From positions 1-64,000 of the forward strand of contig JAPLDH010000079.1 of the NCBI GenBank assembly GCA_026391355.1: a stretch of DNA of 64,000 bases, written 5' to 3'. The notes under the pieces are model-generated. The model was not told the DNA's origin. It did no database searches and saw nothing but the letters and a program-made list of their open reading frames with translations. The position numbers were made by a program, and so were the translations under genes. Position 1 is the first letter of the stretch. Every line of letters starts with the position of its first letter. Origin of the DNA: Bacteroidota bacterium (GTDB taxonomy: Bacteria; Bacteroidota; Bacteroidia; Bacteroidales; FEN-979). Shown here piece by piece: positions 1 through 64,000 of this stretch.

Positions 1-134
1 ATGGCCCATTGAGGGTGTTTAGTTGTTTCCATATATCCCGTATATACGTAGTACAAAGAAACGACTAAAATCCTTATGAAATCAAGCTCTTTCAATTTTT
101 TTTATCAACTAATACGTGTTAATATCCGGGTTAG

Positions 135-560
135 GGATTAAAACATTGCTTACTTGAACGAATCCCGATTAAAGGTGCAATATCCTTTGGAACCTTTACT
201 GCGGATTTCGGTAAATCAATTTACGTAGGACGCCCCTTGGTAAATGCTTATTTACTTCAAGAAGAACTCAAGTATTACGGGGTAATTGCTGATTGTACGG
301 TCGAGGATCGAATGAAAAATGACTCGATACACTTTCAAGAATATTTTATCAAATATAAAACTCCTCTCAAGAATGGTAGTGCAAACCACTACAATATAAA
401 TTACTTGACCCATGACACTTTCAATAGAATGCCTACTACTAAAGATGAAATAATGAATCTACTGGGAAAATTTTACTTCACTGTTTCGGGACAAACAAGA
501 ATATATGTAGATAACACTGTGGATTTTATTAAGTTCTGTTATCAATCACAATCAGGGTGA
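135..560 (+). pseudogene. 5'-truncated remnant of an unrecognised gene
   Basis: An open frame runs from just after a TAG at 132-134 to the TGA at 558-560, about 141 codons. The region has no ATG at a plausible start; the first usable start is a TTG at 237. The readable protein before that TTG (IPIKGAISFGTFTADF, then KSIYVGRPLVNAY) looks like internal domain sequence rather than an N-terminus, so the 5' part appears lost. It resembles small Bacteroidota proteins of unknown function that have a glycine-rich strand followed by a LLQEELKYYGV-type helix; I recall these only as hypothetical proteins. No promoter element is visible upstream. It could instead be the 3' end of a frameshifted gene that begins before the window. 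Confidence 0.45.
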
Positions 561-872
561 AAACACAATCTAAACTTGGTGATAAAATATAGAACCTTGA
601 AAAATCTGCTAAAATACTGATTGTTTTGCTGAAGATAATGAATATTAATCAATTAGTGGATATATGGATTTAACTTCATTATGTTCGATAACTTTTTCAA
701 CTTATACTCCTGATGAAGTCCGAGAAGAATAAACACAACTTTTAGCCTCAACTTTTTCGTTATGTTCATATGTATAGTCGCTTTCATTGAAAAGTTGTCT
801 AATCGCCCAAAGTTTTGGAAAAAATGTTGTCACATTATCTTTTTGTAACGGTAAGCACCTCAACCCCCTAAT

Positions 873-896
873 CCCCTTCTCCCCGAGGAGAAGGGG
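873..896. repeat. C-rich inverted repeat, 10-bp arms
   Basis: Perfect arms CCCCTTCTCC (873-882) and GGAGAAGGGG (887-896) flank a 4-base loop. No T-tract follows, so it is not a classic terminator. Its polypyrimidine/polypurine make-up matches the larger palindrome at 48879-48927, which suggests a dispersed repeat family. Confidence 0.7.
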
Positions 897-1160
897 GAAG
901 TAATAAGCCGAATGCTGTTTTGGGGGTGACTAAAAAGCTTTTGTGAAACCCTTGGTGACCTTGGTGGTTAAAATTTAAACCATTGAACCACAAAAGATAA
1001 CGAAGTTTACAAAAAAAGGTACACAAAGGAGAATTCTTCCAAATATTTTCCTTTTAGTCAGCCCCGCCAGAGGATGAGGTGAAAAATTCAGGTGAAGGGC
1101 TTTGGAGATGAAGTAATTCAATGAAGAATATGAATTTATAAAATTTTGAATGCTGAAGTC

Positions 1161-1180
1161 ACGCGTTACGCGTAACGCGT
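1161..1180. repeat. 20-bp perfect palindrome (two ACGCGT sites)
   Basis: Bases 1161-1180 equal their own reverse complement: ACGCGTTACG followed by CGTAACGCGT. A further copy of the core GCGTTACG lies at 1191-1198 and contains the stop codon of the minus-strand gene ending at 1194. With no loop it could be a dimer-binding site or a cruciform as readily as an RNA hairpin. Confidence 0.75.
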
Positions 1181-1193
1181 CACCTTCTATGCG

Positions 1194-1979
1194 TTACGAA
1201 TTTCCCATCTCAATCAGTATCGGCTGATCTATCCGTAATCCCAGCAAACTGGAAGCCTTACCCTGGTTGATGGCGATCTCAAGGTTACCGCTGGTGCTGA
1301 ACAATGCCAGCATCTCCCCTTCCACCACATCCTTGTATGATTTACTGATTATAGTGATCCTGTATGAGGCCGAACGGAACATGATGGCAAACTTCTTTCC
1401 TTTGATCACTGATTTGAAAAAGGGTTCGGTAATGTTTGTGAAAACATTTTCATAGTTATCGATATAGATCACCTTCCCTTTGATGAGACTCCCATCGATC
1501 ACGGGTTTGAAGGAGATTTTCTGAAGAACGGACTGTTTCGGCTTTCCAAGCTCTTCAATGGGTTTGCCCTCAGCTATGTGTGCAGCAACTTTTACAAAAA
1601 CATCCCGTGAAGAAAATGTAAAATAGTCGCTGTCCTGGTGAACATCGAGTTCTATAATGGTCTCAGGTTTCTCATCAAAGATCAGCGAGAAGATCCCGTT
1701 ATCAGCGCCGATGAAATAATGCCCTTCATGAACAACCAGCGTATGCGGAGATTCAATGGACGCTTCAGTATTGATAGCTAAGATATGAATTGTGCCCGTC
1801 GGAAAGTTCCGGTAAAAATTACGGATGATAAAGGCAGCCTGGTTCAGGTCGAAAGCGGGGATTGCATGGGTTATATCCACAATATGAGCACCCGGAATCT
1901 GCTTGTAAATAGCTCCTTTTACTGCTCCCTGGTAATGATCTTTGTGACCCCAGTCACTCGTCAAGGTTATGATTGGCAT
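1194..1979 (-). CDS. SAM hydroxide adenosyltransferase (DUF62 family)
   Basis: This 261-residue protein matches the S-adenosylmethionine hydrolase (adenosine-forming) family, long called DUF62 and related to chlorinase/fluorinase enzymes. The N-terminal TLTSDWGHKDHYQGAVKG motif, with its SAM-binding aspartate and following helix, and the later FIGADNGIFSLIF segment are typical, and the length is normal. Family members studied outside halogenating actinomycetes split SAM to adenosine and methionine with water; the biological role is unclear. The ATG at 1979 follows a -7 element (2011-2018) by about 30 bases and diverges from phoH. The stop codon lies in a GCGTTACG repeat. Family assignment is firm; halogenase activity is not expected. 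Confidence 0.9.
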   Translation of the reverse strand: MPIITLTSDWGHKDHYQGAVKGAIYKQIPGAHIVDITHAIPAFDLNQAAFIIRNFYRNFPTGTIHILAINTEASIESPHTLVVHEGHYFIGADNGIFSLIFDEKPETIIELDVHQDSDYFTFSSRDVFVKVAAHIAEGKPIEELGKPKQSVLQKISFKPVIDGSLIKGKVIYIDNYENVFTNITEPFFKSVIKGKKFAIMFRSASYRITIISKSYKDVVEGEMLALFSTSGNLEIAINQGKASSLLGLRIDQPILIEMGNS

Positions 1980-1995
1980 GAAGGAAAAATTGCAC

Positions 1996-2003
1996 TACTT
2001 TTG
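1996..2003 (+). promoter_or_regulatory. Bacteroidota -7 element for phoH
   Basis: TACTTTTG matches TAnnTTTG exactly, 33 bases before the phoH ATG. It lies 8 bases from the opposite-strand element at 2011-2018, making a compact divergent promoter. Confidence 0.7.
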
Positions 2004-2010
2004 TAACACT

Positions 2011-2018
2011 CAAAATTA
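2011..2018 (-). promoter_or_regulatory. Bacteroidota -7 element for the SAM hydrolase gene
   Basis: On the minus strand this reads TAATTTTG, an exact TAnnTTTG match, about 32 bases before the ATG at 1979. Confidence 0.65.
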
Positions 2019-2035
2019 GTAATTAAAATTACCTG

Positions 2036-2974
2036 ATGAGTGAAAAAATAATCAGTATTGAATCCCACCATCCATTGGATGTATTTGGAGCCAATGATCA
2101 GAACCTGGATTTGATGCGTCAGTTTTTTCCAAAACTGAAAATATTTTCCCGTGATAATTTTGTCAAAGCTATTGGTGAAGAGTCAACATTACTGCAATTC
2201 GAAGAAAAATTCTTGATGCTTCTGGTTCACCTGGATAAGTTCGGAAAACTCAACCGCAACGATATTTCCCACTTATTGGAGAATGAAGAACCTGAGTTAC
2301 CTGAAACTCCAGGGACTGGTAATGATGTGCTCGTTCATGGTAAAAACGGAATGTTGGTGAGGGCACGAACTGTCAACCAGCGAAAAATGGTTGAGAGTGT
2401 GGAAAACAATGACCTTGTTTTTGCCATCGGACCTGCCGGAACAGGAAAAACTTATACTGCTGTTGCTCTTGCCGTAAGGGCTTTGAAAAACAAAGAGATC
2501 CAGCGGATCATCCTCACGCGTCCTGCAGTTGAAGCGGGTGAAAGTCTGGGATTTCTCCCCGGTGATTTGAAAGAGAAACTGGACCCATATCTTCAGCCTT
2601 TGTATGATGCACTAAAAGATATGGTTCCCCCGCAAAGGCTGTTATCCTATATTGACGACGGAACAATTGAAATCGCTCCTCTTGCCTTTATGCGCGGACG
2701 TACGTTGAACAATGCCTTTGCCATTCTGGATGAAGCACAGAATACCACTCCAAACCAGATGAAAATGTTCCTCACCCGGATGGGAACCGCCGCAAAGTTT
2801 ATCGTTACCGGTGATATCACGCAGGTTGACCTGCCCAAACACCAAACCTCAGGGTTGATTCATGTTCAGTCAATACTGACGGGAGTTCCCGGCATCGATT
2901 TCGTATATCTTGACCAGAATGATATCATCCGGCATAAACTGGTGATCCGGATCATTGAGGCCTATGGGAAGTGA
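2036..2974 (+). CDS. phoH: PhoH-like ATPase
   Basis: This 312-residue cytoplasmic ATPase has the PhoH/YbeZ layout: a roughly 110-residue N-terminal region, then a helicase-like P-loop domain. The Walker A motif GPAGTGKT is at 132-139, the TRPAVEAGESLGFLPGD signature follows at about 161-177, and Walker B FAILDEAQN is at 228-236. Length and order match the family. PhoH proteins of this type are linked to RNA metabolism and often work with the endonuclease YbeY, whose gene is not next to it here. The ATG is well placed behind the promoter at 1996-2003. It diverges from the SAM hydrolase gene and precedes purC, which has its own promoter. Confidence 0.93.
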   Translation: MSEKIISIESHHPLDVFGANDQNLDLMRQFFPKLKIFSRDNFVKAIGEESTLLQFEEKFLMLLVHLDKFGKLNRNDISHLLENEEPELPETPGTGNDVLVHGKNGMLVRARTVNQRKMVESVENNDLVFAIGPAGTGKTYTAVALAVRALKNKEIQRIILTRPAVEAGESLGFLPGDLKEKLDPYLQPLYDALKDMVPPQRLLSYIDDGTIEIAPLAFMRGRTLNNAFAILDEAQNTTPNQMKMFLTRMGTAAKFIVTGDITQVDLPKHQTSGLIHVQSILTGVPGIDFVYLDQNDIIRHKLVIRIIEAYGK

Positions 2975-3017
2975 GAGTTTACGTGGTTATGTAACCGCCT
3001 GATCACTTAATTTCTGT

Positions 3018-3025
3018 TATCTTTG
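3018..3025 (+). promoter_or_regulatory. Bacteroidota -7 element for purC
   Basis: TATCTTTG is an exact TAnnTTTG match, 18 bases before the purC ATG, implying a very short untranslated leader. Confidence 0.7.
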
Positions 3026-3042
3026 CCAAAAAATGTTGTCAT

Positions 3043-3993
3043 ATGTCAAACGTTATTGTAAAAACCGATTTTCATTTTCCAGGGCAGAAAAGTAAATACA
3101 CCGGTAAAGTGCGCGATGTATATAATATTGGTGATAAGTACCTGGTGATGATAGCCAGTGACCGCATCTCTGCATTCGACGTTGTGCTGCCGAAAGCAAT
3201 CCCCTATAAAGGACAAGTGTTGAATCAGATTGCTGCTAAGTTCCTCGATGCAACCGCCGATATTTGTCCGAACTGGAAGATCTCTTCACCAGATCCAATG
3301 GTAACGATCGGACGATTCTGTAAACCGATCCCTTTGGAAATGATCATTCGTGGTTACCTCACAGGCAGTTCCTGGAGAACTTACAAAAGCGGAAAAAGAG
3401 AGATCTGCGGAGTTTCCATTCCTGATGGAATGAAGGAACATCAACGGTTTCAGCATCCGATTGTCACTCCGACTACAAAAGCTGCTGAAGGACACGATGA
3501 AGACATTTCGCGTGAGGAGATCCTACGTCAGGGTATTGTTTCTGAAGCTGACTATAACCTACTTGAAAAGTACACCCTTCAACTCTTTCAGAGAGGCACT
3601 GAGATGGCTGCAACCAAAGGGCTGATCCTTGTCGACACCAAATACGAATTCGGAAAAGGTGATGATGGCCAAATTTACCTTATTGATGAGATCCATACAC
3701 CCGATTCATCAAGGTATTTTTACCTCGAAGGTTATGAAGAACGCCAGAGAAAAGGAGAACAGCAACGGCAACTGTCAAAGGAGTTCCTGCGTGAATGGCT
3801 GATGGACAAGGGTTTCAAGGGAGAAACAGGTCAGAAGGTTCCCGAAATGAGTGACGAATTCGTAATCCAGATCTCCGAACGATACATTGAACTATACGAA
3901 AATATTATTGGAGAGAAATTCATTCGGTCAGACGTTTCCAATGTGTTGGGCAGGGTTGAAAAAAACTGTTATGATTGGCTGAAAGTAAATTGA
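3043..3993 (+). CDS. purC: SAICAR synthase (phosphoribosylaminoimidazole-succinocarboxamide synthase)
   Basis: This 316-residue enzyme joins CAIR with aspartate using ATP in de novo purine synthesis. It shows the usual landmarks in order: GKVRDVY near residue 21 (glycine-rich ATP loop), [30 protein letters not shown], the LVDTKYEFG strand, and [12 protein letters not shown], which carries metal/ATP-binding acids. It is longer than the roughly 240-residue E. coli form and matches the long form of eukaryotes and Bacteroidota. The ATG follows its own -7 element by 18 bases, and no other purine gene is adjacent. Assignment is firm. Confidence 0.96.
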
Positions 3994-4045
3994 TCAGGTA
4001 CCTGTTTTATATAACCATGTGACCATGTAACCACCGTACCACGGA

Positions 4046-4921
4046 TCAACCTGATTCAATAATCCTCAACAGGTTTTCGAGATCATCTATTTTTTCAGGG
4101 TAACCAAGTTGCTGATATGAAAAGATCAAACCTGAAATCAGTCTCTTGATAATATCGATGTTTGAACATGGCTCATAAAATGACCTATCCGCCTGAACTT
4201 TCAATTGCCGGACGAATAATTCTATCTCCCTTCTTGTAAAAACAGATCCTTTATTGAAGGGGTTGATATAAAACAATACATCTGCATCCGAGGGATCTTC
4301 AATGCCATTATCCATCAGGTAAGCAAGTATAAAATGCTGGGGAAGATTGACGCCATAAATTGGAATTTTAAGTTTCCGGGCAAGGATGATGTACAGTATT
4401 CCCAGGGTCAACGGACTTCCTTTTTTTGTTTCGAGTAAGGTATTGAGGTAGAAATTCTGTGGTGTTGACGGATTGATCTTGTTTCCGTCAAATCTTTGAA
4501 CACCAAAGAAAACATGGTTAAGGACTTTAACATTTTCCAGTGCGGTCATATTATCATTCAGTTCCAGCCAAATGTCCATTTTTATCTGCTCTACCTGAAT
4601 GATCAGTTTTTCTTCATTGATATCGGGATATTGGGTTTTTGTCACGATTATAAATCCTTTCAGAAGATCGGAAGATCCCAATCCCACCCAGTTTGCAAAT
4701 TCAAATTGAAGATTATCCAGATGAATCTTCCGGATGATGTTTTCAATCCTTTCCTGTACCAGGATGTTGAATGAATTTTCCCAGGAGTGCTCCAGTACCG
4801 GGATTGCTTCCGTACCAAAAGTAAAGATCTTTTCCACGATGACGCTATAAACCGAATCATCCGGTTCATCCAGGAGGTTTATCAGGGCATTCAGTTCTTT
4901 ATTTTCGGGGAGCTTGTCCAC
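4046..4921 (-). CDS. SirB1-type transglutaminase-like protein
   Basis: The longest open frame begins with a TTG at 4948, but that codon overlaps a -7 promoter element (minus strand 4938-4945), so translation probably starts at the in-frame GTG at 4921, giving about 291 residues (VDKLPENKELNALINLL). The middle holds the SirB1/transglutaminase-like core: FFGVQRFDGNK, then KKGSPLTLGILYIILARKL and LPQHFILAY, as in the family. Members have a cysteine-protease-like fold, but the cysteine position here is glycine-serine (KKGSPLTLG), so peptidase activity is unlikely. The role is unknown; E. coli SirB1 is encoded beside prmC/kdsA. No operon partner is visible. Confidence 0.8.
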   Translation of the reverse strand: MDKLPENKELNALINLLDEPDDSVYSVIVEKIFTFGTEAIPVLEHSWENSFNILVQERIENIIRKIHLDNLQFEFANWVGLGSSDLLKGFIIVTKTQYPDINEEKLIIQVEQIKMDIWLELNDNMTALENVKVLNHVFFGVQRFDGNKINPSTPQNFYLNTLLETKKGSPLTLGILYIILARKLKIPIYGVNLPQHFILAYLMDNGIEDPSDADVLFYINPFNKGSVFTRREIELFVRQLKVQADRSFYEPCSNIDIIKRLISGLIFSYQQLGYPEKIDDLENLLRIIESG

Positions 4922-4937
4922 TCGAATTAATTTCCCG

Positions 4938-4945
4938 CAAAGGTA
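4938..4945 (-). promoter_or_regulatory. Bacteroidota -7 element deciding the SirB1-like start
   Basis: On the minus strand this reads TACCTTTG, an exact TAnnTTTG match, with an AATTGTTG stretch about 20 bases upstream as a possible -33 element. Because it sits just inside the longest reading frame, it argues for a start at 4921. Confidence 0.6.
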
Positions 4946-5086
4946 CAAAGAATGGCAACAATTAATTTTGAAGTAGTTCGGACGAAGTTTTATTTACGAC
5001 TGGCGATTAACCTGAAAAAAAGATATTGCCACTAACCTTCTGGACTGTTCTTTCGAGACTATTTCTGCTCAGAAGAAAAGTAATAT

Positions 5087-7177
5087 CTAATATTTTTTCA
5101 TCAATTCAATTAACTTCATTGCCGGTTCTCTTATTTCTACTGCTTTACTTTTCAGGTAACCCTCAGTGTCTTTTTCATTCATTGCTTTAATTGCAACATA
5201 GTATGGTGATAATATAATGTCGTAACCCTTTTCTTCAAGTATGGGTAATAACCAATTAATATATCCTAATTTGTTAATGATTGCCCCAAACCGCCACCAG
5301 TCGTCCTGAGTATTTTCAGGTAATTTACTTTTTATTTTTTCTAAAGCTTTTTTAAAATAATCTCTGGCAATTTCTTCATTTCGTTTGTATAATTCAAATA
5401 ACGATTTGTTTAGCCAATAAGAATCTTCCACTTCTTCATTGATTTCCATTGAGTTAAATAAAGCCTCTGCTTCTTTTAACCTGTTCATCTTATCCCTGTA
5501 AAGGAATACTAAATTATATTTAGGATAAACAGTTTTCCCGTCCAATGTAATCGCTTTTTTATATGCTTGTTCTGCTTGATCGTATTTTTGAAAATGATCT
5601 TGATATAAGATTCCTATTTCGTTATATATTCGTGCAGAAAGTACGGTATCAGATTTAGCTAATTCAACTAATTCTAAAATCAACTTTTTAGCTTCCAAAT
5701 AATTAATATTTTCTATTTCAAGGTTATACTGGGCAAATTTTTCAGATATGACATCACTTTCTTTTTTAAGGGGAATGTCAAATTGTTTTAGAACATCCGG
5801 ATTGGTTTCTGCCAAATCTCGTATTTCATTATATGTTTTTTCCTGCAATTGTTCTTTAAGTTTTTCATTCTTTATCGTTTCGGCTAAAGCTAAACTATAT
5901 GTAATATAGTCAAGATTGTTTGCTTTGGACAGCAACCGGTTTTGCGCAATGGCATCTATTTCTTCACCATAAAAACTTTCTAAAAATCTGGAAAGACAAT
6001 AAAGTTCCTTTTTCTGCCTTCGGCTGCTTCTGCGCATCAAAAACCAGATATTAAAAAACCGTTCGCTGATCTGGTAAGCATGGCCTTTGGCCTGGTAAGC
6101 ATCCGTTTTTTCTAACCAGCCGGCTTCAGCCAATCGTTTCAGTTGTGGTGAAAGCTGGTTATTTTCATAGCGGGTTTCGTCGCGCAGTTGTTGCAGGTTG
6201 ATAGGATCCCAATATAATGCTACAGCATCAACTATCACCTGCATTTGTGTGGGTAGTTCTTCGAATCTTGCTTTATAGAGTGGTGTTATCTCATCCAACA
6301 ATGCCTCCAGATCATCGTTTATTTCTTTGGAAAAACCTTTTATGATCAATTTAAACAGCATCGTAGCCGTTCTGGGATTGCCTCCTGTGAGTTGATACAA
6401 GGCTTTTAAACGCGCTATTTGCTTTTGAATGGAAGGGAGAATTTCCTCTTCTTGGATAAGCTTAGCTAAATTGTTTAAAATATCTATTAATTCCTCAAAA
6501 CTCAATTTTTTCAGATAATGTATCTGAAACGCATCATAAAAAGGAGCGCCATAATCAAAAGTATCTTCAATGGCCACTACGCTGGCGCCTATCACAACAG
6601 GAGCGCCGTTCTGCATCAACCATGCCCGCAGGATATGCTGTTCCTCCTTGGTCATCCTGTCAAAAATGATACTCATATTGTCAATCAACATCACCGGTCT
6701 TCTGTTGAGAGATTGTGTGAACGATTTTAAAAACTGAAAAGCTTCTTTTGCCAGATCTTCATCACTTTTAATACTTTCCAGTTCTTTAACCTTAGCATCA
6801 ATTTGTTTTACCTCCAGGGTCTTCTTTTCCGATTCCAAAGTATCTGCCAAAGCATCCAGGCTATTGAGCCAGAACTCAGCCAGGTTTTTCAGATTATATT
6901 GTTCTTCGGGAAAAAGCAAAGGAATAAACTTGCTATGATAATCCTTTTTTCGCAATTCAACTTCAATTCGTTTAAGCAACATTGTTTTGCCCATACCACG
7001 CTGAGCAATGACCAGGTAATGTTGCGGAATGCTGTTGGGTTTTTCTTTATTGAGTTTTTCCATTAAAAACTGAAAAAACTTTGTCCGCACCACAAACAAT
7101 TTCTCCACTGCCTCATCACTCAATCGTTGTGGATTATACAAACCTATCTGGCTAAGGGTTATTTTTTTATTCTCCAT
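5087..7177 (-). CDS. STAND-like P-loop ATPase with wHTH and TPR repeats
   Basis: The frame opens at 7237, but homology-like sequence starts at the ATG at 7177 (MENKKITLSQIGLYNPQ), giving 696 residues. In that numbering Walker A QRGMGKT is at 59-65, Walker B VMLIDN at about 161-167, and an LTGGNPRT segment at about 263-270, the GxP-type motif that ends STAND nucleotide-binding domains. A winged-helix-like part (QLSPQLKRLAEAGWLEK) follows. The C-terminal 250 residues contain TPR-like helices (YDQAEQAYKKAITLDGKTVYP). STAND proteins act as ligand-triggered switches in regulation and defence; which applies here is unknown. Base composition is more AT-rich than the flanks, and the neighbour is a broken ATPase, so recent acquisition is likely. 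No signal peptide or membrane segment is seen. Confidence 0.65.
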   Translation of the reverse strand: MENKKITLSQIGLYNPQRLSDEAVEKLFVVRTKFFQFLMEKLNKEKPNSIPQHYLVIAQRGMGKTMLLKRIEVELRKKDYHSKFIPLLFPEEQYNLKNLAEFWLNSLDALADTLESEKKTLEVKQIDAKVKELESIKSDEDLAKEAFQFLKSFTQSLNRRPVMLIDNMSIIFDRMTKEEQHILRAWLMQNGAPVVIGASVVAIEDTFDYGAPFYDAFQIHYLKKLSFEELIDILNNLAKLIQEEEILPSIQKQIARLKALYQLTGGNPRTATMLFKLIIKGFSKEINDDLEALLDEITPLYKARFEELPTQMQVIVDAVALYWDPINLQQLRDETRYENNQLSPQLKRLAEAGWLEKTDAYQAKGHAYQISERFFNIWFLMRRSSRRQKKELYCLSRFLESFYGEEIDAIAQNRLLSKANNLDYITYSLALAETIKNEKLKEQLQEKTYNEIRDLAETNPDVLKQFDIPLKKESDVISEKFAQYNLEIENINYLEAKKLILELVELAKSDTVLSARIYNEIGILYQDHFQKYDQAEQAYKKAITLDGKTVYPKYNLVFLYRDKMNRLKEAEALFNSMEINEEVEDSYWLNKSLFELYKRNEEIARDYFKKALEKIKSKLPENTQDDWWRFGAIINKLGYINWLLPILEEKGYDIILSPYYVAIKAMNEKDTEGYLKSKAVEIREPAMKLIELMKKY

Positions 7178-7211
7178 TTTTATTTTGCAAATCTGTTGAA
7201 CCAAAAATCTC

Positions 7212-7685
7212 TTAACAGCGGTGAATGGCCATTTCATCCATCATTATTAAGGTTTCTTCCTTATGATTTAACAGGTTTTTGAGATTATTATAGATATCTG
7301 TTTTCTTGGCTTTCCATTCAAAAGAAGCCTTTATCCCATTATATTCAATATTTGTTTTTATACCTTCCAGGATTTGACCCAATAAATTTTCGGTTTTAGT
7401 CAAGGCTTTTTGCCACCAGCTTTCTACCTGAAGTTTTTCAATAAAAAGTTTTATGAATCCTTCTTCCGACTTGATCTCTTCCAGGTTTATTTCCAAAGTA
7501 TTCCATCCCTTTTCTTTGGCGCTTTCAATTAGCTTTTTAGCAAATGATGATTTCCCTACCCTCCTGGGGGCAGAAAGAATTATTGAATTCCCTTTTTGGA
7601 TATGGTTCCAGGCAAAATCCAGTTCTTTTTCTCTCCCAAAGAAGTTTTCCCCTTCTACCGGGGAGCCTGTAATGTTGTTTATCAT
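7212..7685 (-). pseudogene. Truncated AAA-type ATPase (C-terminus lost)
   Basis: The probable start is the ATG at 7685 (MINNITGSPVEGENFFGREK), about 25 bases after a -7 element; a longer frame back to 7793 runs through the promoter and a palindrome. The 157-residue product has Walker A APRRVGKSS at 39-47 and stops six residues after Walker B LIMMDE (146-151). Relatives of this GREKEL-type ATPase family (COG1672-like) run to roughly 350-400 residues with sensor and winged-helix parts, so most of the ATPase is missing. The last codons overlap the upstream extension of the following ATPase gene, consistent with a deletion that joined two ATPase genes. A functional short protein cannot be excluded. 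Confidence 0.6.
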
Positions 7686-7702
7686 AATAATATTCTTGAA
7701 TG

Positions 7703-7710
7703 CAAATATA
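7703..7710 (-). promoter_or_regulatory. Bacteroidota -7 element for the ATPase pair
   Basis: On the minus strand this reads TATATTTG, an exact TAnnTTTG match, 18 bases before the ATG at 7685. It supports that start over the one at 7793. Confidence 0.6.
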
Positions 7711-7758
7711 CTTTTTGAGTTTAAAATTAGCTTTAATAACTTAGTGCTAACGGAAGTC

Positions 7759-7781
7759 GAGCGGAATTGCAAATTCCGCTC
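7759..7781. repeat. REP-like palindrome, 10-bp arms with 3-base loop
   Basis: Arms GAGCGGAATT (7759-7768) and AATTCCGCTC (7772-7781) are perfect and flank GCA. The flanks CGGAAGTC and AGCATTGGG resemble repetitive extragenic palindromes seen in Bacteroidota. It lies between the ATPase pair and cinA and has no T-tract, so a dispersed REP-like element is more likely than a terminator. Confidence 0.65.
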
Positions 7782-7884
7782 AGCATTGGGCACACAAAGA
7801 CTTTTTAATCAGCCCCATGCGACCTGCCGGCAAGCAGGGAGTTGAATTAAAATACCGGGAGAAGGCTTGAACCGGCAGATTGTT

Positions 7885-7892
7885 TATTTTTG
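7885..7892 (+). promoter_or_regulatory. Bacteroidota -7 element for cinA
   Basis: TATTTTTG is an exact TAnnTTTG match only 12 bases before the ATG at 7897, implying an almost leaderless mRNA. It rules out the in-frame TTG at 7867 as the start. Confidence 0.65.
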
Positions 7893-7896
7893 CGGA

Positions 7897-9162
7897 ATGA
7901 AAACAGAAATCATCAATATCGGTGATGAATTGCTGATCGGTCAGGTGATCAATACCAATGCAGCCTGGATGGCCGTGGAGATGAACCTCGCAGGTTTTAT
8001 GATTGACCGGGTCACGGTGATTCAGGATGAAACGCAGGCTATCCTTGGTGCGCTGGAACAATCCCGGATGAATTCGGATATTATATTGATAACCGGTGGA
8101 TTAGGTCCAACTAAAGACGATATCACCAAAGAGGCACTTTGCCAATTTTTTAATACAACCCTTGCGTTTAATTTAAAGGCATTTGAGAACATCGAACGCT
8201 TCTTTCATCAGCGGGGCATTTCTGTCACTGAACTTAACCGGAAACAGGCCGAGCTCCCTGAAAATTGCACACCTGTTCACAATCAGAATGGAACCGCTCC
8301 GGGAATGTGGTTTGAAACAACCAGGGATCGTACCGGGGAAAAAGTGATTATTATTTCCTTGCCTGGAGTTCCTTTTGAAATGAAGTCCATGATGAAAGAC
8401 CTTGTGATTCCTATGTTAAAAATCCGCTTTCCTCAACATACCATTATCCACAAAACAATCATGACACAAGGAATCGGTGAATCATTTCTTGCGGACCTGA
8501 TTGAGGAGTGGGAAACACAGTTGCCATCAAATATCTCTCTTGCTTACCTTCCGCATCCCGGCATTGTTCGTCTTCGCCTGACAGGTATAGGTAATCATGC
8601 AACTAACATCAGAAAACAAATTGAGGAAGAATCACAGAAGTTGCAAAAAATCATTCCCCATTATATTTACGGATATGATGATGAACAATTGGAAGAAACG
8701 GTTGGCAGATTATTGAAAGAAAGGAAATTGTCTGTTGCCACTGCGGAAAGTTGCACAGGTGGGTATATTGCGCACCTGATCACCTCTGTTCCCGGATGCA
8801 GCGTTTATTTCAAAGGAAGTATCATTGCTTACGCCAATGAAATAAAGGAAAAGGAATTGGGCGTTTCAGCAGAATCACTGTTCACTTTCGGGGCCGTAAG
8901 TGAACAGGTAGTGAAAGCAATGGCATCCGGTATAATGGAAAAGTTTAAGGTTGATCTTGCGATTGCAACCTCAGGAATTGCCGGTCCCGACGGTGGAACA
9001 GATGAAAAACCTGTCGGGATGATCTGGATTGCCATCGCTTCCCCTTCAGGTATTACCGCCCGGAAATACCAGTTTGGAGATAACCGTGACAGGAATATCC
9101 GGAGAACAGCCATGCAGGCGCTGAATTTACTAAGGAAAACAGTGATCGGTGAACCCTTTTGA
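7897..9162 (+). CDS. cinA: CinA-like protein / NMN deamidase
   Basis: This 421-residue protein has the full CinA layout: an N-terminal molybdopterin-binding-like (MoCF/COG1058) domain with INIGDELLIGQVINTN and ITGGLGPTKDDITKEA, and a C-terminal CinA deamidase domain with VATAESCTGG and TSGIAGPDGGTDEKPVG. The C-terminal domain hydrolyses nicotinamide mononucleotide to nicotinate mononucleotide in pyridine nucleotide recycling; the N-terminal domain acts on ADP-ribose-type substrates in some bacteria. The ATG at 7897 is chosen over a TTG at 7867 because of the -7 element between them. rpmB follows after 85 bases, a familiar Bacteroidota arrangement. Confidence 0.93.
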   Translation: MKTEIINIGDELLIGQVINTNAAWMAVEMNLAGFMIDRVTVIQDETQAILGALEQSRMNSDIILITGGLGPTKDDITKEALCQFFNTTLAFNLKAFENIERFFHQRGISVTELNRKQAELPENCTPVHNQNGTAPGMWFETTRDRTGEKVIIISLPGVPFEMKSMMKDLVIPMLKIRFPQHTIIHKTIMTQGIGESFLADLIEEWETQLPSNISLAYLPHPGIVRLRLTGIGNHATNIRKQIEEESQKLQKIIPHYIYGYDDEQLEETVGRLLKERKLSVATAESCTGGYIAHLITSVPGCSVYFKGSIIAYANEIKEKELGVSAESLFTFGAVSEQVVKAMASGIMEKFKVDLAIATSGIAGPDGGTDEKPVGMIWIAIASPSGITARKYQFGDNRDRNIRRTAMQALNLLRKTVIGEPF

Positions 9163-9247
9163 AATAAATCAGAAAATACTTTGGAAATTGAAAAATATTT
9201 CAGACATTTGCACTCCATTTTGAAAATCAATCTGTAAAGTCTGTACC

Positions 9248-9487
9248 ATGTCGAGAGTTTGTGAATTAACAGGAAAATCTGCAATTGGCGGGAATCATGT
9301 CTCCCACTCCAATATAAAGACAAAACGGAAATTTTATCCCAACCTTCAAACAAAGAGGTTTTTCCTTACCGCAGAAAACCGTTATATCACGCTAAAAGTA
9401 ACAGCAAGGAGTTTACGGACCATCAATAAAAAAGGCATTGAAGCATGCATCAAGGAAGCCCGTGAAAAGGGTTACCTGGATAAATAG
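9248..9487 (+). CDS. rpmB: 50S ribosomal protein L28
   Basis: This 79-residue basic protein is full length for L28. It begins MSRVCELTGKSAIGGNHVSH and continues with KTKRKFYPNLQTKRFF, the conserved RNA-binding N-terminal half. The single cysteine shows it is the form without zinc-binding cysteine pairs. A CACATTTG-like stretch near 9203-9210 is a weak promoter candidate (GACATTTG, one mismatch from TAnnTTTG). In many Bacteroidota rpmG (L33), a small DUF4295 gene and ftsY follow; here a strong terminator comes at once and none of them is present. Confidence 0.96.
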   Translation: MSRVCELTGKSAIGGNHVSHSNIKTKRKFYPNLQTKRFFLTAENRYITLKVTARSLRTINKKGIEACIKEAREKGYLDK

Positions 9488-9503
9488 TACATATTTATGT
9501 TCC

Positions 9504-9540
9504 AAAAAATGCTGTTACTGCAGGTAACAGCATTTTTTTT
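9504..9540 (+). terminator. Rho-independent terminator after rpmB
   Basis: GCTGTTAC (9511-9518) pairs with GTAACAGC (9524-9531) across a 5-base loop, the stem extends through A- and T-runs, and eight Ts end it. The A-run on the far side would let it work in both directions. Confidence 0.9.
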
Positions 9541-9610
9541 ATCTTCCTGGAAGGAAATAAAATCGTACTGATTTCGTTTTGAATTATTGCTTATCAACCT
9601 CCCGGTATTC

Positions 9611-10264
9611 ATGAACAGCCTCCCCAGAATTATTCCATTCCTGTTTTTCTTAATCCTTATTAACACTATTCAGGCTCAGGAAACTGACAAAGACCTTGTT
9701 CAGTTTTCAGGCATCACTATTACAGCCGACAGTCTGAATCCTGTACCTTTTACAAAAATTCTGATAAGGAATACAAAGAAAGGAACAACAAGCGATGTCA
9801 ACGGATATTTTTCTTTTGTTGCCAAAAAGCATGATTCCATTATTTTTACTGCCCTTGGTTTTAAACCGGAACGGTTCATCATTCCTGACACAATCACAAA
9901 GAACAGATACTCCCTGATCCAGCTTATGACAGCCGATACCATTACATTACCGGCAGCCTATATTTTTCCATGGCCGACCCTGGAGGATTTTAAGCGTGCA
10001 TTCGTAAATACAGAGATACCGGATGATGACCTGACACGGGCAAAAAAGAACCTGAACCCTGATGATCTCCGCCGGCGCATGGAAAACTATCCCATGGATG
10101 GAACAATGAATTTCAACAATTACATTGAAACACAAACCAGCAGACTTTATTATTTCGGTCAGCAGCAGCCATTCGCCATTTTTAATCCCTTTGCCTGGGC
10201 CAAATTTATTAAAGCCTGGAAAGAAGGAAAATTTAAACGAAAGGATAATTCTTCGAACGAGTGA
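9611..10264 (+). CDS. Secreted carboxypeptidase-regulatory-like domain protein
   Basis: The ATG at 9611 gives 217 residues and a clean signal peptide (MNSLPRIIPFLFFLI, then cleavage near TIQAQ); an in-frame TTG at 9587 would spoil it. Residues about 30-110 form a CarboxypepD_reg-like beta-sandwich (GITITADSLNPVPFTKILI, then GTTSDVNGYFSF), as found at the N-terminus of many TonB receptors but here stand-alone. The rest, with YIFPWPTLEDFKRAF and DDLRRRMENYPMDG, is typical of a Bacteroidota family of unknown function. It overlaps the next gene, a TonB receptor, by 4 bases, so they are translationally coupled and probably act together in the envelope. Confidence 0.8.
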   Translation: MNSLPRIIPFLFFLILINTIQAQETDKDLVQFSGITITADSLNPVPFTKILIRNTKKGTTSDVNGYFSFVAKKHDSIIFTALGFKPERFIIPDTITKNRYSLIQLMTADTITLPAAYIFPWPTLEDFKRAFVNTEIPDDDLTRAKKNLNPDDLRRRMENYPMDGTMNFNNYIETQTSRLYYFGQQQPFAIFNPFAWAKFIKAWKEGKFKRKDNSSNE

Positions 10265-12711
10265 TCTTTAATTTGAAAAATAAGACATACATTCTTATAC
10301 TCTTGCTGTGCCTGTTATCCTTTATAAGCCATGCCCAACAGGATGCAATCATTTCAGGGAAGATCTCCGGTAATGATAATAAACCTGTGGCAAATGCGAA
10401 TATTACCGTGGCCGGTAGTATTGCCGGAACCATATCAAACAGTGAAGGTGTATTCCTCATCCATGTACCATCAGGAAAAACAATAACCATCCAGGTCAGC
10501 CACATCAGCTATGAAACCGACTCAATAAAGGTTTTACTTAATCCCGGTGAACGAAGGACCATCAATTGTACACTCCATAATTCAAGAACCACGCTTCTTT
10601 CCGTAGAAGTTAAAGATCAGCAACTTAATACCAATACTTTCAGCAGGTTAGACCCAAAAACGGTCAACTTTATTCCGACCATCGGTTCCGGAGTGGAAGA
10701 ATTGATTAAAACGATGCCGGGTGTTGCTTCACATAATGAATTGAGTTCCCAGTATTCTGTTCGTGGCGGGAATTATGACGAGAACCTGGTTTTTGTCAAT
10801 GATATTGAAGTGTACCGGCCATTTCTGGTAAGGTCGGGTCAACAAGAAGGATTAAGTTTTTTGAATCCCGATCTTGTTTCTTCCATCTCATTTTCAGCCG
10901 GAGGATTTGATGCAAAATATGGAGATAAAATGTCTTCGGTTCTTGATATACGGTATAAACGTCCAACCTCTTTTGCAGGTTCTTTTGACCTGAGTTTGCT
11001 TGGCGCCACTGCTCACCTTGAAGGGACGGTTGGAAAAAAACTTAGTTACCTTATGGGGGTGCGTTACAAGACCAACTCCTATTTTCTGAAAGGGTTGGAT
11101 GTCAAAGGAAATTATAAAACCCGGTATCTTGACTTCCAGGGTATGGTCAATTATGAATTCAGTAAAAAATGGGAGTTATCTGTTTTAGGGACATTCAGTG
11201 ATAATTCCTTTAAATTGATTCCCCAGACACAAACCACAACCTTCGGTTCTGCATTTGAAGTCTTTAAAGTCATGATCTTCTTTGATGGCCAGGAGGTTGA
11301 TCATTATCAGAACTGGTTAAGCGCTGCTACCCTGACATTCAAGCCCCGCAAGGATTTACGGTTTAGACTGATTTCATCAATTTACCAGGCTTCCGAAAGC
11401 GAGACCTATGATATATCTGGAGAATATTGGATCGGAGCATTGGAGGCCCCCGGCCTTACAGGATCCGGCAGCAGTGGAAATGTCACAGAAGTACTTGGTG
11501 TTGGCGCATATCTCAATCATGCACGTAATTACCTGGATGGAACAGTTTTTAACTTTGAACATCGGGGAAACTGGGAAAAAGGCAAAACCCTTATGCAATG
11601 GGGAATAAGGTATCAGCATGAATTTTTCAAGAATGTAATGAATGAATGGGAACTCCAGGACTCCGCAGGTTATTCCCAACCCCACCCATATGATTCCCTG
11701 GGATCTTCCTATCCACCGCATGATTCCCTCTTGCTTTCTAATGTTGTTAAATCCAACTATAATATCGGGGATAACCGCTATTCAGCTTTTATTTCGAATT
11801 CCTGGAATTTCAGAAATACCGGAAATGATATCTCTCTTACTGCTGGGGTAAGAGCAAATTACAATGATCTTAACCATCAATTTTTATTGGATCCCCGCGT
11901 TAATCTTTCATTCAGCCCGCATTGGAAGAAAAATGTCGTTTTCCGTCTTTCGGGAGGATACTATTCCCAACCCCCTACCTTCCGTGAATTGACTGATCTG
12001 AAAGGCGATGTTATTACCGGTCTCAAGGCCCAGCGGGCAATCCATGTATTAGCAGGGGGAGATTTATATTTTAACTGGTGGGGCAGGCCCTTTAAATTCG
12101 TTTCAGAGGTTTATTATAAATATCTAACCAACCTGATACCCTATGAAATTGATAACCTGAAAATACGGTATTTCGGTACAAATGATGCCTATGGATATTC
12201 AACAGGGATCGATTTCAGGATCAACGGTGAGTTTGTAAAAGGGGCTGAATCATGGGCCAGTATTTCGTTCATGAAATCGATGGAGCATTACAATGGTGTA
12301 TGGGTTCCGCGACCTACGGATCAATTGGTCAACCTGAGCATCTTTTTCCAGGATTACGTTCCCGGCTTTCCGTCATGGAGGGTACATCTTACCGCATTTT
12401 ATGGTACCGGTCTTCCCATTTCTCCTCCGAATGCCAAAAAAGATCCTAATTCAATTTTCAGGATACCTTCTTATAAAAGGGTTGACCTTGGCTTATCCAA
12501 ACAACTTATCAGCGACAACACCAGGTTTTCGTCAAAAAATCCACTCAGGGCATTCAAGGCAATGTGGTTATCACTTGAGATATTCAACCTCCTGGGGATT
12601 AGCAATACCGTATCTTATATTTGGATAAGGGATATCACAGGAACCCAGTGGGGAGTTCCCAATTACCTGACACCTCGGGAGTTTAATTTAAAACTGGTGG
12701 CAGATTTCTGA
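10261..12711 (+). CDS. TonB-dependent outer-membrane receptor
   Basis: The GTG at 10261 overlaps the preceding stop (GTGA) and yields 816 residues with a signal peptide ending near FISHAQ. A carboxypeptidase-regulatory-like domain (SGKISGNDNKPVANANITV, about 31-110) precedes the plug (LIKTMPGVASHNELSSQYSVRGG, about 148-170) and a 22-strand barrel ending in an aromatic residue (LKLVADF). The plug phrase NELSSQYSVRGGNYDENLVF is typical of a widespread Bacteroidota receptor subfamily with unknown ligand. No SusD partner is present; the coupled upstream gene encodes a secreted protein with a related domain. Substrate cannot be told from sequence. Confidence 0.9.
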   Translation: MIFNLKNKTYILILLLCLLSFISHAQQDAIISGKISGNDNKPVANANITVAGSIAGTISNSEGVFLIHVPSGKTITIQVSHISYETDSIKVLLNPGERRTINCTLHNSRTTLLSVEVKDQQLNTNTFSRLDPKTVNFIPTIGSGVEELIKTMPGVASHNELSSQYSVRGGNYDENLVFVNDIEVYRPFLVRSGQQEGLSFLNPDLVSSISFSAGGFDAKYGDKMSSVLDIRYKRPTSFAGSFDLSLLGATAHLEGTVGKKLSYLMGVRYKTNSYFLKGLDVKGNYKTRYLDFQGMVNYEFSKKWELSVLGTFSDNSFKLIPQTQTTTFGSAFEVFKVMIFFDGQEVDHYQNWLSAATLTFKPRKDLRFRLISSIYQASESETYDISGEYWIGALEAPGLTGSGSSGNVTEVLGVGAYLNHARNYLDGTVFNFEHRGNWEKGKTLMQWGIRYQHEFFKNVMNEWELQDSAGYSQPHPYDSLGSSYPPHDSLLLSNVVKSNYNIGDNRYSAFISNSWNFRNTGNDISLTAGVRANYNDLNHQFLLDPRVNLSFSPHWKKNVVFRLSGGYYSQPPTFRELTDLKGDVITGLKAQRAIHVLAGGDLYFNWWGRPFKFVSEVYYKYLTNLIPYEIDNLKIRYFGTNDAYGYSTGIDFRINGEFVKGAESWASISFMKSMEHYNGVWVPRPTDQLVNLSIFFQDYVPGFPSWRVHLTAFYGTGLPISPPNAKKDPNSIFRIPSYKRVDLGLSKQLISDNTRFSSKNPLRAFKAMWLSLEIFNLLGISNTVSYIWIRDITGTQWGVPNYLTPREFNLKLVADF

Positions 12712-12796
12712 AATGGTCACAAAGCCTGCCTGCCTGCAGCCAGAGGCTTCGCAAAGTCGCAGAAATACTTTTTAGTATTCCCGGCTGGGTGTGTGT

Positions 12797-14020
12797 TTAT
12801 TCAAATGATTTCAGAGAAACCCTTATAATCTCCACTGCTTCATGAACCTGTTCTTCATTGATGATCAGCGGGGGGGCAAACCGGATGATATGATCATGTG
12901 TCGGTTTTGCGAGTAACCCGTTATCCCTCATTTTCAAACAGACATCCCAGGCAGTTTTACCATTCATGGGTTTGATAACGGTTGCATTGAGCAAACCCTT
13001 GCCACGAATGAGCTCTATCATTGGAGAATCGATCTTTTTTAACTCCTCACGAAAGATAATTCCCATATTATAGGCATTTTCGGTAAGTTCTTCATCTTTA
13101 ATCACCGTGAGGGCAGCAATCGCAACCTTTGCGGCGATAGGGTTACCACCAAAGGTGGAACCGTGTTCACCCGGCCTGATCGTCAGCATGATCGGGTCAT
13201 CTGCAAGCACTGCTGATACAGGATAAACACCTCCGGAGAGGGCCTTTCCGAGGATCAATATATCGGGTTTGAAACCTTCCCAGTCGCAAGCCAGCAACTT
13301 ACCGGTACGTCCGATACCTGTTTGAACTTCGTCGGCGATGAACAGGACGTTCTTTGACTTACACATTGTATATGCCTTTTTAAGGTAGCCTTCATCCGGA
13401 ACAAAGACACCCGCCTCACCCTGGATAGGTTCGACCAGGAAACCGGCAACTTCTGGATCTTCCAATGCCTTTTCCAACGCTTTCAGGTCATTATACGGGA
13501 TTGTGATAAACCCGGGTGTGAAAGGGCCAAAATCTTCCCGTGCCATCGGATCAGTTGACATAGAGATGACCGAAATAGTACGCCCGTGAAAGTTGTTTTC
13601 ACAACAGATGATCTTTGCCTTGTTTTCGGCGATTCCTTTTACTTTGTAAGCCCATTTCCGGCAAAGTTTCAATGCCGTTTCATCACCTTCTGCACCGGAA
13701 TTCATTGGCAACACCTTATCGAATCCAAAAAAATCCGTGATAAACTTTTCGTACGTGCCAAGAACATTATTATAAAAAGCACGGGATGTCAATTCAAGGG
13801 TTCCAGCCTGTTCAATCAGGGCATTTACAATCTTTGGATGACAATGCCCCTGATTTACTGCAGAATACGCAGATAGAAAATCATAATAACGTTTTCCTTC
13901 TGCATCCCACATAAAAACACCTTTGCCCATAGAGAGCACTACCGGCAATGGGTGATAGTTGTGCGCACCGTACTTGTCTTCCAGCTCCATTGCCTGTTGA
14001 GAAGTCATTTTTTCTGTCAT
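12797..14020 (-). CDS. rocD: Ornithine aminotransferase
   Basis: This 407-residue class III PLP aminotransferase matches ornithine delta-aminotransferase, which moves the delta-amino group of ornithine to 2-oxoglutarate, giving glutamate semialdehyde on the arginine-to-proline/glutamate route. It shows [19 protein letters not shown] near the start, the glycine-rich PLP segment MNSGAEGDE, the NNFHGRT stretch, [11 protein letters not shown], and the PLP lysine in [16 protein letters not shown]. Acetylornithine aminotransferases look similar, but [13 protein letters not shown] favours RocD. It starts 19 bases after the T9SS cargo gene and has no clear promoter of its own, so it may be read from the TonB receptor promoter at 17461. 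Confidence 0.92.
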
Positions 14021-14039
14021 AGTATTTTCAATTTTTTGA

Positions 14040-15008
14040 TTATCTTTTTATCATAAAGGATCCGGTGTTCAAAACCGTTTTCCCGTCCGTCAGTTTGTAA
14101 TAATAGGTTCCATTTGTAAGATTATACACAGGGATGGTGTTTTTATCTTTTATCAGGCTGTATCTTGCCATTTTTTTTCCATCCATTGCAAAAACTTCAA
14201 GCAATCCGTTTTTTACAACCTTGCTGAGTTCAACTTTCAGAAGATCCCTGGCCGGAACTGGATAGGTATTGATCGTCACATCCGGCATCATGAACTGCTG
14301 AATACCTGCAGGATATTCAACCATAAAATCGTCAACATACAATGTACTACTTACCTGACCTACCCCGGCCTGAAGATCGCCGAGATTAAAACCGGCGCTG
14401 GATACCGCAAGTATGCTAAGGGAATCGGGTGTCATCGTCTGATTGCGGTAGACAACAGGAATATCAAACTGGGTATAAGTATTATACGCTTCATGATAGA
14501 TCATTTCGCCATAACCGATTGTATCTCTTTTATGGGTTGAAGTATTAAACTGAGATACTACAATGGCAACTTTGCAGGAGTCATTATTAACCGGGAAATA
14601 CTTGAACCATCCGGTAAAATGCTGGGGATGACAGCCGTATGGACATGGTTTACCTATCTTGATCGTACTTTGAAGGATAATGAGTTTTGTCGTTCCCAGC
14701 ATTCCGGGAATAAAGATATCTTTGGGGATATAGGGAAAGTTTTTTGAAACAAGTTTTGCAGCGTATGTACCTGAATGTGCATCTGTGGTCCTGTAAACTG
14801 TGATGGGACCTGAACCGGCACCTATTGCAGGGGTATTTGCAAGTTCATTCAGGGTGGAAAAAAAGTTACTGTCCGGTTCCATAAAAACCGAATCAATTCC
14901 CTGTACCTGGTGCCATGCTTCAAAGCCTCCGTTTGGAAGAACCATTGTCTGGCCGAATGTAGCCTTGATCAGGATCAATGTAAAGATGAAAATAAAAGTT
15001 TGTTTCAT
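14040..15008 (-). CDS. Secreted protein with T9SS type A sorting domain
   Basis: This 322-residue protein has a signal peptide ([20 protein letters not shown]), then [10 protein letters not shown], a common opening of Bacteroidota PCMD-like beta-sandwich domains that may bind carbohydrate. The last 80 residues form a T9SS sorting domain: [42 protein letters not shown] and the final GSFMIKR. It should be exported by the Sec route, moved over the outer membrane by T9SS and cleaved or anchored. The gene lies 26 bases after a TonB receptor gene on the same strand, so a surface partnership is plausible. No enzymatic motif was recognised. Confidence 0.8.
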
Positions 15009-15034
15009 AATGGTTATGTTAATGGTTTACCTTG

Positions 15035-17440
15035 TTAAATTTTATATACTACCTGGATGGAGGTTGTTCTTGGAGATTCAATCGTTAAGGGACGCAATGA
15101 ATATTCGGTATTTAATAAATTGTTGATCACGACAGAAAACTTAAAATCTTTCAAAAGATAACTGATCCGGCAGTCAAACACCGAGGTTCCATGATCATGT
15201 TCAGTGCGATACTTTTTTATACCTGTTGCAAAATATCCTGCATAGTTCTTATCATAGAAAAACCTGTCAATATTTTGCATAAATCCATAATAACGCATGC
15301 TAATTCCACCGGAGATCTTCTTAAAGGTAAGCTGGAGATCTGATTTCACCAGACTTTGTATCCGGTATTTCAAGATATTGTTAGTGGTATCGGTGGAGGA
15401 GGTAGCATAGGTATTATAATCTCCAACTATTTTTGAAGCATAATATTCATAGTGTGGATCCAGTGCCTGTGGAACCGAATAGGTATAACCAACCAACACG
15501 CTGATATCAAAATTCCTGGCAACCTCTCCTTCGCCGGTAATGGCTGCTTCCACACCCCGGATCCTTGTAGGCCCGGTATTAAAAAATTTGAACCCGGAGT
15601 TTTTGGCAAAATCAGGGCTTCTTCCCCAAACACCGTAATTAAATTCGATATAGTTATCGTATTCTTCCTGGAAAATTGCCAGGTCGGCAATTCCTACAAA
15701 ATTACCCAATTTGTACACTTGCTTAAATCCGAGCTCAATGCTTATACTTGTCTCCGGATTGAGATTTGGATTTGGATAAAATCCAAACCTTCCAGAGGAA
15801 GTTGTGATATACCGTTCACCGATACTCGGAAAACGATATCCTTGTCCGATGGAAGAACGGATAAAACTACCTCTGGCAACCTGAAAACTCGCCCCTGCCC
15901 TGAATATCGGCCTGTTATCTTCAAAAGTTCCAAGTTTGTAATATTCCCAACGACCGCCAATGAGTACATTTAACCGATTGAAGAATTTCTTTTCAATTTG
16001 CGCACAGACTGCAAAGTTCTCAGAAGTGTAATGACCATCAACCCCGGCTGTTGTGGTACTATCAGCGGCCAATACACCTGAAAACACTTTGCCTGACGAC
16101 CAAACATAAGAGTTTATTATACCAAAGACAAGGACAATATCCTCCATCTTTTTAAATTTCTTCTGGAACTGGTATTCATTAAACAAAGTCATTGAAAGAG
16201 AGGACTGGTTATTGGTACCTGCCGTATTATCATAAAAGAAACGGTTCTTTAGGCTGTGTGAACCTCCCTTTTTTCCAAAGTACCTCAGGAATGGGTCCAG
16301 GTAAAATACGAATGCCTTAAATGTGGATAAGGCTTGAGGAAATGGCCTGAAAATATTGGTATCCGCATCGTACCAAAAGAATGCTTCAGCATTTTTCTGG
16401 TACATGAAATTCCCGTTCAGACCATAAGAAAGTCCCTCCACATTTTTTGACCTGATCCTGGTATTGAAATTAAATTTTATCCGCTGATTATAGGTTCCTG
16501 ATGTTGTCAGGGAATCTTGTATTTTACCTGCTTCCGGTATCGGCCCGATATACCCCTGGTCATTATAAAAGCTGCCACCAACGCTAAGGTCAAAATTTTC
16601 GATCTTCTGGGAATGTGAAATATTTACACCATACTGTAAGGGGTTTGAACCTGACCAGGGAGTATCAAACTTCCTGGAAGGTTTGCTGTACATACCGGCG
16701 GTTACCGTAAACTTGTTCATAACATTCTCCTTAGGCCAGGATGTCCTGACATTGATAGCGCCATTCAAGGCAGATGAACCATATAATACAGAAGAAGCTC
16801 CCTTGACCACTTCAATCTGATCAATATCATCGATCGGAAGGAAATCCCAAACAGGTCTGCCTGCATCACCCCTGAGTACAGGTATTTCATCCACCAATAT
16901 CATGACACGGCTTCCCAGTCCTGAACTAAAACCACTCCCTGATCTGATCTGGGGTTCATTATCAATCACAGCCACTCCCGGTACCTGCTCTACCGCTTTA
17001 TCTATCGTTTGAATATTCGCATTGTGGATCAGTTCAGGTTTCACTACTTCTATCGTTGAGATAGATTCCTGGATCTTCTGTGCATATTTTGATGCAGAAA
17101 CCACTACTGTATTTAATTCTTTGGAAGTACTTTTCAATGAAACATCCAACCCGTGTACGTTGCGGTCATTAATTGTGATCGCTTTCTCAAGTTTCTCATA
17201 ACCAATCGAAGAATAAACAAGGATAAACTGACCCTGGGGAATTTCAATCTTATAAAAACCACTGCTGTCGCTGAAGGTTCCTTTTTCCATCCCTTTCACC
17301 CCGATATTCACATAGGGCAATGGTTCCTGTGATTTCTCATCGGTGACTTTCCCTTTAATGATTGCATTTTGGGCTGAAACCAATGATGAAATAAAGAAAA
17401 TCACAAATATCAGGAGGGATTTCCTTCGATAAAGATCCAT
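15035..17440 (-). CDS. TonB-dependent receptor with carboxypeptidase-like domain
   Basis: This 801-residue outer-membrane receptor has a signal peptide ending near SSLVSAQ, a CarboxypepD_reg-like domain (KGKVTDEKSQEPLPYVNIGV, about 30-110), a plug with NTVVVSASKYAQKIQES and an RVMILVDEIPVLRGDAG box, VVKGASSVLYGSSALNGAINV, and a beta barrel ending QVVYKI. This plug resembles colicin/siderophore-type receptors more than SusC. Its -7 element is at 17461-17468. It is followed by a T9SS cargo gene after 26 bases and then rocD, suggesting a three-gene unit. The ligand is unknown; iron chelates or peptides are possible. Confidence 0.9.
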   Translation of the reverse strand: MDLYRRKSLLIFVIFFISSLVSAQNAIIKGKVTDEKSQEPLPYVNIGVKGMEKGTFSDSSGFYKIEIPQGQFILVYSSIGYEKLEKAITINDRNVHGLDVSLKSTSKELNTVVVSASKYAQKIQESISTIEVVKPELIHNANIQTIDKAVEQVPGVAVIDNEPQIRSGSGFSSGLGSRVMILVDEIPVLRGDAGRPVWDFLPIDDIDQIEVVKGASSVLYGSSALNGAINVRTSWPKENVMNKFTVTAGMYSKPSRKFDTPWSGSNPLQYGVNISHSQKIENFDLSVGGSFYNDQGYIGPIPEAGKIQDSLTTSGTYNQRIKFNFNTRIRSKNVEGLSYGLNGNFMYQKNAEAFFWYDADTNIFRPFPQALSTFKAFVFYLDPFLRYFGKKGGSHSLKNRFFYDNTAGTNNQSSLSMTLFNEYQFQKKFKKMEDIVLVFGIINSYVWSSGKVFSGVLAADSTTTAGVDGHYTSENFAVCAQIEKKFFNRLNVLIGGRWEYYKLGTFEDNRPIFRAGASFQVARGSFIRSSIGQGYRFPSIGERYITTSSGRFGFYPNPNLNPETSISIELGFKQVYKLGNFVGIADLAIFQEEYDNYIEFNYGVWGRSPDFAKNSGFKFFNTGPTRIRGVEAAITGEGEVARNFDISVLVGYTYSVPQALDPHYEYYASKIVGDYNTYATSSTDTTNNILKYRIQSLVKSDLQLTFKKISGGISMRYYGFMQNIDRFFYDKNYAGYFATGIKKYRTEHDHGTSVFDCRISYLLKDFKFSVVINNLLNTEYSLRPLTIESPRTTSIQVVYKI

Positions 17441-17460
17441 ACTTAAAGGGTTAATTTCAG

Positions 17461-17468
17461 CAAAATTA
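17461..17468 (-). promoter_or_regulatory. Bacteroidota -7 element for the TonB receptor operon
   Basis: On the minus strand this reads TAATTTTG, an exact TAnnTTTG match, 21 bases before the ATG at 17440. Confidence 0.65.
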
Positions 17469-17485
17469 AAAAATATATCAAGAAC

Positions 17486-19390
17486 TCAGTCATTTTGTTT
17501 AATGACGGCACCACCTGAAAGATGTAATGGCTTGTATTTCAGCGATGGAGAAGGTATCATCCTGCCCAATCCAAGTGCTTCCCATTTCTTATCAATCTTG
17601 TCAATTGTTTCATCATTCATTATGATCACATTTGGCCATTCTCTTTCAAACCGGCCCTGAGTTTTCTGCTTTCGAGTGCCATCAATAAAAAGTATTTTAC
17701 AGCCGGTGCTTTCCGGAGATATTAAAAAACAATCCCTCAAAGGGTCAATGTTATTGCCACAAATCCAGGCAACATCATGCAGATTAAAAATATCAGTGGG
17801 ATAATCCATCAGGAAGACGAACCGATAACCTCTTATCCTGTTCTTTTCAACCATCTCTTTACACATTTTCCTGATCAGGAGATTATCCATTCTCCCGATA
17901 GAAATAATTAAGGCGGAAACCCCAATATCGGGAAGTGAAGCATTGATATTTCTGATCTCTGCAAATTCCTTTCTGAGTAAATCTTTATCAGCAAATGATT
18001 CCTTTTTAGTGACCAGGTTACTTTGCATTTCCTTTCCAGGTTTGGAAGTTGCATCAATACCGATCTTACTTCCGAAAGCAAACTTTTGACTGGAATGATC
18101 AAGAATATCCACCGGCCCTTTGATGAAATGAATATCCTGTTGAGGGTCAACATTTTCGGAAACTGCTCTGGCAACCTCCAGGTAATTATAAATATCTGTT
18201 CCCTTATCCACCAGGATCATAACCTTGTTGAACATCATCTGACCGGCTCCCCATAGGGCATTCATTACTTTTATCCCCTGGCCTGGAAAGTTCTTGTTTA
18301 TACTTACGAGGGCAATGTTGTGAAAAACTCCTTCAACGGGCATATGCAGGTTCACAATCTCCGGGACGATGGTCATTCGCAATGGATCTAAAGATAGCTG
18401 TTCGGTAGCACGCCCGATCCATCCATCTTCCATAGGAGGTATTCCCACGATGGTAGCCGGGTAAATTGCAGATTTCCGATGGGTAATGCAGGTAATATGG
18501 AACTTCGGATAGTAGTCGGCCAGCGAATAAAAGCCGGTATGATCCCCGAAAGGACCTTCAAGGATCATCTCTTCCTTCGGGTCAACGTATCCTTCAATCA
18601 CAAAATCCACGTCGGATGGGATCACAAGGTTATTGGTGAGGCATTTTACCATCTCCACCCTTTTTCTCCTGATAAATCCTGCCAGGAGGTATTCATCAAA
18701 ATCTTCAGGGACAGGCGCTGTTGCCACATAAGTATATACCGGGTCGCCACCCAGAGTGACTGTGACCGGCATTTTTTCGCCCAGTTCCCTGTATTTCTCA
18801 AAATGGCGGGCCGACCCTTTATGCAAATGCCAGTGCATCCCAGTTAGATCAGTGCCAAAAACCTGCATCCGGTACATCCCAACATTCCTCGTTCCTGATT
18901 CAGGATCCCGGGTATGAACAACTGGGAGGGTAACAAATGAGCCTCCATCCTCAGGCCAGCAGGTCAGAATGGGAAGCCGGGTTATATCAGCCACTTCCAT
19001 CACTACTTCCTGACAAGCCCCTTTGCCGGAGATAACTCTTGGCATCCAGGAAGAGATTCGATTTAAAAGTGGCAACATTCCAAGCTTTTCAATTATCGTC
19101 TCTCTGGGCTGCTTCAGATTATTCAGTAACGAAGCAAAAGATCCAGACACTTCTTTCAGGTTTCTCCAGCCCAATGCCATGCACATTCTCTTTTCTGAGC
19201 CAAAAGCATTGATGAGCACCGGGAACTCTGTACCATTATTTTCGAATAACAAAACTTTTCCGCCGGTTTTCATAATGCGGTCGGTGATCTCCGTAATTTC
19301 GAGGTGAGGCGAGACAAATTCTTTGACCCGGAGCAGTTCCCCTTCCGATTCAAGTTTTTTTACGAAATCCAGAAGGCTATGATAAGGCAT
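17486..19390 (-). CDS. UbiD-family decarboxylase (probable menaquinone pathway)
   Basis: This 634-residue protein is a UbiD-type, prenylated-FMN-dependent decarboxylase. It has the N-terminal LLDFVKKLESEGELLRVKE, the middle MYRMQVFGTDLTGMHWHLHKG, and EGPFGDHTGFY, which bears cofactor and catalytic acids. Length over 600 fits the subfamily assigned to menaquinone synthesis by the futalosine route, where it would remove a carboxylate from a naphthoate intermediate; other aromatic acids are possible. The ATG is 9 bases after the ccmE stop, so it seems to be the last gene of the cytochrome c maturation unit. Quinone and cytochrome c supply would both serve anaerobic or microaerobic respiration. 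Confidence 0.82.
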   Translation of the reverse strand: MPYHSLLDFVKKLESEGELLRVKEFVSPHLEITEITDRIMKTGGKVLLFENNGTEFPVLINAFGSEKRMCMALGWRNLKEVSGSFASLLNNLKQPRETIIEKLGMLPLLNRISSWMPRVISGKGACQEVVMEVADITRLPILTCWPEDGGSFVTLPVVHTRDPESGTRNVGMYRMQVFGTDLTGMHWHLHKGSARHFEKYRELGEKMPVTVTLGGDPVYTYVATAPVPEDFDEYLLAGFIRRKRVEMVKCLTNNLVIPSDVDFVIEGYVDPKEEMILEGPFGDHTGFYSLADYYPKFHITCITHRKSAIYPATIVGIPPMEDGWIGRATEQLSLDPLRMTIVPEIVNLHMPVEGVFHNIALVSINKNFPGQGIKVMNALWGAGQMMFNKVMILVDKGTDIYNYLEVARAVSENVDPQQDIHFIKGPVDILDHSSQKFAFGSKIGIDATSKPGKEMQSNLVTKKESFADKDLLRKEFAEIRNINASLPDIGVSALIISIGRMDNLLIRKMCKEMVEKNRIRGYRFVFLMDYPTDIFNLHDVAWICGNNIDPLRDCFLISPESTGCKILFIDGTRKQKTQGRFEREWPNVIIMNDETIDKIDKKWEALGLGRMIPSPSLKYKPLHLSGGAVIKQND

Positions 19391-19398
19391 AATCCGGG

Positions 19399-19803
19399 TT
19401 AAAATTTCTTGGATCCAAATTTTGAAGGAGTTTTATCAGCATTGTATTTCGACGGACACTTGAGCAACAGACTTGTGGCCTGAAATTCATCGGCCTTCAT
19501 TGAACCCGTAACCACTACATTCCCTGATTTCTCAAAATCCTGCGGCTTGGTATTATGGTAGATCACCTTCTTCTCAATTCCTTTATCATCGATCAGGAAA
19601 AATGAGAATAGATTGGCATTCTTTTCAGCATTATACTCTATGGGCTTGCTTTTATCAAGCTTACCTATGATGTGAACTATTTTATCCGGGTTTTTTGACG
19701 AATACATAAAGTCGGAATAGGTACCTGAATCCGATAACGTAGTGATCACTACCCCGATGGAGATTATTAGCACAAGAATAATTATGATATGAATTGTTTT
19801 CAT
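19399..19803 (-). CDS. ccmE: Cytochrome c maturation protein CcmE, Cys-type
   Basis: This 134-residue protein has one N-terminal membrane anchor (HIIIILVLIISIGVVITTL) and a periplasmic OB-like beta barrel (VHIIGKLDKSKPIEY, VVVTGSMKADEFQATSLLLK). CcmE holds haem covalently and passes it to CcmF/H for attachment to apocytochrome c. In E. coli the haem-binding residue is a histidine in HxxxY; here the matching site is C116-P-S-K-Y120, the CxxxY form known from some archaea, deltaproteobacteria and other lineages. The ATG overlaps the ccmD-like stop by 4 bases (ATGA). The neighbours ccmB, ccmC and ccmD-like confirm the pathway. Confidence 0.9.
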   Translation of the reverse strand: MKTIHIIIILVLIISIGVVITTLSDSGTYSDFMYSSKNPDKIVHIIGKLDKSKPIEYNAEKNANLFSFFLIDDKGIEKKVIYHNTKPQDFEKSGNVVVTGSMKADEFQATSLLLKCPSKYNADKTPSKFGSKKF

Positions 19804-19940
19804 TCTTTATTGATCTTGTCTTTTATTTTCTTTTCAAGCTTCCTGATCTTTCTGTCGATCGAGAACAGGTAAATATAAATCCCCGTCATAATAACTGTCA
19901 ATACTATAACGACAATTATTATTTTATAATATGGATCCAT
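19800..19940 (-). CDS. Small CcmD-like membrane protein (46 aa)
   Basis: The ATG at 19938-19940 opens a 46-codon frame: MDPYYKIIIVVIVLTVIMTG, then a short loop and a charged helix (RKIRKLEKKIKDKINKE). One membrane segment followed by a basic cytoplasmic tail of this size matches CcmD, which stabilises the CcmC-CcmE haem complex. Position between ccmC and ccmE and a 4-base overlap (ATGA) with ccmE support this strongly. CcmD proteins are too short and variable for sequence alone to decide. Confidence 0.75.
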   Translation of the reverse strand: MDPYYKIIIVVIVLTVIMTGIYIYLFSIDRKIRKLEKKIKDKINKE

Positions 19941-19957
19941 GGTGATATGGTTTATTA

Positions 19958-20006
19958 GTCGTAAGTCGTAAGTCGTAAGTCGTAAGTTATAAGTCGTAAG
20001 TCGTAA
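19958..20006. repeat. Heptanucleotide tandem array, 7 units
   Basis: Seven 7-bp units lie head to tail: GTCGTAA four times, then GTTATAA, then GTCGTAA twice. The minus strand of the last three units encodes the final six residues of CcmC (LTTYDL) and its TAA stop, and the stop exists only because of the variant GTTATAA unit. The same unit in opposite orientation occurs at 33946-34001. Confidence 0.95.
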
Positions 20007-20712
20007 GTTCTATTTCCCGGATTCTTACCCTGATCCTCCAGATCCAGAAACCCAGTAGGACCCAGCCTACCATTGCAGGGTAAAAAACATATCGCATATT
20101 TTGATCCAAATTCATTGGAAGAACGGCATTTTCTTCACCTTTTCCAGCTGGGTGAGCTAACGATTTTTGCATACGAGGTAAAATTATTAGGAATACTATC
20201 AACATGACAAAAGCAAAAATGTTGTACACTGCTGAAACCTTCGCCCTTTTGTCTAGATTCTCGATAGAACCTCTCAGAATAAGGTATGCCAGGTAAATGA
20301 ATATCCCAACAGCAGCGCCATCCAGTTTGGGATCCCTTACCCAAAATGCGCCCCATGTTGATTTTGCCCAGATCATCCCGGTAAGGATACCGAGGATGCC
20401 AAAGAGCAACCCCGTGTTGGCCGCCTCCACGGATCTTGTATCATATTTTGTCCTGAACCCTGACAGATAACGTATACTGAATACAAAAGAAGTAATGAAC
20501 ATAGCAAGCATTGTAAACCACATCCCGACATGATAGAACAGGTTTCTCATGGTATTAAAAAGATTACTACCCATACCACTCATTTCAGGGAGTGGGACAA
20601 AAAAACCATAGATCACGGCATATATCAGCAAAATCCCTGATAAGGCTTTCCACCAGCTTTCCTTGATAAACGTTCGCACATTCATTCCACTTGGATATTT
20701 GTTATTGGTCAT
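19987..20712 (-). CDS. ccmC: Haem exporter / cytochrome c biogenesis protein CcmC
   Basis: This 241-residue inner-membrane protein has about six membrane helices and the CcmC/haem-handling-protein landmarks: H61 in NLFYHVGMWF and H187 in SLAHPAG as likely axial haem ligands, with the tryptophan-rich motif WGAFWVRD at 120-127 between them. It presents haem to CcmE on the outer face of the membrane. The motif is a variant of the usual WGxxWxWD. The last six residues and the stop codon are encoded by a heptamer repeat array. At the other end the ATG (20710-20712) lies in a GTCATTA repeat, with a second out-of-frame ATG 7 bases upstream. Confidence 0.92.
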   Translation of the reverse strand: MTNNKYPSGMNVRTFIKESWWKALSGILLIYAVIYGFFVPLPEMSGMGSNLFNTMRNLFYHVGMWFTMLAMFITSFVFSIRYLSGFRTKYDTRSVEAANTGLLFGILGILTGMIWAKSTWGAFWVRDPKLDGAAVGIFIYLAYLILRGSIENLDKRAKVSAVYNIFAFVMLIVFLIILPRMQKSLAHPAGKGEENAVLPMNLDQNMRYVFYPAMVGWVLLGFWIWRIRVRIREIELTTYDL

Positions 20713-20778
20713 TAGTCATTAGGAAAAGAGGCAATAGGCAATAGGCAGTAGGCAACAGGCATTAGGCAATAGGCAAAA
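20708..20778. repeat. Heptanucleotide tandem arrays upstream of ccmC
   Basis: Two GTCATTA units (20708-20721) hold the ccmC start codon on the minus strand. After eight bases come seven units of the form GGCAATA, GGCAGTA, GGCAACA, GGCATTA or GGCAAAA (20730-20778). The same GGCAATA/GGCATTA units recur at 47642-47662. Confidence 0.93.
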
Positions 20779-20823
20779 GTAATTATTGATCCCTTCATTC
20801 TGAATTCCTGCATTGTTCCTGTT

Positions 20824-21483
20824 TCAATCGGTCCAAATGTACGGAAATAACAAATACGCCAGGATGACCACGGTCAGGTTGATCATCAACAGGATGATGA
20901 TAAAGCTGTAATTGCCTGTCCATTGAATTTCTGTAAGGGCGCTTTTTGACACCTTCATAAGGGTAGCCAGTAAAGGCAATATGATTGGAAAACTCAGAAT
21001 GGCCATCAGTGAAAAATTGTGACTTGCTCTTGAAGCAATAGCAGAAACCATAGTAAGAACAGAAGCAAGACCCAGGCTGCCCAGGAATAAGTTTACCAGG
21101 AATAACGTCATATTCATGACCAGGTTTCCCATCAACAGTAGAAAGAACAGGAATGAGAGTCCTGAAAGAATGGTCATGAGCAGGAGATTGTAAAATACTT
21201 TTGAGAGCAGAATTGCCTGGGGGCTTGCTATGGTATAATAATAAAGATGTCGTGCCGGGCTTTCCTGGATAAAACTTTTGGATATTCCATTAACAGCTAC
21301 AAAAAGAAGAATGATCCAGAAAAGTGAATTCCAGGTTTCAACGCTGATGACACTATCGAACGCAAGATAGGTTACAAAAATCGTGGATACAAGGTATAGT
21401 AAAATACCATTGATCACATATTTCTGTTTTAGTTCGAGCCGGATCTCTTTCCCTGCAAGGTATTTTATTTCCTTCAACAGCAT
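20824..21483 (-). CDS. ccmB: Haem exporter protein CcmB
   Basis: This 219-residue protein has six predicted membrane helices and the CcmB pattern: a charged N-terminus (LLKEIKYLAGKEIRLELKQK), FIQESPARHLYYYTIASPQA in the first loops, and glycine/serine-rich helices. CcmB is the permease half of the CcmAB ABC complex that releases holo-CcmE from CcmC. The ATPase CcmA is not in this window and must be encoded elsewhere. ccmC follows after 111 bases that are mostly heptamer repeats. It starts 15 bases after the stop of a T9SS cargo gene, and no independent promoter was found. Confidence 0.88.
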   Translation of the reverse strand: MLLKEIKYLAGKEIRLELKQKYVINGILLYLVSTIFVTYLAFDSVISVETWNSLFWIILLFVAVNGISKSFIQESPARHLYYYTIASPQAILLSKVFYNLLLMTILSGLSFLFFLLLMGNLVMNMTLFLVNLFLGSLGLASVLTMVSAIASRASHNFSLMAILSFPIILPLLATLMKVSKSALTEIQWTGNYSFIIILLMINLTVVILAYLLFPYIWTD

Positions 21484-21498
21484 TCTTTCCGGATTCGG

Positions 21499-23322
21499 TT
21501 ACTGAACTATCATCTTTTTGGATACGGAGCTATTATTCATCCGTATTGTGCAGAAGTAAACTCCGGGTTTAAGGTTGTTTGCATCAAACCTGATTACGAA
21601 ACTCCCTGCGGTCATGAATCCTTTATCAATACTCATCACCTTTTGACCCACCGGGTTGAAAATATCGAGAGTAAGGTCAGATCCCCTGACCAGGTCAATC
21701 CTGATCATCCCTGTTTCTTTAACCGGGTTGGGATAAACTTCTGAAACAGTATTGCCTTTGGGATTATTACGATCTTCTATACCAACATTGATTTTATCCG
21801 TTGCACGGTATTCGATGGTATTTGTATGATATGAAACGTTCGTTGCATCTTTGACACAGGATCCGGGAACATCAGCCGATTGATATATATAATGGATCTG
21901 TTCATCGCTGTATTTGGCCATGGATGGGAAAACAAATTCGCGGTAAATATAGGCCAATCCTTTGTTGAAGTCCTCCATCTGGGTCCATGTAACCCCATGA
22001 TTGAATGATTTCCTGAACCAGAGGTGCCTGTAATTCAAGGAATCTGTTCCCACATAAGGATTTCCAACGGTAATTCCTGACCAGATCACAAATATGGCAT
22101 CATTGTCATCGATGGTGATCTGCGGGAAGCTTGACAGGCAGACCCCATAATAGGGAATCCTGACCAGCGGGTCGTTTGAAGCATTTTCTGCAACATATCC
22201 CAACAACTGTCCGTGGGCATCCAGCGTATCAAGAAAGAGGCTGTCACTTAACAGCGGCAGAGTACTGTTCCAGTATATCAACCCGTCGGTATAAGGATAA
22301 TATTTATGTGGTGTAGGAGAACCATCATCCATGGCTCTCATTCGACCCATGACGACATGGTACACTCCCTCCTTATCCATTTCTACACATCCGGATCCGT
22401 CGGTGGTTGTGAATATCGGTGTAGCATTACCCGAAGGATTCAGTTTGTATCCGTTATTAAAAACGGGGATCTTGGTCCAGTTAGTGCCTGCGTTGTATGA
22501 TGTCATGATAAATGCATCTGACCATTGACCATTGACAAGGAAATAGATGGTATCACCTTTCGGGCTGCCCCATGCATAATCATCACCACCATAGCCCAGT
22601 CCGTTTGCAGCGTCCATCCCGGGAAGGATCTCATTTTGAATATCCCAGGTCTGGCCACCATCCTGCGACCGCCAATAGAGCAATGCAAGGTTAAGTCCCT
22701 GGTAAACCTGGTATGTGAGGGTAATGATGTGAACGACATTATGGTCAGTTCCCGTGGTCAGGACTCTTGGCCATGAGATATCTATGGCACCTGCAGGACC
22801 CGCCAGTATCGACTGTGTCCACGTCCCGGTTCCCTTTACAGTGCGGGTACATACTTTCAAACCGGCAGTCTCTGTGTGAGAAACAACAATTTCCCCGGTA
22901 GGTCCGAGAGGTGCATAGGAAGGCCAGCCGCATCTTTCATTTTCAATTCTTACAGTCGGTGCAGGTCCCCATGAAGTTCCGTCATATTGGTTGTATCCGG
23001 TTCCTCTTTCCGGAAAACTGGACGACGTCATTCCCCTTGTCCATGTACCATACATCGTATTATCGGGGTAGATATAAAAGCGATTCTCCACCGATGTATT
23101 CGTTTGAAGATCATAAACAGTTGTTCCAAGATGGACTTCCATGGCAGATTTTGGTGCGGTAAAATCATTCTGAGGCTTTTGCAAAAGACCTGCATCTTTT
23201 ATGTGAATAGGTGCAGGTAAACCAAGATTCTTCATGGATTCAGGCAAATTCAGCCTTGATTGCTGTGAAAACCCTGTAAAAAAAAGGCATACAACAGCCG
23301 TTAACAGTATAAATCTTTTCAT
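21499..23322 (-). CDS. T9SS cargo protein with BNR-like repeats
   Basis: This 607-residue secreted protein has a signal peptide (MKRFILLTAVVCLFFTGFSQ), a central beta-propeller-like region with sialidase-type Asp-box fragments (SQDGGQTWDIQNEI, NAGTNWTKI, NHGVTWTQM), and a C-terminal T9SS sorting domain (VSEVYPNPVKETGMIRI, IFNPVGQKV, ending KKMIVQ). No complete set of sialidase catalytic residues was recognised, so binding or structure is as likely as hydrolysis. It is a paralogue of the adjacent 624-residue protein. Promoter and terminator sit between the two genes, so each is a separate unit. Confidence 0.85.
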   Translation of the reverse strand: MKRFILLTAVVCLFFTGFSQQSRLNLPESMKNLGLPAPIHIKDAGLLQKPQNDFTAPKSAMEVHLGTTVYDLQTNTSVENRFYIYPDNTMYGTWTRGMTSSSFPERGTGYNQYDGTSWGPAPTVRIENERCGWPSYAPLGPTGEIVVSHTETAGLKVCTRTVKGTGTWTQSILAGPAGAIDISWPRVLTTGTDHNVVHIITLTYQVYQGLNLALLYWRSQDGGQTWDIQNEILPGMDAANGLGYGGDDYAWGSPKGDTIYFLVNGQWSDAFIMTSYNAGTNWTKIPVFNNGYKLNPSGNATPIFTTTDGSGCVEMDKEGVYHVVMGRMRAMDDGSPTPHKYYPYTDGLIYWNSTLPLLSDSLFLDTLDAHGQLLGYVAENASNDPLVRIPYYGVCLSSFPQITIDDNDAIFVIWSGITVGNPYVGTDSLNYRHLWFRKSFNHGVTWTQMEDFNKGLAYIYREFVFPSMAKYSDEQIHYIYQSADVPGSCVKDATNVSYHTNTIEYRATDKINVGIEDRNNPKGNTVSEVYPNPVKETGMIRIDLVRGSDLTLDIFNPVGQKVMSIDKGFMTAGSFVIRFDANNLKPGVYFCTIRMNNSSVSKKMIVQ

Positions 23323-23366
23323 GTTTCGTTTTTTTTAACAAACCTAAAATAAATTTTTTAATCCTG

Positions 23367-23374
23367 CAAAGATA
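23367..23374 (-). promoter_or_regulatory. Bacteroidota -7 element for the second T9SS cargo gene
   Basis: On the minus strand this reads TATCTTTG, an exact match, beginning where the T-tract of the preceding terminator ends. It is 45 bases before the ATG at 23322. Confidence 0.65.
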
Positions 23375-23410
23375 AAAAAAAGAAGCCACCCCTGTGAGGC
23401 AGCTTCTTTA
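23371..23410 (-). terminator. Rho-independent terminator between the T9SS paralogues
   Basis: On the minus strand AAAGAAGC (23409-23402) pairs with GCTTCTTT (23386-23379), with extra GCC/GGC pairing inside, followed by eight Ts. It follows the stop at 23431 by about 20 bases and abuts the next promoter. Confidence 0.8.
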
Positions 23411-23430
23411 TAATAACAAACCGGAAAATC

Positions 23431-25305
23431 CTATTCAACGATCATCTTATGTGTAAATGATTCATTGTTGATCTTAACCGTATAGAAATAAACGCCGGAA
23501 GTCAGTTGTTGTCCATTAATAACAAACTCATGAGCGCCGCCGTTTACAATACCTTTATTGAACGTCATGATCTTTTGTCCCATCAGGTTATAAATTTCAA
23601 TACTAACGGAACCTGCTTTTGGCATGTTAACATTAATTGAAGTGTTTCCATGGAAAGGATTCGGGCTGTTCTGGGCCACTGTATTTGAAGTAGCACCCGT
23701 GTTGTTTTCCACACCTATGAAAAGGATGGGTTCCTCACGATATTCTATCGTATTGTCATGATAGGGAGTAACTGTGGCATCTTTTACTGCTGATCCGGGT
23801 ACATCGGCCGACTGATACATAAAACGGATCTTGGTATCGAGTTTGGTTTTGTCCATTGTAGCGAAACAAAACTCTTTGTAAATATATGCCAAACCATGGG
23901 TAAGGTCAGTAACTGAATCGGTCGGATCGGTTGGGTCCATCCCATGCCAGGTCAACCCATGGTTAATGGAATTTTTGCTCCAAATATGCCTGTAGTTCAG
24001 AGAGTCGGTACCAACGTAAGGATTGCCTACTGTAACACCGCTCCACATGACAAAAATGTGGTTAACATTATCAACCGTAATCTGAGGATAAGAAGTCATC
24101 GATGTTCCATAATAGGGAATTCTGACAAGGGGATCTCCTGCGGCATTCTCATATACATAGCCCATTAACTGGCCATGAGCGTAAAGGGTATCCAGGTTAA
24201 GACTGTCCTGAACCATTGGCATTGTACTGTTCCAATAAATCAGTCCATCGGTATAAGGGCGGTAAAATCTTCCGGTTCCATCGCTAAAAATGCACATTCT
24301 TCCGAAAACACTATGGAAAACGCCATCTTTATCCATTTCAACAGCATTTGAGCCATCATTTTCATAGAAAGGACTGCTGAAGGTAGTAGTAGCATCCATT
24401 TTATGGCCGTTGCTCAGGATGTCGATTTTTGTCCAGGTGTCGCCGTTGTCTGTAGATTCCATGATGAATGTATCTGTCCAGCTTCCACCGTACTGAAAAT
24501 AGATTGTATCTCCGTGAGGGGTTCCCCATGCATAATCGTCACCACTGAAACCGGTATAATTTGTTGAGTTCAGGGGATCGATCTGAATTGCGTTCTTATC
24601 CCAGGTAGCGCCGCCATCTGTGGAACGGAAATAGAGAAGAGCGCCATCGAGACCCTGGTAAACAGTACCACCATTGCCGGTGGGCAAGGTGATGGCGATA
24701 ACATGAATCGAATTATGGTCAGCGTGATTGGTAATCATACGTGGCCATGTCATAGCGGTAACACCTGAGGGGATTGGAAGGATGGTCTGTGTCCATGTAC
24801 CCGTGCCTTTTACGGGACGGGTATTCATAACACAACCTCCGGCTGCCTGGTGGGAAACTACGATTTCACCACCACCATTCCAAGGCTGGTATGAAGGCCA
24901 TCCTGTTCTGACAGTTTCAATTCTGGAAGTCGGGAAAGCTCCCCATGTGGTTCCATCATAATAGTTGTAACCGGATCCTCTTTCGGGGAATGTAGTTGGG
25001 GTGGTCCCTCTCGTCCAGGTACCAACGATGGTACCATCGTCAGAATAACGGAAGAGCCTGTTCTGAAGAGATCCGTTGGTTTGCAGGTCATACTGTGAGT
25101 TACCGATAATTGTTGCACCGGCAGAAGCAGACCGTGTTGTAGAAACCAAACTTAATGTTTGAAGAGGAGCACACTCATTTGCAATTTTAACTGGCGCCGG
25201 AAGCGACAGGGTCTGTAAAGATTTCGGTATAACGGAATGGTATTTTTGGGCAAACACCGTCATCCCGAAAACAATCACAAGGGCAAAAAGTAACAGTTTT
25301 TTCAT
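23431..25305 (-). CDS. T9SS cargo protein with BNR-like repeats (paralogue)
   Basis: This 624-residue secreted protein has a signal peptide (MKKLLLFALVIVFGMTVFAQ), the same propeller-like middle as its neighbour (QYDLQTNGSLQNRLF, GTWTRGTTPTTFPERGSGYN, STDGGATWDKNAI) and a T9SS sorting domain (NSPNPFHGNTSINVNM, IYNLMGQKIMTF, ending HKMIVE). The pair share runs such as KGTGTWTQ and the AWG-PKGDTIYF-type segment over their whole length, so they arose by tandem duplication. No catalytic function is evident. It has its own promoter and terminator. Confidence 0.85.
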   Translation of the reverse strand: MKKLLLFALVIVFGMTVFAQKYHSVIPKSLQTLSLPAPVKIANECAPLQTLSLVSTTRSASAGATIIGNSQYDLQTNGSLQNRLFRYSDDGTIVGTWTRGTTPTTFPERGSGYNYYDGTTWGAFPTSRIETVRTGWPSYQPWNGGGEIVVSHQAAGGCVMNTRPVKGTGTWTQTILPIPSGVTAMTWPRMITNHADHNSIHVIAITLPTGNGGTVYQGLDGALLYFRSTDGGATWDKNAIQIDPLNSTNYTGFSGDDYAWGTPHGDTIYFQYGGSWTDTFIMESTDNGDTWTKIDILSNGHKMDATTTFSSPFYENDGSNAVEMDKDGVFHSVFGRMCIFSDGTGRFYRPYTDGLIYWNSTMPMVQDSLNLDTLYAHGQLMGYVYENAAGDPLVRIPYYGTSMTSYPQITVDNVNHIFVMWSGVTVGNPYVGTDSLNYRHIWSKNSINHGLTWHGMDPTDPTDSVTDLTHGLAYIYKEFCFATMDKTKLDTKIRFMYQSADVPGSAVKDATVTPYHDNTIEYREEPILFIGVENNTGATSNTVAQNSPNPFHGNTSINVNMPKAGSVSIEIYNLMGQKIMTFNKGIVNGGAHEFVINGQQLTSGVYFYTVKINNESFTHKMIVE

Positions 25306-25345
25306 AATTGTTTTTGTTAATGGTTAAACATGGTTTTTCTGTGAA

Positions 25346-25353
25346 CAAAGATA
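25346..25353 (-). promoter_or_regulatory. Bacteroidota -7 element for the first T9SS cargo gene
   Basis: On the minus strand this reads TATCTTTG, an exact match, 41 bases before the ATG at 25305. The rest of the 25306-25545 gap is AT-rich with nothing else recognised. Confidence 0.65.
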
Positions 25354-25545
25354 AAATAAAAAAAAACGCAAATGAATATTTTCCTGGAAAAAATTCGGGA
25401 AAGACCAGATCACAATAAATAATCAAGTCTCAACGAATCCTTATCAGTCAATATTTTATCTTCATTGTTCTAATAACTGCAAAATTAGTATTTAATTCAA
25501 TACACACAACTGTTTTTGTACCCTTACCGAAAGGAATTAATAATT

Positions 25546-26760
25546 TTAGATTTCTTCCTGAAAGCTGGCCTTTCCTTGCAAAGCTTTTTCTTTGGTATCC
25601 AGTGCAATGATTGAGGAACGATGAAAATCACCGTTTCCGGAAAATAACTTCCTGTAAGTGATATGGCGTTTTCCGAAAACAGCTCCAACCGATTCATGTA
25701 ACGCCCTCATCTTGGGATTAAAATCACCAACCCATGAAAGTTCAACTTCTGTTATGTAAGGTTTTGATTTCATTACCTTATCAAGATGATAGAAAATTCC
25801 TGATTCAACCCCATGGCGCTGGTATTTTGGCTTAACACCCATGATCACGATGCGGGCCCTTGTTATTTTCTTTCTGTTTTTCATGATCACAAACCGGATC
25901 TTGTTCCATAAATGCAGCTTTCCTCCCAGGTGTTTTAAAATCTGGTTCACATCGGGGAACATGATCAGGAATGCAACCGGTTCCTCGTGGTTATAAGCAT
26001 ACCAGATCAACTCTTCATCGAGAAATGGTTTGGTTTTCTCAAGTGTTTTCCTGATCACTTTTTCATCCAGAGGGGTAAAGCTCTCATGAAATGCCCATGC
26101 CGTATCGTAGACTTCTTTCATATCGCGGATGAACTTATCCTGTCGGTTTGAATCGTAATGAAGAAATGTGAATTCATTTTTTTTCAAAACCCAGTCGGCA
26201 ATTTTCCAGAACCTATCCGGGAAGGGCTTTTTCATATCCAGGTGGTTGGAAACCTGCTCAAAATAGAACCTGAACCCATAGGATTCAAACAGATTGCGGT
26301 AATATGGGGGATTATAGTTCATCCCCAATCCGGGATGGGTAAATCCATCTACCAGCAAACCCCAGTTTACATCATTCTCTCCAAAGTTGATCGGTCCATC
26401 CATGGCTTCCATCCCTCTGGAAGAAAGCCATTCCAAGCATTTATCAAACAACAGATATGCTGCATTCAGGTCATCAATACATTCAAAAAATCCCATTCCC
26501 CCGGTGGGTTGCTGGAATTTATAGGCCTTGGTCCTGTTGATAAAAGCAGCTACCCTTCCGATCAGGTTCCCTTCCTCATCCTTCAAAACCCAACGAATGG
26601 CTTCCCCATTCCTGAAAAAATTATTCTGCCCAGGATTGAATATTGCTTCCACTTCATCAATCAGCGGACAAACCCAAACGGGATCATTCCGATAAATTAA
26701 ATAAGGAACCTTGTGAAATTCCCTGACCGATCGTTTATTTGTGACTTCCGTGATCTTCAT
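25546..26760 (-). CDS. GNAT-like acyltransferase family protein
   Basis: This 404-residue protein opens with KITEVTNKRSVREFHKVPY, then LIYRNDPVWVCPLIDEVEA, the pattern of a roughly 380-residue GNAT-fold family found in Bacteroidota and proteobacteria (there often mislabelled dATP pyrophosphohydrolase). Two linked GNAT-like halves can be traced: GRVAAFINR in the first and a KPKYQRHGVESGIFYHL acyl-CoA-loop-like segment in the second. Members in ceramide clusters are ceramide synthase candidates. This gene is a distant paralogue of the two at 47714 and 48931 but stands alone, so its acyl acceptor may differ. The C-terminus lacks the RRCW motif of the other two. Confidence 0.7.
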   Translation of the reverse strand: MKITEVTNKRSVREFHKVPYLIYRNDPVWVCPLIDEVEAIFNPGQNNFFRNGEAIRWVLKDEEGNLIGRVAAFINRTKAYKFQQPTGGMGFFECIDDLNAAYLLFDKCLEWLSSRGMEAMDGPINFGENDVNWGLLVDGFTHPGLGMNYNPPYYRNLFESYGFRFYFEQVSNHLDMKKPFPDRFWKIADWVLKKNEFTFLHYDSNRQDKFIRDMKEVYDTAWAFHESFTPLDEKVIRKTLEKTKPFLDEELIWYAYNHEEPVAFLIMFPDVNQILKHLGGKLHLWNKIRFVIMKNRKKITRARIVIMGVKPKYQRHGVESGIFYHLDKVMKSKPYITEVELSWVGDFNPKMRALHESVGAVFGKRHITYRKLFSGNGDFHRSSIIALDTKEKALQGKASFQEEI

Positions 26761-26877
26761 AACAAGAATTTTATTTTTCCGGGATTGTCTTTATCTCAAA
26801 CATCGATTAAAAAACATACCGGAAAATTAACCGGTTACAAAAATACATTTTAATAAACAGACGTTTTAAAGAATCCT

Positions 26878-26885
26878 TATTTTTG
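26878..26885 (+). promoter_or_regulatory. Bacteroidota -7 element for the LptF/G gene
   Basis: TATTTTTG is an exact TAnnTTTG match, 26 bases before the ATG at 26904. Confidence 0.65.
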
Positions 26886-26903
26886 TAAGCTGATGCCTGC
26901 CCG

Positions 26904-28361
26904 ATGAAAAAAATCGATTGGTTTGTTCTTAAATCCTACCTGGGTCCCCTTGTGATGACCTTTTTCATCGCCCTTTTCATCCTTTTAATGCAATTCCTTT
27001 GGAAATACATTGATGACCTGGTAGGGAAAGGACTGGAATGGTATATTATTTTCAAACTTCTTTTTCTGGCATCTTCTACTTTTGTACCCCTTGCCCTGCC
27101 ACTGGCAATTTTACTATCCTCTTTAATGACTTTTGGCAACATGGGAGAACATTATGAGCTGGTTTCGATGAAAACCGCTGGGATTTCCCTCAGCAGGATC
27201 ATGCGTCCGCTGATTATCCTTTCGATCCTGGTCAGCCTTCTTGCATTCTACTTTGCAAACAACGTATTGCCGACAGCCAATCTAAAATTCATTTCATTGC
27301 TTTATGATATCCGGTCGAAAAAATTAGCATTCAATATAAAGGAGGGAGTTTTTTATAACGGAATTGAAGGGTTTGTCATACGTGTAGGAAGAAAAGATGC
27401 CGATGGGAATACCATCCACAGCGTTATGATCTATAATCATTCAAAACGTCAGGGCAATATCTCACTTACTACGGCTGATTGGGGAAGAATGGAACTTACA
27501 CCTGATAAACGGTTCCTGATCTTCCGTTTGTTTAACGGTACCAATTTTGAAGAAAGGAATGACCTGCGGGGAGCAGAGATCACCCGTCCTTTCCAGCGCA
27601 CGATATTTAAAGAGCAATACCAGTTGTTTGACCTCTCTACTTTCCAGCTTACCCGTACCGATGAGAAACTTTTTAAAAGTAATTACGAGATGCTGAACAC
27701 CCGGCAATTAATGCTTATGATCGATTCCATCAGGCATCAATACAAAAATGACCAGCGTTATTTCGAAAAAAGCTTCCTTAACAGTTATGCTTTTCTTGCA
27801 GCCTATGATACCCTGAAAAAAGATCCGCTATTAATAAAGAATGCTAAGTATCCTGCGGATATAACCACAACCCTCAGTTCCGCTGAAAAACGCCATCTCA
27901 TGGAAGTTGCCCGGATGACTGCCTCCTCATTCAGGGACAATGCCGAAATGAACAGGCAATCCCTTTATGGAAGAAGTAAATTGCTTCATAAACATGAGGT
28001 GGTCCTGCATAAAAAGTTTACCTTTTCCATTGCATGTTTTTTACTGTTTTTTATCGGAGCTCCATTGGGTGCGATCATCAGGAAAGGTGGCCTTGGGTTG
28101 CCTGCAGTGATCTCCACAATATTCTTCCTTCTTTTCTGGATACTCTCCTTTACCGGGGAAAAATATACTGATGAAGGTGTTCTTCCGGCATACCAGGGAA
28201 TGTGGATTGCCCCGGCGGTGTTGCTTCCGATTGGGATCTTCCTTACTTACAAGGCCACAGTAGATGCTTCACTCCTTGACATAGATTCATGGATAAAACT
28301 TTTCAATAAAATATTCAGGATTAATAGCAGAAAGGCATATGAAAATCCTGATACTTTGTAA
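26904..28361 (+). CDS. LptF/LptG-family (YjgP/YjgQ) LPS export permease
   Basis: This 485-residue inner-membrane protein has the YjgP/YjgQ layout: helices at about 15-35, 55-80 and 97-115, a large periplasmic beta-jellyroll-like middle, and three C-terminal helices (ACFLLFFIGAPLGAIIRKGG, then LPAVISTIFFLLFWILSF). It would form the membrane part of the LptB2FG transporter that extracts LPS from the inner membrane and hands it to LptC/A. The middle is longer than in E. coli, with an alpha-helical insertion (about 270-360), as is common in Bacteroidota. lptB appears at the far end of this window. The gene overlaps the following glycosyltransferase by 23 bases. LptF and LptG cannot be told apart here. 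Confidence 0.88.
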   Translation: MKKIDWFVLKSYLGPLVMTFFIALFILLMQFLWKYIDDLVGKGLEWYIIFKLLFLASSTFVPLALPLAILLSSLMTFGNMGEHYELVSMKTAGISLSRIMRPLIILSILVSLLAFYFANNVLPTANLKFISLLYDIRSKKLAFNIKEGVFYNGIEGFVIRVGRKDADGNTIHSVMIYNHSKRQGNISLTTADWGRMELTPDKRFLIFRLFNGTNFEERNDLRGAEITRPFQRTIFKEQYQLFDLSTFQLTRTDEKLFKSNYEMLNTRQLMLMIDSIRHQYKNDQRYFEKSFLNSYAFLAAYDTLKKDPLLIKNAKYPADITTTLSSAEKRHLMEVARMTASSFRDNAEMNRQSLYGRSKLLHKHEVVLHKKFTFSIACFLLFFIGAPLGAIIRKGGLGLPAVISTIFFLLFWILSFTGEKYTDEGVLPAYQGMWIAPAVLLPIGIFLTYKATVDASLLDIDSWIKLFNKIFRINSRKAYENPDTL

Positions 28362-29541
28362 TAAATCGCCTTTCCCTCCGAAAGAAGGTGGCCCGATTGC
28401 CATGAATATGATCATTGAAGGATTGTCAGCAGCCGATCATCAGGTAAAGGTTCTTGCAGTCAACTCCGGGAAATTTAACATTTCCCGCTCGGAGATTCCT
28501 GAAGATTACATAGAAAAAACAGGTCTTGAACTGATCGATGTCGATCTGCGTATTAAACCTTTCCCGGCGTTAGTTAACTTGCTGATGCAACGGTCATACC
28601 ATGTTCAACGGTTTAAATCGGGACGTTTCCGTACAAGACTGAAGGAGATCCTGGAAAGGGAAACCTTTGACGTGGTACAATTCGAAATGCTGTTTATGAG
28701 TGTGTACCTGGATACCGTCAGGAAATACAGCATGGCAAAAACGGTGCTCCATGCACATAACATTGAACACCTGATCTGGGAACGAATTGCCGTTGCAGCC
28801 CGGAACCCTTTGCGGAAAGCCTATCTCATCCACCTGGCCAAGACGCTGAAGGCCTACGAACTTTCGGTCATAAACCGGTTCGACGGGTTGTGCGCGATAA
28901 CAGGAAAAGATCTTGATTTTTTCATAGATCATGGTTGTAAAATTCCAGCAACGGACATTCCTTTCGGTATCGATCCCGGATCTTACCCTGCCGGAAACGA
29001 CAAAGCTGACCATTCCAATTCTCTTTTTTCTATCGGAGCAATGAACTGGATACCCAACCAGGAGGGAATACGCTGGTTTCTTCAAAATGTATGGCCCGAC
29101 ATACACCAGCAGTTTCCATCGTTGAAATATTACATTGCCGGCCGGGAGATGCCGGAATGGCTTACCCTGAGCAATTATCCGAATGTGATCGTGGTCGGCG
29201 AGGTAGATGATGCAAAAGCATTTATCGGGTCAGGGGGGATTATGATCGTTCCTTTGTTCTCGGGTAGCGGAATACGAATTAAAATTATCGAAGGAATGGC
29301 ATTGGGAAAACCGGTAATCTCTACAACTATAGGCGCTGAAGGCATCAATTATACCCGGGGTGAAAATATCATGATTGCAGATGAACCTTGTGAATTTTTC
29401 GAGATGATCTCTAACTGTGCGGAAAGTCAGAACTTTTGCAAAAGGATCGGAACCAATGCAAAAAAACTTGTGGAGATCCAATATAACCGTGAACATATCA
29501 TCAGTAAGCTCATTGCATTTTATCAAAAAATAGGGGTTTGA
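28339..29541 (+). CDS. GT4-family glycosyltransferase
   Basis: This 400-residue GT-B glycosyltransferase starts MKILILCNKSPFPPKEGGPI and has the C-terminal nucleotide-sugar-binding stretch GSGIRIKIIEGMALGKPVIS with the GT4-type glutamate (E in IIEGMA). The middle LHAHNIEHLIWERI is common to family 4 members of envelope clusters. It overlaps the LptF/G gene by 23 bases and precedes another GT4 gene, so a role in LPS or surface-glycan assembly is likely. Donor and acceptor are unknown. Confidence 0.87.
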   Translation: MKILILCNKSPFPPKEGGPIAMNMIIEGLSAADHQVKVLAVNSGKFNISRSEIPEDYIEKTGLELIDVDLRIKPFPALVNLLMQRSYHVQRFKSGRFRTRLKEILERETFDVVQFEMLFMSVYLDTVRKYSMAKTVLHAHNIEHLIWERIAVAARNPLRKAYLIHLAKTLKAYELSVINRFDGLCAITGKDLDFFIDHGCKIPATDIPFGIDPGSYPAGNDKADHSNSLFSIGAMNWIPNQEGIRWFLQNVWPDIHQQFPSLKYYIAGREMPEWLTLSNYPNVIVVGEVDDAKAFIGSGGIMIVPLFSGSGIRIKIIEGMALGKPVISTTIGAEGINYTRGENIMIADEPCEFFEMISNCAESQNFCKRIGTNAKKLVEIQYNREHIISKLIAFYQKIGV

Positions 29542-29554
29542 TCATAGATTTTTA

Positions 29555-29562
29555 TATTTTTG
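29555..29562 (+). promoter_or_regulatory. Bacteroidota -7 element before the second glycosyltransferase
   Basis: TATTTTTG is an exact TAnnTTTG match, 27 bases before the ATG at 29582, in the 40-base gap between the two glycosyltransferase genes. Confidence 0.6.
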
Positions 29563-29581
29563 TCCAGTCTAATCCGGCCTC

Positions 29582-30745
29582 ATGAAGTTGTTCATTCTCC
29601 TTCCACGTGTACCCTACCCCACTGAAAAAGGGGATAAATTGCGCGCTTTTAACCAGTTGCGACAACTTTCAAAAAATCATGAGATCATTTTATGTGCGCT
29701 TAATGATAGTTTTTTGCATGAAGATGCACTGGAAGTGCTGGGTAAATATGCCAGCCATATTCATATTATTACCATCCCAAAGTACACGGTCGTTCTCAAT
29801 CTGATCAGGAGTATTTTCCAGGATATACCATTACAGGTAGGCTACTTTTTCAACCTTACGACAAAACGCAAGATTCTCAGCCTTATTGATAAATATAAAC
29901 CAGATCATATTTTTTGCCAGTTGATCCGTATGGCAGAGTATGTTAAAGATGTTCCGATACCGAAAACACTTGATTACCAGGATGTATTTTCAAAAGGTGT
30001 GGAACGGAGATTATCTTCCAGCACGTTTTATATGAAACCTTTTCTGAACCTTGAATATAAAAGGCTGCTCCGATACGAACATGATATTTTTGATAAATTC
30101 GACAACCGGATCATTATCTCAGAACCCGACAGGGACCTGATCCCTCATCCCCAACGGGAAAAAATTGTTGTGGTAAGAAATGGTGTGGATTATAACTTTT
30201 TCAAACCCATGGAGAGGGAAAAAGATTATGATCTTGTTTTCACAGGGAATATGGGTTATCCTCCGAATATCAATGCCGCTGAATTCCTGGTAAACAAGAT
30301 ACTTCCGATTATTTCCCGCCAGAAACCTGAAATCCGGTTGCTCATTGCAGGCGCTAATCCTAACCTCCGCGTTCAGGTATTAAAATTTGACAATGTGGAA
30401 GTAACCGGTTGGGTAGCCGATATGCGTGAGTGTTATGCCCAGGCAAGGATCTTCATCGCCCCCATGCAGATAGGAACGGGCCTTCAAAATAAACTGCTGG
30501 AAGCAATGGCCATGCAGATCCCATGCATTACCTCCCGTCTTGCCAACCAAGCCCTTCATGCAAAGGAAAATGAAGAGATACTCGTAGCCGGTACTGCCGA
30601 AGAATATGCATTTCATATCATGAACCTGCTGAACAATCCACAAAAAGCCCTCGAAGTTGCCATAAAGGGGTATAACTTTGTTCTCAGTCACTACAACTGG
30701 CAAACAGAAACGAAAAAGTTAGAGGATCTGATTACAGGTTCGTGA
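29582..30745 (+). CDS. GT4-family glycosyltransferase (TIGR03087-like)
   Basis: This 387-residue GT-B protein starts MKLFILLPRVPYPTEKGDKL, the glycine-rich N-terminal loop of sugar transferases resembling the PEP-CTERM-associated TIGR03087 group. The C-terminal domain has VFTGNMGYPPNINAAEFLV and GTGLQNKLLEAMAMQIPCIT with the conserved acid. Its overlap with the downstream EttA-type gene is 4 bases if the GTG at 30742 is that gene's start. It probably adds a sugar to a surface glycan; specificity is unknown. Confidence 0.87.
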   Translation: MKLFILLPRVPYPTEKGDKLRAFNQLRQLSKNHEIILCALNDSFLHEDALEVLGKYASHIHIITIPKYTVVLNLIRSIFQDIPLQVGYFFNLTTKRKILSLIDKYKPDHIFCQLIRMAEYVKDVPIPKTLDYQDVFSKGVERRLSSSTFYMKPFLNLEYKRLLRYEHDIFDKFDNRIIISEPDRDLIPHPQREKIVVVRNGVDYNFFKPMEREKDYDLVFTGNMGYPPNINAAEFLVNKILPIISRQKPEIRLLIAGANPNLRVQVLKFDNVEVTGWVADMRECYAQARIFIAPMQIGTGLQNKLLEAMAMQIPCITSRLANQALHAKENEEILVAGTAEEYAFHIMNLLNNPQKALEVAIKGYNFVLSHYNWQTETKKLEDLITGS

Positions 30746-30756
30746 CCCACAGTTCT

Positions 30757-32433
30757 ATGGAAGATCATAAGATTATCTTTTCGATGGTAAATGTCAACAA
30801 GACATTTCCACCACACAAACAAGTCCTGAAAAACATCTACCTCTCTTTTTTTTACGGGGCAAAGATCGGGATCATCGGATTAAACGGATCAGGGAAATCC
30901 ACTTTACTCAGGATCATCGCAGGTGTTGAAAAATCTTTCCAGGGGGATGTAGTTTATTCCCCGGGTTATTCCATAGGCATGCTGGAACAGGAGCCAATCC
31001 TTGATGAAACAAAGACCGTCAGGGAGATTGTCCAGGAAGGAGTTCAGGAGGTTGTTGATCTCTTAAAAGAATATGAAGAGGTAAATAACAAATTTACCGA
31101 ACCACTCGGGGATAATGAGATGAACAAACTGATACAGCGGCAGGGAGAGTTGACCGATCTGCTAGATCATCATAATGCCTGGGAACTCGACAGCCGGCTT
31201 GAACGTGCCATGGATGCCTTACGATGTCCGGAAGGAGAAGCAATAATAAGGGTATTATCCGGAGGGGAGCGCCGAAGAGTGGCCTTATGCCGGTTATTGC
31301 TTAAAGAGCCTGATATTCTGCTGCTGGATGAGCCCACCAACCATCTTGATGCCGAATCTGTTCAATGGCTGGAGGAGCATTTGAAGCAGTATAATGGTAC
31401 TGTTATCGCCATTACTCACGATCGGTATTTTCTTGACAATGTTGCCGGATGGATTCTTGAACTGGATCGCGGGGAAGGAATACCATGGCAGGGAAATTAC
31501 TCTTCCTGGCTGGAACAGAAGTCTGCCCGGCTGGCCATGGAAGAAAAAACAGAAAGCAGGCGTCGTAAAACCCTTGAACGGGAACTGGAATGGGTTCGCA
31601 TGAGCCCGAAAGCGCGCCAGGCAAAAGGAAAAGCAAGATTATCGGCATATGAACGCTTGTTAAACGAAGATGTTAAACAGAAAGAAGAACGGCTCGAGAT
31701 CTTTATTCCCAACGGTCCCCGCCTTGGCAATAAAGTAATTGTTGCCGAGAACGTTTCAAAAGCATTCTCCGAAAAGCTTCTTTTTGAAAATCTGAATTTC
31801 TCCCTTCCCCCGGCAGGGATCGTCGGGGTTATCGGACCGAATGGCGCGGGAAAAACCACCCTGTTCCGCCTGATCATCGGATCGGAAACACCCGATTCGG
31901 GTATCTTCGCGGTTGGTGATACAGTAACCATTGGCTATGTTGATCAGAGCCATACTGCCATCGACCCTGAGAAAACTGTTTACCAGGTCATTTCAGGGGA
32001 TAGCGAAGTGATCCAGATCGGCGGCCGCAGCATGAATGCGCGTGCCTATGTGGCACGGTTCAACTTTAGCGGTGCCGACCAGGAAAAAAAATGCGGCGCC
32101 CTTTCGGGAGGTGAACGGAACAGATTACACCTTGCCCTTACATTAAAAGAGGAAGCAAATGTCCTGCTGCTCGATGAACCCACTAATGATATCGATGTAA
32201 ATACCCTCAGGGCACTTGAAGAGGGACTTGAAAATTTTGCCGGATGCGCTGTCGTGATCTCACACGACCGTTGGTTCCTCGACCGTATTGCAACACATAT
32301 CCTCGCTTTTGAAGGCAATTCGCAGGTGTCTTTCTTTGAAGGTGGTTACTCCGATTATGAGGAGAACCGTAAAAAACGACTGGGCGATGAAGTGCCGAAG
32401 AGGATACGGTATAAAAAACTTAAAGCCGGTTGA
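30757..32433 (+). CDS. ettA: ABC-F translation factor, EttA-type
   Basis: This soluble protein of 558 residues has two ABC domains (Walker A GLNGSGKST and GPNGAGKTT; signatures LSGGERRRVAL and LSGGERNRLHL; Walker B LLLDEPTNH and LLLDEPTND) joined by the charged P-site linker. The opening KIIFSMVNVNKTFPPHKQVL, length and linker match EttA, which senses ATP/ADP and controls entry of 70S ribosomes into elongation. A GTG at 30742 overlaps the preceding stop and would add five residues (MTHSS); the ATG at 30757 matches the usual EttA N-terminus and is preferred. Assignment to EttA over Uup or other ABC-F types rests on the N-terminal and linker pattern. Confidence 0.92.
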   Translation: MEDHKIIFSMVNVNKTFPPHKQVLKNIYLSFFYGAKIGIIGLNGSGKSTLLRIIAGVEKSFQGDVVYSPGYSIGMLEQEPILDETKTVREIVQEGVQEVVDLLKEYEEVNNKFTEPLGDNEMNKLIQRQGELTDLLDHHNAWELDSRLERAMDALRCPEGEAIIRVLSGGERRRVALCRLLLKEPDILLLDEPTNHLDAESVQWLEEHLKQYNGTVIAITHDRYFLDNVAGWILELDRGEGIPWQGNYSSWLEQKSARLAMEEKTESRRRKTLERELEWVRMSPKARQAKGKARLSAYERLLNEDVKQKEERLEIFIPNGPRLGNKVIVAENVSKAFSEKLLFENLNFSLPPAGIVGVIGPNGAGKTTLFRLIIGSETPDSGIFAVGDTVTIGYVDQSHTAIDPEKTVYQVISGDSEVIQIGGRSMNARAYVARFNFSGADQEKKCGALSGGERNRLHLALTLKEEANVLLLDEPTNDIDVNTLRALEEGLENFAGCAVVISHDRWFLDRIATHILAFEGNSQVSFFEGGYSDYEENRKKRLGDEVPKRIRYKKLKAG

Positions 32434-32464
32434 TAATAATTTACGATTTTAGACTTCTGAGTTT

Positions 32465-32510
32465 AGATTGAATTTTCGACCTGTCTACCGGCAGGTCGAA
32501 AATTCAATCT
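32465..32510. repeat. 19-bp perfect inverted repeat
   Basis: Arms at 32465-32483 and 32492-32510 are perfect reverse complements (left arm AGATTGAATTTTCGACCTG) with an 8-base loop, TCTACCGG. It lies between ettA and hisS without a T-tract, so it may act as an mRNA-stabilising hairpin or be a dispersed palindrome. The central GACCTG...CAGGTC part recalls the CCTGCC-type sequences at 7823-7838 and 12724-12739. Confidence 0.85.
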
Positions 32511-32543
32511 ACATTCGTAAATCGTACCTCGTAATTCTTTTTC

Positions 32544-32551
32544 TATCTTTG
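32544..32551 (+). promoter_or_regulatory. Bacteroidota -7 element for hisS
   Basis: TATCTTTG is an exact TAnnTTTG match, 22 bases before the hisS ATG at 32566. Confidence 0.7.
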
Positions 32552-32565
32552 CAGAAATTGTTTTC

Positions 32566-33936
32566 ATGTCTTTTCAGAAACCATCCATCCCAAAAGGCAC
32601 CCGTGATTTCTCCCCGATTGAAATGGTCAGGAGAAATTATATTTTTGATACCATACGGGAAGTTTTTGAGCTGTACGGGTATCAACCCATTGAAACCCCT
32701 GCTATGGAGAACCTGTCCACCCTCCTGGGGAAATATGGGGAAGAAGGCGATAAACTGCTTTTTAAAATCCTGAACTCAGGGGATTTCCTTGATAAAAGCA
32801 ATAATTCAGGTGCACTTTCCACGAATTTCAGGGAACTGTTGCCTCTCATTACTGAAAAAGGCTTGCGATATGACCTGACGGTTCCTTTCGCAAGATTCGT
32901 TGTACAGAACAAAAATGATCTTATTTTCCCATTCAAAAGATACCAGATCCAGCCGGTGTGGCGCGCTGACCGTCCGCAAAAAGGTCGTTACAGGGAGTTC
33001 TTCCAGTGCGACGTCGATGTGATCGGTTCCGACTCACTTCTTAACGAGGTTGAACTGATCCAGATCGTCGAAACGGTTTTTCAAAACCTGCGCATAGGGG
33101 TTATCGTCAAGATCAATAACCGGAAGATCCTTGCTGCCATTGCGGAATTTATCGGCGAACCGGATAAACTCACCGACTTTACTGTAACCATTGATAAAAT
33201 TGAAAAAATCGGGCTGGATGAGGCTTGCAATGAGCTGAGACAAAGAGGTTTCAGCGAATCCTCCATCGAGAAATCCAAACCCTTTCTGAATTTTGCTTCC
33301 GAAAAGGACTTTGAAACCAGTTTCCCGTTCTTTTATTCAAAGCTGAATCATCTGGAAAAAGGGGTCACAGGTCTTGCTGAAATTAAGAAGCTCTTTACCT
33401 ATTTCAAGTCGGTTTTAAAAGATATGGAAATTCATTTTGACATATCGCTGGCCCGTGGGCTCAACTACTATACCGGCGCGATCATCGAGGTGAAATCAAA
33501 AGATGTGCAGATCGGAAGTATATGTGGTGGAGGACGATATGACGATCTGACCGGCATATTTGGGTTGCCGGGAGTTTCAGGGGTGGGAATTTCCTTCGGG
33601 GCAGACCGAATCTATGATGTTATGAATGAGCTGTCACTTTTCCCGACCGGCCTGCTGTCAACCACAAAAGTACTTTTTACAAATTTCGGTAACGAGGAAG
33701 AAAATTATTGTCTTTCCCTCTTGTCAGCGTTGAGAAACAAAGGGATCCATGCCGAGATCTACCCCGATCATTCAAAACTGAAAAAACAAATGGAGTATGC
33801 CAATAAGAAGAATATTCCGTATGTGGTTCTTGTTGGAAAGGATGAGATGGTAAAAGGGCATCTCACCGTTAAAAACATGCTGACCGGTGAACAGTTTGTC
33901 ATGAATGAAGAGGACCTCATCACCTTTCTAAGCTAA
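32566..33936 (+). CDS. hisS: Histidyl-tRNA synthetase
   Basis: This 456-residue class II synthetase charges tRNA-His. It has KPSIPKGTRDFSPIEMVRRN at the start (motif 1 region begins here), motif 2 FKRYQIQPVWRADRPQKGRY, the histidine-specific ARGLNYYTGAIIEV and GSICGGGRYDDL segments, motif 3 GVGISFGADRI, and a C-terminal anticodon-binding domain (KVLFTNFGNEEENYCLSLL). Length is in the upper bacterial range. It has its own promoter behind a 19-bp inverted repeat and is followed by a heptamer repeat array. Assignment is firm. Confidence 0.96.
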   Translation: MSFQKPSIPKGTRDFSPIEMVRRNYIFDTIREVFELYGYQPIETPAMENLSTLLGKYGEEGDKLLFKILNSGDFLDKSNNSGALSTNFRELLPLITEKGLRYDLTVPFARFVVQNKNDLIFPFKRYQIQPVWRADRPQKGRYREFFQCDVDVIGSDSLLNEVELIQIVETVFQNLRIGVIVKINNRKILAAIAEFIGEPDKLTDFTVTIDKIEKIGLDEACNELRQRGFSESSIEKSKPFLNFASEKDFETSFPFFYSKLNHLEKGVTGLAEIKKLFTYFKSVLKDMEIHFDISLARGLNYYTGAIIEVKSKDVQIGSICGGGRYDDLTGIFGLPGVSGVGISFGADRIYDVMNELSLFPTGLLSTTKVLFTNFGNEEENYCLSLLSALRNKGIHAEIYPDHSKLKKQMEYANKKNIPYVVLVGKDEMVKGHLTVKNMLTGEQFVMNEEDLITFLS

Positions 33937-33945
33937 ATACTAACA

Positions 33946-34001
33946 ACTTACGACTTATAACTTATAACTTACGACTTACGACTTATAACTTACGACTTAT
34001 A
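33946..34001. repeat. Heptanucleotide tandem array, 8 units
   Basis: Eight 7-bp units alternate between ACTTACG and ACTTATA, starting 10 bases after the hisS stop and ending about 30 bases before the lyase gene. The units are the reverse complement of those at 19958-20006 (CGTAAGT/TATAAGT), so the two arrays belong to one family in opposite orientation. Confidence 0.95.
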
Positions 34002-34031
34002 ACTAAAAATCAATAATTCAATAATTTCCAT

Positions 34032-35555
34032 ATGACGCTAATAGTTTCCGGATCAGGACTGACCATCGAGAATGTTGTAAAAGTTGCACGTTACAACGAA
34101 TCAGTAGCATTGGACCCAAAGGCCATTGAAAGGATCAATACCTGCAGGGCAATGCTTGAGAAAAAAATTGTCGCCCATGAAATCATGTATGGGGTGAACA
34201 CCGGTATCGGTGAGTTTTCAGAAGTTATTCTGAATGATGACCAGGTGAAGGATTTTCAGCGTTACCTGGTATATAACCATGCAGCAGGAATTGGTGATCC
34301 GATGCCGTTGGAGTATGTGAGAGCTGCCATGTTGAGCCGCATCAATGTGCATGCTCATGGCAATTCAGGAAACCGCCTGGAGATCACCCAAACCCTTGTG
34401 GAGATGCTGAACAAGGGAGTAACGCCTTTTGTTTGTCAGAAAGGATCGGTAGGTGCTTCAGGCGACCTTGCTCCGATGTCGCAGATTGCATTGCTCATGA
34501 TGGGCGAAGGGAAAGCCTATTATAATGGTGAGCTGTTACCAGGTAGTGAAGCCATGTCAAAGGCATGCATACCCGTTCCCGGGTTAATGGCCAGGGACGG
34601 CCTTGCGACGATCAATGGATGTAATGTATTTACCTCAATGAGCGCGTTGTACTTATATGATGCGAACAACTTTTTGAAACAGGCGGAAATCGCTGCATCT
34701 TTGTCTCTGGAAGCCTTAAAGGCCAACCTGGGGCCTTACAAAGCAAAAATACATGAAGCCCGCGGTTTCAAAGGTGCCATCAGGAGTGCAAATGCAATCA
34801 GGAAATGTGTTGCCGGTGGTGATCTTGCAGAAGGAAAGTTGAAAAGCAAGGTACAGGATGCCTACTCTATGCGTTCAACCCCCCAGGTGATTGGAGCTGC
34901 ACACGATGCCCTCGCTTATGCACGATCACAGGTCGAGATCGAATTGAACGGAGTGGGCGATAACCCGATCTTCTTCCCGGAAGAAAATCTAGCGCTTTCC
35001 GGCGCCAATTTTCAGGGATCTCCCATTTCAGTTCCCATGGATATGGCAGGGTATATCATTACAATGGTGTGCGTATTATCAGAAAGAAGAATGAACAGGT
35101 TGAATAATCCAGCCCTGAGTGTCGGTTTACCGGCCTTCCTCACCAAAGGTGCCGGGATGTTTTCCGGACTTATGTTGAGCCAATATACTGCCGATATGCA
35201 GATCGTCGAACAACGGATCCTTTCCGCCCCGGCATCCATACAGTCGATTCCTGCAGCAGCGGACCAGGAGGACTTTGTTTCCATGGGAATGAATACTGCC
35301 ATTAAAAATACGCAGATCCTCGATAATGCTTACGGAATACTCGGCATCGAATTCATGGCTGCTGCCCAGGCATTGGATTTCAGGGACTTTAATTTCGGTG
35401 CAGGCACAAAGAAAGCTAAGGAAGTAATCCGGAACTATGTTGAATTCCTTGATATCGACCGTCCGCTTTATGATGATCACACAAAAATGAAAGAACTTGT
35501 CAAAAGCTGCGAAATACTCAGAGAAGTGGAGAACGTCGTGGGATCCCTCGAATAA
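34032..35555 (+). CDS. MIO-dependent aromatic amino acid ammonia-lyase, HutH-like
   Basis: This 507-residue protein is full length for the histidine/phenylalanine ammonia-lyase family. A142-S143-G144 in GSVGASGDLAPMS forms the MIO prosthetic group, and Y53 of YGVNTGIG is the catalytic base. Histidine lyases carry Ser-His at the substrate-selecting pair and QEDH later; here the pair is N82-H83 (LVYNHAAGIG) and the later motif is Q412-E-D-F415. It is therefore closest to HutH, but substrate is open (histidine, or possibly another aromatic amino acid). No hutU, hutI or ftcD is nearby, unlike a histidine-degradation operon. Two small membrane protein genes follow closely, starting 8 bases later. 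Confidence 0.8.
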   Translation: MTLIVSGSGLTIENVVKVARYNESVALDPKAIERINTCRAMLEKKIVAHEIMYGVNTGIGEFSEVILNDDQVKDFQRYLVYNHAAGIGDPMPLEYVRAAMLSRINVHAHGNSGNRLEITQTLVEMLNKGVTPFVCQKGSVGASGDLAPMSQIALLMMGEGKAYYNGELLPGSEAMSKACIPVPGLMARDGLATINGCNVFTSMSALYLYDANNFLKQAEIAASLSLEALKANLGPYKAKIHEARGFKGAIRSANAIRKCVAGGDLAEGKLKSKVQDAYSMRSTPQVIGAAHDALAYARSQVEIELNGVGDNPIFFPEENLALSGANFQGSPISVPMDMAGYIITMVCVLSERRMNRLNNPALSVGLPAFLTKGAGMFSGLMLSQYTADMQIVEQRILSAPASIQSIPAAADQEDFVSMGMNTAIKNTQILDNAYGILGIEFMAAAQALDFRDFNFGAGTKKAKEVIRNYVEFLDIDRPLYDDHTKMKELVKSCEILREVENVVGSLE

Positions 35556-35563
35556 ACTGCCAG

Positions 35564-36004
35564 ATGGAAGAACTGAATCCGCAACCGGCATCGGAGATCA
35601 AGACAAAAAGACCTCTCTTTCTTACCGTTCTATGTATCCTTACTTTTATCGGGAGTGGATTGAATTTCATTTCGAGCCTTCTGATATCCATCTTTTTTGA
35701 TACATTCCGGGCTGTTGCGGGAGAGCTGGCAAAAACCCTTGATTTTCCAGGGATGGATATGATCCTTAACGCTTCACACTTTTTCTTTGTGGCCTCCTTT
35801 CTGATCTATGCGATTTCCGCTTTTGGTGCATACCAGATGTGGAACCTGCTGAAAAGAGGATTTCATATCTATACCATTTCACAGATCCTTCTCATTATTT
35901 CTCCAATGTATTTTTTTAAATTAGCTACTCCATCCATAGCAGATATAATCTTTTCAGGCCTATTTATTCTACTGTATGCTAACAATTTAAAACACTTGGC
36001 ATAA
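35564..36004 (+). CDS. Small four-helix membrane protein
   Basis: This 146-residue protein has a short hydrophilic start (MEELNPQPASEIKTKRPLFL) and four hydrophobic segments of about 20 residues, ending in LFILLYANNLKHLA. It is a paralogue of the next gene: both have a Pro-rich tail leading into RPLFLTV and a similar helix pattern. I recognise no function; such pairs are common as uncharacterised Bacteroidota inner-membrane proteins. It starts 8 bases after the ammonia-lyase stop, so it is probably co-transcribed. Confidence 0.7.
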   Translation: MEELNPQPASEIKTKRPLFLTVLCILTFIGSGLNFISSLLISIFFDTFRAVAGELAKTLDFPGMDMILNASHFFFVASFLIYAISAFGAYQMWNLLKRGFHIYTISQILLIISPMYFFKLATPSIADIIFSGLFILLYANNLKHLA

Positions 36005-36005
36005 G

Positions 36006-36428
36006 ATGCTTCCCGACAAACAAACAGCGGAAATTCCGCAGATTTCTGCGCCTTCACGACCATTATTCCTTACGGTAATATGCCTGTTCGCTTTCGTATT
36101 TTTTGGCATCATTGCCATCCTGTTTCTATTGTCGGTATTCTGGTCCGGCAGGATTACCGAAGTAATCAATCAATACATGCTCCAGGAAAAATACGCTCAT
36201 TTCCAGATCATCCTGATAACCCTTGGCGGTTTTATTTTTCATGCGGTTGCCTTTGCAGGGATTATCCTGATCTGGAATCTGAAAAGGACAGGTTATATCC
36301 TTTTCGCAATCCCTGTTTTGCTGATTTCCGGTTATCAGCTTTTTAATCACAACATCCCTGTTTCTTCCGTTGCTGTTTATATTGCCCTCCTGATCCTTTT
36401 TGGTTTGTTTTTCCGCAAACTCAGGTAA
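36006..36428 (+). CDS. Small four-helix membrane protein (paralogue)
   Basis: This 140-residue protein starts one base after the previous stop. It shows the same plan: hydrophilic start (MLPDKQTAEIPQISAPS), then RPLFLTVICLFAFVFFGIIA and three more hydrophobic segments, ending LFFRKLR. It is a tandem duplicate of its neighbour by layout and by the shared RPLFLTV entry to helix 1. Function unknown. Confidence 0.7.
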   Translation: MLPDKQTAEIPQISAPSRPLFLTVICLFAFVFFGIIAILFLLSVFWSGRITEVINQYMLQEKYAHFQIILITLGGFIFHAVAFAGIILIWNLKRTGYILFAIPVLLISGYQLFNHNIPVSSVAVYIALLILFGLFFRKLR

Positions 36429-36722
36429 CCGTTCATAAAATTCAATTTATTCATAAATAGCTGCCTTAAAAGCAGTAAGCCTATTCAATTTAGGAACATC
36501 GGAATATTTGTGTAAAAAAATCTCACAAATAGTGATTTTTTTTGTATATTTATTTCTGTTTTTGAAAATTTAATTATAAAATTGCATAATCATTGCATCG
36601 GCCGGAGAATATATGTTAACTATATCATGTTTATTGGAGGATATACTGCGATGTTTTCCAATAAATTTTCATTTTTTTATTCCACTGATTATTAACCCTA
36701 TTACTAACCAAAATTAAAAATT
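36429..36722 (+). promoter_or_regulatory. Leader region of the first SusCD pair
   Basis: This 294-base AT-rich gap contains no gene. It probably holds the promoter and a long 5' leader for susC, but no clean TAnnTTTG was found. The final 35 bases carry a conserved block (36690-36703) shared with the second susC leader. Confidence 0.5.
36690..36703 (+). promoter_or_regulatory. Shared SusC leader motif, copy 1
   Basis: TATTAACCCTATTA begins exactly 33 bases before the first susC ATG. An identical 14-base copy lies at the same distance before the second susC (41659-41672). The match in sequence and spacing points to a leader element kept by duplication or by function, for instance in translation. 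Confidence 0.65.
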
Positions 36723-39700
36723 ATGAGAAAATTTACGATTTTCCTTGTCTTACTTCTATTTGTAGGCCTGGAAGGAGTGCTGGCACAACAAACCCGGGTG
36801 ATAACCGGTACTGTTACTTCCTCGGAGGATAAATCTCCGATTCCGGGTGTAACCGTGGTTGTGAAAGGTACCACCATCGGTACCACAACAAATATTGACG
36901 GTAAGTATGTACTGTCTGTTCCGGCAAAGTATAATGTACTTACTTTTTCTTTTGTGGGGATGAAATCCTTGGAAGTTAAGCTTGGAGAATCACCCACTGT
37001 AGATATCGCTATGGAATCTGACATTATGAAAATGAATGAGGTTGTCGTCACAGCAATAGGGATTCCCCGCGAAACAAAGGCTTTGAGCTATTCAGTTCAG
37101 AATGTTGGCGGGGACGATATACAGAAATCTGCCCAAAGCGATATTATCAACTCACTGCAAGGCAAGGTTTCTGACGTTCAGATCATTAATTCATCCGGTG
37201 TTGCCGGCGCTGCAGCCTATATCCAGATCCGTGGTGTACAATCACTGAACGGGAACAACATGCCGCTCTTTGTCGTTGACGGTGTTCCCATTGAAAGTGG
37301 AACTACCTCATCAGGAACAGGCGGTGGAATCAACAATGTTGACGGTGTTGCACAAGGAAACCGTGCCATGGATATCAACCCCGATGACATTGAATCCGTC
37401 AATGTGCTTAAGGGTGGCGCGGCTACTGCATTGTATGGGTTACGCGCTGCTTCAGGTGCTATTATCATCACCACAAAGAAGGGACATTCAACTACAGGGA
37501 AAAAAGTCAGTGTTAATTTCAACACTTCCGTTCAATTTGACCAGGTAAGCAAGTTACCTAGCCGTCAAAATCAATATTCACAAGGTTCAGGCGGAAAATG
37601 GATTTCAGGGAACAGCTTGAGCTGGGGAGCAAAAATTGACACCTGTGCTTATAATCCGACATCGATTTCCGCTACAAATCCGTATTGGCAGGGATTCGAC
37701 ATTGGCGGGGCCATTGTCAGCAAAAACAATCCATTGGGAACAGGTGGCGCAATCCAGACGTATGATCCTTATGATTTCTTCCAAACGGGCATAACAACCA
37801 ACAATTCATTAGCTCTTTCCGGAGGAAGCGATGTTTCTACTTTCTATTTCAGCTTTTCCGATAACCAGCAGAAAGGAATTGTTCCGAATAATAAATTCCG
37901 CAGGAATACCTTCAAATTAAGTGGAGAAACCAAGCTTAGCGATAAATTTAAAATCGGTGGAAGCGTCAATTACATCATAACATCTGCTGATCGTATTCAA
38001 CAGGGATCCAACACATCAGGGGTAATGCTTGGTTTGCTTAGAACCCCATGCACCTTCGATAATGCAGCCGGTTATCTCAATCCTGATCCGGTGAACCACC
38101 CAAGCCTCCTGGAACGCACCTATCGTCATGGTGCCGGTTATGATAACCCTTACTGGACTGCCAACATGAACAAATATACTGATAAAACCAACCGTATGAT
38201 TGGCAGTATGGAAGCTGACTATCTTGCTACCAAATGGCTGACCTTCACTTACAGGATTGGTGTTGACTTTTTCGATACCAAGATCAAAGATCAACTGGCC
38301 GTTGGTTCCAGAACATTCCCATCAGGATGGAACAGGGATAATACCCAACTGAGCAAGGACTTCAACCAGGATATTTTTATGAGCATTGATAAAGACTTTG
38401 CAAAAGATTTCAACTTGCATTTCGTTTTAGGGAACAACATGTTTCAATCTTATTTCACAGGTCTGAATACACAGGCAACCGGATTGATCATCCCTGAATA
38501 TTATGATCTTAACAATACTACGACCATTTCAGCGAATACACAAACCTTTGAGGTCAGGAGAGCAGGTTGGTACGGCGATCTTCAGTTGGCATGGAAAAGC
38601 ATGGTTTATCTGAGTGTTACCGGCAGAAATGACTGGTCAACCACACTTCCGGAAGGGAAAAACTCCTTCTTCTATCCTTCTGTAGGTGGTGGTTTCATCT
38701 TCACACAGTTACCCGGCCTGAAAGATAACAAGATATTACCCTATGGAAAACTGAGGGTGTCCTATTCCATTGTTGCAAAGGATGCCGATCCTTACAGCAC
38801 ATTCACTTCCTATGGACCCCCGGTCATAGCAGATGGATGGACAACAGGACTGATCTGGCCGTGGGAAGGAACCACCGGTTACGGTAAGGGTGTCATCATT
38901 CTCAGTAACGTACAGTACCAACAGTTAGGAAATAACGAACTGAAACCTGAAAAGACCAAATCATTCGAAATTGGCGCCGATCTCAAATTTATCGAAAACA
39001 GGATAGGTTTGGCCTATACTTATTTTAGTAATAAAGGTGAAGATCTAATTTTGCCGGTTCCCATTGCTACCTCTACAGGTTATGCACAGCAGGTTAAGAA
39101 TGCCGGTTCTATGAAAACACAAGGCCATGAATTCACCCTCGATATTGTTCCAATAAAAACAAAGAACTGGGAATGGAATATTACTGTTAACTTCTCAAAG
39201 ATCACCAATAAGGTATTAGCCCTTGCTCCGGGGATCGAGAACCTTTTCCTTGGTGGGTTTACGGATCCCCAGATCCGTGCAGTGGTTGGACAGCCTTACC
39301 GTTCAATCTACGGATTTGACTGGGTAAGGGATCCCAATTCAGGAAAAGTTGTAATTGACGATCAAAAACTGAATCCGGACGGATCCAACAATGATCACTA
39401 TGGATATCCAACAGCCGATGCCACTATGAAAGCCATTGGAAATGTTGATCCCGATTGGACAATGGGTGCAGGAACCAACCTTCGCTGGAAGGACCTGAGC
39501 CTCTATTTACTGTTTGATATCAAGTCAGGTGGGAAAATGTGGGATGGTACCCGTGGTGTTATGGTTTATTTCGGAACTGCCGGCGAAACAGCTTCCAGGG
39601 ATGAAAATTACACTTTTGACGGAGTTCTTGCATCCAATCCAACCCAATCCAATAATATTAATGTTAAGTTGGATCAGGCATGGCGTAATGGTGAAGGCAG

Positions 39701-39977
39701 CGGTTTCAGCGGTCCTTCCATCGACTATATTGAAAAATCAAACTGGGTTCGTTTGAGAACGGTTACTTTATCATATTCTCTTACTAAATTACTGAAGAAA
39801 ACCTTCATAAAAGGTCTTGATATATTCTTCACCGGGACAAATCTCTGGTTAGATACCCCATATAAGGGCATTGATCCGGAAACGAATTTATTGGGAACCT
39901 CCAACGCCCAGGGTATGGACTATTTCAACATGCCGGGAACCAAAAGCTATACTTTAGGGTTGAACCTGGCTTTCTAG
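36723..39977 (+). CDS. SusC/RagA-family TonB-linked outer-membrane protein
   Basis: This 1084-residue outer-membrane importer has a signal peptide (FTIFLVLLLFVGLEGVLAQ), a CarboxypepD_reg-like domain (ITGTVTSSEDKSPIPGVTVV, about 25-105), the SusC signature plug (IQIRGVQSLNGNNMPLFVVD and VLKGGAATALYGLRAASGAI) and a large barrel ending in phenylalanine (LGLNLAF). It lacks an STN domain, so direct anti-sigma signalling is not expected. With the SusD partner 20 bases downstream it forms a lidded importer for glycans or peptides. No glycosidase or peptidase gene is nearby to show the substrate. It is homologous to the second SusC in the window. Confidence 0.95.
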   Translation: MRKFTIFLVLLLFVGLEGVLAQQTRVITGTVTSSEDKSPIPGVTVVVKGTTIGTTTNIDGKYVLSVPAKYNVLTFSFVGMKSLEVKLGESPTVDIAMESDIMKMNEVVVTAIGIPRETKALSYSVQNVGGDDIQKSAQSDIINSLQGKVSDVQIINSSGVAGAAAYIQIRGVQSLNGNNMPLFVVDGVPIESGTTSSGTGGGINNVDGVAQGNRAMDINPDDIESVNVLKGGAATALYGLRAASGAIIITTKKGHSTTGKKVSVNFNTSVQFDQVSKLPSRQNQYSQGSGGKWISGNSLSWGAKIDTCAYNPTSISATNPYWQGFDIGGAIVSKNNPLGTGGAIQTYDPYDFFQTGITTNNSLALSGGSDVSTFYFSFSDNQQKGIVPNNKFRRNTFKLSGETKLSDKFKIGGSVNYIITSADRIQQGSNTSGVMLGLLRTPCTFDNAAGYLNPDPVNHPSLLERTYRHGAGYDNPYWTANMNKYTDKTNRMIGSMEADYLATKWLTFTYRIGVDFFDTKIKDQLAVGSRTFPSGWNRDNTQLSKDFNQDIFMSIDKDFAKDFNLHFVLGNNMFQSYFTGLNTQATGLIIPEYYDLNNTTTISANTQTFEVRRAGWYGDLQLAWKSMVYLSVTGRNDWSTTLPEGKNSFFYPSVGGGFIFTQLPGLKDNKILPYGKLRVSYSIVAKDADPYSTFTSYGPPVIADGWTTGLIWPWEGTTGYGKGVIILSNVQYQQLGNNELKPEKTKSFEIGADLKFIENRIGLAYTYFSNKGEDLILPVPIATSTGYAQQVKNAGSMKTQGHEFTLDIVPIKTKNWEWNITVNFSKITNKVLALAPGIENLFLGGFTDPQIRAVVGQPYRSIYGFDWVRDPNSGKVVIDDQKLNPDGSNNDHYGYPTADATMKAIGNVDPDWTMGAGTNLRWKDLSLYLLFDIKSGGKMWDGTRGVMVYFGTAGETASRDENYTFDGVLASNPTQSNNINVKLDQAWRNGEGSGFSGPSIDYIEKSNWVRLRTVTLSYSLTKLLKKTFIKGLDIFFTGTNLWLDTPYKGIDPETNLLGTSNAQGMDYFNMPGTKSYTLGLNLAF

Positions 39978-40024
39978 TCCTCACAATTTAATAAGAAATG
40001 ATTAATAACAAAAAATCAAACAAT

Positions 40025-41440
40025 ATGAAAAAAATAAATTTCAAATTAATTGGGCTCATGGTATTGGTGATTCTGACGCTCGGTTCATGCAAAAAGTGGA
40101 TCGATACCGGGATCAATAAGGTACCCGATTCTCCGGATGATGCGCCTATGTTTACCTTACTGGCTTCAATAGAAGCTAATATGGCTTACAATACCATCGG
40201 TGGCACTGATATCAATATGCCAACCTGTATTTGGATCCAGCAACTTCATGGCATTGCCCGTCAGGGAGCCTCGGAAGGAATCTATATATGGAGAGATGGT
40301 GATGTTAATAACCAGTGGAATACCAACTACTCCCGTACAATGATCGACATTTATACAATGCTGAATAAAGCCAGAACTGCCAAACATCCTTATTATACAG
40401 GGATTGGAGAAGTGCTGATGGCTTATTCACTGGGAATCACAACGGATGTATGGAATGATATTCCGTACACCGAAGCTTTCCTGGGTCAAGACAATCTTGC
40501 ACCGAAGTTTGACACCCAGGATACTATCTATGTTAAAATCAAAGGGCTCCTCGACGATGCCATCAATAATCAATTAAACCAGACATATGCCGATATCCCC
40601 AAACAGGATGTTATTTATGCCGGTGATCCCGCATTGTGGTTAAAGGCTGCTTATGCATTACGGGCTCGCTTTGCATTACATCTTTCAAAAATCAGAGGAA
40701 ACCAGGCATACGTCGATGCATTGGCTGATATCCCCAATGCATTTGCTGCCAACGCTGATGATATGCTGGTACCATTCCCTGGCACCCCCGGCCAGCAGAA
40801 CCCTTTCTTCCAGTTCATGGATCAGAGAACTGATGCGGCTATGGATTCAGTTTTTATCGAAAATCTGAAAACCGGAGTTGCAGGGGTTGACCCGCGTCTC
40901 ACTGTTTATGCCTTACCAACTCCTGCCGGTGATTATGTGGGCGCCGGGTGGGAATATGCTGGTGAGGATGTTTCAGCTCCCGGTCCTGCTTTTGCAGATG
41001 CTGCTGCTCCTGTTCAGTTCATTACTTATGCTGAATGTCTCTTTATCAAAACAGAATGTGAATTCAAGACGGGTGTTGCAGAAGCAACGGTTCAAACCGA
41101 TCTCGTTTCTGCAGTATCCGCTTCCATGGACAAATGGGGAGTATTGGATCCTGTCTATATGCATGTTTATGATTCAGTTGCAAAGACCCTGAGCGGTGCT
41201 GCTTTATTCCATGAGATCATGTACCAGAAATATGTCGCCCTGGTTTACCAGGCCGAAGCTTTCAACGACTGGAGAAGGACCGACAATGTGATCGGCCTCA
41301 ACCCGAATCCTCATGGTTCACTCAATAATATCCCAAGGAGATTCCCCTATTCAACCGATGAAAAATCGTACAATCCAAACACACCCAAGAATGTAACCAT
41401 TTCCGACCGTGTTTGGTGGGATGCTCTTGTGAGCAAATAA
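40025..41440 (+). CDS. SusD/RagB-like lipoprotein (SusD-like_2 type)
   Basis: The frame opens at 39998, but the ATG at 40025 gives a proper lipoprotein signal (MKKINFKLIGLMVLVILTLG, then SC with the lipobox cysteine), 471 residues. TPR-like helices with EVLMAYSLGITTDVWNDIPY, and a late VALVYQAEAFNDWRRTDN, fit the SusD-like_2 branch that partners SusC. It would cap the barrel at the cell surface and help choose the ligand. A terminator follows at 41459-41495, so this pair is a separate unit from the next. Confidence 0.93.
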   Translation: MKKINFKLIGLMVLVILTLGSCKKWIDTGINKVPDSPDDAPMFTLLASIEANMAYNTIGGTDINMPTCIWIQQLHGIARQGASEGIYIWRDGDVNNQWNTNYSRTMIDIYTMLNKARTAKHPYYTGIGEVLMAYSLGITTDVWNDIPYTEAFLGQDNLAPKFDTQDTIYVKIKGLLDDAINNQLNQTYADIPKQDVIYAGDPALWLKAAYALRARFALHLSKIRGNQAYVDALADIPNAFAANADDMLVPFPGTPGQQNPFFQFMDQRTDAAMDSVFIENLKTGVAGVDPRLTVYALPTPAGDYVGAGWEYAGEDVSAPGPAFADAAAPVQFITYAECLFIKTECEFKTGVAEATVQTDLVSAVSASMDKWGVLDPVYMHVYDSVAKTLSGAALFHEIMYQKYVALVYQAEAFNDWRRTDNVIGLNPNPHGSLNNIPRRFPYSTDEKSYNPNTPKNVTISDRVWWDALVSK

Positions 41441-41458
41441 TACCTGGATATTAAGGTA

Positions 41459-41495
41459 AAAGGAGGCTGTCCCAAAAGGGTGGCCTCTTTTTTTT
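41459..41495 (+). terminator. Rho-independent terminator after the first SusCD pair
   Basis: GAGGC and GCCTC arms, with CCC-AAAA-GGG inside, are followed by nine Ts, about 20 bases after the SusD stop. Confidence 0.88.
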
Positions 41496-41658
41496 AAAAA
41501 AACATTTTTATATATCTTAATATTTCTTGTTTATACAAAAAATAATTTTTATTATTGTGTCATCATTACACATCATCCCTGAACCTTAAGTAAAATAATA
41601 TCCTGATGAATCCATCCACTCTTTATCCTTCTAAAGGTTGTTCATCATTTTCACTGAG

Positions 41659-41672
41659 TATTAACCCTATTA
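41659..41672 (+). promoter_or_regulatory. Shared SusC leader motif, copy 2
   Basis: TATTAACCCTATTA begins 33 bases before the second susC ATG, identical to 36690-36703. Downstream both leaders keep an AAAATTA block before the ATG. The preceding 160 bases hold an AT-rich stretch that probably carries the promoter. Confidence 0.65.
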
Positions 41673-41691
41673 TCCATTAAAATTACTAGTT

Positions 41692-44600
41692 ATGAGAAAA
41701 TTTACAATTTTCCTTGCTCTTATGTTTTTCATAGGAATGCAGGTGGCCAATGCCCAACGGACGATTTCCGGTAAAGTGATCAGCGCGGAGGATAAATCTC
41801 CGATACCTGGCGCTACCGTGATCGTGAAGGGAACTACCATTGGCATAATCACAGATGCTGACGGAAATTTTAAGTTGACGGTCCCGAAGGACAAGAAATT
41901 TATCCTGGTTTCATATGTTGGAATGAGAACTATTGAAATCGAACTTACTGAGGCATCTGAGTATAATTTTGCACTGGAAGCATCCGTTCACCAGCTCGAA
42001 AGTGTTGTCGTTACTGCTTTGGGTATCCCCAGAGAGAAAAAGTCATTGGGATATGCAACGCAGGAAGTCAAAGGAGATCAAATTTCCACGATCAAATCTG
42101 ACAACTTCGTAAACTCACTTTCAGGGAAAGTTTCCGGTGTTCAGGTCAAAAAGACCACCAACATCGGAGGATCTACCAATATCCTTCTTCGTGGAAGCAA
42201 ATCATTGACAGGTGATAATCAGGCATTATTTGTTATTGACGGGGTTCCGGTCAGTAATGCCATAACAAACACAACAGCCCAGCAACAGGATGGTGTTGGC
42301 TATGACTTTGGTAATGCAGCTTCCGATATCAACGCTGATGACATAGAATCGGTCAACGTTTTGAAAGGCGCTGCAGCTACAGCTCTTTATGGTTCAAGGG
42401 CTGCGAATGGGGTGATTATGATTACCACAAAGAAAGGAACCGGGGCAACCAATCTGGTGAAAAAAGGGATCGGTGTAACCCTGAGTACCGGCGTTACTGT
42501 TGGATGGGTAGATAAAAGCACCTTCCCAACCTACCAGGAGAAGTACGGTGGCGGATATGGCCATTATTATGCAGGCCCGGGCAATTATTGGTATATGAGG
42601 GATCTGAATGGTGACGGTGTGGATGAACAATGTGTTGTGACTTCAGAAGACGCATCATACGGAGCTCCGTTTGATGGCTCCCTGGTGTACCAGTGGGATG
42701 CCGTAGATAAACGATCACCAAATTACCTGAAAGCCACTCCATGGGTTGCTGCAAAAAACGGCCCCATTACTTTCTTTAAAAACCCTACAACCTACAATAC
42801 CTCACTTTCCATTGATAATACATATACTTCAGGTTCTTACCGTTTATCTTACACCAATTATAAGCAGGACGGGTTGGTACCGAACAGTTCACTTAAAAAG
42901 GATAACTTCATGCTGAACGGAAGCTGGAAAGTAACAGATCGCCTTACTGCAACAGGAAGCGGTTCTTATAGTACCCAAAAAGGTACAGGCCGTAACTCAA
43001 CCGGTTATAATGATAATATAATGGGTTCCTTCCGCCAGTGGATGCAAACCAATGTCGATATACAGGAACAGAAAGACGCTTTCTTCTCCACAAGGGACAA
43101 TATGACCTGGAACTGGGCCGATCCGACCGTGGAAACCCCTATTTTCTGGGATAACTATTACTGGACCCGTTATATGAATTATGAAACAGACAAGAGAAAC
43201 CGTTTCATTGGTAACATGTCGCTGAATTATAAGGTTGCCTCCTGGCTTGATATCTTCGGTCGTATTTCTGCTGACGCTTACAATGAATTACAGGAAGAAA
43301 GAAGAGCTATCGGAAGTATTGCCACAACCTTCGGAATCGGCAGCGGCGCTGACGGCAGCTTAACCCGCAGTGACCAGGGATCAGGTTACCTGAGAAGGGA
43401 TATCGCCTTCAGTGAATACAACTATGACCTTATGGCCAATTTCAACAAAGATCTGTCAAAGAGCTTCAATTTAAAAGGTGTTATTGGATTGAATGTCCGG
43501 AGAACAAATTATGACAGGATCATCAGTTCTACCAATGGTGGTCTTTCTGTACCTGAAATCTATTCCTTGCAGAACAGCGTTGGCCCCCTGCCACTATCAA
43601 AAGAACTGGCTTCGAAAGTTGGAGTGGATGGCCTCTATGCAAGCGCTTCCCTGGGATTTAAGAGCCTGATCTATGTCGATGCAACAGTTCGCCGGGATCA
43701 TTCTTCAACCTTACCTGTCAACCATAGCGTTTACTACTACCCATCCATTGCAGGCAGCTTCGTTTTCTCCAACCTGAAAGGGATAAAAGACAGTAAGTGG
43801 CTTTCTTTTGGAAAACTGCGTGTAAACTATGCTCAGGTTGGTAATGGCGCCAGTTTTGACCAGCTTACCGACAATTATGTAATCGTTACCCCGATGAACA
43901 GCCCGATCACATCCGTTGCAGGAACAAAGAAGAATGCAGACCTGAAACCGGAAAGGACCAATAGCCTCGAAGGTGGTATTGAAATGAGTTTCTTTGGAAG
44001 AAGAGTTGGTTTTGATGTTGCAATATACAAAACCAATACTGTTGACCAAATCCTTCCTCTTGCCATCTCAACTTCCACCGGTTACAATTTTAAGAACATC
44101 AATGCCGGTGAAATTGAAAACAAAGGTATCGAGCTCTCCCTCACAGGTACGCCGGTTAAATCCAACAATTTCAGTTGGAATATTACGGTCAACTGGTCCA
44201 AGAACTGGAATAAGGTGGTTTCCCTGTTGGAAGGTGTTGAAAATCTCCAGTTGGGATCTTTCCAGGGTGGAGTTACCATCAATGCCAGGGTTGGACAGCC
44301 CTATGGTGTCATATGCGGAACCGATTATACATACCTCAACGGAAAAAGAGTGATCAATGCAACAACCGGACGTTATGTCGTATCCTTTACATCCAATAAC
44401 GTTCTCGGGAATGTCAACCCCGACTGGAATGGTGGTATGTTAAATACGTTTACCTATAAGAACCTTTCACTGGGATTCCTTATCGATGTTCAGAAAGGTG
44501 GCGATATTTTCTCACTCGATATGTCATATGGCCTGGCAACCGGACTTTACCCCGAAACTGCCGTTACGAATGACCTTGGAAACCCTGTAAGAGATCCTAT

Positions 44601-45012
44601 CACATGGCTTGATCCCCTGGATCACACTAAAGGGTATGGCTCCAATTGCGGTGGATATATCAATGCCGGTGTTAACCCTGATGGAACTACAAATACCACC
44701 CGTGTCAGTGCCGCCAATTATGGAACATTCGGTTATTTAAGAAATCCGAATAAAGCTTTTGTTTATGATGCAACCTATGTTAAACTGAGGGAAATCACAC
44801 TATCTTACAACTTACCCTCAAAATGGCTGAAGAAATGCTTTATCACAGGCATTACGGTTACAGCAGTTGCTTCAAACCCATGGATCATTTACAAGAACCT
44901 GCCCTATGCTGATCCCGAATCAGGACTTGGCGCAGGAAACCTCCAGGGTTACTCAACAGGCTCACTGCCTTCAACACGCGATTTCGGATTTAATCTTAAA
45001 CTCACCTTTTAA
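41692..45012 (+). CDS. SusC/RagA-family TonB-linked outer-membrane protein
   Basis: This 1106-residue importer repeats the plan of the first: the first ten residues are nearly the same (MRKFTIFLAL), then a CarboxypepD_reg-like domain (ISGKVISAEDKSPIPGATVI), SusC plug signatures (ILLRGSKSLTGDNQALFVID and VLKGAAATALYGSRAANGVI) and a barrel ending LKLTF. No STN domain is present. SusD follows after 10 bases. Barrel loops differ markedly from the first SusC, so ligands are likely to be different. The two pairs probably arose by duplication, as the leaders also match. Confidence 0.95.
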   Translation: MRKFTIFLALMFFIGMQVANAQRTISGKVISAEDKSPIPGATVIVKGTTIGIITDADGNFKLTVPKDKKFILVSYVGMRTIEIELTEASEYNFALEASVHQLESVVVTALGIPREKKSLGYATQEVKGDQISTIKSDNFVNSLSGKVSGVQVKKTTNIGGSTNILLRGSKSLTGDNQALFVIDGVPVSNAITNTTAQQQDGVGYDFGNAASDINADDIESVNVLKGAAATALYGSRAANGVIMITTKKGTGATNLVKKGIGVTLSTGVTVGWVDKSTFPTYQEKYGGGYGHYYAGPGNYWYMRDLNGDGVDEQCVVTSEDASYGAPFDGSLVYQWDAVDKRSPNYLKATPWVAAKNGPITFFKNPTTYNTSLSIDNTYTSGSYRLSYTNYKQDGLVPNSSLKKDNFMLNGSWKVTDRLTATGSGSYSTQKGTGRNSTGYNDNIMGSFRQWMQTNVDIQEQKDAFFSTRDNMTWNWADPTVETPIFWDNYYWTRYMNYETDKRNRFIGNMSLNYKVASWLDIFGRISADAYNELQEERRAIGSIATTFGIGSGADGSLTRSDQGSGYLRRDIAFSEYNYDLMANFNKDLSKSFNLKGVIGLNVRRTNYDRIISSTNGGLSVPEIYSLQNSVGPLPLSKELASKVGVDGLYASASLGFKSLIYVDATVRRDHSSTLPVNHSVYYYPSIAGSFVFSNLKGIKDSKWLSFGKLRVNYAQVGNGASFDQLTDNYVIVTPMNSPITSVAGTKKNADLKPERTNSLEGGIEMSFFGRRVGFDVAIYKTNTVDQILPLAISTSTGYNFKNINAGEIENKGIELSLTGTPVKSNNFSWNITVNWSKNWNKVVSLLEGVENLQLGSFQGGVTINARVGQPYGVICGTDYTYLNGKRVINATTGRYVVSFTSNNVLGNVNPDWNGGMLNTFTYKNLSLGFLIDVQKGGDIFSLDMSYGLATGLYPETAVTNDLGNPVRDPITWLDPLDHTKGYGSNCGGYINAGVNPDGTTNTTRVSAANYGTFGYLRNPNKAFVYDATYVKLREITLSYNLPSKWLKKCFITGITVTAVASNPWIIYKNLPYADPESGLGAGNLQGYSTGSLPSTRDFGFNLKLTF

Positions 45013-45022
45013 ACCATAAACC

Positions 45023-46486
45023 ATGAAAAAAATATTTGCAATAATTATAATTTTCCTGGTGTTTGCTTCCTGTACAAAACTGGAAGACCTGAATAAAAAC
45101 ATCAAGGACCCGACCACGGTGTCAGGTGAGTCGTTATTCACCGGGGCACAAAAGAACCTATTCGACCAGATGGTGAGCTCAAATGTAAACTTCAATATTA
45201 CCAGGCTCATCGATCAATACTGGACAGAAACCACTTATACAGATGAAAGTAACTATGACCTGGTTGACCGTACAATTCCCGACCATCATTGGGATGTCCT
45301 TTACAGGGATGTTCTGATGGATCTGAAGGAATCTGCAAAAGTCATCGAGGCAACCACCTACCTTAATGATGCAAGCCCTGCCGTGAAAACAGCAAGGTTG
45401 AAAGTCGTGGACGTGCTGGCTGTTTATGCATGGAGTATCCTCGTCGAATCATTTGGGAATATCCCATATAGTGAAGCCCTGGATGTAACTAAACTGACCC
45501 CAAAATATGACGACGGACTGACAATTTACAAGGATCTCATCAGCCGTCTGAGTACGGATATAGCTGCTATTGGAGCAGTTTCCGGATCTGTTATCGACGG
45601 CGATAACATGTATGGCGGAGAGGCCGCAAGCTGGGTGAAATTTGCAAATTCCCTGAAACTGAGAATGGGTATGCTCCTCTCGAAGGCTGATCTTACCTAT
45701 GCAAAGGGCATAGTTGAAGAAGCTGTATCAGGCGGAGTATTCACCTCAAATGGCGACAATGCAAGATTGGTCTACCTGAGTTCACAGCCCAATACAAACC
45801 CCATTTATAATGACCTGGTTGCCAGTCAAAGGCATGACTTTGTTCCGGCCAATACAATTGTGGATATGATGAATACCCTCAGCGATCCCAGGCGTCCATA
45901 TTATTTCACCCTGATTGACACATCAACGGTACAAGGGGTTGTCAAGTTGGCTTATGTTGGTGGAGTTTACGGTGCATCCAATGATTTTACATTATACTCT
46001 CATGTTGCCGACAAAATCCAGGAACCCACCTTCGAAGCGCTGATCCTTGACTATGCTGAAGTTGAATTTTTATTGGCAGAAGGTGTAGGAAGAGAATTTG
46101 CCATCACCGGTACAGCCGAAGAGCATTATAACAAGGCCATTTCCGCTTCGATCATTTACTGGGGCGGAACGCAGGGAGAAGCCGATGTGTACCTTGCCAA
46201 TCCTGATGTTGCTTATACGACAGCAGCAGGTACATACTTGGAAAAGATCGGAAAACAGTTCTGGCTTGCTTTGTATAACCGTGGTTTGGAATCATGGACC
46301 GAGTGGAGATTTCTGGATGCCCCGGTACTCACTGCACCACCGGATGCCTTATCCGCTCTGCCTATCCGATATACTTACCCAACCAAGGAACAAACCCTCA
46401 ACGGTGCAAACTATAGCGCAGCCTCTACCGCACTTGGCGAAGATGGAGATGCCGTAACAACACACCTTTTCTGGGATAAACCCTGA
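45023..46486 (+). CDS. SusD/RagB-like lipoprotein (SusD-like_2 type)
   Basis: This 487-residue lipoprotein starts MKKIFAIIIIFLVFASC, a clear lipobox ending at Cys17. The LFDQMVSSNVNFNITRLIDQ region, SWSILVESFGNIPYSEAL-like stretch (AYAWSILVESFGNIPYSEA) and late ALYNRGLESWTEWRFLD match SusD-like_2 proteins. It partners the upstream SusC. A perfect 21-bp-arm terminator follows, facing the ceramide cluster on the other strand. Confidence 0.93.
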   Translation: MKKIFAIIIIFLVFASCTKLEDLNKNIKDPTTVSGESLFTGAQKNLFDQMVSSNVNFNITRLIDQYWTETTYTDESNYDLVDRTIPDHHWDVLYRDVLMDLKESAKVIEATTYLNDASPAVKTARLKVVDVLAVYAWSILVESFGNIPYSEALDVTKLTPKYDDGLTIYKDLISRLSTDIAAIGAVSGSVIDGDNMYGGEAASWVKFANSLKLRMGMLLSKADLTYAKGIVEEAVSGGVFTSNGDNARLVYLSSQPNTNPIYNDLVASQRHDFVPANTIVDMMNTLSDPRRPYYFTLIDTSTVQGVVKLAYVGGVYGASNDFTLYSHVADKIQEPTFEALILDYAEVEFLLAEGVGREFAITGTAEEHYNKAISASIIYWGGTQGEADVYLANPDVAYTTAAGTYLEKIGKQFWLALYNRGLESWTEWRFLDAPVLTAPPDALSALPIRYTYPTKEQTLNGANYSAASTALGEDGDAVTTHLFWDKP

Positions 46487-46526
46487 TCCGCAGGATTTGG
46501 ATCCGGTATTTTATTCTGGCTCCTGA

Positions 46527-46568
46527 AAAAAAAGAAGGGACAGGTCGCGACCTGTCCCTTCTTTTTTT
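46527..46568. terminator. Bidirectional terminator, perfect 21-bp arms
   Basis: Arms 46527-46547 and 46548-46568 are perfect reverse complements with the centre at TCGCGA, flanked by A- and T-runs. It serves the converging susD (plus) and SDR (minus, ending 46582) genes. Confidence 0.93.
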
Positions 46569-46581
46569 AACCTTTCCCTTC

Positions 46582-47589
46582 TTATTTCAGCCATCCTTCC
46601 TTTTTGTACCACTCTATTGTTTCCTTAACACCTTTCTCAAGATCATATTCAGCAGTAAATCCAAAATCCTGCAAAAGAGGGTCAACTTCGCAACGCCAGT
46701 TTTTACTGCTTAGTACGCTGTATTTATCACTGTTCAGGGTTGGAATTGAATTCCATAAACCATATACTTTCTCAAGCGATATTGCCAATCCTTTGACTAG
46801 AACAGAAGGCACTGTTATCCTGATCGTCTTTCTATTCAGATGCTTTTTCACAATGGCAGCAAATAATTCCGCATCATATTCTTTTGCGTCTGAAACAAAG
46901 TAGGATCTGCAGGTTAATGGACAAAGAAGCGCATCAAATACCAACCTGACAAGGTCTTTAACATAGATAAAAGTCAGTACCTGTTTTGAGGTGCCTATAT
47001 AGGTTTCAAAACCATGGTTGATGGTCTTGAAGAAAACATAGTAGTCTTTTTCCCGTGGCCCATAAACACCGGTAGGCCGAAATGTCAACCATGGAAAACC
47101 GTTGAGGGACATAAGGAACTTTTCAGCTTCCAGCTTACTTTTTCCGTAATGCTCAATGGGGTTTGGTTTATCAGAGAGTTTTACCGGTTCCATCGTCACC
47201 GGATTCCCGGGTCCATATGCTGCAAGGCTGCTGATCAGGATGAATTTTTCAGGTACCATATCTGTTTCCTGAAGCGCAAGGATAAAATTTTTCGTATTCA
47301 GGAAATTGACCTTGAAATAATCCTCTTTTTTCCGTGCTTTTGTAAGCCCGGCATTATGAATGATATACCGGAAACGGATGCCTTCCCTTTGCAGATCCTT
47401 CAGGGTTTCGGAAACCTTTTCAACAGAAGAAAAATCGAAGGTGACAAATTTTATCCGTGGATCGGCCAGATATTTTTTCGAGCTGCTGTTCCGGATACCG
47501 GCAAATACAGAATAATCGCGCTTCAGGCCTTCTTCAGCCAGAAAACTCCCGATAAAACCGCTTGCTCCGGTTATTAGTACATTGTCCAT
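46582..47589 (-). CDS. Extended SDR, candidate ceramide reductase (CerR-like)
   Basis: This 335-residue NAD(P)-dependent epimerase/dehydratase-type protein has the Rossmann motif GASGFIGSFLAEEG at 8-21 and the catalytic YGKSK (Tyr-x3-Lys). Serine palmitoyltransferase and two GNAT-like genes lie upstream on the same strand. In the Caulobacter pathway an SDR of this kind (CerR) reduces the 3-keto group after acylation, so that role is inferred here from context. Sugar epimerase activity cannot be excluded on sequence alone. The 124-base gap to the upstream gene holds heptamer and 14-bp repeats. Confidence 0.75.
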   Translation of the reverse strand: MDNVLITGASGFIGSFLAEEGLKRDYSVFAGIRNSSSKKYLADPRIKFVTFDFSSVEKVSETLKDLQREGIRFRYIIHNAGLTKARKKEDYFKVNFLNTKNFILALQETDMVPEKFILISSLAAYGPGNPVTMEPVKLSDKPNPIEHYGKSKLEAEKFLMSLNGFPWLTFRPTGVYGPREKDYYVFFKTINHGFETYIGTSKQVLTFIYVKDLVRLVFDALLCPLTCRSYFVSDAKEYDAELFAAIVKKHLNRKTIRITVPSVLVKGLAISLEKVYGLWNSIPTLNSDKYSVLSSKNWRCEVDPLLQDFGFTAEYDLEKGVKETIEWYKKEGWLK

Positions 47590-47619
47590 TTACTGAGCCT
47601 TTACTCCCTATTCATATAA

Positions 47620-47710
47620 GTCATTGGTCATATGCAAATAAGGCATTAGGCAATAGGCAATAGATAGTCAGACATTTTACCATTTTGCATTTTGAATTTT
47701 GCATTTTGAA
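47620..47710. repeat. Heptamer array and 14-bp tandem repeat
   Basis: GGCATTA, GGCAATA and GGCAATA (47642-47662) follow degenerate GTCATT-type units from 47620. Two perfect 14-bp copies of TTTTGCATTTTGAA lie at 47683-47710. The cluster fills most of the gap between the SDR gene and the GNAT-like gene, and its last copy ends 4 bases from the GNAT-like stop codon. Confidence 0.9.
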
Positions 47711-47713
47711 TGC

Positions 47714-48847
47714 CTACATTCCTGCATTGAAGTGTTTAATCCAGCATCGTCTTGCCATATGTTGTCTTGCATCATAATTTTTCCATATACTGACCGCTGT
47801 AAAATTCTCCTCGAGCTGAGGATTGGTCACTGCCGTAGTAATATGATGATCAATATAGGCTTTGTGGAGTTGGTAATAAACCATGGCAAGGACACCTTTT
47901 TGCTGGTAATCAGGACGAACGCCGACAAGGTACATATCAATGAACCGGTTCTTTTTTATAGCCATGTAGATGTGAAGGAACCCCAAAGGAAACATTCTTC
48001 CCGCGGCTTTCTGGAAGGCATGTGTTAGTGAAGGCATGGTAATTCCGAAGGCGATCACATTGTCATTCCGGTCAAGAATCAGCGAAACAAATTCGTGCCG
48101 GATAAAGCCGAAATACTGTTTGATATAAGCTACTATCTGTTTTTCGTTGAGTTGTGAATACCCATAGAGAATGTCGAAAGCCTGGTTAAGCATAACAAAC
48201 ATTTTTCTGGCATATGGCAGAAGCTCTTTGGCTTTCCTGACTTGCAGGTATCTTAAGTCAAATTTTTTCTCCACCAGAGAGGCCATCCTTTCAACCTTAT
48301 CAGGAATTTTATCGGGAATAGTAATTTCATACTGAAGCCAATCGGCTCCTTTTTCAAATCCCATCTTTATCATGTATTCCGGGTAATACGGATAGTTATA
48401 TATGGAAGAGAGTGTAGCCTTTTCTTCAAAGCCCCTGATCAACATCCCTTCATTATCCATATCTGAAAACCCAAGAGGACCCTGGATGCCTGTCATACCC
48501 TTCTCCTTTCCCCAGATGGTGACAGTCTCAATCAGTTTCTCTGCAACCCTGAAATCTTCAATAAAATCAATCCATCCGAAACGAACCAGGTTTTCATTCC
48601 AACGTTTGTTTGCCTTATGGTTTATGATCCCCGCAACCCTTCCGACCAACTCTTTACCATAGTAAGCAAGCCAATATTCCGATTCACAAAATTCAAAAGC
48701 CGGGTTTCTGTCTTTTTTCAATGTATTTTTCTCGTCAAATACCATTGCCGGACACCAATAAGCATTACCGGAATATAATCTGTAAGGAAACCTGATAAAC
48801 CTTAGCAGGTCTCTGTTTGAGCTGACTTTTTTAATTGTGATTTCCAT
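47714..48847 (-). CDS. GNAT-like acyltransferase, candidate ceramide synthase (copy 2)
   Basis: This 377-residue protein opens MEITIKKVSSNRDLLRFIRF, then PYRLYSGNAYWCPAMVFDE, has GRVAGIINHKANKRWNE, a QGPLGFSDMDNEGMLIRGFE centre, an acyl-CoA-loop-like RPDYQQKGVLAMVYYQLHK and the ending ARRCWIKHF. The family matches that of bacterial ceramide synthase (bCerS), which acylates 3-ketosphinganine. It is about as long as, and clearly homologous along its whole length to, the next gene upstream. The palindrome at 48879-48927 lies between them. Function is inferred from family and neighbours. Confidence 0.75.
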   Translation of the reverse strand: MEITIKKVSSNRDLLRFIRFPYRLYSGNAYWCPAMVFDEKNTLKKDRNPAFEFCESEYWLAYYGKELVGRVAGIINHKANKRWNENLVRFGWIDFIEDFRVAEKLIETVTIWGKEKGMTGIQGPLGFSDMDNEGMLIRGFEEKATLSSIYNYPYYPEYMIKMGFEKGADWLQYEITIPDKIPDKVERMASLVEKKFDLRYLQVRKAKELLPYARKMFVMLNQAFDILYGYSQLNEKQIVAYIKQYFGFIRHEFVSLILDRNDNVIAFGITMPSLTHAFQKAAGRMFPLGFLHIYMAIKKNRFIDMYLVGVRPDYQQKGVLAMVYYQLHKAYIDHHITTAVTNPQLEENFTAVSIWKNYDARQHMARRCWIKHFNAGM

Positions 48848-48878
48848 AGAAGAAAAAAATTGCGGAATTTACCCAAAT

Positions 48879-48927
48879 ACCCACCCCCTTCCCCCTCCCT
48901 AAAATAGGGAGGGGGAAGGGGGTGGGT
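48879..48927. repeat. 23-bp perfect palindrome, C/G-rich, 3-base loop
   Basis: Arms at 48879-48901 (ACCCACCCCC then TTCCCCCTCCCTA) and 48905-48927 are perfect reverse complements around AAA. It takes up most of the 83-base gap between the two GNAT-like genes. There is no T-tract. Strand asymmetry is extreme (one arm nearly all pyrimidine). Its make-up resembles 873-896. Confidence 0.92.
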
Positions 48928-48930
48928 ACA

Positions 48931-50052
48931 TTAAAACTGTTTTTTCCAGCATCTTCTTGTAATATGCTGACGACCATTGAAACTTTTCCACATCGTAAGC
49001 GCTTTGGCGTTATCCTCCAGTTGCGGATTGGTAATTGCCCGCTTGATTTTATTCCGAAGATATGCTTTATGAAGCTCCTGGTAATAAATAGCGGCTACTC
49101 CTTTCCCATGAAAATTGGGATGTACACCATTAAGATACATATCGATGGTGTCATTCTTTTTGATTGCACTTAATATTTGAATAAAGCCGAATGGGAAGAG
49201 TTTCCCGTTGCATTTCCTTAAAGCAATCGTCAGTGAAGGCATCGAAATCCCGAATCCAACTACCTCGTCATTCCTGTCAATTACAAGGGAAACAAATTCG
49301 GGACGAATAAATCCGAAGTACTGTTTAATATAGTTCTGGATCTGCCGTTCCGTGAGAGTAGTGAATCCATAAAGCTCATCAAATGCCTGGTTAAGCAGTT
49401 TGAACATTTTTGGGGCATAGGGAATCAATTCCTTAGCCTTTTTTGCTTTTAACAGGTGTAATCCATATTTTTCCTGGACCAGGGCCGACATCCTTTCCAT
49501 CTTCTCCGGGATGACAGGCGGGATATCGAAAGTATATTGTACCCAGTCGGCAGCTTTGGTAAAGCCAAGTTTTTCCATATGTTCAGGGTAATATGGATAA
49601 TTATAGATAGAAGCAAGCGTTGACTGTTCATCAAATCCCTTAATAAGCATTCCTTCATTGTCCATATCGGAAAAGCCCAACGGGCCATGAATCCCGTTCA
49701 TCCCTTTCTCCTTACCCCACTCTTCCACGGTTTTTATCAGCGTTCGGGAAACCTCCAGGTCATCAATAAAATCAATCCATCCAAAACGAACCAGTTGCTC
49801 ATTCCACCGTTCATTTGCTTTATGATTGATGATTCCGGCGACCCTGCCAACCAGCTTTTTTCCTTTATACGCAAGCCAGTAATTGGCTTCACAAAAATCA
49901 AAAGCAGGATTTTTTTTACGGCTGAGGGTTTTCATTTCATCCATACGCATCTGGGGGCACCAGAATTGGTTTCCTTTATATAAGGTATACTGAAACCCAA
50001 TAAATTTTCGCAGGTCGCTTTTTGTAGTGACCTGTTTCATGATAATTTCCAT
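48931..50052 (-). CDS. GNAT-like acyltransferase, candidate ceramide synthase (copy 1)
   Basis: This 373-residue protein is a close paralogue of the next gene: EIIMKQVTTKSDLRKFIGF, YTLYKGNQFWCPQMRMDE, GRVAGIINHKANERWNEQLV, HGPLGFSDMDNEGMLIKGFD, HPNFHGKGVAAIYYQELHK and the final TRRCWKKQF. Two GNAT-type halves are suggested. It starts 21 bases after the serine palmitoyltransferase stop and so is co-transcribed. In the known bacterial route the ketosphinganine made by that enzyme is acylated by a protein of this family. Which of the two copies acts as the N-acyltransferase is open. Confidence 0.78.
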   Translation of the reverse strand: MEIIMKQVTTKSDLRKFIGFQYTLYKGNQFWCPQMRMDEMKTLSRKKNPAFDFCEANYWLAYKGKKLVGRVAGIINHKANERWNEQLVRFGWIDFIDDLEVSRTLIKTVEEWGKEKGMNGIHGPLGFSDMDNEGMLIKGFDEQSTLASIYNYPYYPEHMEKLGFTKAADWVQYTFDIPPVIPEKMERMSALVQEKYGLHLLKAKKAKELIPYAPKMFKLLNQAFDELYGFTTLTERQIQNYIKQYFGFIRPEFVSLVIDRNDEVVGFGISMPSLTIALRKCNGKLFPFGFIQILSAIKKNDTIDMYLNGVHPNFHGKGVAAIYYQELHKAYLRNKIKRAITNPQLEDNAKALTMWKSFNGRQHITRRCWKKQF

Positions 50053-50073
50053 AAAAACTGCTGTTAATGGTTT

Positions 50074-51288
<1,215 letters not shown>

Positions 51289-51296
51289 TTAATATG

Positions 51297-51304
51297 TAAA
51301 GATA
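51297..51304 (-). promoter_or_regulatory. Possible -7 element for the ceramide cluster
   Basis: On the minus strand this reads TATCTTTA, one base off TAnnTTTG, 36 bases before the ATG at 51261. Confidence 0.4.
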
Positions 51305-51328
51305 TGAAGAAAATATCAGGATAGTATG

Positions 51329-51916
51329 TTAAACGGGAATATTTTGATTTGCAAATTCCCTCCCGGCATTTAATGCTTTCAGGTTTACCTGTATTGTTTC
51401 TTCGCCTTTTTTTCGAAAAATAAAGCGGATGGCATCTGCCAGTCTCTCATACTCAATGTCAAGAAAAGGTGAGGCAGCGCCAAGAATTACAATATTTGCA
51501 GATTTTGTTGACCCTAAATCTTTGGCAATTGCATCGGCGTCAAGAGCGATGTGATGTGGCAATGATCCTATCTCCTTCATTACAAGATCCAGATCAGGAT
51601 AATCTGGAATATTATTGTAAGGTCTAGTACTTGTTATCACCCATCCGTTGTTTGCAAGTGATGGCAGATAACGGAGCGATTCGAGTGGTTCAACTGAAAT
51701 GATCAGGTCGGCTTTCCCAAATGGGATGAGGTCTGAAGCAATTTCCTTATCAGAGATTCTCAGGTTCGATTGAACATCGCCACCTCTCTGGCTCATACCA
51801 TGAACTTCCGATTGCTTTAAAAATAGTCCTTCTTCGAGTGCAGCATACCCGATAATTGCAGCAATCGAAATGATACCTTGTCCGCCAACACCAGCCAGAA
51901 TAATGTCTTTTTTCAT
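51329..51916 (-). CDS. iorB: Indolepyruvate oxidoreductase subunit beta
   Basis: This 195-residue protein starts MKKDIILAGVGGQGIISIAA, the gamma-domain signature of 2-oxoacid:ferredoxin oxidoreductases, and has SEVHGMSQRGGDVQSNLRIS. With IorA it oxidises aryl pyruvates (indolepyruvate, phenylpyruvate) to aryl-acetyl-CoA and reduces ferredoxin. It starts 11 bases after iorA. The ceramide cluster begins 68 bases further on and may have its own promoter. Confidence 0.92.
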   Translation of the reverse strand: MKKDIILAGVGGQGIISIAAIIGYAALEEGLFLKQSEVHGMSQRGGDVQSNLRISDKEIASDLIPFGKADLIISVEPLESLRYLPSLANNGWVITSTRPYNNIPDYPDLDLVMKEIGSLPHHIALDADAIAKDLGSTKSANIVILGAASPFLDIEYERLADAIRFIFRKKGEETIQVNLKALNAGREFANQNIPV

Positions 51917-51927
51917 GAATCAGTTTC

Positions 51928-53532
51928 TTAAGACTTTTTGAATTTTTCCCTCATCCTTTTATCGATTGTGACAATACATTCCCTGCGCGGTATGATCACT
52001 GAAACGCCAGGGTAATCCAATTCTTCCCTGATGATCTTCATATTCTCTTCATGATTTTTCCGCAAAGGTTTGAGGACACGGATATGGGCTTCCTCAACGC
52101 CAACCCCTTTGCAAATATCCTCAATTCTTCCCAATGCCGGCGAAGTTTGTCCGCCGGTCATAGCCGTGGTTTGATTATCAAGAATCAAAACTGTTATGGG
52201 AGATTTATCATTTACGGCGTCCAGCAAACCGGTCATCCCGGAATGTGTAAAGGTGGAATCCCCGATAACCGCTATGGAAGGAAACAGGCCGGCGTCTGCA
52301 GCGCCCTTGGCCATGGTAATGGAAGCGCCCATATCAACGCAGGAATTGATGGCTTCATAAGGTTTTAATGCGCCCAGGGTATAGCAGCCGATATCTGAGA
52401 AAACACCACCTTTGGGCAGATCTGCAATGACTTCCTTGACCGCCCTGAAAGAATCGATATGCGGGCACCCTATACATAAAGAAGGAGGTCTGTTTACCAT
52501 CAGTGATGGAACATCTATCCCCCTGGTATCAGGCAAACCCAGCGCAACCGCTACGATGTTGGGATTAAGCTCCCCGTCGCGCGGCACTGTCCCATCAAGA
52601 CGTCCCCTCACGCTGATCCCTCTTCCGAGAAAACCCTTCAGCATCTCTTCAACCACAGGGTAACCATCTTCCAAAACCAACAGCTCATCACATTCGGAAG
52701 CAATCTTTTCAACCATTTTGGAAGGTAAGGGATACTGCCCGATTTTTAATATGGGATTAGGAACTATACGGTCAGGATAGTTCTCCATAAGATAATTGTA
52801 CCCGATTCCACAAACCACGATTCCCCTTGATTTATCTGGTCCGTCAATATATTTATTAAATACGCTTTTTTCTGATTCCTGTGCATACTTTACTTGTTCA
52901 CTCAGCAATTTGCGGTATCTTCTTTTAGCGATTACAGGCAACAGAACAAATTGTCTGAGATCTTCAGGTAGTTTCAGATCATTCTGTTTCCTGGCCCCAA
53001 TTCTTTTTACACCCGACCTTGAATGAGCCATACGTGTTGTAATCCTCATCAATACAGGAATCTGGTAGGTTTCTGAAAACCAGAAACCATAATGTACCAT
53101 ATCATATGCTTCCTGCTGGTTGGAAGGTTCAAGAATGGGAACCATGGCGAATTTCCCAAACACCCGGGAATCCTGCTCATTTTGCGAAGAATGCATGGAA
53201 GGATCGTCGGCAGCTACAATGATAAGTCCGCCATTTGCCCCTGTAATTGCAGAATTGATGAAAGGATCTGCGGCAACATTAAGACCAACGTGTTTCATGC
53301 ATACCATTGCCCTTTTTCCTGCATACGACATACCCAATGCTGCTTCCATTGCAGTTTTTTCATTGGCAGACCATGAACATCTGACTTTATTTTCAAATGC
53401 TTGTTTTGAGCTCTGGACAAATTCGGTGATCTCAGTGGAAGGAGTTCCCGGATAGGCATAGATTCCTGATATTCCGGCATCCAATGCCCCCTGGGCAATA
53501 GCTTCATCACCAAGAAGTAATAGTTTCTGCAT
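51928..53532 (-). CDS. iorA: Indolepyruvate ferredoxin oxidoreductase subunit alpha (no ferredoxin domain)
   Basis: This 534-residue protein has a pyrimidine-binding/transketolase-like part (MQKLLLLGDEAIAQGALDAG, GISGIYAYPGTPSTEITEF) and a TPP-binding part with CIGCPH and GDSTFTHSGMTGLLDAVND, then NQTTAMTGGQ. The archaeal enzyme ends in a ferredoxin-like domain with two [4Fe-4S] clusters; here the C-terminus (RRECIVTIDKRMREKFKKS) has a single cysteine and no CxxC motif. Electrons must pass another way, or the enzyme uses a separate ferredoxin. The length matches other Bacteroidota IorA as I recall them. Promoter at 53559-53566. Confidence 0.9.
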   Translation of the reverse strand: MQKLLLLGDEAIAQGALDAGISGIYAYPGTPSTEITEFVQSSKQAFENKVRCSWSANEKTAMEAALGMSYAGKRAMVCMKHVGLNVAADPFINSAITGANGGLIIVAADDPSMHSSQNEQDSRVFGKFAMVPILEPSNQQEAYDMVHYGFWFSETYQIPVLMRITTRMAHSRSGVKRIGARKQNDLKLPEDLRQFVLLPVIAKRRYRKLLSEQVKYAQESEKSVFNKYIDGPDKSRGIVVCGIGYNYLMENYPDRIVPNPILKIGQYPLPSKMVEKIASECDELLVLEDGYPVVEEMLKGFLGRGISVRGRLDGTVPRDGELNPNIVAVALGLPDTRGIDVPSLMVNRPPSLCIGCPHIDSFRAVKEVIADLPKGGVFSDIGCYTLGALKPYEAINSCVDMGASITMAKGAADAGLFPSIAVIGDSTFTHSGMTGLLDAVNDKSPITVLILDNQTTAMTGGQTSPALGRIEDICKGVGVEEAHIRVLKPLRKNHEENMKIIREELDYPGVSVIIPRRECIVTIDKRMREKFKKS

Positions 53533-53558
53533 ATAAGAAGGTGATTATTTATTACTTG

Positions 53559-53566
53559 CAAAAGTA
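53559..53566 (-). promoter_or_regulatory. Bacteroidota -7 element for iorAB
   Basis: On the minus strand this reads TACTTTTG, an exact TAnnTTTG match, 27 bases before the ATG at 53532. It diverges from the element at 53587-53594. Confidence 0.65.
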
Positions 53567-53586
53567 ACAATATTTTTGAAATTTAC

Positions 53587-53594
53587 TAACTTTG
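53587..53594 (+). promoter_or_regulatory. Bacteroidota -7 element for the DnaJ-like gene
   Basis: TAACTTTG is an exact TAnnTTTG match, 37 bases before the ATG at 53624. Confidence 0.65.
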
Positions 53595-53623
53595 TTTCAA
53601 CTCTGTAAAAACACAAATGGTAT

Positions 53624-54559
53624 ATGGAATATAAAGATTATTATAAAGTTATGGGCGTGTCGAAGGAGGCTTCTGCGGCAGAAATTAAAAAAAGTTATCG
53701 GAAACTTGCACTTAAATATCATCCTGATAAAAACCCGGGAAATAAACAGGCTGAAGAAAGGTTCAAAGAGGTCAGCGAAGCAAATGAAGTGCTGAGCGAC
53801 CCGGAAAAAAGAAAAAAATATGATAACCTGGGGGCCGATTGGAGAAATTATGAAACTTCCGGAACAGGACAGCAAGGCTCCGATTTTTCACAATGGGCTC
53901 GTCAATGGGGTGGTTCTCCCAGGCAAAGTGGCTTTTCCGGAGAAGACCAGTTTGGGAATACCGGTTTTTCCGATTTTTTCGAACAACTATTTGGCAATAG
54001 TTTCAGTCAACCTGCTTCTTCGGGATTCCGGTCATCTCCGCGAAAAGGACAAGATTTTGAAGCAACCCTGGAAATCTCGTTGAAAGACGCGTATCATGGA
54101 AATGATACAATGATCAATGTTAACGGGGAAAAAATAAAGTTCAATATTCCCCAGGGAATTGCAGATGACCAGGTCCTGAGGGTCAAAGGGAAAGGCGCCC
54201 GGGGTGCAAAAGGCGGAGAAAGCGGAAACCTGCTCCTCAAAATAAAGATACTCGCTGATCCAAGGTATGAAAGAAAAGAAGATGACCTCTATATGGATAT
54301 TGAAATCCCCCTGTACACTGCTGTGCTGGGAGGAACTATTGAAGTGGACTCAATGAAAGGCAACTACTCCATAACCATTCCACCCGAAACCCAGAATGGA
54401 AAAGCCCTTCGGATGAAAGGCCTTGGTATGCCGGTTTATAAACAGAAAAACAAATATGGGGATCTCTATCTGCGAATCAACGTTGAAATTCCACAACACC
54501 TCACAAAGGAAGAACAAACATTGTTTAAAAGACTTGCCGGTCTTCGGCCAGGTCATTAA
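53624..54559 (+). CDS. CbpA-type J-domain co-chaperone
   Basis: This 311-residue protein has an N-terminal J domain (1-70) with the HPD motif at 33-35 in [10 protein letters not shown], a Gly/Phe-Ser-rich linker (about 75-135), and DnaJ C-terminal domains ([40 protein letters not shown]). The zinc-finger domain of DnaJ is absent, as in CbpA. It would stimulate DnaK ATPase and bind unfolded clients. It has its own divergent promoter and no dnaK or chaperone neighbour. Confidence 0.92.
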
Positions 54560-54656
54560 CCCTGCGTTTTTCACCGGTATTTTTTATTTGTCAAAGAAGG
54601 CAATAAAAACCCCCTCAATATAGTTATTCAATACAGTTTTTCGAAAAATCTGCTAC

Positions 54657-56987
54657 ATGAAGCGTCTTTTACTTTTAACTCCCTTCATCTTTATTTTCTT
54701 TTTCCTGTCGCTCCCTTCACAGCTAACAGCTCAAACCGGAACCATCCGCGGTTTTGTTTACGAAACAGAGACCGGTGAACCCGTGATCTTTACGAATGTT
54801 TACTTTTCCAAAACCACATATGGGGCAGCAACTGATATCAATGGATATTTTGTGATCAGTAAGGTTCCCCCAGGAAAATATACATTATTGGTTACTTATC
54901 TGGGGTTCGACACGCTGAAAATAGCGGTTAACATTCTTCCCAATGACCTGATAACCAAAAAGCTTTATCTTAAAAAATCGACGTTCACCCTTGAAGAAGT
55001 GAATGTTTCTGCCGCAAGGGAAAACAAGAAAGTGGAAACCCAGATATCCATTATAAAGATCACACCCAGGGAAATCCAACAGATTCCCACCATCGGTGGC
55101 CAACCCGATCTGGCCCAGTACCTGCAGGTCCTCCCGGGGGTCATCTTTACCGGCGATCAGGGTGGACAGCTTTATATACGCGGAGGCCCCCCTATTCAGA
55201 ATAAAGTATTGCTCGACGGAATGACTGTTTATAACCCATTCCATTCCATCGGGCTATTTTCAGTGTTCGATGTTGATATCATAAAGAATGTTGATGTATA
55301 TACCGGCGGTTATGGCGCTGAATACGGTGGTAGGATCTCTTCCGTAATGGATATTACTACCCGTGATGGAAATAAAAAGCGGTTTTCCGGAAAAATCGAT
55401 GCCAGTACTTTTGGGGGAAAATTGCTCATCGAAGGACCTATTGTTAAATCTAAAGAAGATGACGGTACTTCCGCATCCTTCATCTTTTCAATAAAAGATT
55501 CATATCTCAGGGAGAGCTCCAAAACCTTCTATTCATATATTGATAAAAATGGCCTTCCTTATGATTACCTGGATGCCTATGGTAAAATTTCCATCAATGC
55601 AGCAAATGGCAGCAAGGTGAATTTCTATGGCTTTGACTTTACCGATGCTGTTCAGTATAAAATTCTGCAGAATTACAGATGGGATGCAGTAGGCGGAGGA
55701 GGGAACTTCATCGTTATACCAGGAAAATCGCCTGTCTTACTTGAAGGCTTTTTCAACTATTCAAATTATAAGGTTACACTCGATCAAAAGAATTTCCCTT
55801 CTCGCTCAAGTTCGATCGGAGGGTTTAATGCAGGTTTGAACTTCAGCTATTTTTTTGGTAAAGATGCTTTTAAGTATGGCCTTGAATTTTCAGGATTAGG
55901 GACAACATTGGATTTCACGAACAATGTGAATAACAAAATTGATTATACACAAAATACAACAGAAGTTGCCTTATATGCAAAATACAAATGGCTGTTCGGT
56001 AAATTTATTCTGGAACCTGGGATCCGGGTGCAATATTACGGTTCTTTATCAGAAGTCTCCCTTGAGCCGCGAATATCTGCCAAATATAACCTTGCAGATG
56101 TATTTCGTCTTAAACTCGCTGCAGGTCTTTATTCCCAGAATCTTATCAGTACAACATACGACCTCGATGTTGTCAACCTTTTTTATGGATTCCTTTCAGG
56201 ACCTGAGAATCTGCCCTCGGAATTCCAGGGAAAAAACATCAACACGAAACTTCAGAAATCCCAACAGGTCGTTTTTGGCTTTGAATGGGATTTAACAAAA
56301 AAACTCTACCTGAATGTTGAAGGGTATTACAAATATTATCCTCAGCTTACTAATCTGAACCGGCATAAAATTTATCCTGACATAACAGAGTATTCAAATC
56401 CAGCCTCTTCCAATTACAAACCCGATTATCTCCGTAAAGATTTCATCATTGAAAAAGGAGATGCTGAAGGAATCGACTTCTCTTTGAAATATTCATCAAA
56501 TAATTTTACCATTTGGGCTGTTTATTCCCTCTGTTATATTCACCGGTTTGATGAGATCTCCTGGTACGTTCCACCTTACGACCGCCGTCACAATATCAAT
56601 CTGACCAGCACCTATGTTTTTGGGAAGAAAAAGGGATGGGAATTTGATCTCCGTTATAATTTCGGTTCGGGATTTCCTTTCACCAAAACCCAGGGTTTCT
56701 ATGAACAGCTTGTCTTTGATGATCTGAACACCAATATCATCACCAATAACGGTAACCTCGGTGTGGTTTACTCTGGTTTCGACAAAGGTAGATTACCTTA
56801 TTACAGCAGGCTCGATGCAAACCTGAAAAAGAAATTTGAATTGGGAAAATATGCGAAAATTGAGATAAGCCTGAGTGTAACTAACTTACTGAACCAGCAG
56901 AATATTTTTTATTTCGACAGGGTCAGTTATACACGTGTTAACCAGATGCCACTCATGCCAAGTCTTGGACTCAGCATCAGTTTTTAA
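54657..56987 (+). CDS. TonB-dependent receptor with carboxypeptidase-like domain
   Basis: This 776-residue outer-membrane protein has a signal peptide (FIFIFFFLSLPSQLTAQ), a CarboxypepD_reg-like domain (IRGFVYETETGEPVIFTNVY, about 29-110), a plug (QIPTIGGQPDLAQYLQVLPG, then GDQGGQLYIRGGPPIQNKVL) and a barrel ending SLGLSISF. The GGPPIQNKVLLDGM phrase marks a Bacteroidota receptor group of unknown ligand. It has no SusD partner; a small lipoprotein gene follows 58 bases later. The start ATG comes 97 bases after the DnaJ-like stop. Confidence 0.9.
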   Translation: MKRLLLLTPFIFIFFFLSLPSQLTAQTGTIRGFVYETETGEPVIFTNVYFSKTTYGAATDINGYFVISKVPPGKYTLLVTYLGFDTLKIAVNILPNDLITKKLYLKKSTFTLEEVNVSAARENKKVETQISIIKITPREIQQIPTIGGQPDLAQYLQVLPGVIFTGDQGGQLYIRGGPPIQNKVLLDGMTVYNPFHSIGLFSVFDVDIIKNVDVYTGGYGAEYGGRISSVMDITTRDGNKKRFSGKIDASTFGGKLLIEGPIVKSKEDDGTSASFIFSIKDSYLRESSKTFYSYIDKNGLPYDYLDAYGKISINAANGSKVNFYGFDFTDAVQYKILQNYRWDAVGGGGNFIVIPGKSPVLLEGFFNYSNYKVTLDQKNFPSRSSSIGGFNAGLNFSYFFGKDAFKYGLEFSGLGTTLDFTNNVNNKIDYTQNTTEVALYAKYKWLFGKFILEPGIRVQYYGSLSEVSLEPRISAKYNLADVFRLKLAAGLYSQNLISTTYDLDVVNLFYGFLSGPENLPSEFQGKNINTKLQKSQQVVFGFEWDLTKKLYLNVEGYYKYYPQLTNLNRHKIYPDITEYSNPASSNYKPDYLRKDFIIEKGDAEGIDFSLKYSSNNFTIWAVYSLCYIHRFDEISWYVPPYDRRHNINLTSTYVFGKKKGWEFDLRYNFGSGFPFTKTQGFYEQLVFDDLNTNIITNNGNLGVVYSGFDKGRLPYYSRLDANLKKKFELGKYAKIEISLSVTNLLNQQNIFYFDRVSYTRVNQMPLMPSLGLSISF

Positions 56988-57045
56988 CAGTTAAATCTTC
57001 CTTTCTGAAAAAAATAAATAAAAGAACGACTTAATCCCAATCTTT

Positions 57046-57468
57046 ATGAAAGCCTGTTTACATAAAATCAATTACCTGTTGGTGGGTTTAATCCTGTTAT
57101 ACTCTTCCTGCAATAAGACCAACCCTGAGCCCTCTCCCACCGATTCACGTGCGAAATTCCTCGGAACATGGACAGTTACAGAGACCAAGAAAAAACAGAC
57201 CTACCAGGTTGACATTTCCACAGGATCCGGATCTTCCAGTCAAATAGCTATATCGAATTTTGCCAACTATCTGGCAATTGCCACTGCCTCGGTCAGCGGC
57301 AATACGATAACACTGAATTCAAACCAGCAATTATTTAATGGATCCAGCTATATCACCCTGATAAGTGGTGTGGGAAGTTACAGCTCATCAACAAATACTA
57401 TTGTAATGAGCTATATTTATAATGATCAGGCAAACCAATATACAATAAATGCCATCTTTTCGAAGTAA
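57046..57468 (+). CDS. Small lipocalin-like lipoprotein
   Basis: This 140-residue protein has a lipoprotein signal (NYLLVGLILLYSSC, lipobox cysteine at about 22) and, after a proline-rich linker, a short beta-rich domain starting KFLGTWTVTETKKKQTYQVD, the opening of lipocalin-like and related lipoprotein domains in Bacteroidota. No function can be given. It follows a TonB receptor on the same strand and might be co-transcribed. Confidence 0.65.
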   Translation: MKACLHKINYLLVGLILLYSSCNKTNPEPSPTDSRAKFLGTWTVTETKKKQTYQVDISTGSGSSSQIAISNFANYLAIATASVSGNTITLNSNQQLFNGSSYITLISGVGSYSSSTNTIVMSYIYNDQANQYTINAIFSK

Positions 57469-57497
57469 AAGATCGGCAGTTTTTGGGAGGAATATTC

Positions 57498-57878
57498 TTA
57501 ATTTTTTAAGGTTTTCTTTCTGCTATCCAGTATTTCTACAACCTGGTCATACATTTTTTTGAATTGTTCGGGGTCGCCCTGGTAAAAGGAAATGTTCTTC
57601 CTGAACCTTTTTTCGCTTATTTTATATTTTGAGAAAAGCCGGGTATAATAAAAATCCTGAATGGGTCGTATGTCATGGTTTTTGTTTCGTTCCATCTGCA
57701 GTGCGGCTTCAAGAACATGAACATCTGCCATGATACCGATCATCTCTTTTTCAGGGATAATTGAATCTGCTACCAGGCCCTTGGGCAGGTTTTCAGATGA
57801 ATAACTCCTGCATCCTGACAAAGATATAATTAGCAGCAGAAACAGCAGGTAACGTATAAAAGTGTGCTCGTTCTGCAT
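57498..57878 (-). CDS. DUF4296 lipoprotein
   Basis: This 126-residue protein has a lipoprotein signal (RYLLFLLLIISLSGC, then RSYSSENLPKG) and the DUF4296 pattern: PEKEMIGIMADVHVLEAALQ, then FYYTRLFSKYKISEKRFRKN and SFYQGDPEQFKKMYDQVVEI. DUF4296 proteins are found in Bacteroidota; role unknown. It starts 12 bases after the recQ stop, so it is the second gene of a two-gene unit. Confidence 0.88.
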   Translation of the reverse strand: MQNEHTFIRYLLFLLLIISLSGCRSYSSENLPKGLVADSIIPEKEMIGIMADVHVLEAALQMERNKNHDIRPIQDFYYTRLFSKYKISEKRFRKNISFYQGDPEQFKKMYDQVVEILDSRKKTLKN

Positions 57879-57890
57879 AAAAAAGATTGT

Positions 57891-60092
57891 TTAATTACCT
57901 AATTCCGACATAAATTTGATACGCATCAACCGTATCTCTTCTTCAGTAAATTCATCTTCCCCAAGCTCCTTCAGAGCTTCCTCAATGGAATCGGATTCTG
58001 CTTCACGGAAATATTCAAAAATTTCTTCCTGATGGTACGGATCAATGAACTCATCGATATAATAAGTTACATCCAGCTTGGTACCTGATGCAACAATACT
58101 CTCAATTTCAACCAGCAATTCATCAAAGTTCAGATTTTTTGCATAAGCCAGATCTTCGAGGGATATTTTCCGGTCGATATTCTGTATGATGTAAACCTTG
58201 AGACCGGATTTATTGATCACCGATTTAACGACCATGTCCATCGGACGAATGATTTCATTCTCATCTACATACTCCTTGATCAGGTCAAGGAATGGTTTAC
58301 CGTATTTTTGCGCTTTTCCGGAGCCGACACCGGTGATTTGCTTAAGTTCCTCAAAGGATATCGGGTATTGAATAGCCATATCTTCAAGGGAAGGATCCTG
58401 AAATATCACAAATGGTGGCAGTTTTTCCTTCCTTGAAATTTCCTTCCGGAGATCCTTAAGGAGCGAAAACAGAGTCTTGTCGGCCGTTGTGACCTTCGAC
58501 CCCATGGCTGCAAAGAATTCATCTTCCTCTATATTCTCAAAATCATGGTCATCAACCAGCATTATGGAATAGGGTTTCTTGAGAAATTTCTGCCCATCGG
58601 GACTGATCTTCAGAATACCGTAATTTTCTATGTCTTTTAGCAGAAGCCTTTCAATAAGGGTTTGCCGCACAACAGCATTCCAGAATTTTTCATCTTTTTC
58701 AGCGCCGGCTCCAAAAACTTCCAGTTTATTATGCTTATACGATTTTATGGTGGCAGTATTCTTCCCGAGGATAATGTTGATGAGATGTTTCTGCTTGAAT
58801 TGTTGTTTAACAGCAATGACGGCATCAAGTACAATTTTAACATATTGCTTACCTTCAAACCGCTTTTTAGGATGGTTGCAGTTATCACAATTCTGGCAAT
58901 TATCTTCTTTCATTACCTCCCCGAAGTAATGAAGGAGCTGCTTTCGCCGGCATACTGAAGATTCGGCATAGGCAACGGTTTCAAGCAGTAACTGTTTGGC
59001 AATTTCCTGTTCAGCAACCGGTTTGCCTTTCATGAACTTCTCGAGTTTCTGGATATCATCATAGCTGTAGAAAGCGATACAGTTACCCTCACCATCATCC
59101 CTGCCGCTACGGCCGGTTTCCTGGTAATACCCTTCAAGGCTTTTTGGCATATCATGGTGGATCACAAACCTGACATCCGGCTTATCGATACCCATTCCGA
59201 AAGCAATGGTGGCAACGATTACATCAGCCTCCTCCATCAGGAACCGGTCCTGGTTCTGCCGGCGGGTAACCGGATCAAGCCCGGCATGATATGGTAAGGC
59301 CTTGATACCGTTAACCACGAGCGTTTCCGCCAGTTCCTCGACTTTTTTCCGGCTCAGACAATAAATGATTCCTGATTTTGTTGAGTTGGACTTTATAAAT
59401 TTAATGATATCCTTGACGACCATCTTTGTTTTCGGCCTTACCTCATAATAAAGGTTGGGACGGTTAAAAGAAGATTTGAATACGACTGCATCCATCATGT
59501 TCAGATTCTTCTGTATATTCTGCTGTACTTTTGGAGTTGCGGTTGCAGTAAGAGCAATAACAGGAACCATTTGTCCGATGGCATCGATGATAGGCCTTAA
59601 GCGCCTGTATTCAGGACGAAAATCATGCCCCCACTCCGAGATGCAATGCGCTTCATCAATGGCATAAAATGAAATCCTGATACTTTTCAGAAAATCGATG
59701 TTCTCTTCTTTGGTGATGGTTTCAGGTGCAACATAGAGCAACTTTGTATTTCCATCTGTGATATCCTTTTTAACTTCCAGGATCTCCTGTTTGGAAAGGG
59801 AGGAGTTCATGAAATGAGCTACATTGGTCTTTGTCCCGAAGTTACGGATAGAATCCACCTGGTTCTTCATTAAAGCAATCAGGGGTGAAATAATGATAGC
59901 GGTGCCTTCTTTGGTTAATGCCGGTAACTGGTAACAGAGGGATTTACCCCCTCCTGTTGGCATGATTACAAATGTATCCTTCCCATCTAATACATTCTGG
60001 ATAATGGCTTCCTGATTCCCTTTAAAACTATCAAAACCAAAAACCTTCTTTAAAATCTCGTGCAGATGATATTCGCCCTTCTTCAACGCCAT
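57891..60092 (-). CDS. recQ: ATP-dependent DNA helicase RecQ
   Basis: This 733-residue 3'-5' helicase has Walker A MPTGGGKS (44-51), DEAH in [20 protein letters not shown], the RecQ C-terminal zinc-binding cysteines ([11 protein letters not shown] ... CQNCDNC), a winged-helix part and an HRDC domain ([20 protein letters not shown]), with a further C-terminal extension of about 100 acidic residues. The extension is usual in Bacteroidota RecQ1-type proteins. It acts in recombination and fork repair. A candidate promoter is at 60162-60169; it diverges from kdsD. Confidence 0.96.
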
Positions 60093-60161
60093 TTTGTACT
60101 CCGATTAATTTTCGTAATTTTGAAGGTTAAACATTTTGTATTACGAATAACCCTTCTAATA

Positions 60162-60169
60162 CAAATTTA
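60162..60169 (-). promoter_or_regulatory. Candidate -7 element for recQ
   Basis: On the minus strand this reads TAAATTTG, an exact TAnnTTTG match, but about 70 bases before the start, farther than the others here. Confidence 0.45.
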
Positions 60170-60217
60170 GTAACAAACATACGTTTTTAAACAACTTCTT
60201 AAAAAAAAAATTGTATT

Positions 60218-61183
60218 TTGATTAATTACGAAACAATTAAAGATATTGCAAGGGCAACAATTCATGATGAAGCTGAGGCTATTTCAGAGATGAAACAAGC
60301 CATAAATGACGACTTTGCAAAATGTGTCGACCTGATTTTTCAATCGAATGGCCGCGTGGTAGTAACCGGAATCGGAAAAAGCGCTATCATCGGTTCTAAA
60401 ATTGTAGCTTCATTTAATTCGACGGGAACACCCGCCATTTTTATGCATGCCGCTGATGCCATTCATGGTGATCTCGGGACAATACAAAAGGAAGATATTA
60501 TTATTTGTCTCTCCAAAAGTGGGGAAACACCTGAAATAAAGGTGCTCGTTCCTTTGCTGAAACTTCACGGCAGCATGCTGATCGCTATTGTCGGGAATAC
60601 CAGTTCATACCTTGCAAAGCAGGCAGACTATGTAATTAATTCAACGGTCAGAAAAGAGGCCTGCCCGAATAATCTTGCTCCAACATCCAGCACTACTGCC
60701 CAATTGGTGATGGGGGATGCACTTGCAGTATGTTTACTGGAATGCAGGGGATTCACTACGAGTGATTTTGCAAAATACCATCCCGGAGGTGCACTCGGTA
60801 AGAAACTATACCTGAAGGTGGCAGATCTTTATATCAATAACCCGGCTCCTAAAGTCCAATGGAATGATGACCTGAAAACGGTCATCCTTGAAATCTCATC
60901 CAAAATGCTCGGCGCTACTGCCGTTATGAAAGATTCTGAACTCGTCGGGGTCATTACTGACGGGGATCTGCGAAGGATGCTCGAAAAAAACAGTGATATC
61001 AAAAAAATAAAAGCTGCGGAAATCATGACACGGAATCCCAAAACCACACAACCCGATACACTGGTGGTGAATGCATTAACACTCATGCAACACAGTAACA
61101 TCACACAATTGCTGGTTGTTGAAAACAATGATTACCTGGGGATTGTCCATTTACATGATATTTTAAAGGAAGGGATCATTTAA
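60218..61183 (+). CDS. kdsD: Arabinose-5-phosphate isomerase (KpsF/GutQ/KdsD family)
   Basis: This 321-residue protein has an N-terminal SIS domain (GRVVVTGIGKSAIIGSKIVA, then TPAIFMHAADAIHGDLG and CLSKSGETPEIKVL) and two C-terminal CBS domains (GVITDGDLRRMLEK, NITQLLVVENNDYLGIVHLH). It turns ribulose-5-phosphate into arabinose-5-phosphate, the first step to Kdo for LPS. The only start upstream of the conserved sequence is the TTG at 60218, overlapping TATTTTG (one base short of TAnnTTTG), so the mRNA may be leaderless; the next in-frame ATG (codon 24) would cut into the conserved helix. Neighbouring DUF5686 and lptB genes fit an envelope role. Confidence 0.93.
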   Translation: MINYETIKDIARATIHDEAEAISEMKQAINDDFAKCVDLIFQSNGRVVVTGIGKSAIIGSKIVASFNSTGTPAIFMHAADAIHGDLGTIQKEDIIICLSKSGETPEIKVLVPLLKLHGSMLIAIVGNTSSYLAKQADYVINSTVRKEACPNNLAPTSSTTAQLVMGDALAVCLLECRGFTTSDFAKYHPGGALGKKLYLKVADLYINNPAPKVQWNDDLKTVILEISSKMLGATAVMKDSELVGVITDGDLRRMLEKNSDIKKIKAAEIMTRNPKTTQPDTLVVNALTLMQHSNITQLLVVENNDYLGIVHLHDILKEGII

Positions 61184-61193
61184 TAAATATTCT

Positions 61194-63710
61194 GTGTTCC
61201 ATAAGCTTACTGACGGTTCAGGATTCAGGATCCCGGGATTTCTATTGATAACGGTTCTCCTGTTGTCCAATTTTCCGGAAGACGGGATCTCCCAGATGAC
61301 TAAAATAATGGGGATAGTCACGGATGCCCGTACACAGGAACGCATCCCTTTTGTGAATATGTTGCTGTATGGAACACCATACGGCACACTCACGGATTTT
61401 GAAGGAAGATATGCACTGGAAATAAAAGATCCGGGCGATTCAGTCATTGCGAAAATTCTCGGATTTAAAACACAGACAAAAAAAATAATAAAGAATCAGT
61501 TCCAGATACTGAACTTCGAGTTGGTTCAGGAAAATTTCAACCTTCCGGAAATAGTTGTTACCTATACAGGAAATCCTGCAGAAGAGATCCTGAAAAAGGT
61601 CATTGAGCAGAGAGAAAAGAACTCATTGAAATCTTTCGACAGTTACCAATATGAGGCTTATACAAAGATCCAGATCGATGCTAATAATATTTCCGATAAG
61701 CTGAAGAAAAAAAAGCTATTCAAACCCTTTGAATTTGTTTGGCGATATGTTGATACATCCACCATCAATGGCAAATCTTTTCTTCCGGTCTTCATTACGG
61801 AAACTATGTCGGATGTCTATTATCGCAAATCCCCAAAGTCAAAAAAGGAGATAATCAAAGCTTCCAGGATCTCCGGACTGGAAAATGAAAGCGTAGCCCA
61901 GTTCCTGGGAAATTTTTCAGAGGAAGTTGATATCTACAGGGATTATATTCCATTGCTCGAGAAGCATTTCGTCAGCCCTATTGCCGGTTTCGGACTGAAT
62001 TATTACAAATATTACCTGATCGACAGCTCATTCCTGGAAGGAAAGTATTGTTATCATATTATGTTCAAACCCCGCCGGAAACAGGAGTTGACTTTTTCAG
62101 GAAACATATGGATCGCCGATACATCTTTTGCCGTTAAGAAGATCGAGATGCGCATTCCATCCGATATCAATCTGAATTTTGTAAACGATATGGAATTGTC
62201 GCAGGAGTTTGAATGGACCGCCAACAAATATTGGCTGATCGATAAAGATAACCTGGTTGCCGATTTTAATATCGCAACAAATTCCAAAAGGTTAATCGGG
62301 TTTTTCGCCCATAAATCAAACATCTATCGAAACTTCAGATTTGATGTTCCTGAAACCCAAAAATTCTTTTCACTACCCTCAAATATCATTATTAAACCCG
62401 ATGCTGAAAAAAAAACAGGTCAATACTGGGATACAACGAGGTTTGAAAAACTCTCAACAACGGAGCGGGGAATTTATACGATGGTTGATTCGGTAAAAAA
62501 TATTCCCATTTATAAAACATATGTTGATGTAATTTATGGTGTTATCACCGGGTACCTGACCTGGGCCAATTGGGAATTGGGTCCCTATTCAAAACTTTAC
62601 AGCTTCAACCAGATTGAAGGGACCCGGTTACGTTTTGGCGCCAGGACAGGAAACGGGTTCAATAAAAAAATCCAGATTGAAGGTTATGTTGCTTATGGTT
62701 TGAAAGATTACAATCTGAAATATGGGGGTGACCTAATTTATATGGTAAAGAAGGATCCCTGGAGAGACCTTAAATTCAGTTTTCATTATGATGTGGAACA
62801 ATTGGGCATGAGCCCGATGGCTTTTTCCACTGATAATATACTGAGTTCCTTGTTCCACAGGGGGCCGAATAATAAACTCACCATGGTGAGGGAATATCAT
62901 ATAGCATACGAACATGAATGGTTCAGTGGCCTGGTTAATACAATACATCTCACACACAGGGAGCTTTTTCCTTTAGGAACAACCGAATTTATAATAAACC
63001 CCAATAGACCTTATGCCGACTCCATGTCTTCTTTCTTTACCTCTGAAATCAGGCTCGATACCCGCCTGTCATTTCACGAAAGTTTCGTAAGCGGTGAGTT
63101 TTACAGGACAACGATTTCATCAGATTACCCGATCTTCCTTCTCACATACTGTTATGGTATCCCCAGATTGTTCAGGAGTGATTTTGAGTATCACAAACTA
63201 ACATTAAACATTCAGCAATCTTTCAATTTTGCCACCATCGGCTGGTCAAAATACATCATTGAAACAGGGAAAATATGGGGAACCATGCCTTATAATCTTC
63301 TCCGGATTCATGACGGGAACCAGACCTTTCTGTTCGATGAATATGCAGCGAATCTCATGAATTATTATGAATTCATCAGCGATGCATATATCACTGGATA
63401 TTTGACCCACCATTTTGATGGTTTGGTTTTAAATCACATTCCGCTTATCCGGAAGCTCAAATGGCGAGAAGTCGCATTTATCAGGGGTATTTATGGTACA
63501 ATGACCGTGAAGAACCTTGTATATTCAAAGTTTCCGGATAACCTGCGCTCATTCAGTAATATCCCCTATTGGGAAACCGGTGTCGGAATTGAGAATATCC
63601 TGCGATTTATCCGGGTCGACGCAATCTGGCGCCTTTCTCATCTCAACGACAATGTTTCATCGAAACCTTCCCCATTTGGTCTTTTTATTTCACTCAATTT
63701 TTCATTCTGA
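61194..63710 (+). CDS. DUF5686 outer-membrane protein with carboxypeptidase-like domain
   Basis: The GTG at 61194 gives 838 residues: a hydrophobic signal-like N-terminus (FLLITVLLLSNFPEDGIS), a CarboxypepD_reg-like domain (GIVTDARTQERIPFVNMLLY, about 38-120), then DUF5686 (NPAEEILKKVIEQREKN, YEAYTKIQIDANNISDKLKK, GNIWIADTSFAVKKIEMRI) and a C-terminal beta barrel ending FISLNFSF. DUF5686 proteins are widespread in Bacteroidota, probably surface barrel proteins of unknown substrate. It starts 10 bases after kdsD and precedes lptB, so an LPS/outer-membrane link is likely. An alternative start further in is possible, since the GTG context is weak. Confidence 0.87.
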   Translation: MFHKLTDGSGFRIPGFLLITVLLLSNFPEDGISQMTKIMGIVTDARTQERIPFVNMLLYGTPYGTLTDFEGRYALEIKDPGDSVIAKILGFKTQTKKIIKNQFQILNFELVQENFNLPEIVVTYTGNPAEEILKKVIEQREKNSLKSFDSYQYEAYTKIQIDANNISDKLKKKKLFKPFEFVWRYVDTSTINGKSFLPVFITETMSDVYYRKSPKSKKEIIKASRISGLENESVAQFLGNFSEEVDIYRDYIPLLEKHFVSPIAGFGLNYYKYYLIDSSFLEGKYCYHIMFKPRRKQELTFSGNIWIADTSFAVKKIEMRIPSDINLNFVNDMELSQEFEWTANKYWLIDKDNLVADFNIATNSKRLIGFFAHKSNIYRNFRFDVPETQKFFSLPSNIIIKPDAEKKTGQYWDTTRFEKLSTTERGIYTMVDSVKNIPIYKTYVDVIYGVITGYLTWANWELGPYSKLYSFNQIEGTRLRFGARTGNGFNKKIQIEGYVAYGLKDYNLKYGGDLIYMVKKDPWRDLKFSFHYDVEQLGMSPMAFSTDNILSSLFHRGPNNKLTMVREYHIAYEHEWFSGLVNTIHLTHRELFPLGTTEFIINPNRPYADSMSSFFTSEIRLDTRLSFHESFVSGEFYRTTISSDYPIFLLTYCYGIPRLFRSDFEYHKLTLNIQQSFNFATIGWSKYIIETGKIWGTMPYNLLRIHDGNQTFLFDEYAANLMNYYEFISDAYITGYLTHHFDGLVLNHIPLIRKLKWREVAFIRGIYGTMTVKNLVYSKFPDNLRSFSNIPYWETGVGIENILRFIRVDAIWRLSHLNDNVSSKPSPFGLFISLNFSF

Positions 63711-63729
63711 TGGTGAATCAAATTTATTT

Positions 63730-63737
63730 TACTTTTG
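63730..63737 (+). promoter_or_regulatory. Bacteroidota -7 element for lptB
   Basis: TACTTTTG is an exact TAnnTTTG match, 44 bases before the lptB ATG at 63774. Confidence 0.65.
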
Positions 63738-63773
63738 ATCGTTAATAATCACTGGCATGAACCCCAAAGCAAT

Positions 63774-64000
63774 ATGTTGCTGCGAACTGAAAAAATCGTC
63801 AAGAAATACCGTAAACGCGTAGTTGTCAACGAAGTTTCACTAGAGGTTAACCAGGGAGAGATCGTTGGATTACTTGGACCGAATGGTGCGGGAAAAACCA
63901 CATCTTTTTATATTATCGTCGGTTTGATCAAACCTTTTTCGGGTAATGTTTTTCTTGATGACGAAAATATTACCAGGGAACCCATGTATAAAAGGGCGCA
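63774..64000 (+). CDS. lptB: LPS export ABC transporter ATPase LptB (5' part)
   Basis: The first 75 codons are present; the gene runs off the window. The start [20 protein letters not shown], the Walker A loop [12 protein letters not shown] and the following [20 protein letters not shown] match LptB rather than other ABC ATPases ([11 protein letters not shown] is the LptB phrase). It powers LPS extraction with LptF/LptG; an LptF/G-type gene is at 26904. An upstream ATG at 63757 is out of frame. Confidence 0.9.

Follow-up and report, generated by a model that had tools for sequence, protein, structure and literature searches.

A dispersed heptamer array spells the last residues and the stop codon of ccmC in a Bacteroidales genome

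Introduction

Bacterial heptamer arrays have been noted for decades, and we know of no accepted explanation for the length of their units or for the way these units spread. Where repeats overlap coding sequence, an obvious comparison is with SSR contingency loci, which are known in Haemophilus, Neisseria and Helicobacter.

The closest described systems are dispersed heptamers. TAACTGA direct repeats occur in Beggiatoaceae, Cyanobacteria and a few Bacteroidetes (MacGregor 2015, PMC4679880). Their distribution is patchy, with 7-nt indels between two Cyanothece strains, and in the BOGUAY genome most of them share one orientation and sit immediately 5′ of a start codon. Some run across stop codons or code for protein C-termini, such as the end of MurG (PMC4679880), so that dispersed heptamers overlapping stop codons are already known. 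The GGGAATC and GGGGA(T/C)T heptamers of Xanthomonas and Nostoc are genome-wide and intergenic, contain degenerate positions and vary extensively in length between close relatives (PMC4692102). Heptamers also make up the cyanobacterial STRR (short tandemly repeated repetitive) sequences, and are in excess among long simple sequence repeats (SSR; Mrazek 2007, as cited in PMC4679880 and PMC4692102). A polymerase-contact length has been proposed in connection with periods of 7–8 bp (as cited in the same two papers).

Here, we describe a heptamer array at the 3′ end of ccmC in a Bacteroidales bacterium. The window is the whole 64,000-nt stretch analysed (positions 1 to 64,000 of contig JAPLDH010000079.1), and the genome to which it belongs, hereafter G000, comprises 4.83 Mb in 81 contigs. 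A literature search on the exact repeats found nothing relevant.

The array at the ccmC 3′ end

On the minus strand, the gene order is ccmB, ccmC, a 46-aa CcmD-like ORF and ccmE. The ccmC product is identified as CcmC by Pfam Cytochrom_C_asm (PF01578, E 2.1e-18). The features of this region are as follows.

19399 to 19803, minus strand: ccmE, 134 aa (Pfam CcmE, E 5.9e-12)
19800 to 19940, minus strand: putative CcmD-like ORF downstream of ccmC, 46 aa, one membrane helix, MDPYYKIIIVVIVLTVIMTG...
19957 to 20008, minus strand: heptamer array, (ACTTACG)2 ACTTATA (ACTTACG)4 ACT (TRF and unit list)
19986 to 19992, minus strand: variant unit TTATAAC, source of the ccmC TAA at 19987-19989 (unit list)
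19987 to 20712, minus strand: ccmC, longest ORF, 241 aa, with LTTYDL and the stop encoded by the array (ORF, Pfam)
20685 to 20712, minus strand: first nine codons of ccmC, MTNNKYPSG, in part from an AATGACC-type heptamer array
20696 to 20722: ATTAGTC run on the 5′ side of ccmC, adjoining the AGGCAAT-family array
20726 to 20779, no strand assigned: AGGCAAT-family heptamer array between ccmB and ccmC
20824 to 21483, minus strand: ccmB, 219 aa (Pfam CcmB, E 1e-6)

The array at 19957-20008 has a period of 7, 7.4 copies and 91% matches (TRF). The ccmC ORF closes with ...GAA CTT ACG ACT TAC GAC TTA TAA, that is, E-LTTYDL and stop, and because these final codons read as array units, the six residues and the stop are array-derived. 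A heptamer array has overrun the end of ccmC, so that the gene's final six codons and its stop are now repeat sequence. A preliminary description of this DNA had claimed that the last six residues are array-encoded, that the unit is open in every frame, and that the TAA comes from the variant TTATAAC unit alone. All three points were borne out: LTTYDL corresponds to array units on the minus strand, the pure ACTTACG unit is free of stops in all frames (cycling through L-R-L-T-T-Y-D), and the unit list and ORF end agree on the source of the TAA.

Repeats also lie at the other end of the gene. The ATG at 20712 sits within the AATGACC-type array, and homologues suggest that the real ccmC start is the ATG at 20685.

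Heptamer and octamer arrays across the genome

In a 1.18-Mb sample of G000 (874 called genes, 85% coding, simple gene caller), partly picked around known arrays, the period spectrum comprised 83 arrays of period 7 and 43 of period 8, at most three for each of periods 3–6, 9–11 and 13, and secondary peaks at 14, 15, 16, 21, 23, 24 and 28. Among the short periods, 8 is the only one apart from 7 with a clear excess; arrays with mixed sums (15 and 23) are also present. The arrays are overwhelmingly intergenic (78 of 83 for period 7, also counted as 108 of 119, and 38 of 43 for period 8), in a sample that is 85% coding. Further, 76 kb of non-coding DNA held 25 period-7 arrays against 0.2 in a first-order Markov null, while a lenient count over 579 kb of contiguous contigs gave 32 against none in a Markov null. 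Extrapolation from these 32 puts the number of period-7 arrays in G000 at roughly 270.

ACTTAYR is the largest unit family (113 three-unit matches over many contigs, against 0 for the reversed control); others are AATAGGC, AAAATGC, AATGACC, AAACTGG and ACGCGTC. Some arrays change in phase from one family into another (L098:11356-11426, L066:2081-2125). Among 148 ACTTA-type units scored in the sample, 84 were ACTTACG, 25 ACTTATG, 20 ACTTACA and 14 ACTTATA, which makes the stop-bearing unit an ordinary member of its family. Variation within ACTTAYR centres on the CG dinucleotide (to ATG, ACA and ATA), as if C had mutated to T on one strand or the other. A common 7-base skeleton across the unit families, CNANTTN, was considered and rejected, because its family-level score was no better than that of shuffled units (4.18 vs 4.19 bits).

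Contact between arrays and gene ends is at the level of chance. Although 25 stop codons in the sample lie within or touch arrays, and 28 of 874 genes have their stop inside one, 21 of 102 spacer-assigned arrays touch a stop against 20 ± 3.7 under random placement within the spacer. Stop codons in the G000 sample are therefore not enriched in arrays above random placement. Starts are touched by 8 of the 102, against 15 ± 3.4 expected.

With head-to-tail 7-bp units well above chance, at many unlinked and mostly intergenic loci, and with largely species-specific unit sequences, the G000 arrays belong with dispersed heptamers of the STRR and long SSR kind. Like TAACTGA repeats, the G000 arrays are dispersed, mostly intergenic and sometimes placed across stop codons; unlike them, they comprise several unit families and the ccmC end recurs across species. 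No TAACTGA×2 match was present in the 1.18 Mb, and the placement typical of TAACTGA, upstream of starts in one orientation, was not observed, given the 8 arrays touching starts where 15 were expected and orientations to genes of 17:13. The G000 arrays share with the Xanthomonas and Nostoc heptamers their genome-wide, intergenic distribution and degenerate units, yet ACTTACG and its sister families lack the G runs of those G-rich, quadruplex-forming repeats. As in cyanobacterial STRR, the units are heptanucleotides, dispersed and lineage-specific. The differences are the Bacteroidales host, the presence of octamers and the in-phase change of family inside single arrays.

The ccmC end and unit families in relatives

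Named relatives matched by CcmC are Bacteroidales MAGs. Using one detector and one threshold throughout, we found that the 35 family relatives, not counting G000, included 13 in which the ccmC stop falls within a period-7/8 array; for other nearby genes of the same regions, the figure was 15 of 423 (Fisher 5e-9). When the comparison was limited to strong arrays, it was 8 of 35 vs 7 of 423 (2e-6), and among ccmC genes of other Bacteroidota the count was 0 of 75. The ccmC stop is a hotspot for period-7/8 arrays in this family. Part of this signal could be phylogenetic inheritance, because all four genomes of genus g4 with a readable 3′ end carry the array and are not independent cases, and the weaker cases (scores 12–18) may reflect the codon composition of the tail alone.

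Both tails and units differ between species, and LTTYDL was absent from every relative examined. In genus g4, each CcmC tail comes from its own heptamer: GIRHEA from GGCATGA/GGCATAA (G011), GMRNEA from GGAATGA (G015), GIRD from GGGATTA (G026) and RMKNEE from AATGAAG (G019). Units are alike inside each genome but not from one genome to the next, which points to concerted turnover. In genus g8, the spacer carries an ATCGTAA array with approximate unit numbers of 2 in G029, 4 in G020 and 7 in G031, and CcmC length is constant. The ccmC-ccmD spacer unit is often one that is common in its own genome, as with ACTTACG in G000, ATTGGTC in G028 and ACATCGT in G012. The same-genus relative G001, a different species, has no array at ccmC, and its CcmC ends ...KIKIESRENGIK followed directly by the stop; in G001 and in genus g3, which also lacks the array, the spacer is 1–6 bp. 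Comparison of these sequences supports a change of CcmC tails between species by array turnover.

In all 31 genomes compared, the CcmC tail runs 14–22 residues past the conserved core. The C-terminus of E. coli CcmC forms a short helix on the cytoplasmic face and contacts CcmD (PMC10457321), a position in which a tail of fixed length and variable sequence is plausible. The conserved tail LKIEN and its stop, written TTG AAA ATT GAA AAT TGA, are nearly a heptamer repeat, and this coding sequence may itself seed arrays.

Three-unit matches were counted over 61 genomes. ACATCGT gave 545 in G012 and 10 in G024, a number that no other searched genome exceeded, AATGACC gave 124 in G028, 60 in G000 and 24 in G033, and AATAGGC gave 72 in G028. 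AAATCGT was common to many family members, with its highest count in G036 (330). Unit families are largely species-specific, and the dominant unit tends to differ by species. Tandem repeats in the family of G000 are almost only of period 7/8, at lower density than in G000 itself, and limited sampling of the order's other families mostly turned up no such arrays. ACTTAYR, with 113 matches in G000, had 15 in G038, 3 in G006 and 1 in G015; G038 belongs to another family of the order, and the absence of this unit from nearly all closer relatives would fit convergence or transfer.

Unit changes and the contingency-locus question

In simulation, when unit number changes, only the two units before ACTTATA affect CcmC. 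Adding one to three units there gives 7 or 13 further residues or a CcmD-like fusion frame, with one unit adding 13 residues and two placing ccmC in frame with the CcmD-like ORF, while loss of one unit produces a 301-aa CcmC-CcmD-like fusion. Conversion of ACTTATA to ACTTACG lets the frame run to a stop 36 bases beyond the array, giving 262 aa. Gains and losses in the four-unit run after ACTTATA leave CcmC unchanged, and this, the longest pure run of the array, sits after the stop, where changes are silent. Tail switching is mechanically possible, yet most of the array is silent. Consequently, the earlier proposal that loss, conversion or a change in number of units alters the protein end holds for conversion and for the two units before ACTTATA, and fails for the four units after it.

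The further suggestion that the array behaves much like a contingency locus found no such support. As in SSR contingency loci, the repeat extends into coding sequence, where a change in the number of units could shift the frame; it differs in lying at the very 3′ end of a housekeeping gene and in showing no sign of selection for switching. The changes affect only the tail or open a fusion frame, tail length is kept, and the unit that carries the stop is frequent in its family. The ccmC array shows no sign of being a phase switch. As to position, array-stop contact across the G000 sample is at the random level, but the ccmC stop recurs in arrays in 13 of 35 relatives. Overlap of a repeat with a stop codon need not mean phase variation. 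In ccmC, repeats rewrite the protein end from species to species with no sign that they act as contingency loci.

Origin and turnover of the arrays

The ccmC array is probably one of many dispersed 7-bp (and some 8-bp) arrays that grow and turn over in the intergenic DNA of this Bacteroidales lineage, and no phase switch. Units would duplicate and disappear, probably by active slippage during replication or by unequal exchange. The sequences show that mutated units displace adjacent ones, and that each genome has come to have a few common unit families. Under purifying selection, arrays would survive chiefly where they are harmless, outside genes and at gene edges. In G000, an ACTTACG-family array would have overrun the last codons of ccmC, LTTYDL replacing an ancestral KxKIEN-like tail, and the common ACTTATA variant would happen to supply the stop. 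The short cytoplasmic tail of CcmC seems to tolerate such rewriting, and this tolerance, together with the near-heptamer coding sequence, probably makes the ccmC end a hotspot. Some copying between loci, or shared selection, would be required alongside slippage, because local slippage alone does not account for one family at dozens of unlinked loci in a single genome.

Other explanations were weighed against this one. Selected heptamers in the ccmC-ccmD spacer might be sites for a protein that binds RNA or DNA, or might influence how the mRNA is processed, with the stop overlap incidental. Arrays do recur at this junction in the 13 relatives, and translational regulation has been proposed for TAACTGA heptamers upstream of starts (MacGregor 2015, PMC4679880). 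A regulatory role is nonetheless unlikely, since units differ between relatives and share no 7-base skeleton beyond that of shuffled units, orientation to genes shows no preference, contact with start codons falls under expectation, and G001 and genus g3 manage without an array.

An adaptive contingency locus, in which changes in unit number switch CcmC tail length or fuse CcmC to the CcmD-like protein, is very unlikely. CcmC is a housekeeping heme-handling protein, neither a surface nor an antigenic one, and the genome-wide array-stop contact is at random level. Merely two units precede the variant unit, tail length stays within its narrow range in 31 of 31 genomes, and several relatives have a stop within the repeat unit itself, which limits extension. 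Simulated changes before ACTTATA do extend the tail or open the 301-aa fusion, and the contact of the CcmC C-terminal helix with CcmD in E. coli means that tail changes might matter (PMC10457321). If the array had come in with a mobile element, or if a larger repeat had been copied, one unit family at dozens of unlinked loci would be accounted for. Such an origin is extremely unlikely: no shared flanking sequence was found around 34 ACTTAYR arrays in G000, which disfavours a flanking mobile element, and ACTTAYR is near absent in same-family relatives, including the one of the same genus.

Returning to turnover of dispersed arrays, we speculate, with considerable doubt, that this family has an active process that copies and homogenises bare 7–8 bp units between unlinked sites, free of any element or shared flanks. 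Each species would have its own dominant heptamer, and heptamer-like gene ends, ccmC above all, would be recurrent targets. If so, a conserved heme-handling protein has had its C-terminus rewritten repeatedly and in concert. Two features deserve to be followed, the ccmC hotspot and the species-specific units: the family comprises dozens of species, almost all of its tandem arrays are of 7 or 8 bp, its units are largely species-specific and one gene end is repeatedly struck, which makes it a natural comparative system.

Other arrays

Two further arrays in the window, neither assigned a strand, belong to the families described above or adjoin them.

33933 to 34017: second ACTTACG/ACTTATA-family array, beginning at the stop of a gene whose end lies at 33936
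47638 to 47711: AGGCAAT array and, after it in the same spacer, a CATTTTG array

Elsewhere in G000, gene ends written by arrays occur, for example, at L097:6009-6827, L071:18658-19914 and L066:2101-3192. Partly palindromic heptamers, ACGCGTT/ACGCGTC, lie near gene ends at 1158-1183 of the window, L058:18442-18468 and L077:3867-3894, and this family is present in the G014 and G030 samples too.
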